From Clostridia bacterium (lineage in GTDB: Bacteria > Bacillota > Clostridia > Acetivibrionales > STF1-152), in contig JANQLN010000089.1 in assembly GCA_028280575.1 (NCBI GenBank), positions 1 through 36,306 of the forward strand: DNA of 36,306 bases, written 5' to 3'. The translations under genes were made by a program, and so were the position numbers. Under the pieces are notes generated by a model. The model had not been told where the DNA came from. It saw only the letters and a list, made by a program, of their open reading frames with translations, and made no database searches. Shown here piece after piece: positions 1 through 36,306 of this stretch (position 1 is its first letter; each line of letters starts with the position of its first letter).

Positions 1-39
1 GAATTCCCCAAAGCCCTTATCCTCTTTTTTGCCGTCCAT
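1..39 (-). CDS. Start of an unidentified protein, cut by the window edge
   Basis: Only the first 13 codons are present, reading MDGKKEDKGFGEF. An ATG at 39-37 follows a strong GGAGGGG ribosome binding site with suitable spacing. The peptide is too short and too charged to assign to a family. Its importance is that it lies directly downstream of a promoter, a four-way-junction RNA and an intrinsic terminator on the same strand, so it is the gene controlled by that leader. Identifying it would suggest the ligand. The start is well supported; the function is unknown. Confidence 0.6.
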   Translation of the reverse strand, partial: MDGKKEDKGFGEF

Positions 40-80
40 ATATATTCCCCTCCAACTTTATTATTGAAGGAGAAAATTAA

Positions 81-125
81 AAAAGGCACACGCGCAGGTT
101 ATCTCTACCCACACATGTACCTTTT
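81..125 (-). terminator. Intrinsic terminator in the leader of the left-edge gene
   Basis: Read on the minus strand, 125-107 pairs with 99-81 over about 19 positions, including several G-U pairs, around the 7-nt loop at 106-100. The 3' arm runs into six U residues (84-79) and a further U-rich stretch. The hairpin sits between the structured RNA at 172-269 and the ribosome binding site of the gene starting at 39, so it would stop transcription before that gene. The G-U pairs are productive only in the minus-strand RNA, which fits this direction. Confidence 0.85.
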
Positions 126-179
126 AGAATGCCGTTGAAAATTTGAGCAAAATGTTTTATAATTAACATTCAAGGTTAC
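117..179 (-). promoter_or_regulatory. Predicted antiterminator helix
   Basis: In minus-strand RNA the segment 179-167 (GUAACCUU then GAAUG) can pair with 131-117 (CAUUC, three unpaired bases, then AAGGUAC). This gives 5 + 7 base pairs with one extra A. The helix uses the 3' strand of the aptamer base stem (179-172) and the 5' arm of the terminator (125-117), so it excludes both. It is the usual geometry of a transcriptional switch. If the base stem is stabilised, for example by ligand, the terminator forms, which predicts an OFF switch. The pairing is seen; the mechanism is inferred. Confidence 0.65.
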
Positions 180-269
180 TGTGGCAGCTATTAAGCTGCT
201 TGTGCGGTAGGTCTTAGCTACCTGCATGAATTCTCTGGTGCGTCAACACCAGGGAATCATGGTAACCTT
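172..269 (-). promoter_or_regulatory. Four-way-junction RNA, candidate riboswitch aptamer
   Basis: In minus-strand RNA four helices fold around one compact junction. P1 is 269-262 with 179-172 (8 bp). P2 is 260-247 with 240-226 (14 bp, one bulge, 6-nt loop). P3 is 225-218 with 210-204 (7 bp, bulged A, 7-nt loop). P4 is 199-194 with 189-184 (6 bp, 4-nt loop). The junction strands are very short: C261, nothing between P2 and P3, ACAA at 203-200 and CACA at 183-180. It starts about 15 nt after a predicted transcription start, and an antiterminator and terminator follow. I compared it from memory with the common riboswitch classes, including the four-way-junction NiCo class, and found no match. 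A protein-binding leader is an alternative. Confidence 0.7.
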
Positions 270-290
270 ATTTAATTTTCTCCATACAAT

Positions 291-319
291 ATTGTATAAA
301 AAACCAAGGAAAATTGCAA
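291..319 (-). promoter_or_regulatory. Sigma-A promoter of the structured leader
   Basis: On the minus strand TTGCAA (319-314) and TACAAT (296-291) are separated by exactly 17 nt, so transcription should start near 284. The -10 box lies inside a 14-bp perfect palindrome at 284-297. The -35 box lies in a weak 8-bp hairpin (310-317 with 329-336) that could also end transcription of the upstream acyltransferase gene. Position and orientation fit the leader at 172-269. Confidence 0.7.
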
Positions 320-354
320 CAATTTATGGCAATTTTTTAGAAAATTTTTATTGA

Positions 355-999
355 CTAAGAATCAAAATTCATAATTTTTGACGGCCTGCACATGACTGCA
401 TGGAGGGCGGGAACATCCGAACCGACTACCGCTCCCATGCTTATTCTGGCTTCGTCGCCTATATTGGCTTTTTCCATTATAACTGAATTGGAGCCTACAA
501 TGACTTTTTTCCCCACAGTAACATTACCTGCTATTATGCTGTTTACAAGGCAGGAAGAAAAGTCCCCTATTTTTGCGTCATGTGCTATAACAGCTCTCAT
601 ATTTATAAAAACATGCCTTCCAAGTGATGCATTAACGGAAACAATACTGTCTATCCCAAGTATTGTCCCCTCTCCAATGCTTGTTCCCTTCGATATTTTG
701 CATGTGGGATGTATGACCACAGGGAACCTGGGTGAATACCTGATTATTTTACCCAGCATCTTTTCCCTGGCAGCCGGTGCACCTGCTGCAATTATAACAT
801 TTGCACCCGGTGAAAAAGCTTCAAGCCTTTCGTGTGTCCCCAGTACTTCATATCCGTTTACACACCCGCCCGGATTTTCAGTTATATCATCCAGGTACCC
901 AATAATGTTCCATTTTTTTTTCAGGGAATTTATATCTTCCAATATTTGCACCACTTCCCGGGCAAGCCCTCCCGAACCGTAAATTATAACATCCCTCAT
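355..999 (-). CDS. PglD/NeuD-family sugar acyltransferase
   Basis: This 214-residue protein has the two-part build of the PglD/NeuD family. An N-terminal Rossmann-like segment opens with IIYGSGGLAREV (about 5-16). A left-handed beta-helix of hexapeptide repeats covers roughly residues 95-200 and would bind acetyl-CoA. Family members N-acetylate UDP- or dTDP-amino sugars in the cytoplasm. It is the last gene of the minus-strand glycan set, 100 bp after the aminotransferase, and pairs naturally with that enzyme: amination, then acylation of the same sugar. The AGGAGG touching the ATG is too close to act; the GGGGGC a few bases further up is the better ribosome binding site. The acyl donor and exact sugar are inferred. 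Confidence 0.8.
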   Translation of the reverse strand: MRDVIIYGSGGLAREVVQILEDINSLKKKWNIIGYLDDITENPGGCVNGYEVLGTHERLEAFSPGANVIIAAGAPAAREKMLGKIIRYSPRFPVVIHPTCKISKGTSIGEGTILGIDSIVSVNASLGRHVFINMRAVIAHDAKIGDFSSCLVNSIIAGNVTVGKKVIVGSNSVIMEKANIGDEARISMGAVVGSDVPALHAVMCRPSKIMNFDS

Positions 1000-1100
1000 C
1001 CTCCTGCCCCCTTGATATTGAGTTTGAATTTTTTTCCATATAAGCGTTTTTCATTATGATTTTTTTATGGAACATGCTCTTTACCTGAAATTCTTATATA

Positions 1101-2240
1101 TTAAAGCTTATGGGCCCTTCCTTTAATGTAGCTGATAATGCTGCAAATCCTCTCTGCAAAAGCTGTATCCATCCTGCCGTGCAGGGGGAGGGCAAGCACC
1201 TCTTCCGACACTGCTTGGGCAACACTCAAGGGTCTTTTTTGCAGTGAGCCGTAGCATTTGAAGTTGCTGCACAGAGGATAAAAATACCTTCTGGAAAACA
1301 CGTTATACTTTTTCAATTCTTCATATACTTCATCCCTTGTTAAACCATATTCCCCTTTATTTATTCTTATTACAAAATATGAATAATTATGAACTACACC
1401 GGGTATGTCCCTGTTAAATTTAATTCCTCCAATGCCCTTTAAAATATTTCTGTAAATATTTGTTATTTTTCCTCTTGCCTCAATTTCCCTTCCGATTTTC
1501 TCCAGCAGCAGTATTCCGATTGCAGATTGCAGCTCATTGAGCTTGCCGTTTATACCCGGCTCCTGCACATCTGATTCGCTTCTAAACCCAAAATTTTTAA
1601 GAATATCCGCCCGTATTTTCAAGTCCTGCTTACCAAAGGCTAACGCTCCCCCTTCTATGGTGTTATAAACCTTTGTGGCATGAAGGCTGAACATGGAAGC
1701 ATCTCCAAAGCTCCCTATGGATTTTCCTTCAATAGATACTCCAAATGCATGCGCGGCATCATATATTACTTTTAAACGGTGCCTGCGGGCAATTTTATCA
1801 ATAGCCTCAACATTACAGGGAGTGCCAAAAACGTGCACAGGAAGAAGGGCAGCGGTATCTTTTGTTACCAGCTCTTCTATTTTCCCGGGATCAATATTCA
1901 TACTTTCATTCTCAATATCACAAAATACGGGTTTGATATTGTTCCATGCCAATGCGTGGGGTGTGGCGGCAAAAGTAAAGGGTGTGGTTATCACTTCACC
2001 TCCAAGGTTTAATGCCCGGCAGGCTATTTGCAGGGCAGCGGTTCCATTTGAAAAAAGGGATAAATGCTTTACTTTCAAAAAATCTGCAAGTTTTTTTTCA
2101 AGGGTCCTGCACATTATCCCATTATTTGTAACTTGCTTGCTTTCCCATATCTTCTTAAATATTGCGGCTGTATCACCTATTGGGGGCAGCAGCGGTTCGG
2201 TTATATAAACAGGTGCTTTAAAAGGTTTGGGCTGTAACAT
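1101..2240 (-). CDS. DegT/DnrJ/EryC1-family PLP sugar aminotransferase
   Basis: This is a full-length fold-type I aminotransferase of the DegT/DnrJ/EryC1/StrS family. Members aminate keto-sugar nucleotides with glutamate as donor. The PLP lysine is in the motif SLHATKVYNTIEGG, SNGTAALQIA binds the cofactor phosphate, and YDAAHAFG carries the PLP-ring aspartate. I chose the ATG at 2240 (379 residues) because GAGGG lies 8 nt upstream of it; the frame stays open to a GTG at 2249 that overlaps this site. With RmlA and RmlB nearby the likely substrate is dTDP-4-keto-6-deoxyglucose, or an isomer, giving an amino-dideoxyhexose. The C3 versus C4 position cannot be read from sequence. Confidence 0.88.
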   Translation of the reverse strand: MLQPKPFKAPVYITEPLLPPIGDTAAIFKKIWESKQVTNNGIMCRTLEKKLADFLKVKHLSLFSNGTAALQIACRALNLGGEVITTPFTFAATPHALAWNNIKPVFCDIENESMNIDPGKIEELVTKDTAALLPVHVFGTPCNVEAIDKIARRHRLKVIYDAAHAFGVSIEGKSIGSFGDASMFSLHATKVYNTIEGGALAFGKQDLKIRADILKNFGFRSESDVQEPGINGKLNELQSAIGILLLEKIGREIEARGKITNIYRNILKGIGGIKFNRDIPGVVHNYSYFVIRINKGEYGLTRDEVYEELKKYNVFSRRYFYPLCSNFKCYGSLQKRPLSVAQAVSEEVLALPLHGRMDTAFAERICSIISYIKGRAHKL

Positions 2241-2285
2241 AAAAATCACCCTCGCATAATCCTGTGCCTTTACAGCACATATTGC

Positions 2286-3161
2286 TTAATTTGAAAATCT
2301 TATATAATAGTTAAAATTTTCTTCCATACTATTTTTGCAGCGGGTACAATCTGCTTTGGCGTCATGAACCGAAGCGCAATATGGACCTCTTTTTCCATTT
2401 GTTAATTCCTCTAAATATTTTGTATACTTTAGCTTATACTTTTTTTTAAATTGTGTATTAATATAATACTTATCTCTTAAGGAAATACATCCGGGATAAT
2501 TATCATCTCTTATCCTGCAGTGTTTGGCGTATTTGCATTCACTGCATTTAAAAGCCTGGTCCTGGCTGATTTCTACTGACGGTAAAAAGCCTGCCGTAAA
2601 GGGTGTGTAATTCATAACCCTGTAAGTCATTTCAACATCACCCATATATGTTTCCTCACACCAGTAACCGAGCCGGTTAAAAACCTGCGGGCGAAAGCAT
2701 TGGAAGCATCCCTCAAGATACCCCTTGTGTATTTGCAGATAGCTTGACCCGTTCTTTTCATGGATGGTCAGGGGACTTTTATACCTTTTATAATAATCCT
2801 TATTTACGGCTCCCAGAAGCCCGGCCTCGGGAAATGTGTTAAAAGCCTCAAGAAAATTATTGAGCCACGGTTTGGTGATTATATTGACATCATTGTCAAT
2901 GGTGATAAAAAACTGGCCTTCCTTTCTTTTCGACAGGTTATAGTTAACCGCATAAATTTGTCCCCTGTTTACGGAAAATCTTGTCCTACTCTTAATTCGC
3001 CTGTCTTTAAGCCCGCAAATATACTTCCATGTATCATCCCCGGAATTATTATCAACAATATGGAGCTCAAACTCATCCTTATTATCCAAAAGTGAATTTA
3101 AATTTTTTATTGTTAATCCCAGCCTGTTCCAGGTAACATAACTGACAAAGGGCGGCCTCAT
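2286..3161 (-). CDS. Family-2-like glycosyltransferase with Cys-rich insert (second of tandem pair)
   Basis: The 291-residue protein has a GT-A fold: an N-terminal nucleotide-binding beta strand (FELHIVDNNSGDD, about 31-43) and a DXD-type metal site DND at 89-91. It has no signal peptide or membrane segment. It is clearly a duplicate of the gene at 3171-4073: both open MRPPF, both contain FELHI, and both end in an ENFNYY tail. An unusual conserved cysteine cluster follows the catalytic core (Cys206, 209, 215, 225), then YCASVHD (Cys262) and, only here, Cys272 and Cys275. The ribosome binding site AGGGTGG overlaps the stop of the preceding gene, so the two are probably coupled. Acceptor and donor are unknown; a dTDP-amino sugar is a reasonable guess. 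Confidence 0.8.
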   Translation of the reverse strand: MRPPFVSYVTWNRLGLTIKNLNSLLDNKDEFELHIVDNNSGDDTWKYICGLKDRRIKSRTRFSVNRGQIYAVNYNLSKRKEGQFFITIDNDVNIITKPWLNNFLEAFNTFPEAGLLGAVNKDYYKRYKSPLTIHEKNGSSYLQIHKGYLEGCFQCFRPQVFNRLGYWCEETYMGDVEMTYRVMNYTPFTAGFLPSVEISQDQAFKCSECKYAKHCRIRDDNYPGCISLRDKYYINTQFKKKYKLKYTKYLEELTNGKRGPYCASVHDAKADCTRCKNSMEENFNYYIRFSN

Positions 3162-3170
3162 TTTTCCACC

Positions 3171-4073
3171 CTAGTTTGAATTTGCAAGGTAATAGTTGAA
3201 GTTCTCCTGTGCCCATTCAAGGTTATATACATGGCTCTTGATTGACTGGGGATCGTGTATTGAGGCGCAGTAGGCAGTTCTTTTTCCGCTTTTCAGCTCT
3301 TCAAAAAATTCTATGAACTTCCATCTAAAGGCCCCGGCAAACAATTCATTTTTGTAACGCACAGCATGCTCGACAAAGCAGTTATAACCCAATCTGCCTA
3401 AAAAACGGCAATAATTTTTGCCGGTACACTCCTCGCAGGGTATACTCTGCAGCTGGTCGATTTCTACAGTTTCAATAAAGCCTGCGTTATAACCGGTATA
3501 ATGTGTTATTCTTGCAGAAAGCTCCGCATCTCCATAATAGCATTCTTCATTCCAGTAGCCCATTACGTCTATCAGCTCCGGGCGCAGGCATTGCAAGCTT
3601 CCCGGAACAAAATCCATGGGGGTCAATATGTTTGCATTTTTAAGTTTCAGATAACTAATATTATTTTGTCTGCAAGGTATTACCTCCGGCAGGTAATTAG
3701 GATAGGGATTTCCTCTTGGAACCCCTAAAAGCCCCACATCGCCGAATGCATCAAAAACATCCATAAAGTGTTTTATCCATCCTTTGGTCTTTACGTTCAC
3801 ATCACTGTCCACAGTAATAAAATATTGATCCTTCTCCCTTTTTGTCAGGTTTAGGTTAACCGCATATATTGGCCCATAATTATTGGGCATCCTCAACTTT
3901 GCTTTAATTCTCGGATCGTTTACCGATTGAATGTATTCCCATGTCCCGTCAGATGAATTACTGTCAATTATATGCAGCTCAAACTCTTCATTATTATCTA
4001 ATAGAGCACGCAGGTTACGTGCGGTCAAACCCAGTCTGTTAAAAGTCAAAAAGCTTATAAAAGGCGGTCTCAT
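3171..4073 (-). CDS. Family-2-like glycosyltransferase with Cys-rich insert (first of tandem pair)
   Basis: At 300 residues this is the paralogue of the downstream gene. It has the same MRPPF start, FELHIIDSNSSDG nucleotide-binding strand and DXD site (DSD, 89-91). The cysteine pattern is Cys213, 216, 222, 232 followed by YCASIHD (Cys269). The spacing C-x2-C-x5-C-x9-C matches its neighbour apart from filler residues, which suggests a bound metal rather than chance. AAGGAG lies 6-7 nt before the ATG. It is the first gene of the minus-strand set and diverges from rmlA across a 145-bp spacer with an inverted repeat. It probably adds a sugar to an envelope glycan or glycoprotein. Confidence 0.8.
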   Translation of the reverse strand: MRPPFISFLTFNRLGLTARNLRALLDNNEEFELHIIDSNSSDGTWEYIQSVNDPRIKAKLRMPNNYGPIYAVNLNLTKREKDQYFITVDSDVNVKTKGWIKHFMDVFDAFGDVGLLGVPRGNPYPNYLPEVIPCRQNNISYLKLKNANILTPMDFVPGSLQCLRPELIDVMGYWNEECYYGDAELSARITHYTGYNAGFIETVEIDQLQSIPCEECTGKNYCRFLGRLGYNCFVEHAVRYKNELFAGAFRWKFIEFFEELKSGKRTAYCASIHDPQSIKSHVYNLEWAQENFNYYLANSN

Positions 4074-4110
4074 AAAAATCTCCTTAACATTAATATTTTA
4101 TCCACTAATA

Positions 4111-4144
4111 TTTTATGTAACTAAAAAAATAGTGTTACATAAAA
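4111..4144. repeat. Inverted repeat between divergent glycan operons
   Basis: TTTTATGTAAC (4111-4121) and its exact reverse complement (4134-4144) flank a 12-nt A/T-rich spacer. The repeat lies about midway between the divergent glycosyltransferase and rmlA genes, so it could be an operator serving both directions. The core GTTACATA also occurs at 7406-7413 and 7513-7520, upstream of the Cys-rich protein gene. There is no U-run, so a terminator is unlikely. Confidence 0.45.
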
Positions 4145-4218
4145 ACATCTGCCGGATAATGCACTTTTATACACATTTATAAATATTATATTAGTAGACA
4201 TAATAATGGAGGTATAAC

Positions 4219-5238
4219 ATGAAAGCACTTATTTTAAGCGGGGGATCGGGTACACGTTTAAGGCCCATAACTTTTTCAAGCCCAAAGCAGCTTTTACCAA
4301 TAGCCAATAAGCCCATAATATTTTATCTGATTGAGAAAATAGCAAATGCAGGTATCCGGGATATCGGTATTATTGTGGGTGACACTTCCGACGAAATAAT
4401 GGCGGCAATCGGAAACGGCCAAAAATGGAATGTCAATATAACATATATCCACCAGTCATACCCACTGGGGCTTGCCCATGCTGTAAAAACGGCACAGGAC
4501 TTTATTGAAAACAGCAAATTTATTATGCTTTTGGGTGACAACCTTTTTTCAATGGAGCTTGGCCCTATAATCCAAAATTTTGACAGCAGCAGCTTCAATT
4601 CATCTCTTCTGCTTCATAAGCTTGAAGACCCTTCCGGATTTGGAGTTGCAGAGGTTAAAAACAAAAAGATAGTGAGGCTTTTGGAAAAACCGGCAAACTA
4701 TGTAAGCAACCTTATCATAACAGGTGTATATTTGTTTGACAAAAACATTTTTCCCGCAATAGACCAAATTACCCCTTCCAAAAGGGGTGAGCTGGAAATC
4801 ACCGATGCTATCCAATCCATGCTGGAAAATGGGAAAAACATCTCCTTTGAAATAACAGAGGGCTGGTGGAAAGACACGGGCACACTAAAAGACCTGCTTA
4901 AAGCCAATGAGCTTGTATTGTCAGGCCCGGTAAAGCATGAAGCAGTTATTAAAAACAATGTAATAGAAAATAGTACAATAAGCAATTATGTAATTATAGG
5001 AAAAAACTGCAGACTGTTAAACTCCTATATTGGCCCGTATACATCAATAGGCGATAACACTTTTATAAACAATTGCAGCATTGAAAACAGCATATTGCTG
5101 GAGGGCTCCCGGCTTAAGGACATAAAAGGCAAAATAAGCAGCAGTCTCATAGGAAAAAATTCAAGGATTACAGGATTAAAAAAGCAATCACCCGATATCA
5201 GCTTTTTTGTGGGGGATAACACTGAAATATATCTATAG
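4219..5238 (+). CDS. rmlA: Glucose-1-phosphate thymidylyltransferase, long form (RmlA)
   Basis: The enzyme joins glucose-1-phosphate and dTTP to give dTDP-glucose, the first step of dTDP-deoxysugar synthesis. The nucleotidyltransferase signature LSGGSGTRLRPIT (about 6-18) is intact, followed by SPKQLLPIANKP. At 339 residues it exceeds the roughly 290 of classical RmlA. The extra C-terminus (about 240-339) has hexapeptide-like repeats expected to form a beta-helix, as in the long StrD-like class. GGAGG lies 6 nt before the ATG. The stop overlaps the ribosome binding site of rmlB, so the two are co-transcribed and probably coupled. I am sure of the activity class; thymidylyl rather than uridylyl specificity rests on similarity and on the rmlB neighbour. 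Confidence 0.9.
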   Translation: MKALILSGGSGTRLRPITFSSPKQLLPIANKPIIFYLIEKIANAGIRDIGIIVGDTSDEIMAAIGNGQKWNVNITYIHQSYPLGLAHAVKTAQDFIENSKFIMLLGDNLFSMELGPIIQNFDSSSFNSSLLLHKLEDPSGFGVAEVKNKKIVRLLEKPANYVSNLIITGVYLFDKNIFPAIDQITPSKRGELEITDAIQSMLENGKNISFEITEGWWKDTGTLKDLLKANELVLSGPVKHEAVIKNNVIENSTISNYVIIGKNCRLLNSYIGPYTSIGDNTFINNCSIENSILLEGSRLKDIKGKISSSLIGKNSRITGLKKQSPDISFFVGDNTEIYL

Positions 5239-5247
5239 GAGGTAAAA

Positions 5248-6246
5248 ATGATGAGAGTTATTTTAGTAACAGGCGGGTGTGGATTTATTGGAAGCAATTT
5301 TATAAATTATTTTATAAAACGTAACAAAAACTATATAGTAGTTAATATGGATAAGCTAACCTATGCGGGAAACACCAAAAATTTAACAAGCTTAAAAAAC
5401 AATCCGCGTTATCACTTCATCAAAGGAGATATTTGTAATCATGAGCTCGTAAATTACGTCATGAAACGTTACAGGCCCAATCATATCTTGAATTTTGCGG
5501 CTGAGAGCCATGTGGACAGGAGCATTAACAGGCCCTCCCTATTTGCCCAGACAAACATAATGGGCACACTGACTTTGCTGGAAAGTGCAAGAAATTACTG
5601 GCGCACCGGCAGGTACAGCAGGAAAAACAGGTTCCTCCAGGTTTCGACCGATGAAGTATACGGCAGTACAAAAAACAGCAAAGATTTCTTTATGGAAGAA
5701 TCAAACCTTCTTCCGAACAGTCCCTACTCGGCTTCCAAAGCCAGTGCGGACCTGATGGTAAGGGCATATGGAAAGACATTCGGCATACCCGTAATAACCA
5801 CCAGATGCTGCAACAATTACGGGCCTTATCAAAATGCGGAGAAATTCATACCTAAATGTATTACCAATGCATTGAAAAATGAATCCATACCCTTATATGG
5901 GGACGGTTTAAATATAAGAGAATGGATTTATGTCCAGGACCACTGCACCGCTTTGATACGTGCGCTGTTTTATGGAAAACCCGGAGAAATATATAACATA
6001 GGCTCAGGAGAGGAAGCAGCAAACATTTATATTGTGAAAAAGATATTAAAGCTTTTGAAAAAGCCCGAAAGCTTGATCAAGATGGTTAAAGACAGGCCGG
6101 CCCACGACAGGAGATACGCGCTGAACAGCTATAAGGCAATCAGCAATTTCAAGTGGAGCCCCAGGCAAACACTGGACGAAGGATTAAAGAGCACCGTTAA
6201 TTGGTATATGCAAAATGAGGATTGGTGGACAGAGAAAGGACCGTAA
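5248..6246 (+). CDS. rmlB: dTDP-glucose 4,6-dehydratase (RmlB)
   Basis: This is an extended short-chain dehydrogenase that converts dTDP-glucose to dTDP-4-keto-6-deoxyglucose with bound NAD. Visible features are the Rossmann motif GGCGFIGSN (9-17), the catalytic STDEVYG (133-139, including Thr134, Asp135 and Glu136) and YSASK (Tyr160, Lys164). At 332 residues the length is normal. GGAGG precedes the ATG by 5-6 nt, and a second ATG follows at once. No rmlC or rmlD is visible, so the keto-sugar here more likely goes to the aminotransferase on the other strand than to rhamnose, unless rmlCD lie elsewhere. Confidence 0.95.
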   Translation: MMRVILVTGGCGFIGSNFINYFIKRNKNYIVVNMDKLTYAGNTKNLTSLKNNPRYHFIKGDICNHELVNYVMKRYRPNHILNFAAESHVDRSINRPSLFAQTNIMGTLTLLESARNYWRTGRYSRKNRFLQVSTDEVYGSTKNSKDFFMEESNLLPNSPYSASKASADLMVRAYGKTFGIPVITTRCCNNYGPYQNAEKFIPKCITNALKNESIPLYGDGLNIREWIYVQDHCTALIRALFYGKPGEIYNIGSGEEAANIYIVKKILKLLKKPESLIKMVKDRPAHDRRYALNSYKAISNFKWSPRQTLDEGLKSTVNWYMQNEDWWTEKGP

Positions 6247-6272
6247 CAAATAATTACGGTCCCTTTTTTTTT
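6238..6272 (+). terminator. Terminator of the rmlAB operon, overlapping the rmlB stop
   Basis: GGACCGTAA (6238-6246) pairs perfectly with 6254-6262 around a 7-nt loop and is followed by CC and nine T residues. The rmlB TAA stop forms the last three bases of the 5' arm. The opposite strand has a shorter U-rich tail, so it may also help to stop the convergent gene at 6289. Confidence 0.9.
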
Positions 6273-6288
6273 ATAAATAACGGATATT

Positions 6289-6558
6289 TCACTTTTGTGC
6301 CCTTATACATGTATACACAGCCCTATCTGGAAACAGTGTTTCTTCAAAAACCTTCCATCCGTATAATCCCGACCTTGATAAAACGGCTATGGCCAGGTTT
6401 AGATTGACGCTGTCAACTTTTATACCCATGTTACATAAATCAACCATGATCTCTCTTGGCATATATGCAATTTCACATGGAATACCGGCGGCCTTCATTC
6501 TCTGCTCCAGTAAAAAAGCCTGGGAACGTGCCAGTAAAACAATGTAATAGTATTTCAT
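6289..6558 (-). CDS. DUF3343-like small protein
   Basis: This 89-residue soluble protein resembles the DUF3343 family (sometimes annotated as putative Se/S carrier-like). It has a beta strand (YYYIVLLARS), a helix with AFLLEQRMKAAGI, then PCEIAYMPREI and a Cys-containing loop (DLCNMGIKV) where many members have SCG. The exact function of the family is not established. GGGAG lies 8 nt before the ATG. It is convergent with rmlB and separated from the upstream Cys-rich gene by a terminator. Assignment is by overall pattern only. Confidence 0.6.
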   Translation of the reverse strand: MKYYYIVLLARSQAFLLEQRMKAAGIPCEIAYMPREIMVDLCNMGIKVDSVNLNLAIAVLSRSGLYGWKVFEETLFPDRAVYTCIRAQK

Positions 6559-6578
6559 TGGATATCTCCCTTAGTTAA

Positions 6579-6625
6579 AAAATATGGAACTGCACCAGGG
6601 GGGTTAAAGCACAGTTCCATATTTT
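6579..6625 (-). terminator. Terminator after the Cys-rich protein gene
   Basis: AAAATATGGAACTG (6579-6592) pairs with 6612-6625 over 14 bp around a 19-nt loop. On the minus strand the stem ends in a run of six U, about 55 nt beyond the stop of the gene at 6680. The A-rich flank on the other side makes it partly bidirectional. Confidence 0.75.
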
Positions 6626-6679
6626 AAATCCCTGAAGAGTTAAATTAATACTCCTCTTTACCCTTACTTCCCTGCATTT

Positions 6680-7390
6680 TCAATCAAGAGGGTTCCATTT
6701 CTGGTCAGGGAAGAATGAGGTTGGGAATGGTGTTTTTGTTTTGTCACAGAATGTTGTACAATTCTGGGTTATGCAATTCGGCTGTTCAGGGGGAACAGGA
6801 CAATAGCCGAATGCCGGTATGAGAAGCTGTACAATGCATTCACATTTAACTACAAAAAAGCATCCGATGTCAAATGTAAGAACACCAGTTGTCGGATTTA
6901 TCATATCATTAAAGGCTTCACAAATAGCTTCCACTTTAATAATAGTTTTATCCACATCCCCGGTCTTTCCGCATTCATCAGGATAGAAAATCACTCCGAT
7001 CTGGGCAAAACAGCCCGGGCAGTAAATCTCGTTAATTGTCAGGTTAAAACCGGCTTCGTCGTTTTGGGTCAACTCATTTACCCCATCGGAATAGTGAATT
7101 GTGTAACCCACTTTTACAAACAGTTTGAGCTTTTTAAACCCTGGCTTTGCTACAGAATCAGTTTTTGATATTACCTTCATCTCCAAAATATCAAAATTAT
7201 CAATTTGTTCAAAGGTAAAAACTGGATTTACTATACCTGACCCGGGCAGCAGAGTTACCGTTCTGCTTACACAATCTCTTATAGCAACTTGGTCAAATAC
7301 TTTTGGTACCTGGATGCAAACCAGTTCATTGGGTAGCGGAAAACATTCCGGGTGCTGGATCTGCCCTGCTTCAATTTTCACATCTTCCAT
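6680..7390 (-). CDS. Cys-rich protein, possibly of the spore surface
   Basis: I do not recognise a firm family. The protein has 236 residues from the ATG at 7390, which has a strong AAGGAGG 8 nt upstream; an earlier ATG at 7426 lacks one. It has no signal peptide or membrane segment. It is rich in beta-prone residues and has about 15 cysteines, including CPGC, KCEC and a C-terminal NCITQNCTTFC. The opening HPECFPLPNELVCIQVPKVFDQ resembles the Cys-x-x-V-x-K-V-x-D opening seen in several clostridial proteins linked to spore coat or exosporium, but this is from memory. A CATA-N3-TA sequence, like a sigma-K -10 box, lies about 70 nt upstream with no convincing -35 partner. The gene stands alone with its own terminator. 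Confidence 0.6.
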   Translation of the reverse strand: MEDVKIEAGQIQHPECFPLPNELVCIQVPKVFDQVAIRDCVSRTVTLLPGSGIVNPVFTFEQIDNFDILEMKVISKTDSVAKPGFKKLKLFVKVGYTIHYSDGVNELTQNDEAGFNLTINEIYCPGCFAQIGVIFYPDECGKTGDVDKTIIKVEAICEAFNDMINPTTGVLTFDIGCFFVVKCECIVQLLIPAFGYCPVPPEQPNCITQNCTTFCDKTKTPFPTSFFPDQKWNPLD

Positions 7391-7631
7391 TAAACTTACC
7401 TCCTTGTTACATAATATTAGAAACATTTTACATAATCCTTTTGTAAATCGCCCATTTTTTATCCTATGGTAAAATACTTACATTAACATTATATTGGCAG
7501 TACAGTTCAAAGGTTACATATATTTTAGCTTATGTACATTCTTTTTTACATAACATAAAGGCGGTTTTGAGAGTGTGACAGCGGAAAAATGGTGAGAATC
7601 AATTGAGGTTTTTAAAAACAGTGTTTTTTAA

Positions 7632-8459
7632 TCAAGAGGGATTGTCTTCAAGAACAAGGCTTTTTACAATTATATCCATTTTGCTGATATTCAAAGCCGT
7701 CAGCCTTTCTACTTCTTCTACTGCTTCGGCTCTTACTTTTTCAATGAGGGGCTTTATCTTGTACCCGTATATCAATACAAGGTCCATTTCCATCATAATA
7801 CCTTCCGGTCTGTTTTCTACCCTGAAACGGGAAATTTTATGTACACCTTTTAATCTCATTACAACATGCTCAACAAGCTGGTAAACAGTATAGTCGGAAA
7901 TTGTATAATTTCCAAGATAGCTGAATGTCGGCCGTACAACCGATTTCTCTCCAACAAGCTGATATTTTCCCATACCCTTTCTCTTGAATATCTGAAGGGG
8001 ATCCAAAAAATAACCGGAAAAATCCTTTTTAATCTCAAAGGTAGGTACGGGTATTACATGCTTTCCCTGCTCCATGCGTGTAGAAAGTGCCTTTTTTATT
8101 TCGAATTCATCTGCTACTTCATTTATATAAACTCTTTTGCTTACAGCAGGAAAGCCAAGGTTTTTAGCAATAGTGTCCACCATACCCTCCGAAGTGCCAA
8201 GGATAAGTATGCCTTCCGGTTTATAAATCCTTAAGGCCATCCTTACTTCGTCCGCATGGTCCTTATGGACAAATAAGGCCCTCTTTATAGAGCCTATGCG
8301 AGTAGGCTCACGCTTTGCAGAAATCCCGGCTATAACCCTGTTGCCTTTGACCAGCAGGCCGTCATCTATTATATATTCAATTCCTCTTTCCTTTGCAACC
8401 CACAATGCCCTGTGACTTTTACCGGTACCACTGGGGCCAACAAACCCGATAATATCCAA
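7632..8459 (-). CDS. P-loop NTPase fused to an Asp23/Gls24-like domain
   Basis: The first ~120 residues form a P-loop domain with Walker A GPSGTGKS (8-15), so the protein probably binds ATP or GTP. The C-terminal part, roughly 180-270, looks like the Asp23/Gls24 (alkaline-shock) fold, with YTVYQLVEHVVMRLKGVHKI and the amphipathic helix PLIEKVRAEAVEEVERLT. There are no membrane segments. The start is TTG at 8459 with only a weak upstream GGATTTGAG, and no better start was found. A 9-bp hairpin lies 30 nt upstream in the leader. Its own job is unknown; the fusion suggests nucleotide-dependent envelope or stress sensing. Confidence 0.75.
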   Translation of the reverse strand: MDIIGFVGPSGTGKSHRALWVAKERGIEYIIDDGLLVKGNRVIAGISAKREPTRIGSIKRALFVHKDHADEVRMALRIYKPEGILILGTSEGMVDTIAKNLGFPAVSKRVYINEVADEFEIKKALSTRMEQGKHVIPVPTFEIKKDFSGYFLDPLQIFKRKGMGKYQLVGEKSVVRPTFSYLGNYTISDYTVYQLVEHVVMRLKGVHKISRFRVENRPEGIMMEMDLVLIYGYKIKPLIEKVRAEAVEEVERLTALNISKMDIIVKSLVLEDNPS

Positions 8460-8488
8460 AAAAACTCAAATCCTATATAAGATTAGGG

Positions 8489-8510
8489 CTTAAAGGCGGC
8501 TGCCTTTAAG
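8489..8510 (-). other. Leader hairpin upstream of the P-loop/Asp23 gene
   Basis: CTTAAAGGC (8489-8497) pairs with 8502-8510 around a GGCT loop, and the stem can extend by three more pairs on the outside. It has no U-run on the minus strand, so it is not a standard terminator. It sits 30 nt before the TTG start and could stabilise the mRNA or affect initiation. Confidence 0.35.
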
Positions 8511-8564
8511 TCCTACTATATATTCTAACCTCATTAACCAAACTATTCAACTTAATTTTATATG

Positions 8565-8597
8565 AAAAAAAGAGAGCATATGAGACTCTCTTTTTTT
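8565..8597 (-). terminator. Bidirectional terminator downstream of ytxC
   Basis: AAAAAAAGAGAG (8565-8576) pairs with 8586-8597 around a 9-nt loop, with A and T runs on both sides. It lies in the 343-bp gap between the P-loop gene (start 8459) and the end of ytxC (8803). The rest of the gap holds only A/T-rich sequence and a 12-bp palindrome (ACAATATATTGT, 8754-8765); no further gene is seen there. Confidence 0.7.
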
Positions 8598-8802
8598 CCC
8601 GGATAAATAAACCTTTTCATTAGTATATTACCATTTTCATCATGTGTAAACCATGCTTTTATCTTTTGTAAATAACATCAACTATCCCATCGTATGCCCT
8701 TTAAAAGTATCGCTTAGAACGGTCTGATTTTAGCAATACTTTATAGACACTACACAATATATTGTATCACTACGACAAATAATGTCAATATATATGATAA
8801 AA

Positions 8803-9711
8803 TTATTTTTTAATTTCATTATTTACATAACATAATGAGCAAAGCTCACATTTTTTGCATATAGCAATCCTGCCGGCAAAAACATTTTTAATAGTCTCCA
8901 GCAGCTCTTTATTTTTAAAATAATGACTCCTGTGTATAATAACCTTTCCCGGAGCCAATGTAATCAGCGAGCTTACAAGCAAATCGTCATAGCTTATTTC
9001 CCCTTCATGGAACTCATCAATTAACTCCCTTATACATTCTCCTGCAATTTCCCTTTTTTTATGGTCCAGCAGTACATATTTTCCGTCACATGTAGGATTA
9101 ACATGGATAATATTGAACTTTGGCTCTTGTATTTCCACAAAATACCTGAGCAGCTTGATAAATTCCCTGTATTCCCTTTCCATAAGGAAGCCGTCAACTG
9201 CTTTATCAACTATTTCTTCCAAGTCTTTTATATAATCCTTTAGCCTAAAATTTACAAATCCGTCTAAAATCAGGCTGTTTGAGCTTTCAAAATAGTCAAG
9301 CAGCTTTCTGATAATGATATTACGCCGTCTTATTTGAAAAAGGTTGTTAACAAAATTTTTATCTTCATTGTCAAGTATTTTCTTTACCGAATTATATATT
9401 TGTTTCTTTTCATTATTACTGAAATAACAATAATTTGTATTAATAATTCTGCTTATCAACCTTTCCTCGTAATTTCTTACAATATAGTCGGCCAGAATAG
9501 TAGATACATTATTTATTAATGAATTATAGTACTGGACCGGTTTTTTGTTTTTTTCTTTATCATTTATGCTGCATATGACAGAAGTTGTACCTTCGTCATT
9601 TATTCTATCTATAGTAAATTCCGTCCCATCATTTTTTCTATTGCTCAACCTGCTTAAAAAATACTGTTCAATATCGTCATTGTCAGCTACACCTATACTG
9701 AGGAATTGCAT
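8803..9711 (-). CDS. ytxC: Sporulation protein YtxC-like
   Basis: The sequence matches the YtxC family of endospore formers in length and pattern: an N-terminal segment (MQFLSIGVADNDDIEQYFL), a helical middle with IIRKLLDYFE and LDGFVNFRLKDY, and the acidic segment GECIRELIDEFHEGEISYDDLL. It ends in a Cys-x2-Cys-x2-Cys-x2-Cys motif (CKKCELCSLC) that could hold a metal. I place the start at the ATG at 9711 (302 residues), where family members begin. The frame stays open to an ATG at 9753, which has no ribosome binding site. The biochemical function is not established. The gene supports a spore-forming host. Confidence 0.8.
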   Translation of the reverse strand: MQFLSIGVADNDDIEQYFLSRLSNRKNDGTEFTIDRINDEGTTSVICSINDKEKNKKPVQYYNSLINNVSTILADYIVRNYEERLISRIINTNYCYFSNNEKKQIYNSVKKILDNEDKNFVNNLFQIRRRNIIIRKLLDYFESSNSLILDGFVNFRLKDYIKDLEEIVDKAVDGFLMEREYREFIKLLRYFVEIQEPKFNIIHVNPTCDGKYVLLDHKKREIAGECIRELIDEFHEGEISYDDLLVSSLITLAPGKVIIHRSHYFKNKELLETIKNVFAGRIAICKKCELCSLCYVNNEIKK

Positions 9712-9989
9712 ACCAATCTCACATCCCTTCTTTCTAAAAAATGTCAATAGCATATAAACGATATTCCTATTTCAATATATATTATATGTACAAATAGAAA
9801 GTAAGTTACTAAGCAAAAACTATATTATATAGTCAAAAGTGGCAAAATAAATTGAGTTATAAAATTTTTAAGTGACGAGCATAATAAATATTTGATAATA
9901 TAATCACCATTTTTTTTTACATTCATAGTATACTATATGGAGCATATTTAATTCCTGCAATATCATTACATATAGAGGATGTAATAATT

Positions 9990-10046
9990 TTGGCAAAATC
10001 AAAAACTAACCGTCATTCTTTTTGGGAATGGCAGTTGTTTAAATAA
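9990..10046 (+). CDS. Possible 18-residue peptide
   Basis: A TTG start 8 nt after GAGGATG opens a frame reading MAKSKTNRHSFWEWQLFK, followed at once by a GC-rich hairpin (10048-10072). The basic N-terminal half and the aromatic FWEWQLF tail would suit a small amphipathic or membrane-associated peptide. I know of no family. It lies in the 515-bp gap between ytxC and the DUF378 gene, which otherwise holds A/T-rich sequence and the inverted repeat at 10135-10195. It could be chance; the support is the ribosome binding site and the adjacent hairpin. Confidence 0.35.
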   Translation: MAKSKTNRHSFWEWQLFK

Positions 10047-10047
10047 A

Positions 10048-10072
10048 CCGCGCCTTATGTTTTAAGGCGCGG
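10048..10072 (+). terminator. GC-rich hairpin after the 18-residue ORF
   Basis: CCGCGCCTT (10048-10056) pairs perfectly with 10064-10072 around a 7-nt loop. The downstream T content is modest (CTGTTTCG), so termination on the plus strand is plausible but not certain. No minus-strand gene ends nearby that would need it. Confidence 0.5.
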
Positions 10073-10134
10073 CTGTTTCGTGACTTATAATTCCATGAAT
10101 TAATAATATCCACCAAGTAAATAATAAATTAAGA

Positions 10135-10195
10135 AATAAACAAATAATATAAATTTACACCCATTAAATTTTCTGCAATTTATTATTTGTTTATT
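10135..10195. repeat. Long inverted repeat upstream of the DUF378 gene
   Basis: AATAAACAAATAAT (10135-10148) is the exact reverse complement of 10182-10195. With a 2-nt bulge the pairing extends to about 19 bp, leaving a loop of roughly 25 nt. It ends 32 nt before the TTG start of the DUF378 gene. It could be a leader hairpin or a paired protein site. Confidence 0.5.
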
Positions 10196-10226
10196 CACAA
10201 AAACAAGCAAAGGAGTTGTTTTCAAA

Positions 10227-10442
10227 TTGGATAGAACACCGCTTGACAGATTGGCCTTGATACTGATCATCGTAGGTGCCCTGAATTGGCTTCTGGTAGG
10301 CCTATTTGAATATGATCTTGTTGCAGCAATATTTGGTGGTGAAACAGCTTTTATCAGCAAGGTCGTATACACACTTGTTGGTATCGCAGGTCTTTACAGC
10401 ATTAGCCTTTTATTTAGGGAAAAGGTTCCTGCCAGAGAGTAA
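10227..10442 (+). CDS. DUF378 small membrane protein
   Basis: This 71-residue protein has two hydrophobic helices (LALILIIVGALNWLLVGL at about 8-25 and VVYTLVGIAGLYSISLLF near 45-62) joined by a short loop. The family hallmark GALNWLLVG is intact. DUF378 proteins are small inner-membrane proteins of unknown function, common in Firmicutes. The start is TTG at 10227, with AAAGGAG about 11 nt upstream, slightly long. The gene stands alone, with an inverted repeat before it and a terminator after it. Confidence 0.85.
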   Translation: MDRTPLDRLALILIIVGALNWLLVGLFEYDLVAAIFGGETAFISKVVYTLVGIAGLYSISLLFREKVPARE

Positions 10443-10463
10443 CGCTTCAAAAAACAGGTTTTT

Positions 10464-10492
10464 CCATCTGCATCCTTAAAAGGTGCAGGTGG
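10464..10492 (+). terminator. Terminator of the DUF378 gene
   Basis: The arms 10464-10474 and 10482-10492 pair over about 11 positions, including two G-U pairs, and are followed by ACTCTTTT. It lies 20 nt after the DUF378 stop and before the convergent response regulator gene ending at 10524. Confidence 0.6.
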
Positions 10493-10523
10493 ACTCTTTT
10501 CACAAGTGAAAGTTAATTATATT

Positions 10524-11150
10524 TCAATCAAAATTTTTAACATAATATATTGCAAGCTGTGTCCTGTCCCTTAAATTAAGCTTTTCTAAGATGGTGGTTA
10601 CATAATTTCTTACCGTTCCTTCACTCAAATACAGGGTATCGGCTATCTCCCGGTTGGAAAGTCCATCTCCCACAAGCTTTAATATGTCAAGCTCCCTTTG
10701 TGTTATCCCGGGTTGTTCAAGCTTTGTTTTTTTATCCTCCTTCAGCATTGCAGAGAGGGCGCCCGCCACTTCCTTTTCCAGAACCATATTCCCTTTCATT
10801 ACTGCCCTGAGACTTTCAATAATACTGTCTGAGGGCTGGCTTTTCAAGATATAGCCTTCTGCCCCGCTTTTTAATGCTTCCCTGATATATTCATCGTCCT
10901 TAAATGTGGTAAGGATAACAACCTTGACTTTTTTAAAATGCTGTTTTACCAGCCTTGTACCCAGTACTCCGTCCATCACAGGCATTCTTACGTCCATCAG
11001 TAAAATATCAGGCACTTCCTTTTTACATATCTCAAATGCTTCCTGCCCGTTTGAAGCAGTGCCAACAACTTCAATATCATCTTCAATATCCAGTAAAATC
11101 TTAAGCCCGTCCCTGACAAGCCCGTCGTCGTCTGCTATGATTATTTTCAA
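10524..11150 (-). CDS. NarL/FixJ-family response regulator (LnrK-like)
   Basis: The 208-residue protein has a receiver domain (1-120) with acidic pocket Asp7-Asp9, phospho-acceptor Asp53 in LLMDVRMPVMDG, and the switch Thr and Lys in VVILTTF and YILKSQ. A LuxR-type helix-turn-helix follows (about 145-205; ITQRELDILKL, SNREIADTLYLSEGTVRNYV). It should be phosphorylated by the kinase encoded 27 bp upstream and regulate the ABC exporter next to it, as LnrK does in linearmycin-resistance loci. The order (exporter first, regulators after) differs from lnrJKLMN, so autoregulation is an inference. Confidence 0.9.
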   Translation of the reverse strand: MKIIIADDDGLVRDGLKILLDIEDDIEVVGTASNGQEAFEICKKEVPDILLMDVRMPVMDGVLGTRLVKQHFKKVKVVILTTFKDDEYIREALKSGAEGYILKSQPSDSIIESLRAVMKGNMVLEKEVAGALSAMLKEDKKTKLEQPGITQRELDILKLVGDGLSNREIADTLYLSEGTVRNYVTTILEKLNLRDRTQLAIYYVKNFD

Positions 11151-11177
11151 GTACGCTGCCTCCTTTAACCATATTTT

Positions 11178-12254
11178 TTATATTTCCTTTTTATCCTTGG
11201 GTAATATACATACTATTATAAAGCCATTACTGCCATTTACGCTAAAAGTTCCTCCCGCATTAATTACCCTTTCTTTCATTCCGCTAAGTCCCATGCCTTC
11301 CTCGATTTGACCGCATCCTTTTCCATCATCCCTTATGTAAAGGCGGGTGAATTTATTGTTTATGTCAATATTGATTTCTACATGGCGGGCACCCGAGTGC
11401 CTGGAAATATTAGTTAAAGCTTCTTTTATATTTATAGCAAGCAGTTCCAAATGGGAAGAGGGTATTGAATTAAAATCACCCGTAAATTCAAAATTTACTT
11501 TACAGTATCCGAAATTTTTTATAATCGCTTTTATATAATCCACCCCAAGGTTCTCTTTAGGCTTTAAACGGTATACCGTATCCCTCAGCATTGCAAGTGC
11601 TCCAGACAGGGCATTTATTGAGTTGTCCAGCATTTTTTCAGATTCGGCAGGTTTTTTAAATCTCAACTTCCGGGAGGCCTGGAGCTGGATCAGTATGCCT
11701 GCAATTTTATGCCCTGCACTGTCATGAATTTCCCTGGCTATCCTGTTTCTTTCATTTACCTGTGCAAACCTTTGAGTTTCTTTTATAGAATTTAACAGTT
11801 TATTTTTCGTCCCTTCAAGCTCATATCTTAATCTCCTCTCATTGTCCAGCAAAATCCTTAATTTTTCTGTTTTTTTATAAGCCCTGGCCATTATATAACC
11901 AAACAAACCGCTTATAAAGGCTATCAGCATATATACAGCAAGGCTTACATCACCTTGAAAAATATATGCCATAATAAAAATAGCGGCAGCTGCTGCAGGG
12001 TATACACCTTCAAAGACAAAATCGTAAACAGGCACGCAGAGAAGCAGTGCAATACTGTTTTGAAAATATGCCCCTATTAATATTGCCGCAAAATAAAAAT
12101 ATGTTATAAGCCTTCTATTACAATACTTTTCCTTGAAAATATTTAAAGCTGTAATTATGAGTATCAAAAAAACCTCAAAAAAACCTATTTGGGCATTTGT
12201 AATAAGTGATACCAGTATATATGCCAGAAAAAGCCCTTTAAATATATTTTTCAC
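11178..12254 (-). CDS. Membrane sensor histidine kinase, DesK/LnrJ-like
   Basis: About five or six N-terminal membrane helices with almost no extracellular loop are followed by a HisKA_3 dimerisation domain (NRIAREIHDSAGHKI; phospho-His177 in this numbering) and a HATPase domain with the N-box KEALTNISRHS and the G-boxes DDGKGCG and GMGLSGMKER. Such kinases sense signals within the membrane. I chose the GTG at 12254, giving a typical MKNIFKGLF start with GGTGAT 7 nt upstream. The longest frame starts with TTG at 12302, but that codon overlaps the terminator of the upstream operon and the -35 box of a good promoter. With the response regulator it forms a two-component system for the adjacent exporter. 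Confidence 0.85.
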   Translation of the reverse strand: MKNIFKGLFLAYILVSLITNAQIGFFEVFLILIITALNIFKEKYCNRRLITYFYFAAILIGAYFQNSIALLLCVPVYDFVFEGVYPAAAAAIFIMAYIFQGDVSLAVYMLIAFISGLFGYIMARAYKKTEKLRILLDNERRLRYELEGTKNKLLNSIKETQRFAQVNERNRIAREIHDSAGHKIAGILIQLQASRKLRFKKPAESEKMLDNSINALSGALAMLRDTVYRLKPKENLGVDYIKAIIKNFGYCKVNFEFTGDFNSIPSSHLELLAINIKEALTNISRHSGARHVEINIDINNKFTRLYIRDDGKGCGQIEEGMGLSGMKERVINAGGTFSVNGSNGFIIVCILPKDKKEI

Positions 12255-12273
12255 TTGAATTATCACCAAACCA

Positions 12274-12302
12274 ATTATACCAAAAAAACAGGCCATTAAC
12301 AA
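12274..12302 (-). promoter_or_regulatory. Promoter of the kinase-regulator pair inside a terminator
   Basis: On the minus strand TTGTTA (12302-12297) and TATAAT (12279-12274) are 17 nt apart, with a consensus -10. The -35 box is formed by the loop of the exporter operon's terminator hairpin. Transcription would begin near 12267, leaving a very short leader before the GTG at 12254. This allows the regulators to be expressed apart from the exporter. Confidence 0.6.
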
Positions 12303-12315
12303 CGGCCTGTTTTTT
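12283..12315 (-). terminator. Terminator of the exporter operon
   Basis: AAAAAACAGGCC (12304-12315 read on the minus strand) pairs with 12283-12294 around a 9-nt loop and ends in a run of seven U. It lies 15 nt beyond the stop of the second permease gene. It looks bidirectional. Confidence 0.85.
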
Positions 12316-12329
12316 ATTCCATATTTATG

Positions 12330-13442
12330 CTATTTTGCTACATCCACTCTTTTCCACGATGCAAGCAAAGAGAAAAGGACCGTAAAACCAACTATGGCAG
12401 AAATTTCACTTATTACGCCTGAAAAATTATTTCCCTGCAATATTTTTTCATAAGCTTTCATAATCCAGGTTACGGGAACAAAAAGTGCAATTTTTTGCAG
12501 CAGCTCAGGCATGATTTCCATAGGCCACCATGCTCCTCCCAGCATACACATGGGAGAAAGCAGCAGGGACGTAATAAGACCCGATTGCCTCATATTGCTT
12601 GATACCGTGTTGATTGCTACTCCCAAGGCTACACTGCATAGTGAAAAAAACAATGATGCTATAATAATGGATGGAAAATTAGCTCCAAAATCCATTTTCA
12701 AAATACCTGCCATAAAAGTGAAAATCAAAAGTATTTGCAGTGCGGACATTGCAAAGAAGCTAAGCAGGCTTTGGAGCATATAATCGGATACTTTCATAGA
12801 ACCCGACAATATCCTGTAATATACCTTTTTTTGTTTGTCCTCAATCATTATCCTGGCCCCCAGGGAAGGGAGGAAAATCATCCCCATTACCAAAAAACCA
12901 AGCTGGGACGTCGAAATACGCTTTACACTGTTCTTACCCTCACTGTCTACGAAATAGCTTTCTGATTTTAAAACAGCATTTTGATAAGCACTCATTCCTT
13001 CGTAGAAAATATCCTTATCCCCACCGGCTTCAAGGGCAATGTTGGCTGCGGCATTCATAAAGTTTTCAATACTTAAATCCACAGGCATAGACAAATTTGT
13101 CTCCTGCAGGCTCACTGCTTTTACATGCACATCCTCATTGCTGATTATCTTATCTGTTAAGCCCTCATCCATAATTATTACTACATCCAGCAATTGCCCG
13201 AATATTTTTTTATTCACATCATCTTCATCAATTTTGACAATGCTGCATTTGCCGTCCAAGCTCTGGGCAAGTGCCAAAGTAAAGGGCGTGTTATCATTAT
13301 CCACTATACCGCACTTTATTCCACGAGAGCCGCCGCCTGCATAGCTTATGAATGATATTAAAACAACAGGTACTACAATCATAAAAACAAGATTTAGCCT
13401 TTTCCTCAGAAGTCTTTTCATATTGTTTAAAAAAATGATCAA
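12330..13442 (-). CDS. ABC-2 permease, second subunit (LnrN-like)
   Basis: The 370-residue permease has the ABC-2 layout: one N-terminal membrane helix (LNLVFMIVVPVVLISFISYA), a large extracytoplasmic domain, and five C-terminal helices beginning near LGFLVMGMIFL. The start is TTG at 13442, 8 nt after GGAGG, overlapping the TGA of the upstream permease (TTGA), which indicates translational coupling. The frame is open further up but would overlap that gene by 64 bp without a ribosome binding site. It should pair with the first permease and the ATPase to export or remove a membrane-active compound. Confidence 0.85.
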   Translation of the reverse strand: MIIFLNNMKRLLRKRLNLVFMIVVPVVLISFISYAGGGSRGIKCGIVDNDNTPFTLALAQSLDGKCSIVKIDEDDVNKKIFGQLLDVVIIMDEGLTDKIISNEDVHVKAVSLQETNLSMPVDLSIENFMNAAANIALEAGGDKDIFYEGMSAYQNAVLKSESYFVDSEGKNSVKRISTSQLGFLVMGMIFLPSLGARIMIEDKQKKVYYRILSGSMKVSDYMLQSLLSFFAMSALQILLIFTFMAGILKMDFGANFPSIIIASLFFSLCSVALGVAINTVSSNMRQSGLITSLLLSPMCMLGGAWWPMEIMPELLQKIALFVPVTWIMKAYEKILQGNNFSGVISEISAIVGFTVLFSLLASWKRVDVAK

Positions 13443-14566
13443 TTCAATCTCCTCCTTCCTGCAATCACCGAAACGATTCCCATTAGAAGAATCATTACCC
13501 ATAATATTGCAACACTGGAAATGGTCTGTCCTGAAAATTCACCGTAAATTGAATTAAAAAAGGCCGTATGCACCAGTTTACTTGGCAAAAGGTCAATCAG
13601 CGAACTCTCAATTCTTATCCATACGTATCCGCCTGAAATAAATGTCATAACAGGAATTATTGTTGATAAGGCAGCATTTGCAATTTTTACATCCTTTGCA
13701 ACCATCACTGTCATAAGTCCCATGCTTACGGAAAAAACCGCCAGGGTGAATGCAATAAAAAGCACCTGAGCCATGTTGCTGCCCCAGTTTACATTGTATA
13801 CCAGTTTGGTAAAGAAAATAATTACAAGTGCCTGTATATAGACCGTAAAAACTGTTCCTGCAATTTTACCCGTAAAATGGCTTGACAATCTGACCGGTGT
13901 ACTAAACAGCCTGTTTCGCATTCCTTCAAGATAATCATCGCCCATACCATCAACAGAATACAGGGAACCATACATTATCATCAATACAAGTATTGTAACT
14001 CCGTAGTAGTCCAGGGCACGCGGAATATTTCCTTTTGCGGAAAGGGGGACCCTCTGCAGTAAATCCTTTCTTACCAGGCCTTCCATATTTCCCCCTATTG
14101 ATGATTTGGCAATGGTTATATTGGCACCGCTTATAAAATTTTCCACAATATTGTCCACAAGCATGGAACTGAATGTCTTAGTTTTCCTATGATATATTTT
14201 TATCGGTGCTTCTTGTCCCAAGTTGATTTTTTCAAAAGTACCTTTTTCTATTACAATCATTGCAGATACTTTACCTTCTTTTAAAAGCTCCATACCGGAT
14301 TCATAAGATTCAACCCTGTTTATTTCCAAAATATCCTTTATCTCTTCCGTATTAATAAAGCTTTCAAATCTTTCGGATAAAACAGACTTATCCATATTTA
14401 TAAAAACTGCTTTTCTCCTGCTGATGTTCTGCACATCATATGCCCTGCCAAGGGCACTTCCCAGTATTAATACCGTTATAATGGCTATAAGTATCACCTC
14501 AGCCATAGATTTTAAATCGCGCAAGTTCCTCAATAACGTATACCATGCTATATTTAAAGCTTTCAT
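13439..14566 (-). CDS. ABC-2 permease, first subunit (LnrM-like)
   Basis: At 375 residues it shares the plan of the next gene: an N-terminal helix (AEVILIAIITVLILGSALG), an extracytoplasmic domain up to about residue 205, then helices including VTILVLMIMYGSLYSV, VLFIAFTLAVFSVSMGLMTV and a C-terminal VAILWVMILLMGIVSVIAG. GGTGAG lies 4 nt before the ATG, and the gene starts 27 bp after the ATPase stop. It is the membrane half of an ABC exporter; the substrate cannot be deduced, though the kinase-regulator pair suggests an antibiotic or lipid-like inducer. Confidence 0.85.
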   Translation of the reverse strand: MKALNIAWYTLLRNLRDLKSMAEVILIAIITVLILGSALGRAYDVQNISRRKAVFINMDKSVLSERFESFINTEEIKDILEINRVESYESGMELLKEGKVSAMIVIEKGTFEKINLGQEAPIKIYHRKTKTFSSMLVDNIVENFISGANITIAKSSIGGNMEGLVRKDLLQRVPLSAKGNIPRALDYYGVTILVLMIMYGSLYSVDGMGDDYLEGMRNRLFSTPVRLSSHFTGKIAGTVFTVYIQALVIIFFTKLVYNVNWGSNMAQVLFIAFTLAVFSVSMGLMTVMVAKDVKIANAALSTIIPVMTFISGGYVWIRIESSLIDLLPSKLVHTAFFNSIYGEFSGQTISSVAILWVMILLMGIVSVIAGRRRLN

Positions 14567-14593
14567 TTTCTCACCGCCTTTAAAAATATAAAC

Positions 14594-15526
14594 TCAATCC
14601 CTGAGAGTTCTTCCCGTCAAAGTTAAAAACACCGTTTCAAGTGTTGGCCTTTCAATATTAAGGGACAATATTTCACTTCCGCTTTCTGTTATTGTATCTA
14701 TCACTTTTCCAAGATTACTTATATTCCTTGCTGAAACAATAGAAAGCATGTTTTTTTCCAGCACTACTTCCTTTACCCCATCCATTTTTTTCAAGCTTTC
14801 CGTCAGCGTGTAATTGACATCCGATACCTTTATTTCGACTTTTTCATCGGAGGATACCATTTCCTTCAATTCATCCTTTGTACCGCCTGCAATAATACGC
14901 CCATTGTCCATAATAGTAATATAAGTGCACAGCTCCTCAACCTCTTCCATGTAATGAGAAGTGTATATTATTGTTGAACCCTTTCTGTTGAGCTCCTTTA
15001 CCGATTCTAGAATATGGTTTCTCGATTGGGGGTCAATGCCTACCGTTGGTTCATCCATAATAATAAGCTTCGGCTGGTGAACTATGGCACAGGCGATGTT
15101 AAGCCTTCTTTTCATACCGCCTGAAAACTTTTTAGGATAGCTTTCCCGCTTCTCCCAGATGCCTGTAAATTCCAGGGCCTCCTTTGCCCTTTCGGTTAGA
15201 AGGCTGCCTTTAAGGCCGTACAGCTTTCCAAAAAAAACTACGTTCTCATAAGCGGAAAGATCCTCAAAAACCGCTATGTCCTGGGGTACTATCCCTATTT
15301 CCTTTTTAATTTCCATTTCATTTGAGCCAAAATCCTTACCGAAAACGTTTATACTTCCCGAATCTATTTTGGTAAGCCCTAAAATAGTGTTTATTGTGGT
15401 GCTCTTACCTGCCCCGTTTGGTCCAAGCAGGCCGTATATTTCCCCTTCCCTGATCGACAGGCTGACATTGTCAACCGCCAGTACATCATTGTATCTTTTT
15501 ACTATGTTTTTAATTTCCAGTACCAT
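14594..15526 (-). CDS. ABC exporter ATPase (LnrL/DrrA-like)
   Basis: The 310-residue ATPase has Walker A GPNGAGKST (about 35-43), a Q-loop (GIVPQDIAVF), the signature FSGGMKRRLNIA, Walker B LIIMDEPTVGID and an H-loop TSHYMEE. A DrrA-type C-terminal extension after about residue 220 ends in PTLETVFLTLTGRTLRD. It powers the two permeases encoded just downstream. AAGGAGG lies 7 nt before the ATG. It is the first gene of an ATPase-permease-permease operon, followed by its own terminator and then the regulator pair. Confidence 0.92.
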   Translation of the reverse strand: MVLEIKNIVKRYNDVLAVDNVSLSIREGEIYGLLGPNGAGKSTTINTILGLTKIDSGSINVFGKDFGSNEMEIKKEIGIVPQDIAVFEDLSAYENVVFFGKLYGLKGSLLTERAKEALEFTGIWEKRESYPKKFSGGMKRRLNIACAIVHQPKLIIMDEPTVGIDPQSRNHILESVKELNRKGSTIIYTSHYMEEVEELCTYITIMDNGRIIAGGTKDELKEMVSSDEKVEIKVSDVNYTLTESLKKMDGVKEVVLEKNMLSIVSARNISNLGKVIDTITESGSEILSLNIERPTLETVFLTLTGRTLRD

Positions 15527-15741
15527 AATAAAACCTCCTTGTATCTAAATAATTGCCGCAATAAAATAATAATATAATTCTATTATTCTTATAAGTGATA
15601 ATTATAATAATCTAATATGACAATTGTAATATGCATAAACATGTCCTTTTGAAAATATAATACTTAAAGGATACTTATTTAAGCAAATTTGTATGGCAAG
15701 CAAATTGCTCATGCTCTGTTTAAAACGCAGAATGCTTTATT

Positions 15742-16032
15742 ATGAAAGTGGGCTTTAATATGTGGTCTTTTTTACTCAGCTTAATATGTACAATTGCACT
15801 AATATATCTTATAGCACCTGTGTTCGTTCCAAAATGCCATATTTGCAGTAAAAAAAAGTTAAGGCTTTTTTTCAGGATACATTGTGCGGTACTTATCCGT
15901 CCGGGTTACAGCGGATTTAAATCTGTTTGCAGGAAATGCTGCCGAAAATATGACATAAAAAATTTAGATGACCTTGACAAGGTTAAAAGAGTTTTGAAAA
16001 AAGTCTCCTATGATTTTAATTTTAAAATTTAA
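15742..16032 (+). CDS. Small membrane-anchored zinc-ribbon-like protein
   Basis: No family recognised. The 96-residue protein has one strong N-terminal membrane helix (WSFLLSLICTIALIYLIAP, about 8-26), then CHIC (Cys32, Cys35) and CRKCC near residue 63, spaced like a four-Cys metal site, and a basic C-terminus. The ribosome binding site is weak for both the ATG at 15742 and the ATG six codons later, which would suit the membrane helix equally well. It is 90 bp before the FAD protein gene on the same strand. The 215 bp upstream hold only A/T-rich sequence. Confidence 0.55.
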   Translation: MKVGFNMWSFLLSLICTIALIYLIAPVFVPKCHICSKKKLRLFFRIHCAVLIRPGYSGFKSVCRKCCRKYDIKNLDDLDKVKRVLKKVSYDFNFKI

Positions 16033-16121
16033 TTGTATAAAATCTATATTATGGAATATTGCCTTCACACAAAATAAACTGTATAATAAGAAAGGCATAT
16101 AAAAAATGGAGGATGGCTATA

Positions 16122-17525
16122 ATGTCAACCGATGCAATGAAATATGACATTGTCATAATAGGCGGTGGTACGGCGGGTATATTTGCTGCCTATGAGCTTA
16201 ATAAGCTGGTGCCGTCACTTAAGGTGCTTATAATTGAACAGGGGAATACCATACACAAAAGAAGCTGTCCTATTGTCCAGAATAATGCTCCAAGCTGTAT
16301 TAGATGCAAATCCTGTGACATTATGCGCGGATTTGGCGGCGCAGGTGCATTCTCAGACGGAAAGTTCAACTTTACGACCGAGTTTGGAGGATGGCTTACA
16401 GACTATATTCCATCTGCAAAGGTGCTTGAGCTTATAGACTATGTTGACGGCATCAATATGCAATTCGGAGCTACTGGCAAAAGGTTTACTACCAACAGCG
16501 ACGATGCACGCCGCTTAGAAAAGGAAGCTCTTAAATACGACCTCCATATACTGCATGCTTCGGTAAAGCATCTTGGAACAGAAAACAATTTAAAAATACT
16601 AAGGAGCATATATTCATACCTGGAGGGCAGGGTGGATATTCTTTGCAATACTTATGTTAAATCAATAAACAGGACAGACAGCGGATTTATCCTGCAATGC
16701 AAAAAAGGCAAGATAATAGAATGCCCTTATTTGATAGCTGCTCCGGGCAGATCGGGTGCCGAGTGGTTTTCCGGCCAGTGTATTAATCTCGGCCTCCATC
16801 TTATAAACAACCAGGTTGACATTGGAATAAGGCTTGAGCTTCCCGCCAAGGTATTCGAGCACATAAGCAGCGTTGTATACGAAGCAAAGCTTGTATACAG
16901 GACCAAGCTGTATGGGGATCTGGTAAGGACATTCTGCATGAATCCCTATGGTTATGTGGTTGCCGAAAATACGGATGGAATCATTACGGTAAATGGTCAC
17001 AGTTATTCGGCCCCGTCCAGGAGAAGTGAAAATACCAATTTTGCTTTGCTTGTAAGCAATAAATTCACTGAACCGTTCAAGGAGCCCTACAGATATGGCA
17101 AACATATCTCTTCACTGTCCAATATGCTGGGAGGCGGAGTGCTTGTACAAAGATTCGGCGATCTTACCAAGGGAGTCCGTACAAATGAGCACAGGCTGGA
17201 ACAAAGCTTTATAAAGCCCACATTGAAGGCAACACCGGGGGATTTAAGCCTGGTACTGCCCAAAAGGCACCTTGACAATATAACAGAAATGATTTATGCG
17301 CTGGACAAAATAGCTCCCGGTACGGCAAATTATGATACCCTGCTCTACGGGGTAGAGGTAAAATTTTACAGCTCCAGGCTTGAATTAAACGGTGAACTGG
17401 AAACAAAAGTACCAAATATGTTCGCAATAGGAGACGGCGCAGGTATTACACGGGGCCTTTCACAGGCTGGAGCCAGCGGTATCCATGCAGCCCGTGTGAT
17501 AGCCGGAAAAATTTCGGCAAAATGA
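16122..17525 (+). CDS. FAD-dependent dehydrogenase, COG2509 type
   Basis: The 467-residue protein has an N-terminal dinucleotide-binding fold (DIVIIGGGTAGIFAAYEL; GGG at 14-16, Glu39 at the end of strand 2). A cysteine cluster follows, C-x9-C-x2-C-x2-C (Cys49, 59, 62, 65), and then GFGGAGAFSDGKF. The C-terminal FAD motif is MFAIGDGAGITRGLSQAGASG. This pattern belongs to the COG2509 uncharacterised FAD-dependent dehydrogenases; substrate and partner are unknown. The start was moved from 16059 to the ATG at 16122, which follows GGAGG by 9 nt. The protein is cytoplasmic, and the Cys cluster could bind an Fe-S centre or zinc. Confidence 0.82.
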   Translation: MSTDAMKYDIVIIGGGTAGIFAAYELNKLVPSLKVLIIEQGNTIHKRSCPIVQNNAPSCIRCKSCDIMRGFGGAGAFSDGKFNFTTEFGGWLTDYIPSAKVLELIDYVDGINMQFGATGKRFTTNSDDARRLEKEALKYDLHILHASVKHLGTENNLKILRSIYSYLEGRVDILCNTYVKSINRTDSGFILQCKKGKIIECPYLIAAPGRSGAEWFSGQCINLGLHLINNQVDIGIRLELPAKVFEHISSVVYEAKLVYRTKLYGDLVRTFCMNPYGYVVAENTDGIITVNGHSYSAPSRRSENTNFALLVSNKFTEPFKEPYRYGKHISSLSNMLGGGVLVQRFGDLTKGVRTNEHRLEQSFIKPTLKATPGDLSLVLPKRHLDNITEMIYALDKIAPGTANYDTLLYGVEVKFYSSRLELNGELETKVPNMFAIGDGAGITRGLSQAGASGIHAARVIAGKISAK

Positions 17526-17650
17526 AGCGTTTTTAGACAACGACTCCTTTAAAAATCTATATGTATAGTGTATTGAAGAAATCCTTTATGGAACTTTTCT
17601 GCAGTGTCTTGCGTCTGATAAAATAACTAAAAACAAAGGAGTGACAAATT

Positions 17651-18085
17651 TTGAAAAAACTTTTGTTTATTTTACTTATTTTATCATTTGGCATCAGTAT
17701 TGCAGGGTGTGAAAAAGAAAACAAAAAGGAAACACCGGGAACAGGATCTGTTACATCTGCCGGTGATGATAACTGCCAGGTTGTTAAATACGGTGTCGCC
17801 GGCAATATTAAAGAGATAAAAGAGTCGGAAAACGATGATAAGCTTGGTTTTATTTATGTTGAAGGTTCCTCCGATAACGGAGCAGAATACGATAAAGCAA
17901 ATGTTGCCATTACAAAAGATACAACCATCTATGCCGATGAAAAGGCAGCATTTGAAGACCTGGTCGTTGGCCAGTATGTCCAGATATTTTTTGAGGGCCC
18001 AGTTATGGAATCATACCCTGTTCAAGCAACTGCAAAACAGGTAAACATTGTACCTGAAAATACAGGAGAAAACAACGAGGAATGA
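17651..18085 (+). CDS. Small lipoprotein, DUF3221-like
   Basis: A lipoprotein signal covers residues 1-20, with lipobox SIAGC and lipidated Cys20. After a charged linker, the domain at about 50-140 (IKEIKESENDDKLGFIYVEG, then ITKDTTIY, LVVGQYVQIFFEGPV and ATAKQVNIV) looks like the small beta-barrel of DUF3221 proteins. It would sit on the outer face of the membrane; the function is unknown. The start is TTG at 17651 with AAAGGAG about 10 nt upstream. The 125 bp before it show no clear promoter. Confidence 0.7.
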   Translation: MKKLLFILLILSFGISIAGCEKENKKETPGTGSVTSAGDDNCQVVKYGVAGNIKEIKESENDDKLGFIYVEGSSDNGAEYDKANVAITKDTTIYADEKAAFEDLVVGQYVQIFFEGPVMESYPVQATAKQVNIVPENTGENNEE

Positions 18086-18095
18086 TCCCGCCGGA

Positions 18096-18122
18096 CAAAG
18101 GGACAGGTAATCTGCCCCTTTG
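18096..18122. terminator. Weak convergent hairpin
   Basis: CAAAGGG and the following CAG pair with CTG and CCCTTTG across a short loop. The hairpin lies between the lipoprotein gene (end 18085) and the convergent batD-like gene (end 18178). There is no clean T-run on either side, so termination is uncertain. Confidence 0.35.
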
Positions 18123-18177
18123 CCTTAACAAATTTGAACACTGACCCGGCAAAACTTTCAGCCCAACCCGCGGTTAA

Positions 18178-19827
18178 CTACTTTATCATTTTATATATAG
18201 CCTTTATTTTATCCTTTAAATACATATGGCCTTTATCATGACTGTTTTTCCCGTTTTCCATATAATCCATGATTTCCAGTACCGGGTTGGCAAGCCCGGG
18301 GGCTGTAAGCCTGTTTATGATTGTGTGCCTGGAACTGGCTTTCAGACTCAGGTTGAAACGGTATTTAATCATGCTGTTAAGCAGATTATATATCTCGTTT
18401 TTATTACCTGCATTTTTTAATTGCCTGTATATATCCTGCAGCTTCTTATCATGCTTCTTTTTAAACAAAAAGAACAAAATAACCGGGACAGCAATTAAAA
18501 ACACTACTATGAATGCCACCAGCAGGATTAATAGGATATCTTTTTTAAATTGTATTGTCAAATACTCTTCGTCTTTTGTTTTGTAGCTTACCTGCTCAAT
18601 TTTAACCGTTTCCACCGGAGGAATTGCATCCTGTACCCGGTTTTGAACCTGGGGAATTTCACCCTTGACCTTAATAGTTGTACCGGGAATTTCAGCTTTT
18701 TCATAACTGCCTGATTCGGGATTAAAATACGATATATAAGCAGGTTCAATTTTTATATCCCCATTTTTTTCGGGAACCAGGATGACTTCAAATTCCTTTT
18801 GGGCTTTGTATTGACCATTTTCAATGCTTTCTTCAATATCCTTCTCAGTTTCATAAACTGAAAACCCGGGAATACCATCTTTTATTATTTTCTCTAAAAC
18901 CTCCAGATTGCAATTGCCGGAAGCTTTTACCCTGAGCGTCAGTGAGTCTCCATATTCAACCTCCTGCTTAGAGTAACCTGCTTCTAAATTCAATATACCA
19001 ACCAGCCCTGAAAAATCAACAGGCTGATTTGCAAGGGGCAGGGGTTTTACTGTTATTTCCTTTGGCTGTGTCTGCAGGTAAACGGGTTTGGAAGAATTAA
19101 AGAAATCGCCGGTACTGACATTGGCCTGAAAATTATATGCCGGTATGGTAATTGTACCTGTTTTTATGGGAGATAAATACATTTGCTTTGCTTCATATTT
19201 GACATACTTATTACCTTCAAGATAAACATAATTGGCCTTTAGCTTGTCCTCCGGAACATGGCTTATTATAAATCCGTCGATATTGAAATCATCCAAAAAG
19301 CCGAAATTCTCAATATTATACCGTGAATAGAGTTCATACACAAGGGCAACCTTTTGCCCAAAATATATATCTTCGTTTGAAACGTGTGCTTCAACAAACA
19401 AATCCTCAGCCTCTCCCCTTTCAACTGCATTTGCCTTTTCCACATTGATTTTAAGCTCATTTGTCTCATGGGTAACGCCGTTATATTCCACAATGCCCTT
19501 AAGTACAAAATTCCCCGTATCTTTAGGCATAATAATATGGTAAATATCCGTCTGGAAGCTTGTATCGCCATTGATAATACGGGTTGAAGCAGACTGCCTG
19601 CTTGATAGTACATTAAAATTTTCAAGGCCTTTAATTTCTTTCACCTCGGCCCCACGGGCATTTACCAGGGAAATAACCAGGCTGGAGCTTACTCCTTTTT
19701 CCATATTCAAGCTGTCTATATCAAGACGGAATTGAGGCTCTTTTGCCAGGACACCCCCCTTTGCCAAAATCATAAAAGCAGCTGTTATGAATAATATGAA
19801 GGCAGCTTTTGATTTTTTACCAGTCAT
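18178..19827 (-). CDS. BatD-like membrane protein
   Basis: The 549-residue protein has a signal peptide (about 1-28), a long extracytoplasmic beta-rich region of several Ig-like repeats, and one membrane helix near residue 430-455 (ILLILLVAFIVVFLIAVPVILFFLF) before a basic cytoplasmic tail. This is the layout of BatD in Bat (aerotolerance/VWA) operons. BatD probably scaffolds the VWA proteins on the outer face of the membrane; its chemistry is unknown. The ATG overlaps the end of the upstream TPR gene by 11 bp, so translation is likely coupled. It is the last gene of the operon. Confidence 0.8.
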   Translation of the reverse strand: MTGKKSKAAFILFITAAFMILAKGGVLAKEPQFRLDIDSLNMEKGVSSSLVISLVNARGAEVKEIKGLENFNVLSSRQSASTRIINGDTSFQTDIYHIIMPKDTGNFVLKGIVEYNGVTHETNELKINVEKANAVERGEAEDLFVEAHVSNEDIYFGQKVALVYELYSRYNIENFGFLDDFNIDGFIISHVPEDKLKANYVYLEGNKYVKYEAKQMYLSPIKTGTITIPAYNFQANVSTGDFFNSSKPVYLQTQPKEITVKPLPLANQPVDFSGLVGILNLEAGYSKQEVEYGDSLTLRVKASGNCNLEVLEKIIKDGIPGFSVYETEKDIEESIENGQYKAQKEFEVILVPEKNGDIKIEPAYISYFNPESGSYEKAEIPGTTIKVKGEIPQVQNRVQDAIPPVETVKIEQVSYKTKDEEYLTIQFKKDILLILLVAFIVVFLIAVPVILFFLFKKKHDKKLQDIYRQLKNAGNKNEIYNLLNSMIKYRFNLSLKASSRHTIINRLTAPGLANPVLEIMDYMENGKNSHDKGHMYLKDKIKAIYKMIK

Positions 19828-20626
19828 ATTCCTCCTCCTTACCCTGGTTTTTTATTTCCTGATTATTTTTAAGGCTGTCTTCCTCCTGTTTTTCCAGCAT
19901 GTCAAGCACTTGCGCAATTTCCCTGCCGGTCTGTTCATCATCCTGTCCTTGATTTGAAGCTTCGTCCTGCCCTTTTTCTTTTCCGGACTGCTGTTCCTGT
20001 GAATCCGACTGGCCTTGCTCCTGCTCACCTTCCTGTTTTGATTCTTCCGATTGTTCATTTTCCCCGGAATTCTCATCCTGTTTGTTTTCTTGGTTTTCAT
20101 GGTTTTCTTCCTGGTTATCCTGCTCTTCCTGGTTATCCTGACTGCTTTCATTGCTGCTCTCCTGCTGCTCAAGCTTGTTTTTTACATATTCATAATTATA
20201 CTTTAAAGCTATATCCTGCGGGAACTTGTAAATTCCCTGTTTATAAATCTGTAAAGCCTGCCGGTAAAACTCTGTTTTTTGTCCGGCATCACTTTCGGCA
20301 TCACCAAGCTTCAAGCTTGAATTACCTGAATTTAAGTATTTATCCAATTTATCGCCTGCATTATTATAGTATTCAACAGCCTGCCGGTAATCATTTAAAA
20401 GATATGATGCCTGGCCTGAATTATAGTTAAGGATAAGGTTTTCAGGCTTTTCCTCCAAACCCTTTCCATAAGCTTTTAGAGCCTTATCGTAGTTATTGGA
20501 AGCATAAAGGCGGTTTCCTTTAATAAGGGCCGTTTTTATGCTGTTATTAAAATCAATAATTCCTGTAAAAAACATTACTAATAGTATAATAGCCAAAAAA
20601 CCTGAAATAAGAGAAGCTTTCTTCAT
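19817..20626 (-). CDS. TPR protein of the Bat operon (BatC/E-like)
   Basis: The 269 residues comprise an N-terminal membrane anchor (SGFLAIILLVMFFTGIIDF), two to three tetratricopeptide repeats (about 30-155; NRLYASNNYDKALKAYGKGL, NSGQASYLLNDYRQAVEYYN) and a very acidic Gln/Glu/Asn/Ser tail (about 160-269). TPR proteins with such tails accompany BatA and BatB in many Bat loci and are thought to aid complex assembly. GAAGGA precedes the ATG by 5 nt, and the TAA of the upstream gene touches the ATG. The low-complexity tail explains the long spurious frames seen on both strands here. Confidence 0.8.
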   Translation of the reverse strand: MKKASLISGFLAIILLVMFFTGIIDFNNSIKTALIKGNRLYASNNYDKALKAYGKGLEEKPENLILNYNSGQASYLLNDYRQAVEYYNNAGDKLDKYLNSGNSSLKLGDAESDAGQKTEFYRQALQIYKQGIYKFPQDIALKYNYEYVKNKLEQQESSNESSQDNQEEQDNQEENHENQENKQDENSGENEQSEESKQEGEQEQGQSDSQEQQSGKEKGQDEASNQGQDDEQTGREIAQVLDMLEKQEEDSLKNNQEIKNQGKEEEYDW

Positions 20627-21604
20627 TTAAATCCTTCTCCTTTCCGGCATGAGATAAGCTGCCACAAACAGCAATATCCCTGTCCCCAGGAAATATTGGT
20701 AAAGCTGCCTGAATCTTTTTATCCTTTCCGTTTTAAATGTATCCCTCTTTAAAGCAGCTATATCCTTTAAAAGTAAATCAATTTCGCTGCCTGAGACGGA
20801 TGACCGGTAATATAAACCGCTGCCGGAAGCAGCCAGACTTTCCAGTACGGCCGGATTCAGTTTTGACATGACAAACTGTCCGCTGCTATCTTTTTTGTAA
20901 TCAATTCTCTTCTCTCCCATGGAATCATATACGGGAACTAAACCGCCTTTTTCGGAACCTATACCGATTGCATACAGTTTCATATGCTCATCCTTAATTT
21001 CTTTTAATACGTTAAGGCTGTCTGAGCCGTGTTCTTCACCGTCACTTAGAACTATTACTACTCTGTCGGCGCTTGAAGTCCTCTCAAAAGAATTATATGC
21101 CAGCCTGATTGCCTTACCCGCATTGGTACCGCCTCCTCCTATCATATCCGTATCAATCACCCTTAAAAACATCCGGGCCAAACGGTAGTCATCGGTCAAA
21201 GGCATCTGGATATAGGCAGCAGAAGAAAAGGGAATAAACCCAATCCTGTCCCCTTCAAGATTGTCCAGTATGCTTTCTATGATTTTTTTCGCCCTGCTTA
21301 TCCTGTTGGGTTTTATATCTTCAACCAGCATGCTCTTTGAGGTATCAATCAAAATATAGATGTCAAGACCCTCCCTGTTTACTTCCCTGTAACCTTTGAA
21401 GATTTGAGGCCCCAAAAGGGAAAAAACCATTAAACCCAATCCCAATGAAATCAGCACAATCCGAATTATTTTAAAATCAATCCTGGTACTCATTTTAAGC
21501 AAATCCATTATTTTTTGTTTTTTCCCATATCCCAGGATAAATATAATCAAACATGATATGGGAAGTATTATATATATTATGTTAAAAGGATATTCAAATT
21601 TCAA
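20627..21604 (-). CDS. VWA-domain protein BatB-like
   Basis: A membrane-anchored von Willebrand A protein. Two N-terminal helices (about 8-25 and 50-70) precede the VWA domain, whose MIDAS metal site DTSKS carries Asp87, Ser89 and Ser91, with TNAGKA and a later LSDGEEHG completing it. A C-terminal helix (YFLGTGILLFVAAYLM) closes the protein. I chose TTG at 21604 (325 residues), 9 nt after AAAGGGAGG. The longer frame to 21679 would run 59 bp into the upstream gene. It probably forms a complex with the BatA-like protein next to it. Confidence 0.82.
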   Translation of the reverse strand: MKFEYPFNIIYIILPISCLIIFILGYGKKQKIMDLLKMSTRIDFKIIRIVLISLGLGLMVFSLLGPQIFKGYREVNREGLDIYILIDTSKSMLVEDIKPNRISRAKKIIESILDNLEGDRIGFIPFSSAAYIQMPLTDDYRLARMFLRVIDTDMIGGGGTNAGKAIRLAYNSFERTSSADRVVIVLSDGEEHGSDSLNVLKEIKDEHMKLYAIGIGSEKGGLVPVYDSMGEKRIDYKKDSSGQFVMSKLNPAVLESLAASGSGLYYRSSVSGSEIDLLLKDIAALKRDTFKTERIKRFRQLYQYFLGTGILLFVAAYLMPERRRI

Positions 21605-21620
21605 TAAAATAATCCTCCCT

Positions 21621-22589
21621 TTACGGAATTTGTACAAAATAATAACGGTCAAGGAAAATACCTGTAAGCAGTAAAACAAGTGCGATCTTGATCAGAATAA
21701 AGGCAAGCTCGGTATATTGTTTAAAATTATCCTGCTCAAATTCAGTCTTTTCCAACTTGTTTATATCGGCAAATATTCCGGACAGGGCCTTTGAATCCCT
21801 GGCACGGTAATATTGCCCCTCCGTTATTTTTGCCATCTCCTTTAATAATTCTTCGTTCAGTCCCCCGTGGTACTGCCGGTACTGGGTCTGTCCAAAAACC
21901 TGGACTGGAATAATGGTTTTGTCCGTCCCCACACCGACAGTATATATTCTTATCCCCAGTTCTTTAGCCAGCTCGCTTGCAGTGTTGGGATTTATTGCAC
22001 CTGCATTGTTATCCCCGTCGGTAACAAGGACCATAATTTTGGATACGGCTTCACTTTTTTTAAGCCTGTTCAGCCCAACTGAAACAGCCATACCAATAGC
22101 TGTTCCTTCTTCATTAACAGATTTTGTACTTACTTCATTAAGTGACTGCCTGACTATATTATGGTCAAGCGTTAACGGTATCCTGGTATATGCAGTCCCC
22201 GCAAAGATAATCAGGGAAATCCTGTCACGGGGCCTTTCTTCGACGAAATCCTCTATCGTTTTTAATGCCGCTTCAAGGCGGCTCGGTTTTAAGTCAACAG
22301 ATTCCATTGAACCGGATACGTCAAGAACCACTGCAATATCAATTCCTTTCTGCCAGACAGGAGCAGCTTCCTGGTCAAGCTGGGGCCTTGCCATTGCAAT
22401 AACCAGGATGATAAGGCCGGAAACAATAATATACTTGCCTATTTTATGTTTAAAGGTCTTTTTCAAACCGGAATTTTCCAGCAGCTTAATACTGGAAAAT
22501 TTTAAAGCGGATTTCCTTTTTCTAATTAAGAATATATAAATGATAAAAGGTATTAAAAGCAGAAAATACCAATTTGCCAGCCGGATCAT
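21621..22589 (-). CDS. VWA-domain protein BatA-like
   Basis: At 322 residues it has the BatA plan: two N-terminal membrane helices (about 6-22, 52-68), a VWA domain with MIDAS DVSGS (Asp90, Ser92, Ser94), NEEGTAIGMAV and VTDGDNNAG, and a C-terminal helix (LAFILIKIALVLLLTGIFL). It sits in the membrane with the VWA domain probably on the cytoplasmic side, where MoxR-type ATPases are thought to act on the complex. The ATG overlaps the upstream stop (ATGA), so the genes are coupled. Confidence 0.85.
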   Translation of the reverse strand: MIRLANWYFLLLIPFIIYIFLIRKRKSALKFSSIKLLENSGLKKTFKHKIGKYIIVSGLIILVIAMARPQLDQEAAPVWQKGIDIAVVLDVSGSMESVDLKPSRLEAALKTIEDFVEERPRDRISLIIFAGTAYTRIPLTLDHNIVRQSLNEVSTKSVNEEGTAIGMAVSVGLNRLKKSEAVSKIMVLVTDGDNNAGAINPNTASELAKELGIRIYTVGVGTDKTIIPVQVFGQTQYRQYHGGLNEELLKEMAKITEGQYYRARDSKALSGIFADINKLEKTEFEQDNFKQYTELAFILIKIALVLLLTGIFLDRYYFVQIP

Positions 22590-23377
22590 ATTTTTCCCTC
22601 TTTTTCTTTTTCAAAGCTTTCAACCAGTTCCACAAGTTCTTCGTGCAATTTTTGCTTTCTGTCGTTTGAAACGGTAACCCCTGTAAATTTATAGTAATCA
22701 CTTTCTTTCAGCCAGGCTCCAATTGCCGGTAATTTTGTATTAAAATCCGGCACACAGCTTATTTCATCAATGATTTCTGTTGATGTTTTACCCTTGATCC
22801 GAAAATATGTTCTTGATTCTAAGTATTCCTTAAAGCAAAGTGTGAGCTTTACAAAATAGTCACTATCATAAAGTGCAATATTATTTGCCCGGCTTATAAA
22901 ACGCCGGTAAGGGCTTAACAAAGATATTCTCCTTTTTTTTACAAGCTTCCACAAATTAATCCCGCCCGTTGCCAAAAAAATAGTCAATAGAAAATAGAAT
23001 ACATACTGCCAATCTATTGAAAATCCAGCCTCTTTATGGCTTAAATCCCCTTCAAAAATTTCATCTCTTTCTATTTCATCCAGGGTTGATTTGACTATGA
23101 TTTTAATCTCCTTGTTACCTAAACGTACGGTTTTTTCCCCTGTTTCAAAGCTGCGCAGCGTAACAAGAAAGTCCTGGGAATCATTTTTTATATCCACTAT
23201 TTCAAAATCCTTGAACTTATTTCTCAGTTCAGCCTCAGTAAATTTTTGGGTTGAAATCCTTATATTAATTAAATCACCTACAAAAATACTCCTCTCGTCA
23301 GCAAATGCGCCGGGGGATGAAATATATAAAAGGGCAGATATTATTATCAGGTAAGAAGCTGCTTTTCCCTTTTTCAT
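22586..23377 (-). CDS. Membrane protein of the Bat operon, DUF4381-like
   Basis: The 263-residue protein starts with a signal peptide (AASYLIIISALLYISSPGAFA), has a short extracytoplasmic beta domain, a single membrane helix near 125-145 (WQYVFYFLLTIFLATGGINLW) and a helical cytoplasmic part. The position between the DUF58 and batA genes is typical of the DUF4381-type component, though the extracytoplasmic part also recalls a short BatD. It overlaps both neighbours by 4 bp. Function unknown. Confidence 0.65.
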   Translation of the reverse strand: MKKGKAASYLIIISALLYISSPGAFADERSIFVGDLINIRISTQKFTEAELRNKFKDFEIVDIKNDSQDFLVTLRSFETGEKTVRLGNKEIKIIVKSTLDEIERDEIFEGDLSHKEAGFSIDWQYVFYFLLTIFLATGGINLWKLVKKRRISLLSPYRRFISRANNIALYDSDYFVKLTLCFKEYLESRTYFRIKGKTSTEIIDEISCVPDFNTKLPAIGAWLKESDYYKFTGVTVSNDRKQKLHEELVELVESFEKEKEGKI

Positions 23378-24195
23378 CTCCGTCCCCTTCTTGCGAAAAA
23401 TTGTTTTAACGGCTTGACATAGTCCTCGTCCGTATAGATGTTAATTTGATTATTTCTATAAAGGTTTAAAACAGTATCCGGCCTGTAATCATTTTTGCAG
23501 TTATCAAGTACCATTGTTTCACCTGATTCAAGGTCTTCAAATGTATACACAGCCCCTGCGGGAATCATCACTTCAGCCATGTCTATAACACGTACCATAA
23601 CCAAATCGTGACGGCCTGAAGTAATTTTAATATCTTTTTCATACCCGGCATCAAGAAAGTCCGATATTAAAAAAACTACGCTCCGCTTTTTCTCTATACG
23701 GTTAAAATACTGCAGTGCCCTTGCCAGGTTAGTTCCCGTAAGCTCAGGCTTGAAGCTCAAAATGTTTTCAATTATTGATAAAACATGCTTCCTCCCGTTT
23801 TTTGAAGGAATAAGCTTTTCAATCCTGTCGGTAAAAAAAATCACACCAACCTTGTCATTATTCCTGCACGCTGAAAAAGCCAGAGTAGCACCTACTTCGG
23901 CAATTAAATCCTTCTTACTGCCAAAGCTGTTGGAACGGGACATATCTATTAAAAGAAACATGTTAAGCTCCCGTTCTTCACAAAATTGTTTTACAAAAGC
24001 TTTATTATGACGGGCAGTAACATTCCAGTCAATATTCCTTACATCATCACCGGGATAGTACTGCCTTATATCCTCGAATTCCATTCCCTTACCCCTGAAT
24101 CCGGAACGATATTCACCTGAGAAAATTTCTTCAACCAGTTTATTTGATTTTATTTCAATCCGTCTTATCTTCCTTATCAGTTCTGCAGAAATCAT
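23374..24195 (-). CDS. DUF58 protein of the MoxR/Bat system
   Basis: DUF58 proteins form a VWA-like fold and almost always sit next to a MoxR ATPase. The hallmark FRGKGMEFEDIRQYYPGDDVRNIDWNVTAR is present near residues 35-65 (key residues Glu, Asp, Asp-Asp, Asp-Trp), with a MIDAS-like DMSRS further on. No membrane segment is seen. I moved the start to the ATG at 24195, 7 nt after AAGGAG; the TTG at 24210 overlaps that site. The 117 bp before the start hold the 11-bp repeat array. Role: cytoplasmic partner in the Bat complex. Confidence 0.85.
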   Translation of the reverse strand: MISAELIRKIRRIEIKSNKLVEEIFSGEYRSGFRGKGMEFEDIRQYYPGDDVRNIDWNVTARHNKAFVKQFCEERELNMFLLIDMSRSNSFGSKKDLIAEVGATLAFSACRNNDKVGVIFFTDRIEKLIPSKNGRKHVLSIIENILSFKPELTGTNLARALQYFNRIEKKRSVVFLISDFLDAGYEKDIKITSGRHDLVMVRVIDMAEVMIPAGAVYTFEDLESGETMVLDNCKNDYRPDTVLNLYRNNQINIYTDEDYVKPLKQFFARRGRR

Positions 24196-24211
24196 TTCTA
24201 ACTCCTTCAAT

Positions 24212-24310
24212 GAACAATAGTTGAGCGATAGTTAAACGATGGTTTAGCAATTGTTCAACTATTGTTCAACCACTGTTTAACTATCGTTCATCTACTGCTC
24301 AACTATCCTT
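24212..24310. repeat. Nine tandem 11-bp units, N-AAC-N4-GTT
   Basis: The spacer between the moxR stop and the DUF58 ribosome binding site consists almost wholly of nine units of exactly 11 bp (24212-24222 up to 24300-24310). Each is N, AAC (or a close variant), four variable A/T-rich bases, then GTT. The unit is itself an inverted repeat, AAC...GTT, so the array reads alike on both strands. Units also pair at a distance: 13 bp at 24212-24224 is the exact complement of 24254-24266, and 24225-24243 nearly complements 24268-24286. Eleven is not a multiple of three, so it is not coding. Confidence 0.85.
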
Positions 24311-24311
24311 C

Positions 24312-25259
24312 TCATGGTAAATTAACCTGTTCTAAAATTCCGGCAATTATTTCTTCCGAAGTCATATCCTCGGCTTCGTAAGAAAGCAGGATTCTATGAC
24401 GCAGTACATCATATACCATAGCTTTGATATCATCGGGCAAAACATAGTCCCGCCTTTCTAAAAATGCCCTCCCTTTTGCCGCTTTAATGAGATTTATTGA
24501 TGCCCGGGGAGAAGCACCGCAAGCAATATATTCAGACTCTTCCCTTGTTTTAAAAATGATGTCGAGCACGTAATTTTTAATGTTTTCATCCAGGTATATA
24601 TTATCAATTTCCTTTCGCAGCTTAAAGATATTCTCACGGGATAATATCTCATCAACTGCAGGTCCGGCTGATTGTTCCATAGAATAGCAATCAATAATTT
24701 CTCTTTCCTCAAGCCTGTCGGGATATTGTATTTTCAGCTTCATCATAAAACGGTCCTGCTGCGCTTCCGGAAGCGGATATGTACCTTGCTGCTCCAGTGG
24801 ATTCTGGGTTGCTATAACCAGAAAAGGCCTGTCCAGCCTATAAGTCATCTCTCCTATAGTCACCTGTCTTTCCTGCATTGCCTCAAGCAGTGCAGACTGC
24901 ACCTTAGCAGGTGCCCGGTTTATTTCATCTGCAAGGATCAAGTTGCTGAAAATAGGTCCCTTTTTAATTACAAACTCGCCGGTTTTTTGATTATATATTT
25001 CCGTACCAAGAATATCTGCAGGCAGCAAATCAGGTGTAAATTGTATCCTTTTAAAGTCAGCTCCGATAACCTTCGCAACAGTACTGGCAGTCAGCGATTT
25101 TGCCAGACCCGGAACACCTTCAAGTAAAATATGCCCCCCTGTCAAAAGTCCTATAAGTATCCTGTCAATCATATATTCCTGGCCGATAATCACTTTGTTT
25201 ATTTCCTCTTTCAGTGAAACAATTATCTTCCCTTCCTCAAGGAAGCCGGTTCTTTCCAT
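24312..25259 (-). CDS. MoxR-family AAA+ ATPase
   Basis: The 315-residue protein has Walker A GVPGLAKS (48-55), Walker B LILADEINRAP (Asp111, Glu112), sensor 1 in VIATQNPLEQQGTYPLPEAQQDRF (the MoxR hallmark, with the arginine finger after it), and a lid domain with GASPRASINLIKAAKG (sensor 2). MoxR ATPases act as chaperones on VWA/DUF58 partners, here encoded directly downstream. GGGAGG lies 8 nt before the ATG. It is the first gene of a seven-gene operon. The upstream 140 bp contain a TATAAT on the minus strand but no convincing -35 box. Confidence 0.92.
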   Translation of the reverse strand: MERTGFLEEGKIIVSLKEEINKVIIGQEYMIDRILIGLLTGGHILLEGVPGLAKSLTASTVAKVIGADFKRIQFTPDLLPADILGTEIYNQKTGEFVIKKGPIFSNLILADEINRAPAKVQSALLEAMQERQVTIGEMTYRLDRPFLVIATQNPLEQQGTYPLPEAQQDRFMMKLKIQYPDRLEEREIIDCYSMEQSAGPAVDEILSRENIFKLRKEIDNIYLDENIKNYVLDIIFKTREESEYIACGASPRASINLIKAAKGRAFLERRDYVLPDDIKAMVYDVLRHRILLSYEAEDMTSEEIIAGILEQVNLP

Positions 25260-25399
25260 CTGTTAATCCTCCCTGGCAGCTCTATATGGTTGTCAACATT
25301 ATAAATATAAAATTTGAATTGTTTGTGAATAATTTGTAAATTTTTTCGTATAATTATATTGACATATTATGGAATTTTTTTACTGAAATAAAATAAAGT

Positions 25400-25675
25400 T
25401 TACAATGCATCAATGTATAATTCTGCTTGATTCATAAACAATTCATAATATGCCCCTTTACATGTAATGAGTTCATGATGTGTACCATCTTCTAAAATTT
25501 TTCCATTATCCATCATGAGTATCCTATCTGCATGCTTAACAGACGATAATTTGTGTGTAACAAAAAATACTGTTGAAGATTTGTCATTCATATCAATAAA
25601 GTTTTTTATGAGCTTTGATTCCCCATATGCATCAAGTGCACCCAAGGGTTCATCATATGAAAAACTAACTTGATC
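25400..25675 (-). pseudogene. C-terminal stump of an ABC exporter
   Basis: The frame encodes only the last part of an ABC ATPase: a degraded Walker B and D-loop (SYDEPLGALDA), then the H-loop (FFVTHKLSSVKHADRIL) and the usual ending ILEDGTHHELITCKGAYYELF. A stop lies just upstream in frame, and the Walker A, signature and membrane domain are missing. An internal ATG gives an 81-residue ORF, but this cannot be a working ATPase. The ending resembles the half-transporters at 32414-35939, so it may be the relic of a related exporter. Confidence 0.75.
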
Positions 25676-25713
25676 ATGATGTTAATAAAATTTTGCAGGA
25701 TAATTATTTAAAT

Positions 25714-25929
25714 TCATTGGATAATGTCCAAAAAATAAAAAGGGGAATAATGGCACGGTTCAATAGGGAAACTTATTGAACCATTCCCTAACCGATACGG
25801 AGAAACAGCGGAAGAGGCATTAAATTTCAATGATAATGCCTCTTTTTCATATGCCGGAACAACCTGCATCGATACCTGATTCTCAATGTACAGGGCACAG
25901 GCGTTTTCAATAAGTACAGTTATTATCAT
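25714..25929 (-). CDS. Uncertain small ORF, possibly a relic
   Basis: From the ATG at 25929, 5 nt after AAGGGAG, a 71-residue frame opens MIITVLIENACALYIENQ. This resembles the first strand of metallo-beta-lactamase-fold hydrolases (ITVLVEN...LYIE) with the middle deleted; that reading is tentative. The rest has no recognisable domain. The opposite strand over about 25755-25890 has an open stretch with protein-like composition but no start. Two hairpins (25760-25785 and 25812-25848) interrupt the region. It may be a gene relic between the exporter stump and the ABC-2 operon. Confidence 0.25.
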   Translation of the reverse strand: MIITVLIENACALYIENQVSMQVVPAYEKEALSLKFNASSAVSPYRLGNGSISFPIEPCHYSPFYFLDIIQ

Positions 25930-25991
25930 ACTAACTCCCTTATAATATATAAATAGGTAATAGACCATTTCTATTATATTTTCTCTGTTAA

Positions 25992-26990
25992 TTAACTCAG
26001 GCCTTTCCTGATCTTAGGCATCATTACTAAGTATGCTGTAAGGGATATGACCAGCACAAGACCTGTGCATAGAAGAACTGTCGGCCAGTCTGCAGTCTTC
26101 GATAGGATCATATCGTTTGCTTTATACGCCCAGTAAAATGGACTCCAGTACATCGTCCACTGCCATTTGTCTGCCAATAGCTCATATCCGGCAATCGATC
26201 CGGCAATGGGCAGCAACAGCACTTTTACTCCTGTTGATGCCTCCATGACATCTTTACTGTTCAACCCTTGCAGAAATCCTATTAGCACACTTAAAATAAG
26301 AGAGGAAACACCAACCAATATAATCATCAACCAATTGATATCATAAAAGCCTGTAATAATAATCGAAATAACAATACTTGCCATGGCAGCAGTGCCTCCG
26401 AGTGCACTCTTACCAATGATAAATCCATTCTGTGAAACTGGAGTTACGTTAATGGCATTGATGGTGTTTTCAGTTTTTTCTTCCACAATACCAAATGATA
26501 TCAGCATACCGGCCAGCATAATGGTTATCGATATAAGCATAATAACCAGCATCTTTTTAACCGGAGGTACATGCCTGTTAAAGTTGTAAATCTCAGATCT
26601 TGAATCTTCCTTTGATACACCCAACTCATATAAAGCACTGAGTGTTTTTGTATACACCTCAATCATCTCAGGCTCATTTCCCTGAACAATGATTTCATAA
26701 CCATCCCCTTTTGGCAAAAGACCCGCGATCTCATCTCGTTTCATTATACGTCGTTCCAACTCATTGACACTGTTGAATAACTCTACCTTTGCATATTTTC
26801 TCATAAACTCAATATGTTCGGGTGTGTCATCCTCAAGCATAGCTACTTTAACTGCAGTATCATTCAACCCCTGTGCAGATAATGCAATGACAACTGCCAA
26901 TATAATGGGCACTATAATCATATATATAGCTAATGTATTTCGTGTGGATGAGAGGACATCTCTTTTGAATATATCAAATACTTTACTCAT
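25992..26990 (-). CDS. ABC-2 permease, second subunit of the TetR-linked exporter
   Basis: This 332-residue permease has an N-terminal helix (NTLAIYMIIVPIILAVVIALSA), a modest extracytoplasmic domain (about 45-155) and five to six C-terminal helices (MLVIMLISITIMLAGMLISFGI, MASIVISIIITGFYD, WLMIILVGVSSLILSVLIGF and others). It starts 16 bp after the stop of the preceding permease, with GGGG about 7 nt before the ATG. It forms the membrane channel with that permease and is driven by the ATPase at 28209. The substrate is unknown. Confidence 0.85.
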   Translation of the reverse strand: MSKVFDIFKRDVLSSTRNTLAIYMIIVPIILAVVIALSAQGLNDTAVKVAMLEDDTPEHIEFMRKYAKVELFNSVNELERRIMKRDEIAGLLPKGDGYEIIVQGNEPEMIEVYTKTLSALYELGVSKEDSRSEIYNFNRHVPPVKKMLVIMLISITIMLAGMLISFGIVEEKTENTINAINVTPVSQNGFIIGKSALGGTAAMASIVISIIITGFYDINWLMIILVGVSSLILSVLIGFLQGLNSKDVMEASTGVKVLLLPIAGSIAGYELLADKWQWTMYWSPFYWAYKANDMILSKTADWPTVLLCTGLVLVISLTAYLVMMPKIRKGLS

Positions 26991-27006
26991 ATCTTTTCCC
27001 CTTTAC

Positions 27007-28206
27007 TTAAACCGTTAATGTCTTTCTAAGCCTGACATTTGCTAAGGCAAAAATGATTATCCCGCCGATTAGATATATGAATGAATACAGCAGGACATAT
27101 CTTAACTCTATGCCTCCCAACAGAATCGTCTTGTAGCCCTGCAGCATTGAGTACGTAGGGAAGAACCGAAGCCACAACGGGTCAAAGCTGGGAATGAAAT
27201 AAGAGAACATCGGCAGCAATAATATTAACACTACTCCAAATAGGGCACCGAATGCATTTGTCATATTATCAAAGAAACTTGACAAAAACAGTCCTATGGC
27301 AGACATTGCAAAAGTGGACATATATAGAAACAGCAGCAGCTGTAGATAGTCCGGCTTAGTACCCATGACTGGAATTGTAATAATTACAGATGATATTGTA
27401 ACAGTCGTCAGTATAACCATAATCTTTGAAAAAAGATAACTGTTTATAGATGCCGGGGTCACAGCAAAAGATTTAATAACTCTCTCGTTCTTATCCAAAA
27501 ACAGGTATGCCACGACGATAACTATACCCATAATAGATCCTAAAAATGTAAGAAATATAGGAACCATACTCTCTCTATTATTAAGCTTTTCCATATCACC
27601 CAGTACTCTGACATTCTGTTTATCACTGTATTCTTTTAAAACCTCCGGATTTTCATTATAAAGCACATAGAGTATATTCATAAACCGCTCAGTCTCATAT
27701 CCTTGGATATAGTACTTATAAGAATCAATAATTTTATAATTTTCATCCAATTCGTATTTCACGACTGCACCAAAACTCTGTTCAGAGTAAGATAAATGAA
27801 GCATATCCTCATAAGAATTCACTTTATAAATCGTTTTATCCAGTTTGCCGGTTTTTGTATCATATTGTTCTATAGTTTCAGCTGCAATTGTATTTTCATC
27901 AAAATGATGTGAGATTATCTCACCGGTTTCTTGATCAACTACCTCTATATCCATAGCTTTGACTTTGAATCCAACACTTTCTTTTCTCACCAATCGTCCA
28001 TCTTTAAAGTATGGATCCATAATATAATCATACAACTCCTGCTCAGCTTCATAAAACAGGAATTCTTTTTCCCGACTCACGGACTCTTCGCTGATAGCAA
28101 AAAGAAGAATAGATACAATAATCACAGCAATAACAATCTCAATATAGAAATAAAAACCACGTGCTGCAATCTTCATTTCCTTGATATAATTGCTCAAAAG
28201 CTTCAT
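27007..28206 (-). CDS. ABC-2 permease, first subunit of the TetR-linked exporter
   Basis: At 399 residues it has one N-terminal helix (FYIEIVIAVIIVSILLFAI), a long extracytoplasmic domain rich in charged residues (about 40-215), then a bundle of helices (VPIFLTFLGSIMGIVIVVAYLFL and onward). The ATG lies 2 bp after the ATPase stop, with a GGGGG about 13 nt upstream, so translation probably depends on coupling. This is the ABC-2 layout; the large external domain suggests substrate recognition outside the membrane. Confidence 0.85.
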   Translation of the reverse strand: MKLLSNYIKEMKIAARGFYFYIEIVIAVIIVSILLFAISEESVSREKEFLFYEAEQELYDYIMDPYFKDGRLVRKESVGFKVKAMDIEVVDQETGEIISHHFDENTIAAETIEQYDTKTGKLDKTIYKVNSYEDMLHLSYSEQSFGAVVKYELDENYKIIDSYKYYIQGYETERFMNILYVLYNENPEVLKEYSDKQNVRVLGDMEKLNNRESMVPIFLTFLGSIMGIVIVVAYLFLDKNERVIKSFAVTPASINSYLFSKIMVILTTVTISSVIITIPVMGTKPDYLQLLLFLYMSTFAMSAIGLFLSSFFDNMTNAFGALFGVVLILLLPMFSYFIPSFDPLWLRFFPTYSMLQGYKTILLGGIELRYVLLYSFIYLIGGIIIFALANVRLRKTLTV

Positions 28207-28208
28207 AG

Positions 28209-29063
28209 CTATGCAAGCCCCCTTCCAGTTACTTGAATAAATATCTCCTCAAGAGTTGCCTCCTTGGTGTGCATGGTTTGAACATCATAATTCTTAATAA
28301 TATCAGCAATCCTTGATTTATCTGCATTATCAATCGTCTTCAATGTCTCTGTGATCAACTTACCGTCTTTGAAATATTCTATTTCAGCCAACTTCTGACC
28401 ATATTGGAGCTTTAATTTCTTAGGTGTATCAATTAGTACAATTTCACCATCTATGATAAAGGCTACCCTGTCGCATAGCTCATCAGCGATATACATGTTA
28501 TGAGTCGTAAGAAAGCATGTTGTTCCGCTTGCTGTCCGTTCACGTATAATATCCTTGATCGTTGCTGCTATTGTCGGGTCCAATCCTGTAGTTGGTTCGT
28601 CCAGAAACCAAAGTTCAGGATTATTTATCATAGAACGTGCGAAAGTCAAGCGGTGCTTCATGCCTTTTGAAAATTCTCCGGCTCGCACTTTTTCCTTGCC
28701 CTCCAATCCAACCAGTCGGATTAGTTCATCAGGGTCACGAGTTGGCACATCGAATAACTTGGCATAGAACTTCAAGTTTTCCCTCGCTGTTAATTTGCTG
28801 TATACATTGGATTGCTCAAATGACACACCGATTTTGTTAAATCTCTCATTTTGAACTTTCATTGTATCGTAACCTGCAACAGACACTTTACCAGTCTGCT
28901 GCTTAAGCAAGCCTGTTAATATTCCCTGTGTTGTGGATTTCCCTGAACCCGATGGTCCTAAAAATCCGAATGTTTCACCCTTTGCAACATCAAAACTGAT
29001 ATTGTTTATAGCAAGGATACCGTCGTTGTTATATGAGTGTGAAAGGTTCTTTACTGAAATCAT
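28209..29063 (-). CDS. ABC exporter ATPase, TetR-linked
   Basis: The 284-residue ATPase has Walker A GPSGSGKST (about 36-44), signature FSKGMKHRLTFA (the Lys in place of the usual second Gly occurs in this class), Walker B LWFLDEPTTGLD and H-loop TTHNMY, with a C-terminal extension ending TLEEIFIQVTGRGLA. AGGAGG lies 9 nt before the ATG. It is followed by two ABC-2 permeases and preceded, 134 bp upstream on the same strand, by a TetR gene. Likely role: export of a toxic or signalling compound. Confidence 0.9.
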   Translation of the reverse strand: MISVKNLSHSYNNDGILAINNISFDVAKGETFGFLGPSGSGKSTTQGILTGLLKQQTGKVSVAGYDTMKVQNERFNKIGVSFEQSNVYSKLTARENLKFYAKLFDVPTRDPDELIRLVGLEGKEKVRAGEFSKGMKHRLTFARSMINNPELWFLDEPTTGLDPTIAATIKDIIRERTASGTTCFLTTHNMYIADELCDRVAFIIDGEIVLIDTPKKLKLQYGQKLAEIEYFKDGKLITETLKTIDNADKSRIADIIKNYDVQTMHTKEATLEEIFIQVTGRGLA

Positions 29064-29197
29064 AATGCTTATCCTCCTAATTTCATTTATTAAATCCTTT
29101 TAAAGGTATTTGACGGCTTCTTCCGTCATTTTCTTCATAATAAATATTGTCAAGCTTCTTAACTGTTTACTCATCCTGGATTTCTTTATTTTAATAA

Positions 29198-29791
29198 CTA
29201 AAAAGTTATGTTTAAAACTTTGCCAACAAATTCATAAAGCTTATTAATCTGTTTTTGATCTTTTTCATCCTGTCTTGTTGAAAACAGCTTAAATGCACCG
29301 AAGAGACCTCCAATCAGAACTGACGCTGTAAATTCCACATCGTCAATTTCAATCTCTTCATCTTTGATTCCCTTTGACAGCATGACTATAAATTCTTTAT
29401 ATATAATTTTACTGGTTTCTTCAACTAATTTCTGATGTAATGTTTCAAATTCTACTAAATGAATAAGCTTAAACATTTCATTTTCGCGACTATTGTTGAA
29501 CATCCTAAGGTTGTATACTATATATTTTGTGATTTTCTCTTTAATGGTTTTTGTATTGTCATTCAGAATCTTAATGTATTCTGAATTGACTTCTCTTGCC
29601 ATTTCTACTACTACCTCTTTAAAAATCTCTTTCTTAGATTTAAAATAGTAATAAAATGTCCCTTTAGCAACATTCATATCATTTGTGATATCGTCAATTG
29701 TTGTACTCTCATACCCTTTTTCAAAATATAGTTTAGTTGCTGTTTCGATGAATTCAGCTTTTCTTTCAACCGGGTCCTTTGCTATCCTCAT
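29198..29791 (-). CDS. TetR-family repressor
   Basis: The 197-residue protein has the N-terminal TetR helix-turn-helix (about 12-58: FIETATKLYFEKGYESTTIDDITNDMNVAKGTFYYYFKSKKEIF) and an all-helical ligand/dimer domain. AGAGGTG lies 11 nt before the ATG. A perfect palindrome overlaps its promoter (29827-29843), so it very probably represses itself. Since the exporter genes follow on the same strand with no strong terminator between, it should control them as well. The inducer is unknown. Confidence 0.9.
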   Translation of the reverse strand: MRIAKDPVERKAEFIETATKLYFEKGYESTTIDDITNDMNVAKGTFYYYFKSKKEIFKEVVVEMAREVNSEYIKILNDNTKTIKEKITKYIVYNLRMFNNSRENEMFKLIHLVEFETLHQKLVEETSKIIYKEFIVMLSKGIKDEEIEIDDVEFTASVLIGGLFGAFKLFSTRQDEKDQKQINKLYEFVGKVLNITF

Positions 29792-29814
29792 ATTTTTTAT
29801 ACACCTCTGTACTT

Positions 29815-29844
29815 ATAATATCATACTGACTGACGTTCAGTCAA
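29815..29844 (-). promoter_or_regulatory. Promoter of the tetR gene
   Basis: On the minus strand TTGACT (29844-29839) and TATTAT (29820-29815) are 18 nt apart (17 for the register ATATTA). The operator palindrome covers the -35 box and most of the spacer, the arrangement expected for repression by steric block. Confidence 0.6.
29827..29843. promoter_or_regulatory. TetR operator palindrome
   Basis: TGACTGA and its exact complement TCAGTCA are separated by CGT, a 17-bp palindrome typical of TetR-family operators. It lies 36 bp upstream of the tetR start and within its promoter. No second copy was seen before the ATPase gene, consistent with one transcript for regulator and exporter. Confidence 0.75.
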
Positions 29845-30046
29845 TTATTAAATTGATTTTTTTTATTTTCTGTATTTTTACATTAACACAATGACAGACA
29901 GCAACATCTGCCGTACGTCTTCCCTAAGATACCACGGTTCATTTCATGGCCTTATGGACAAGCGTCCAAGGCTTCCCCCTTTTTACATTACCAGATAAAT
30001 TTACTCTTCATAGATTGTATATCCCTATGGAATTACTTCTGCACGG

Positions 30047-30643
30047 CTATTCCATATTATACATTCTGTATAGCACAGTTGCCGCTTCGGCTCTTGTAGC
30101 AGTATCTTTCAAATTAATCTTATCATTTGCACCTTTTATCAGCCCTTTACCTACCAATGCCGCGACACTGTCTATTACATCGACTGAAATCTGCGCTTTA
30201 TCTTTAAATCTTTCAAGTATTAGACGGTCAGCTTTTCCTGTAATAAGGCCTTTTACTCTTAGTGCCTTGTCCATCATCACCATCATTTCTTCCCTTGTTA
30301 TATCGCTCTCCGGGTTCAATTTATTGTTTTCTAACCCCTCTTCTACTATACCCAGCCGCTTTGCAATTCCCACCGGTTCATAATAGTAGTCCGGCTCTTT
30401 TACATCATCAAAATTATCTTTAAAATCTGCTTTTAGCTCCAATGTCCTAACAAGCAATGTGATGAAATCCGCCCTTATCATGTTGTTTTCCGGAGAATAG
30501 TTATTGTTTCCTGTCCCCTTTATAATGCCTTTGGATGCCAGCACTTCTATCTGGCGCTTTGCCCAGCTATGTTTATGCAAGTCATTAAATGTTTTTTCAA
30601 CATAACCTATGGCATAGGTACCAAAGCTGTCTCTATTGAACGA
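30047..30643 (-). pseudogene. 5'-truncated S-layer-homology protein
   Basis: Three SLH domains are intact: HSWAKRQIEVLASKGIIKG onward, FDDVKEPDYYYEPVGIAKRLGI onward, and the last ending RAEAATVLYRMYNME. Before the first domain the frame continues through SFGTYAIGYVEKTFNDL, typical of the region just before SLH domains, until a stop at 30646-30644. The first ATG lies inside the first domain, and no signal peptide or passenger domain is present. It is the anchoring C-terminus of a larger cell-surface protein that has lost its front. SLH domains bind pyruvylated cell-wall polymer. Confidence 0.75.
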
Positions 30644-30710
30644 TTAAAAACCATTTCCAAAGTAATCTGTTTTTCTTTCAATTTCTTTTCAACAAGTATC
30701 ATTAGCTGTT

Positions 30711-31171
30711 TTATCTGTGTACGGACAGCCTGTACAATTCTTCATTGGTATCAGCGGCAACATACTTTGAACAAAAAATATAATTAATGGGTTTATTGCC
30801 CTTGGAAATTATGTGTATAGAGTTAATATCAATATCAGAGATAGTTATCTTGGCTAATTCTTGTTTAATATTATAGCTAGCGTCTTCAAAATCTATCTCT
30901 TTAGTTTGCATTTTTCTCAGATTTTTCTGAATTTCCAGATTAGCAATAATACTTCTTGTCAATTTTTCGTAAGAATATAACGAAGCATCAATTCTCCTGT
31001 TGGCTTGAGTAACGGTTTGCAGAAAAACTTCTGTTGTTTTACTTTCTGCTACATCATAAAAAAAAAGTAAGATATACCTAACATAAGAAAAGTAGTAACT
31101 ACCTTAATGACCGTAAAAGTAATAATGAGCTTAATTTTGAGAGGAACAATCTTACCTCTTTTAATATGCAT
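30711..31171 (-). pseudogene. Truncated, frameshifted sensor-kinase N-terminus (YesM-like)
   Basis: From the ATG at 31171 (AAAGGG upstream) the frame reads a basic start and a membrane helix (IKLIITFTVIKVVTTFLMLGISYFFF), then hits a stop just after a run of nine T (31066-31058). One base more would continue the frame into DVAESKTTEVFLQTVTQANRRIDASLYSY and about 110 further residues of helical extracellular sensor domain, ending at 30711. Kinase and ATP-binding domains are missing. The pattern resembles sugar-sensing YesM-type kinases and fits the solute-binding protein next door. Confidence 0.6.
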
Positions 31172-31393
31172 ATTCCATACCCTTTCTAACCTTACTAATT
31201 TTTCTTGTCAGTACATCATATACCAGAAATAACTGCTATCAATACATAATATAGTTTACCATAATACATATTATTAATTATATTATATTTTCAATTCTTA
31301 CCATACTTTTAAATTGGTCAGAATATTTTATAATTAAATAATTATCAATAATAAAAGCATTCATTGCGGCTTTTAGAGTTTTTATGACAATAA

Positions 31394-31427
31394 GGCAGCA
31401 TAAAGACTTGCATGGCTTTATGCTGCC
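31394..31427 (-). terminator. Hairpin after the truncated solute-binding protein gene
   Basis: GGCAGCATAAAG (31394-31405) pairs perfectly with 31416-31427 around a 10-nt loop, about 20 nt beyond the stop at 31449. The tail on the minus strand is only TTATTGTC; on the plus strand it is AATGTAATTTTTATTT. The 12-bp stem suggests termination despite the imperfect tails. Confidence 0.6.
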
Positions 31428-31448
31428 AATGTAATTTTTATTTAGTTC

Positions 31449-32057
31449 TTATTTTATCTTATTTAACACTTTTTCAAAAGTCCATGCTTCCTCTACTGTT
31501 TTAGCGGCTGTTATCCCTGCTTCTTCAAACATTTCTTTATTGTAAAATAATACAATATTCGACTCATTTAAAGGTGCAGCCCATATTTTCCCTTTCCACT
31601 GCATCGCTGTCTGTGCTGAAGGCACTAAATCGTTAAAATCATCTTGCTCCCAGTAATCATTTAATGGTTCAATAGCCCCCATGTTTGCATAAAAAGAAAT
31701 ATTTGGGGCATCAATACAAATCAAATCCCCAATCTCTCCACCGGCTATCATCATACGGATTTTGTTTTCATATTGATTCTGTGGTGTTTCTCTAAATTCC
31801 ACATTATCTAACACTCCACCTTTCTCTAAGCTTTCATGCATTTTTTCAGGCCATAAATCCGGAAAAATATCTAAAATGACCTTCTGTGTAGAGCCGTCGT
31901 TATTTTTGGCTCCCTTGCCTGCTTCCGCCCCCTTGTCACTTGAGCTGTCATTTTGTTTAACACCATCTGTGTCTGTTTCTCTCCCGCACCCAGCAAAACT
32001 TGCTGCCAATAGCATGGCTGCCAATATTAACGATACAAACTTAAATGCTTTTTTCAC
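31449..32057 (-). CDS. Extracellular solute-binding lipoprotein, C-terminally truncated
   Basis: A lipoprotein signal with lipobox ASFAGC (Cys24) is followed by an acidic linker and the first domain of a family-1 sugar-binding protein (QKVILDIFPDLWPEKMHESLEK, LICIDAPNISFYANMGAIEPLNDY, MQWKGKIWAAPLNESNIVLFYNKEMFEEAGI). The frame stops at residue 202, after VEEAWTFEKVLNKIK, where relatives continue for some 200 residues. The start is GTG at 32057, 7 nt after AAAGGAGG. A terminator follows and no permease genes are present, so it is probably the relic of a sugar ABC importer. Confidence 0.8.
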   Translation of the reverse strand: MKKAFKFVSLILAAMLLAASFAGCGRETDTDGVKQNDSSSDKGAEAGKGAKNNDGSTQKVILDIFPDLWPEKMHESLEKGGVLDNVEFRETPQNQYENKIRMMIAGGEIGDLICIDAPNISFYANMGAIEPLNDYWEQDDFNDLVPSAQTAMQWKGKIWAAPLNESNIVLFYNKEMFEEAGITAAKTVEEAWTFEKVLNKIK

Positions 32058-32413
32058 TTTACTGCCTCCTTTTATTATTTTTTAACTGCTATGTTAATAC
32101 TATATATCTTTTAATTTTGATATAAAATATACAGCTATTGGTTTTATTTAAAAATTATTGGATAATTTTTATATCCAGGGCTACAAATATCTTTTCAGTT
32201 AAGTATTTTTCATGTAATATTACAACAAAGCTTTTATTAAAATACATTTTGTCAAAGTTTAAAGGAGTGTGGAGCATGTTTTCCGAAAAAATAGTCAGCA
32301 ATTTAAAAAAATGATAGATTATCTCCATAATTTAGGTTATAGTTAAGTTAGTATAATAATAGCAAAAATGCGTGTAATTACAACATAAATAACATAATTG
32401 GAGTAAAAATGAA
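32058..32413. other. Intergenic region with a possible micro-ORF
   Basis: This 356-bp A/T-rich spacer separates the divergent solute-binding protein and ABC exporter genes. AAAGGAG at 32261-32267 precedes an ATG at 32276 that opens only 12 codons (MFSEKIVSNLKK). One base after the A7 run another frame continues as MIDYLHNLGYS before stopping, so a short frameshifted gene is possible. A TATAAT at about 32353 could serve the exporter genes but lacks a clear -35 box. Nothing else is seen. Confidence 0.3.
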
Positions 32414-34180
32414 ATGTTTAAAAACTCATTAAAAGCTATGAAAATATTGTTTAAATGTGCTCCTTTTGAGGGGCTTTTAAGAGTGTTTCAAGTAATGATT
32501 ACAGCATCTGCTTCTCCTTTGTCCATATATTTTACTCAGAGGCTGGTTGACAATATAGCAGCTTATATAAGAGGCAGCATACCAATAAACAACATTTTAT
32601 TATGGTTAGGTTTATTGCTTATATGCATGGTTTTGACAGCCCAATCGAATACCGTCAACCAGCTAATGACAATTAACATACAAAGAAAGCTTAATATAGC
32701 ACTTACAGACTCTATTTTAGACAAATTTAAAAATATTAAATATGAAAATTTTGAAGACAGTGAAACAAATGATACTTTGCAGAGAATGGGTGCTAATCCG
32801 CAGGATAAAATATTATCAATTACTTCAATATTTTTCGAATTTGTCTCTCTTTTGATATCACTTTTCGGGCTTGTATTTATATTCATGCAGGTGTCAATCT
32901 GGTTTTCTCTTTCACTTATAATAATTGTATCTGTTACGGTGTGGGCTGATTTTAAGTCAATGAATATGATGAACACCATGTTTAATAATCAAAGCAAGGA
33001 AGAGAGGCGACTTAATTATTATATGGGATTATTGTCGGACAAACATTCTTTGCTTGAGCTGAAAATTTTTGGGGCGGTAAATTATATACGTGCAAAATGG
33101 GTTAAGAGTAATAAAAAAGTTCTTAATGAAAGGGTGGTAACGTCAATAAAATCTCAAAAATACAGCGCTGTAAGCACTGTTATGATTATTGTATGGGTAG
33201 CTTTTTTGTTATTTACATTAGTGCAAGCTATAAGCATAAGATCAATTAGCGAAGGACTTTTTATATCCATTGTCGGTTCTGCAGGCATGATACTGAGTAA
33301 ATGTGAAAAGCTTTCTTATACGTTTTCCCGTATGTCGCAGGAGTTCTTATCAATGAGGCATTATGATAAATTCATGAACATGCCGACAGTTAAGGAAAAT
33401 AAAAAAGAAAAAGACATTAGGTGCGCGCATATTGTTTTTGATAATGTTCATTTTACATATCCAAACACTGATAAGAAAATATTAAACGGTGTCTCATTTG
33501 AGATAAGTCCATACGAAAAAGTTGCACTTGTCGGAAAAAACGGGTGCGGAAAGTCAACTATCATAAAACTGCTTTGCAGATTATATAAGCCTGATAGTGG
33601 AAAAATATTAATTGACGGTAAAGATATCAATCAGCTAAGTAATAAACAAATGCAGAAAATATCAAGTGTTGTATTTCAGGATTATGCATCATATCAGCTT
33701 ACGCTCAGAGAAAATGTCGCCTTTGGCAATATAGATAAATTATATGATGATAAGTCAATAAAAAAAGCGCTTAAAATGGGCATGGCAGAGGGAATAAGCG
33801 ATAATTTGGATGTGAATTTAGGCAAGCTTGAAGAAGACGGAACTGATATTTCGGGCGGACAATGGCAAAGACTTGCTATTGCAAGAGCATGTATTGCTGA
33901 GAATGATTTTGTCATTTTAGACGAACCGACAGCCTCACTTGACCCTGTTGCAGAGAGTAATATGTATGAAAGTTTTTTAAATATGCTTGAAAATAAAGGC
34001 TGCCTTATCATATCCCATAGACTGGCAAGTGCAAAAATGTCAGAGCGTATTATTGTGCTTGATGAGGGTAGGGTTATAGAAACAGGAAATCACAACAGTC
34101 TTATGCACGAAAAAAGATTGTATTGTAAAATGTATGAGGCACAAAGCGATTGGTATAAAGCAGGTGAGATGAATGGATAG
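32414..34180 (+). CDS. ABC exporter half-transporter, first of a pair
   Basis: The 588-residue protein has an N-terminal six-helix exporter domain (about 1-315) and an ATPase domain with Walker A GKNGCGKST, Q-loop VVFQDYASYQLTLREN, signature ISGGQWQRLAIARA, Walker B FVILDEPTASLD and H-loop ISHRLAS. The NBD motifs look catalytically complete. GGAG lies about 10 nt before the ATG. It overlaps the next, equally long half-transporter by 8 bp, so a heterodimer is very likely. Such pairs export peptides, lipids or drugs; no peptide-modification gene is visible to narrow this. Confidence 0.9.
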   Translation: MFKNSLKAMKILFKCAPFEGLLRVFQVMITASASPLSIYFTQRLVDNIAAYIRGSIPINNILLWLGLLLICMVLTAQSNTVNQLMTINIQRKLNIALTDSILDKFKNIKYENFEDSETNDTLQRMGANPQDKILSITSIFFEFVSLLISLFGLVFIFMQVSIWFSLSLIIIVSVTVWADFKSMNMMNTMFNNQSKEERRLNYYMGLLSDKHSLLELKIFGAVNYIRAKWVKSNKKVLNERVVTSIKSQKYSAVSTVMIIVWVAFLLFTLVQAISIRSISEGLFISIVGSAGMILSKCEKLSYTFSRMSQEFLSMRHYDKFMNMPTVKENKKEKDIRCAHIVFDNVHFTYPNTDKKILNGVSFEISPYEKVALVGKNGCGKSTIIKLLCRLYKPDSGKILIDGKDINQLSNKQMQKISSVVFQDYASYQLTLRENVAFGNIDKLYDDKSIKKALKMGMAEGISDNLDVNLGKLEEDGTDISGGQWQRLAIARACIAENDFVILDEPTASLDPVAESNMYESFLNMLENKGCLIISHRLASAKMSERIIVLDEGRVIETGNHNSLMHEKRLYCKMYEAQSDWYKAGEMNG

Positions 34181-35939
34181 AAAATTCAATATGTTTCAAA
34201 TAGTCGGTAAAACTTATAAAAGCGTACTAAAAATAGTTCCCTTCTCGGGAATTGCATCACCATTTTACTATGTTTTAGATGGCCTGTTTCCCGCTATTAT
34301 TGCTCTTATATCCGCAAAATTATTTGATGGTGTTTATGCATTTTTAAACTATAGCGATGAGCTTAATACAGTAATAAAGTTCGGAGCATTTTTTGTTTTA
34401 ATATACGTTATTAAATACCTTTTCCAAATATTTTTTTCAATACCGATCAATGCAGGGGTATATGAAAAATGCTCCAGTTTTTTTAGACTGCAAATATCCG
34501 AAAAGCTTGTAAAATTGTCTTTGATTGATTTTGAAAATGCAGAAATATTAAACATGAGAAACCGTGCACAGGAATGTGTCAATCGTGAAGTTCTTAGCCG
34601 GATATATATGATGGTAGCCGTTTTTACCACAAGTGCCATAGGAGCAGTTTCTGTTATAACTGTTTTAGCAAGTTACAGTGTTTGGTTTTTACCTATCTCT
34701 GTCTTTAGCGTCTTGCCATATTTTATAGCAAGAATTATCCGAGGGAAGGAGTTTTGGAAATTAAAGCATAGACAAGCCAAAAGAATTCGCATTAGGGATT
34801 ATCTGTTTTCATTGTTTTCACAAAAAGAAACGGTAAAAGAAATGCGTGTCATGGGCTTTGGTGACTACATAACACAGAAATGGAAAGATAATCGCGACAA
34901 TGTAAACGAAGAATTGTGGACCCATAATAGGAAAGATATAATGTCACTTATGCTATGTGATATCATCAAAATAGCAGGATACGGTGCCAGTATTATTTTT
35001 GCCTTTGCTTTAGTCATTCAGGGTGATATTTCGGTAGGCGTTTTTGGGGCATGTATCGGAGCATTTCTATCGGTACAAGAAAATATAAGGGTTTTCCTGA
35101 ATGAGCTTGGAAGATTGCCTGAATTTACAAATTTCGCAAATGATTATTATATGTTTATGCAGTTAGACGATGAAAACACGAGCGGTGAAAATTTTGGGGG
35201 AGTAAAAAATAAAATTATAATGGAAAATGTTAGGTTTTCGTATCCGAACAGCGATAGTTTAGCACTTGATAATATTTCGCTTACGATTAATAAACATGAA
35301 AGAATTGCCCTTATCGGCGAAAACGGCAGCGGCAAAACAACGCTTTCAAAGGTACTGCTTGGTATATATGACATAGAAAAGGGAGATATTTTTTATGATG
35401 ATACAAATGTTTTAAGAATAAACAAGCAAAGTTTGTTTAAAAAAGTTTCCATTATCGCACAGGATTTCATCAAATACAAGCTAACATTCAGAGAGAACAT
35501 TGCAATATCGGATATAGATAATATTACCGATGATGAAAGGATTAAAAGCACTTTAAAAAGCGAGGGCGTAGATGATGTTAGTAATATTGACGACATGCTC
35601 GGAAGGGAATTCGGCGGCAGAGAATTATCGGGCGGGCAATGGCAGAGGCTTGCCATTGCAAGGGCTATGTTTAAGGATAGTGAGATTATTATATTGGACG
35701 AGCCGACAAGTGCGCTTGACCCGATTATTGAAATGGAAATATTATCAAAATTTTTAGAAGTTTCAGGTGATAAAACTTCGATTATAATTTCACACAGGGT
35801 GGGGCTTTGTGCAAAAGTTGATAAAATCATTGTTATGAAAGACGGTAAAATAGTTGAGACGGGAAGCCATGACAAGTTAATTAAAAATAACGGAGAATAT
35901 GCAAGGCTTTTTGAAGCGCAGCAAAAATGGTACAATTAA
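34173..35939 (+). CDS. ABC exporter half-transporter, second of a pair
   Basis: Also 588 residues with the same plan: membrane domain to about 320, then Walker A GENGSGKTT, Q-loop IIAQDFIKYKLTFREN, signature LSGGQWQRLAIARA, Walker B IIILDEPTSALD and H-loop ISHRVGLCAKVDKI. Both subunits keep the catalytic Glu after Walker B, so neither NBD is obviously degenerate. The ATG lies within the end of the first gene, after AGGTGAG. The C-terminal tails of both (LYCKMYEAQSDWY, YARLFEAQQKWYN) are alike, pointing to duplication. Confidence 0.9.
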   Translation: MDRKFNMFQIVGKTYKSVLKIVPFSGIASPFYYVLDGLFPAIIALISAKLFDGVYAFLNYSDELNTVIKFGAFFVLIYVIKYLFQIFFSIPINAGVYEKCSSFFRLQISEKLVKLSLIDFENAEILNMRNRAQECVNREVLSRIYMMVAVFTTSAIGAVSVITVLASYSVWFLPISVFSVLPYFIARIIRGKEFWKLKHRQAKRIRIRDYLFSLFSQKETVKEMRVMGFGDYITQKWKDNRDNVNEELWTHNRKDIMSLMLCDIIKIAGYGASIIFAFALVIQGDISVGVFGACIGAFLSVQENIRVFLNELGRLPEFTNFANDYYMFMQLDDENTSGENFGGVKNKIIMENVRFSYPNSDSLALDNISLTINKHERIALIGENGSGKTTLSKVLLGIYDIEKGDIFYDDTNVLRINKQSLFKKVSIIAQDFIKYKLTFRENIAISDIDNITDDERIKSTLKSEGVDDVSNIDDMLGREFGGRELSGGQWQRLAIARAMFKDSEIIILDEPTSALDPIIEMEILSKFLEVSGDKTSIIISHRVGLCAKVDKIIVMKDGKIVETGSHDKLIKNNGEYARLFEAQQKWYN

Positions 35940-35947
35940 AATGATAA

Positions 35948-36187
35948 CAGCAAAAAATTTTACACGAAAAAGTTTGCGAAATAGACCTTATTGACCTGAA
36001 AACTGCAGAACCTGTACTAAGGTATGAAATAGCCTTAAATGGCAGGATATTTTATGAAAAGGAAGAAAACCTTTTTGAGAGATACAGGCTTTTTTACATA
36101 AAAAGATTTTATGAACTAAAACCTATAATAGAAGAAGATATAAAGCAGATAGCAAGATCTGTTGAAGAGGTGCTTGGAAATGCTTGA
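35948..36187 (+). pseudogene. 5'-truncated MNT nucleotidyltransferase (MntA-type antitoxin)
   Basis: A frame without a start codon encodes the C-terminal half of a small MNT-type nucleotidyltransferase: VCEIDLIDLKTAEPVLRYEI, LNGRIFYEKEENLFERYRLF and a final helical EEDIKQIARSVEEVLGNA. The catalytic GSxARG...DxD part is missing; an in-frame stop lies 3 bp upstream, right after the ABC gene. The stop overlaps the start of a HEPN-like fragment. Intact MNT/HEPN pairs are type VII toxin-antitoxin systems in which MNT AMPylates HepT. Confidence 0.65.
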
Positions 36188-36230
36188 CAATATAGTTATA
36201 TGCAAAAAACTAGTACCTTGCGTCATTTAA
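36180..36230 (+). pseudogene. HEPN (HepT-type toxin) start, truncated
   Basis: An ATG overlapping the MNT stop, 6 nt after GAGGTG, opens MLDNIVICKKLVPCVI and then stops. HepT proteins commonly start with a short Met-Asp-x-Ile/Val-Leu-x-Lys-Leu helix, so the first ten codons fit and the rest does not. The frame is lost where the sequence character changes at about 36215-36235, consistent with disruption by inserted DNA. Assignment depends mainly on the MNT neighbour. Confidence 0.4.
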
Positions 36231-36306
36231 AATATTGGATTTGCGGCGAGGATGATTTTTGCAAGACGAGGCGGAGGATTGAGGAATCCGGCACTTACTC
36301 GCTTGC
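36231..36306. repeat. Possible interspersed repeat or element end at the window edge
   Basis: The last ~75 bp are richer in G (GCGGCGAGG, GACGAGGCGGAGG) than the A/T-rich flank, have no open frame of note, and begin where the HEPN frame breaks. The phrase GAGGCGGAGGATTGAGGAATC recalls one arm of long hairpin repeats I believe occur in some clostridial genomes, but the second arm would be beyond the window, so this is tentative. Confidence 0.3.

Follow-up and report, generated by a model that had tools for sequence, protein, structure and literature searches.

The window analyzed here, a 36,306-nt stretch (contig JANQLN010000089.1, positions 1 to 36,306 of the forward strand, assembly GCA_028280575.1, Clostridia bacterium), begins within a small-protein gene on the minus strand that is preceded by a structured, terminator-bearing leader. 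An earlier note on this DNA had read the leader as a riboswitch of unrecognized class, and the question raised by the locus is what signal the leader responds to. As set out below, the leader is very probably a countertranscript-driven transcription attenuator, controlled by a cis-encoded antisense RNA that is predicted from the sequence.

The leader is a covarying RNA outside Rfam

The promoter, junction RNA, terminator, and ribosome binding site that the earlier note had listed were recovered on the minus strand. The sense promoter, TTGCAA-17-TACAAT, was present at 319-291(-), placing the transcript start near 283-284, and nearly all homologues had a comparable promoter. An intrinsic terminator of 19 pairs was found by a terminator scan at 125-81(-), and both a ribosome binding site and the start of the gene (39-1(-), start codon at 39, product beginning MDGKKEDKG) were present, the gene running past the contig end. 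The inventory had overlooked an opposing promoter at 135-163(+), a pairing of the mRNA 5' end (P0), a hairpin masking the Shine-Dalgarno (SD) sequence, and the existence of paralogues with hypervariable loops. Elsewhere on the minus strand of the window, surface-glycan type genes were observed at 355-999(-) and 2286-4073(-), comprising a PglD-like hexapeptide transferase and two related family-2 glycosyltransferases in tandem.

The leader mRNA was predicted to fold as a four-way junction at 269-172(-), with P1 (269-262/179-172) as the base stem, the hairpins P2 (261-225), P3 (222-206), and P4 (199-184), and the linkers J3/4 (205-200) and J4/1 (183-180). The junction had been described as having almost no linker bases, which holds for the empty J1/2 but not for J3/4 (~6 to 8 nt) and J4/1 (~4 to 5 nt), both of which are among the most conserved parts. 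The junction had a z score of -6.9 and the complete leader one of -8.0, and 0 of 200 shuffles were equally stable. In an alignment of 36 homologues fitted to a covariance model, 95.7% of the P1-P4 cells were paired, 19 of 28 pairs showed changes on both sides, and double-change cells numbered 180, compared with 53 after shuffling and at most 17 in slid controls. All four helices covaried, and an earlier MAFFT alignment of ten sequences gave the same picture; the four-helix fold suggested previously is thus upheld. At the gathering score, Rfam 15 returned zero matches in the window or at the leaders of 18 relatives, while permissive scans gave low-score matches only, none of them credible. This ruled out the classes already in Rfam, among them a possible XRE-linked motif for a remote group. 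The leader is a real, covarying RNA outside Rfam, in agreement with its earlier designation as unrecognized.

Alternative pairings of the terminator arm and the mRNA 5' end

Nearly all of the examined copies had a terminator ahead of the gene. The window's CUACCGCACA (210-201(-)), made up of the P3 3' strand and J3/4, pairs with UGUGUGGGUAG (115-105(-)), the core of the terminator 5' arm. In a swap test over 22 lineages, this pairing was more stable with the lineage's own arm than with swapped arms (-12.9 versus -10.3 kcal/mol, p = 2e-4). The antiterminator of the earlier note, in which the P1 3' strand pairs with the terminator arm, can form in the window copy but showed no lineage-specific signal in the same 22 lineages (own -6.95 versus swapped -6.61, p = 0.40), and it was ruled out as a pairing that is not conserved. 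What survived of that proposal, as a prediction, was its OFF logic and an antiterminator exclusive with the terminator; the switch helix is the P3 3' strand with J3/4 rather than P1.

In the second alternative pairing, P0, the mRNA begins with ~13 nt, GGAGAAAAUUAAA (283-271(-)), that pair with UUUAAUUUUCUCC (81-69(-)), immediately 3' of the terminator. P0 covaried over 22 lineages (own duplex -12.8 versus swapped -7.3 kcal/mol, p = 3e-7). The hairpin masking the SD sequence (72-49(-)) has a CUCC in common with P0 and was found in most of the 20 lineages folded. Since the P0 3' tract doubles as an arm of the SD hairpin, the two structures are mutually exclusive, and we infer that P0 opens the SD sequence in the full-length mRNA, this being the least certain step of the scheme.

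A multicopy leader family in Bacillota

BLAST located the leader at nine places in its own genome. Four of these coincide with contig ends, where the repeat seems to have broken the assembly. The covariance model recovered seven complete copies, and two further copies are cut by contig ends. The assembly breaks within leader copies fall at window position 1 and at the ends of contigs C30, C97, and C128, which makes the number of copies in this genome uncertain. A protein search within the same order revealed the same architecture ahead of a small-protein family. Covariance-model searches (model R1, then R2, with E values that are rough owing to a short calibration) found the leader in 17 of 391 genomes of the class, 8 of 398 genomes of the phylum, and 17 of 83 genomes of a second class, genomes with the leader often holding 2 to 8 copies; three model matches (L119, L121, and L122) were left out as doubtful. 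Judged from these matches, the leader family is spread across Bacillota, with many copies ahead of small-protein genes on chromosomes. Among the queries tried, neither the leader nor the protein matched a plasmid or a phage, and a plasmid or phage origin was ruled out as unsupported.

Three copies in one genome (L094, L097, and L098) carried a ~39-nt insertion, identical in all three, that makes P4 a long hairpin; their P2 and P3 loops differed. A cobalamin riboswitch (L104:3146-3328(+)) was observed near one leader copy and a c-di-GMP-I riboswitch (L085:5147-5236(-)) near another.

The P2 and P3 loops are hypervariable

Between paralogues of the same genome, divergence reached 46% of positions in the P2 loop and 52% in the P3 loop. 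The stems (5.5%), the junctions (4.2%), the P4 loop (12%), and the spacer (13%) all diverged less. Held-out f100 pairs gave 51% for P3 and 30% for P2, against 1.9% for the remaining core and 21% for the 120 nt downstream. Both loops were never common to any same-genome pair of copies.

These values bear on the rival reading of the leader as a new class of small-molecule riboswitch, in which a ligand would stabilize the four-way junction and so bring about termination. Such a device would account for the strong covariation, the conserved junction bases, the terminator/antiterminator alternatives, and the varied downstream genes. Riboswitch loops outside the ligand pocket, however, drift like neutral sequence, whereas the P2 and P3 loops diverge more than the neighboring noncoding sequence and form a pair that no two copies in a genome share. 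Differing as they do between copies, these loops would instead confer self-specificity on an antisense contact.

A U-turn (YUNR), in sense or antisense, was present in 25 of 39 P2 loops, compared with 12.9 after shuffling (reached in 0 of 500 shuffles), and was absent from both strands in about a third; the P3 loops showed no U-turn enrichment. Six pairs of P2 loops were exact reverse complements (0.09 expected), which, from the loop sequences, is the same kissing contact encoded on either strand. Because palindrome hairpin loops can invert, the loop inversion and variation could be partly mutational. By eye, no fixed complementarity between the P2 and P3 loops was seen in cis. The P2 loops of this family include the classical UUGGCG, which is reported to be the loop common to a set of loop-loop antisense attenuator fusions (PMC3753616). 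The role of the U-turn has been reviewed (PMC6562991), and orthogonality is not fixed by loop identity alone (PMC3753616).

An opposing promoter and a predicted antisense RNA

Conserved ATTATA and TT(G)CAA boxes were noted 3' of P1, where they have no evident role in the leader. On the opposite strand they constitute TTGAAA-17-TATAAT at 135-163(+), and a promoter scan of 600 bp called only two promoter-like sites, this antisense site (11/12) and the sense promoter (9/12). Among 62 instances, the spacer was 17 bp in 61, the position was identical in 60, and TATAAT was exact in 56, the mean score being 2.1 compared with 5.3 (standard deviation of 1.05) in dinucleotide shuffles. The antisense -10 lies inside the covariance model, and its conservation is therefore partly selected for, which is not so for the -35, located outside. 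Of 24 held-out copies that were used to build no model, 22 had TTG upstream of the -10 at a distance of exactly 17 bp. L103 and L107, both among the most divergent instances, had no clear antisense promoter at the standard position.

The antisense RNA, whose transcription from this promoter we infer, would be ~110 nt long (170-279(+)), beginning at P1, spanning the entire junction, and reaching a U-rich tract (268-279(+)) just past P1. This tract corresponds to the conserved A-tract AAAATTAAATA of the sense strand, which was kept in all groups. The predicted end is an imperfect U-rich tract after a multibranch stem, and a simple terminator scan called no terminator there.

The errors in base pairing also point to this RNA. 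A structure that acts in the sense strand only should show a clear excess of G-U, yet the stem cells contained 61 A-C (wobble in antisense only), 46 G-U (wobble in sense only), and 25 other mismatches, these being counts of sequences rather than independent events; when each lineage group was scored only once per position, A-C and G-U numbered 30 and 18. The alignment was fitted to the sense model, which would, if anything, hide A-C. By these counts, the base-pair errors fit antisense folding at least as well as sense folding. The A-C excess sits in P1 and upper P2 and is reversed in lower P2, so that both strands seem to be constrained, and the antisense strand itself seems to be under selection to fold.

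A riboswitch would leave both the opposing promoter and the selection on antisense folding unexplained. Because the loops vary within a genome, the antisense promoter is fixed, and the antisense strand appears selected to fold, the input is most likely an antisense RNA and not a ligand. The riboswitch reading of the earlier note is probably wrong, and we consider a new ligand-binding class very unlikely. Covariation and a terminator do not by themselves make a leader a riboswitch, and comparison of paralogue loops together with a scan of the opposite strand can discriminate.

The downstream genes encode mostly small proteins

The genes 3' of the leaders encode mostly small proteins. The window protein family showed DUF6809 similarity below the Pfam cutoff, with one relative above it, while Spo0E-like and SymE-like proteins were above the cutoff, the SymE-like genes adjoining serine recombinases. 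Also found downstream were XRE regulators, a 55-aa family (f100 genomes), a small putative membrane protein (L087 to L089), and S-layer-type proteins (read by eye). As the same RNA stands ahead of unrelated proteins, the leader travels with unrelated genes. That these genes are united by small size and, in part, by mobile-element company, rather than by a pathway, also argues against a riboswitch. In an autoregulatory leader, the downstream small protein would bind the junction; although gene and leader do travel together in one genus group, the same core precedes the unrelated DUF6809-like, Spo0E-like, SymE-like, XRE, S-layer-type, and 55-aa families, making this the least credible of the explanations considered, with hardly any chance of being correct.

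A complete paralogue of the window protein (L016) has 108 aa and was predicted as three helices (mean pLDDT of 80.5), and a fold search with it gave no credible structural match. A search of genome contigs with the protein gave one weak match, probably unrelated, and nothing on DUF6809 or a comparable chromosomal family was found in the open-license literature searched. Distant homologues of the small protein at five loci (L031, L033, L035, L037, and L040) had no recognizable leader. At L090 to L093, L095, L096, and L099, the leader was ahead of serine recombinases, with SymE-like or DUF6809-like genes between them in some; such loci are possibly mobile elements under their own antisense RNA. 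At L118, the leader was followed by an ORF of ~92 aa and then by a long ORF resembling TnpB by eye, the tested part of which had no Pfam match.

The SymE-like and small membrane-protein genes, together with the conserved SD hairpin and P0, would suit an antisense RNA acting mainly in the manner of a type I antitoxin, by blocking translation of a toxin mRNA or by exposing it to RNase III decay, with attenuation being minor. Candidate toxins are the SymE Pfam matches among the downstream proteins, the window family having sub-threshold DUF6809 similarity only. Since nearly all copies examined have a terminator with a lineage-specific pre-emptor ahead of the gene, an arrangement that characterizes attenuation, we regard a mainly antitoxin-like role as rather unlikely.

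Proposed mechanism

Under transcription attenuation, the reading that we prefer, the antisense RNA would cover exactly the four-way junction of the leader mRNA, and the two RNAs would make their first contact through kissing interactions at the P2 and P3 loops. In the absence of antisense RNA, the P3 3' strand and J3/4 would pre-empt the terminator 5' arm, resulting in read-through into the gene. Since the bound antisense RNA would cover P3 and J3/4, the pre-emptor strand would be held in a duplex, enabling the terminator to form and transcription to stop. In the read-through mRNA, the 5' end, an SD mimic, would form P0 with the C-rich tract that follows the terminator and could release the ribosome site from the SD hairpin; antisense binding would also undo P0.

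On balance, we lean toward a broader picture of chromosome-wide, mutually orthogonal attenuators, in which each copy combines a fixed chassis with a P2/P3 loop pair of its own that is subject to diversifying selection. In this picture, as many as eight or nine small-protein genes per cell would each be silenced only by their own antisense RNA, and the 5'-terminal SD mimic would provide a second, translational lock. If true, this would constitute a widespread group of chromosomal attenuators that occurs in numerous families of Bacillota and has no Rfam entry. It would equally be nature's own experiment in kissing-loop orthogonality, a property that synthetic biologists have attempted to engineer. 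It would also point to unstudied small proteins (DUF6809-like, the 55-aa family, Spo0E-like, and SymE-like) under self-specific silencing.

Comparison with known systems

Most of what is known about attenuation by antisense RNA comes from the control of plasmid copy number. In pT181 repC and pIP501 repR, a pre-emptor strand competes for the terminator 5' arm, and the same logic is proposed here. The likeness extends to a convergent antisense RNA over the leader (here predicted), kissing loops with U-turns, and an OFF state when the antisense RNA is bound (here proposed) (PMC3753616; PMC6562991). In the present family, the opposite-strand promoter lies downstream of the paired region, a terminator is present with a pre-emptor inside the antisense target, and specificity loops with a U-turn occur as a sequence pattern, enriched in P2 only. 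Unlike the plasmid systems, however, this family is chromosomal and multicopy, precedes small-protein genes instead of a replication initiator, has a four-way junction with two hypervariable loops and the extra P0/SD-hairpin layer, and gave no Rfam match to the plasmid families. Plasmid copy-number control was ruled out, the downstream genes encoding small proteins and the queries tried giving no plasmid match.

At icsA/RnaG of the Shigella virulence plasmid, an antisense RNA first engages its target by kissing and brings about premature termination in a nonreplication gene (PMC5394118). The kissing start, premature termination, and nonreplication target are all proposed here as well, but icsA/RnaG is a single plasmid-borne locus, and its antisense RNA, 450 nt long, originates inside the gene. 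We know of no paralogous family with variable loops for icsA/RnaG.

The type I toxin-antitoxin loci SymE/SymR, bsrE/SR5, and txpA/RatA likewise have a small protein opposed by a cis antisense RNA (here predicted), and SymE homologues are among the genes that this leader family would control. Those loci act on translation or mRNA decay, whereas in the present family, the downstream products are only putative toxins and the anatomy is that of a transcription attenuator.
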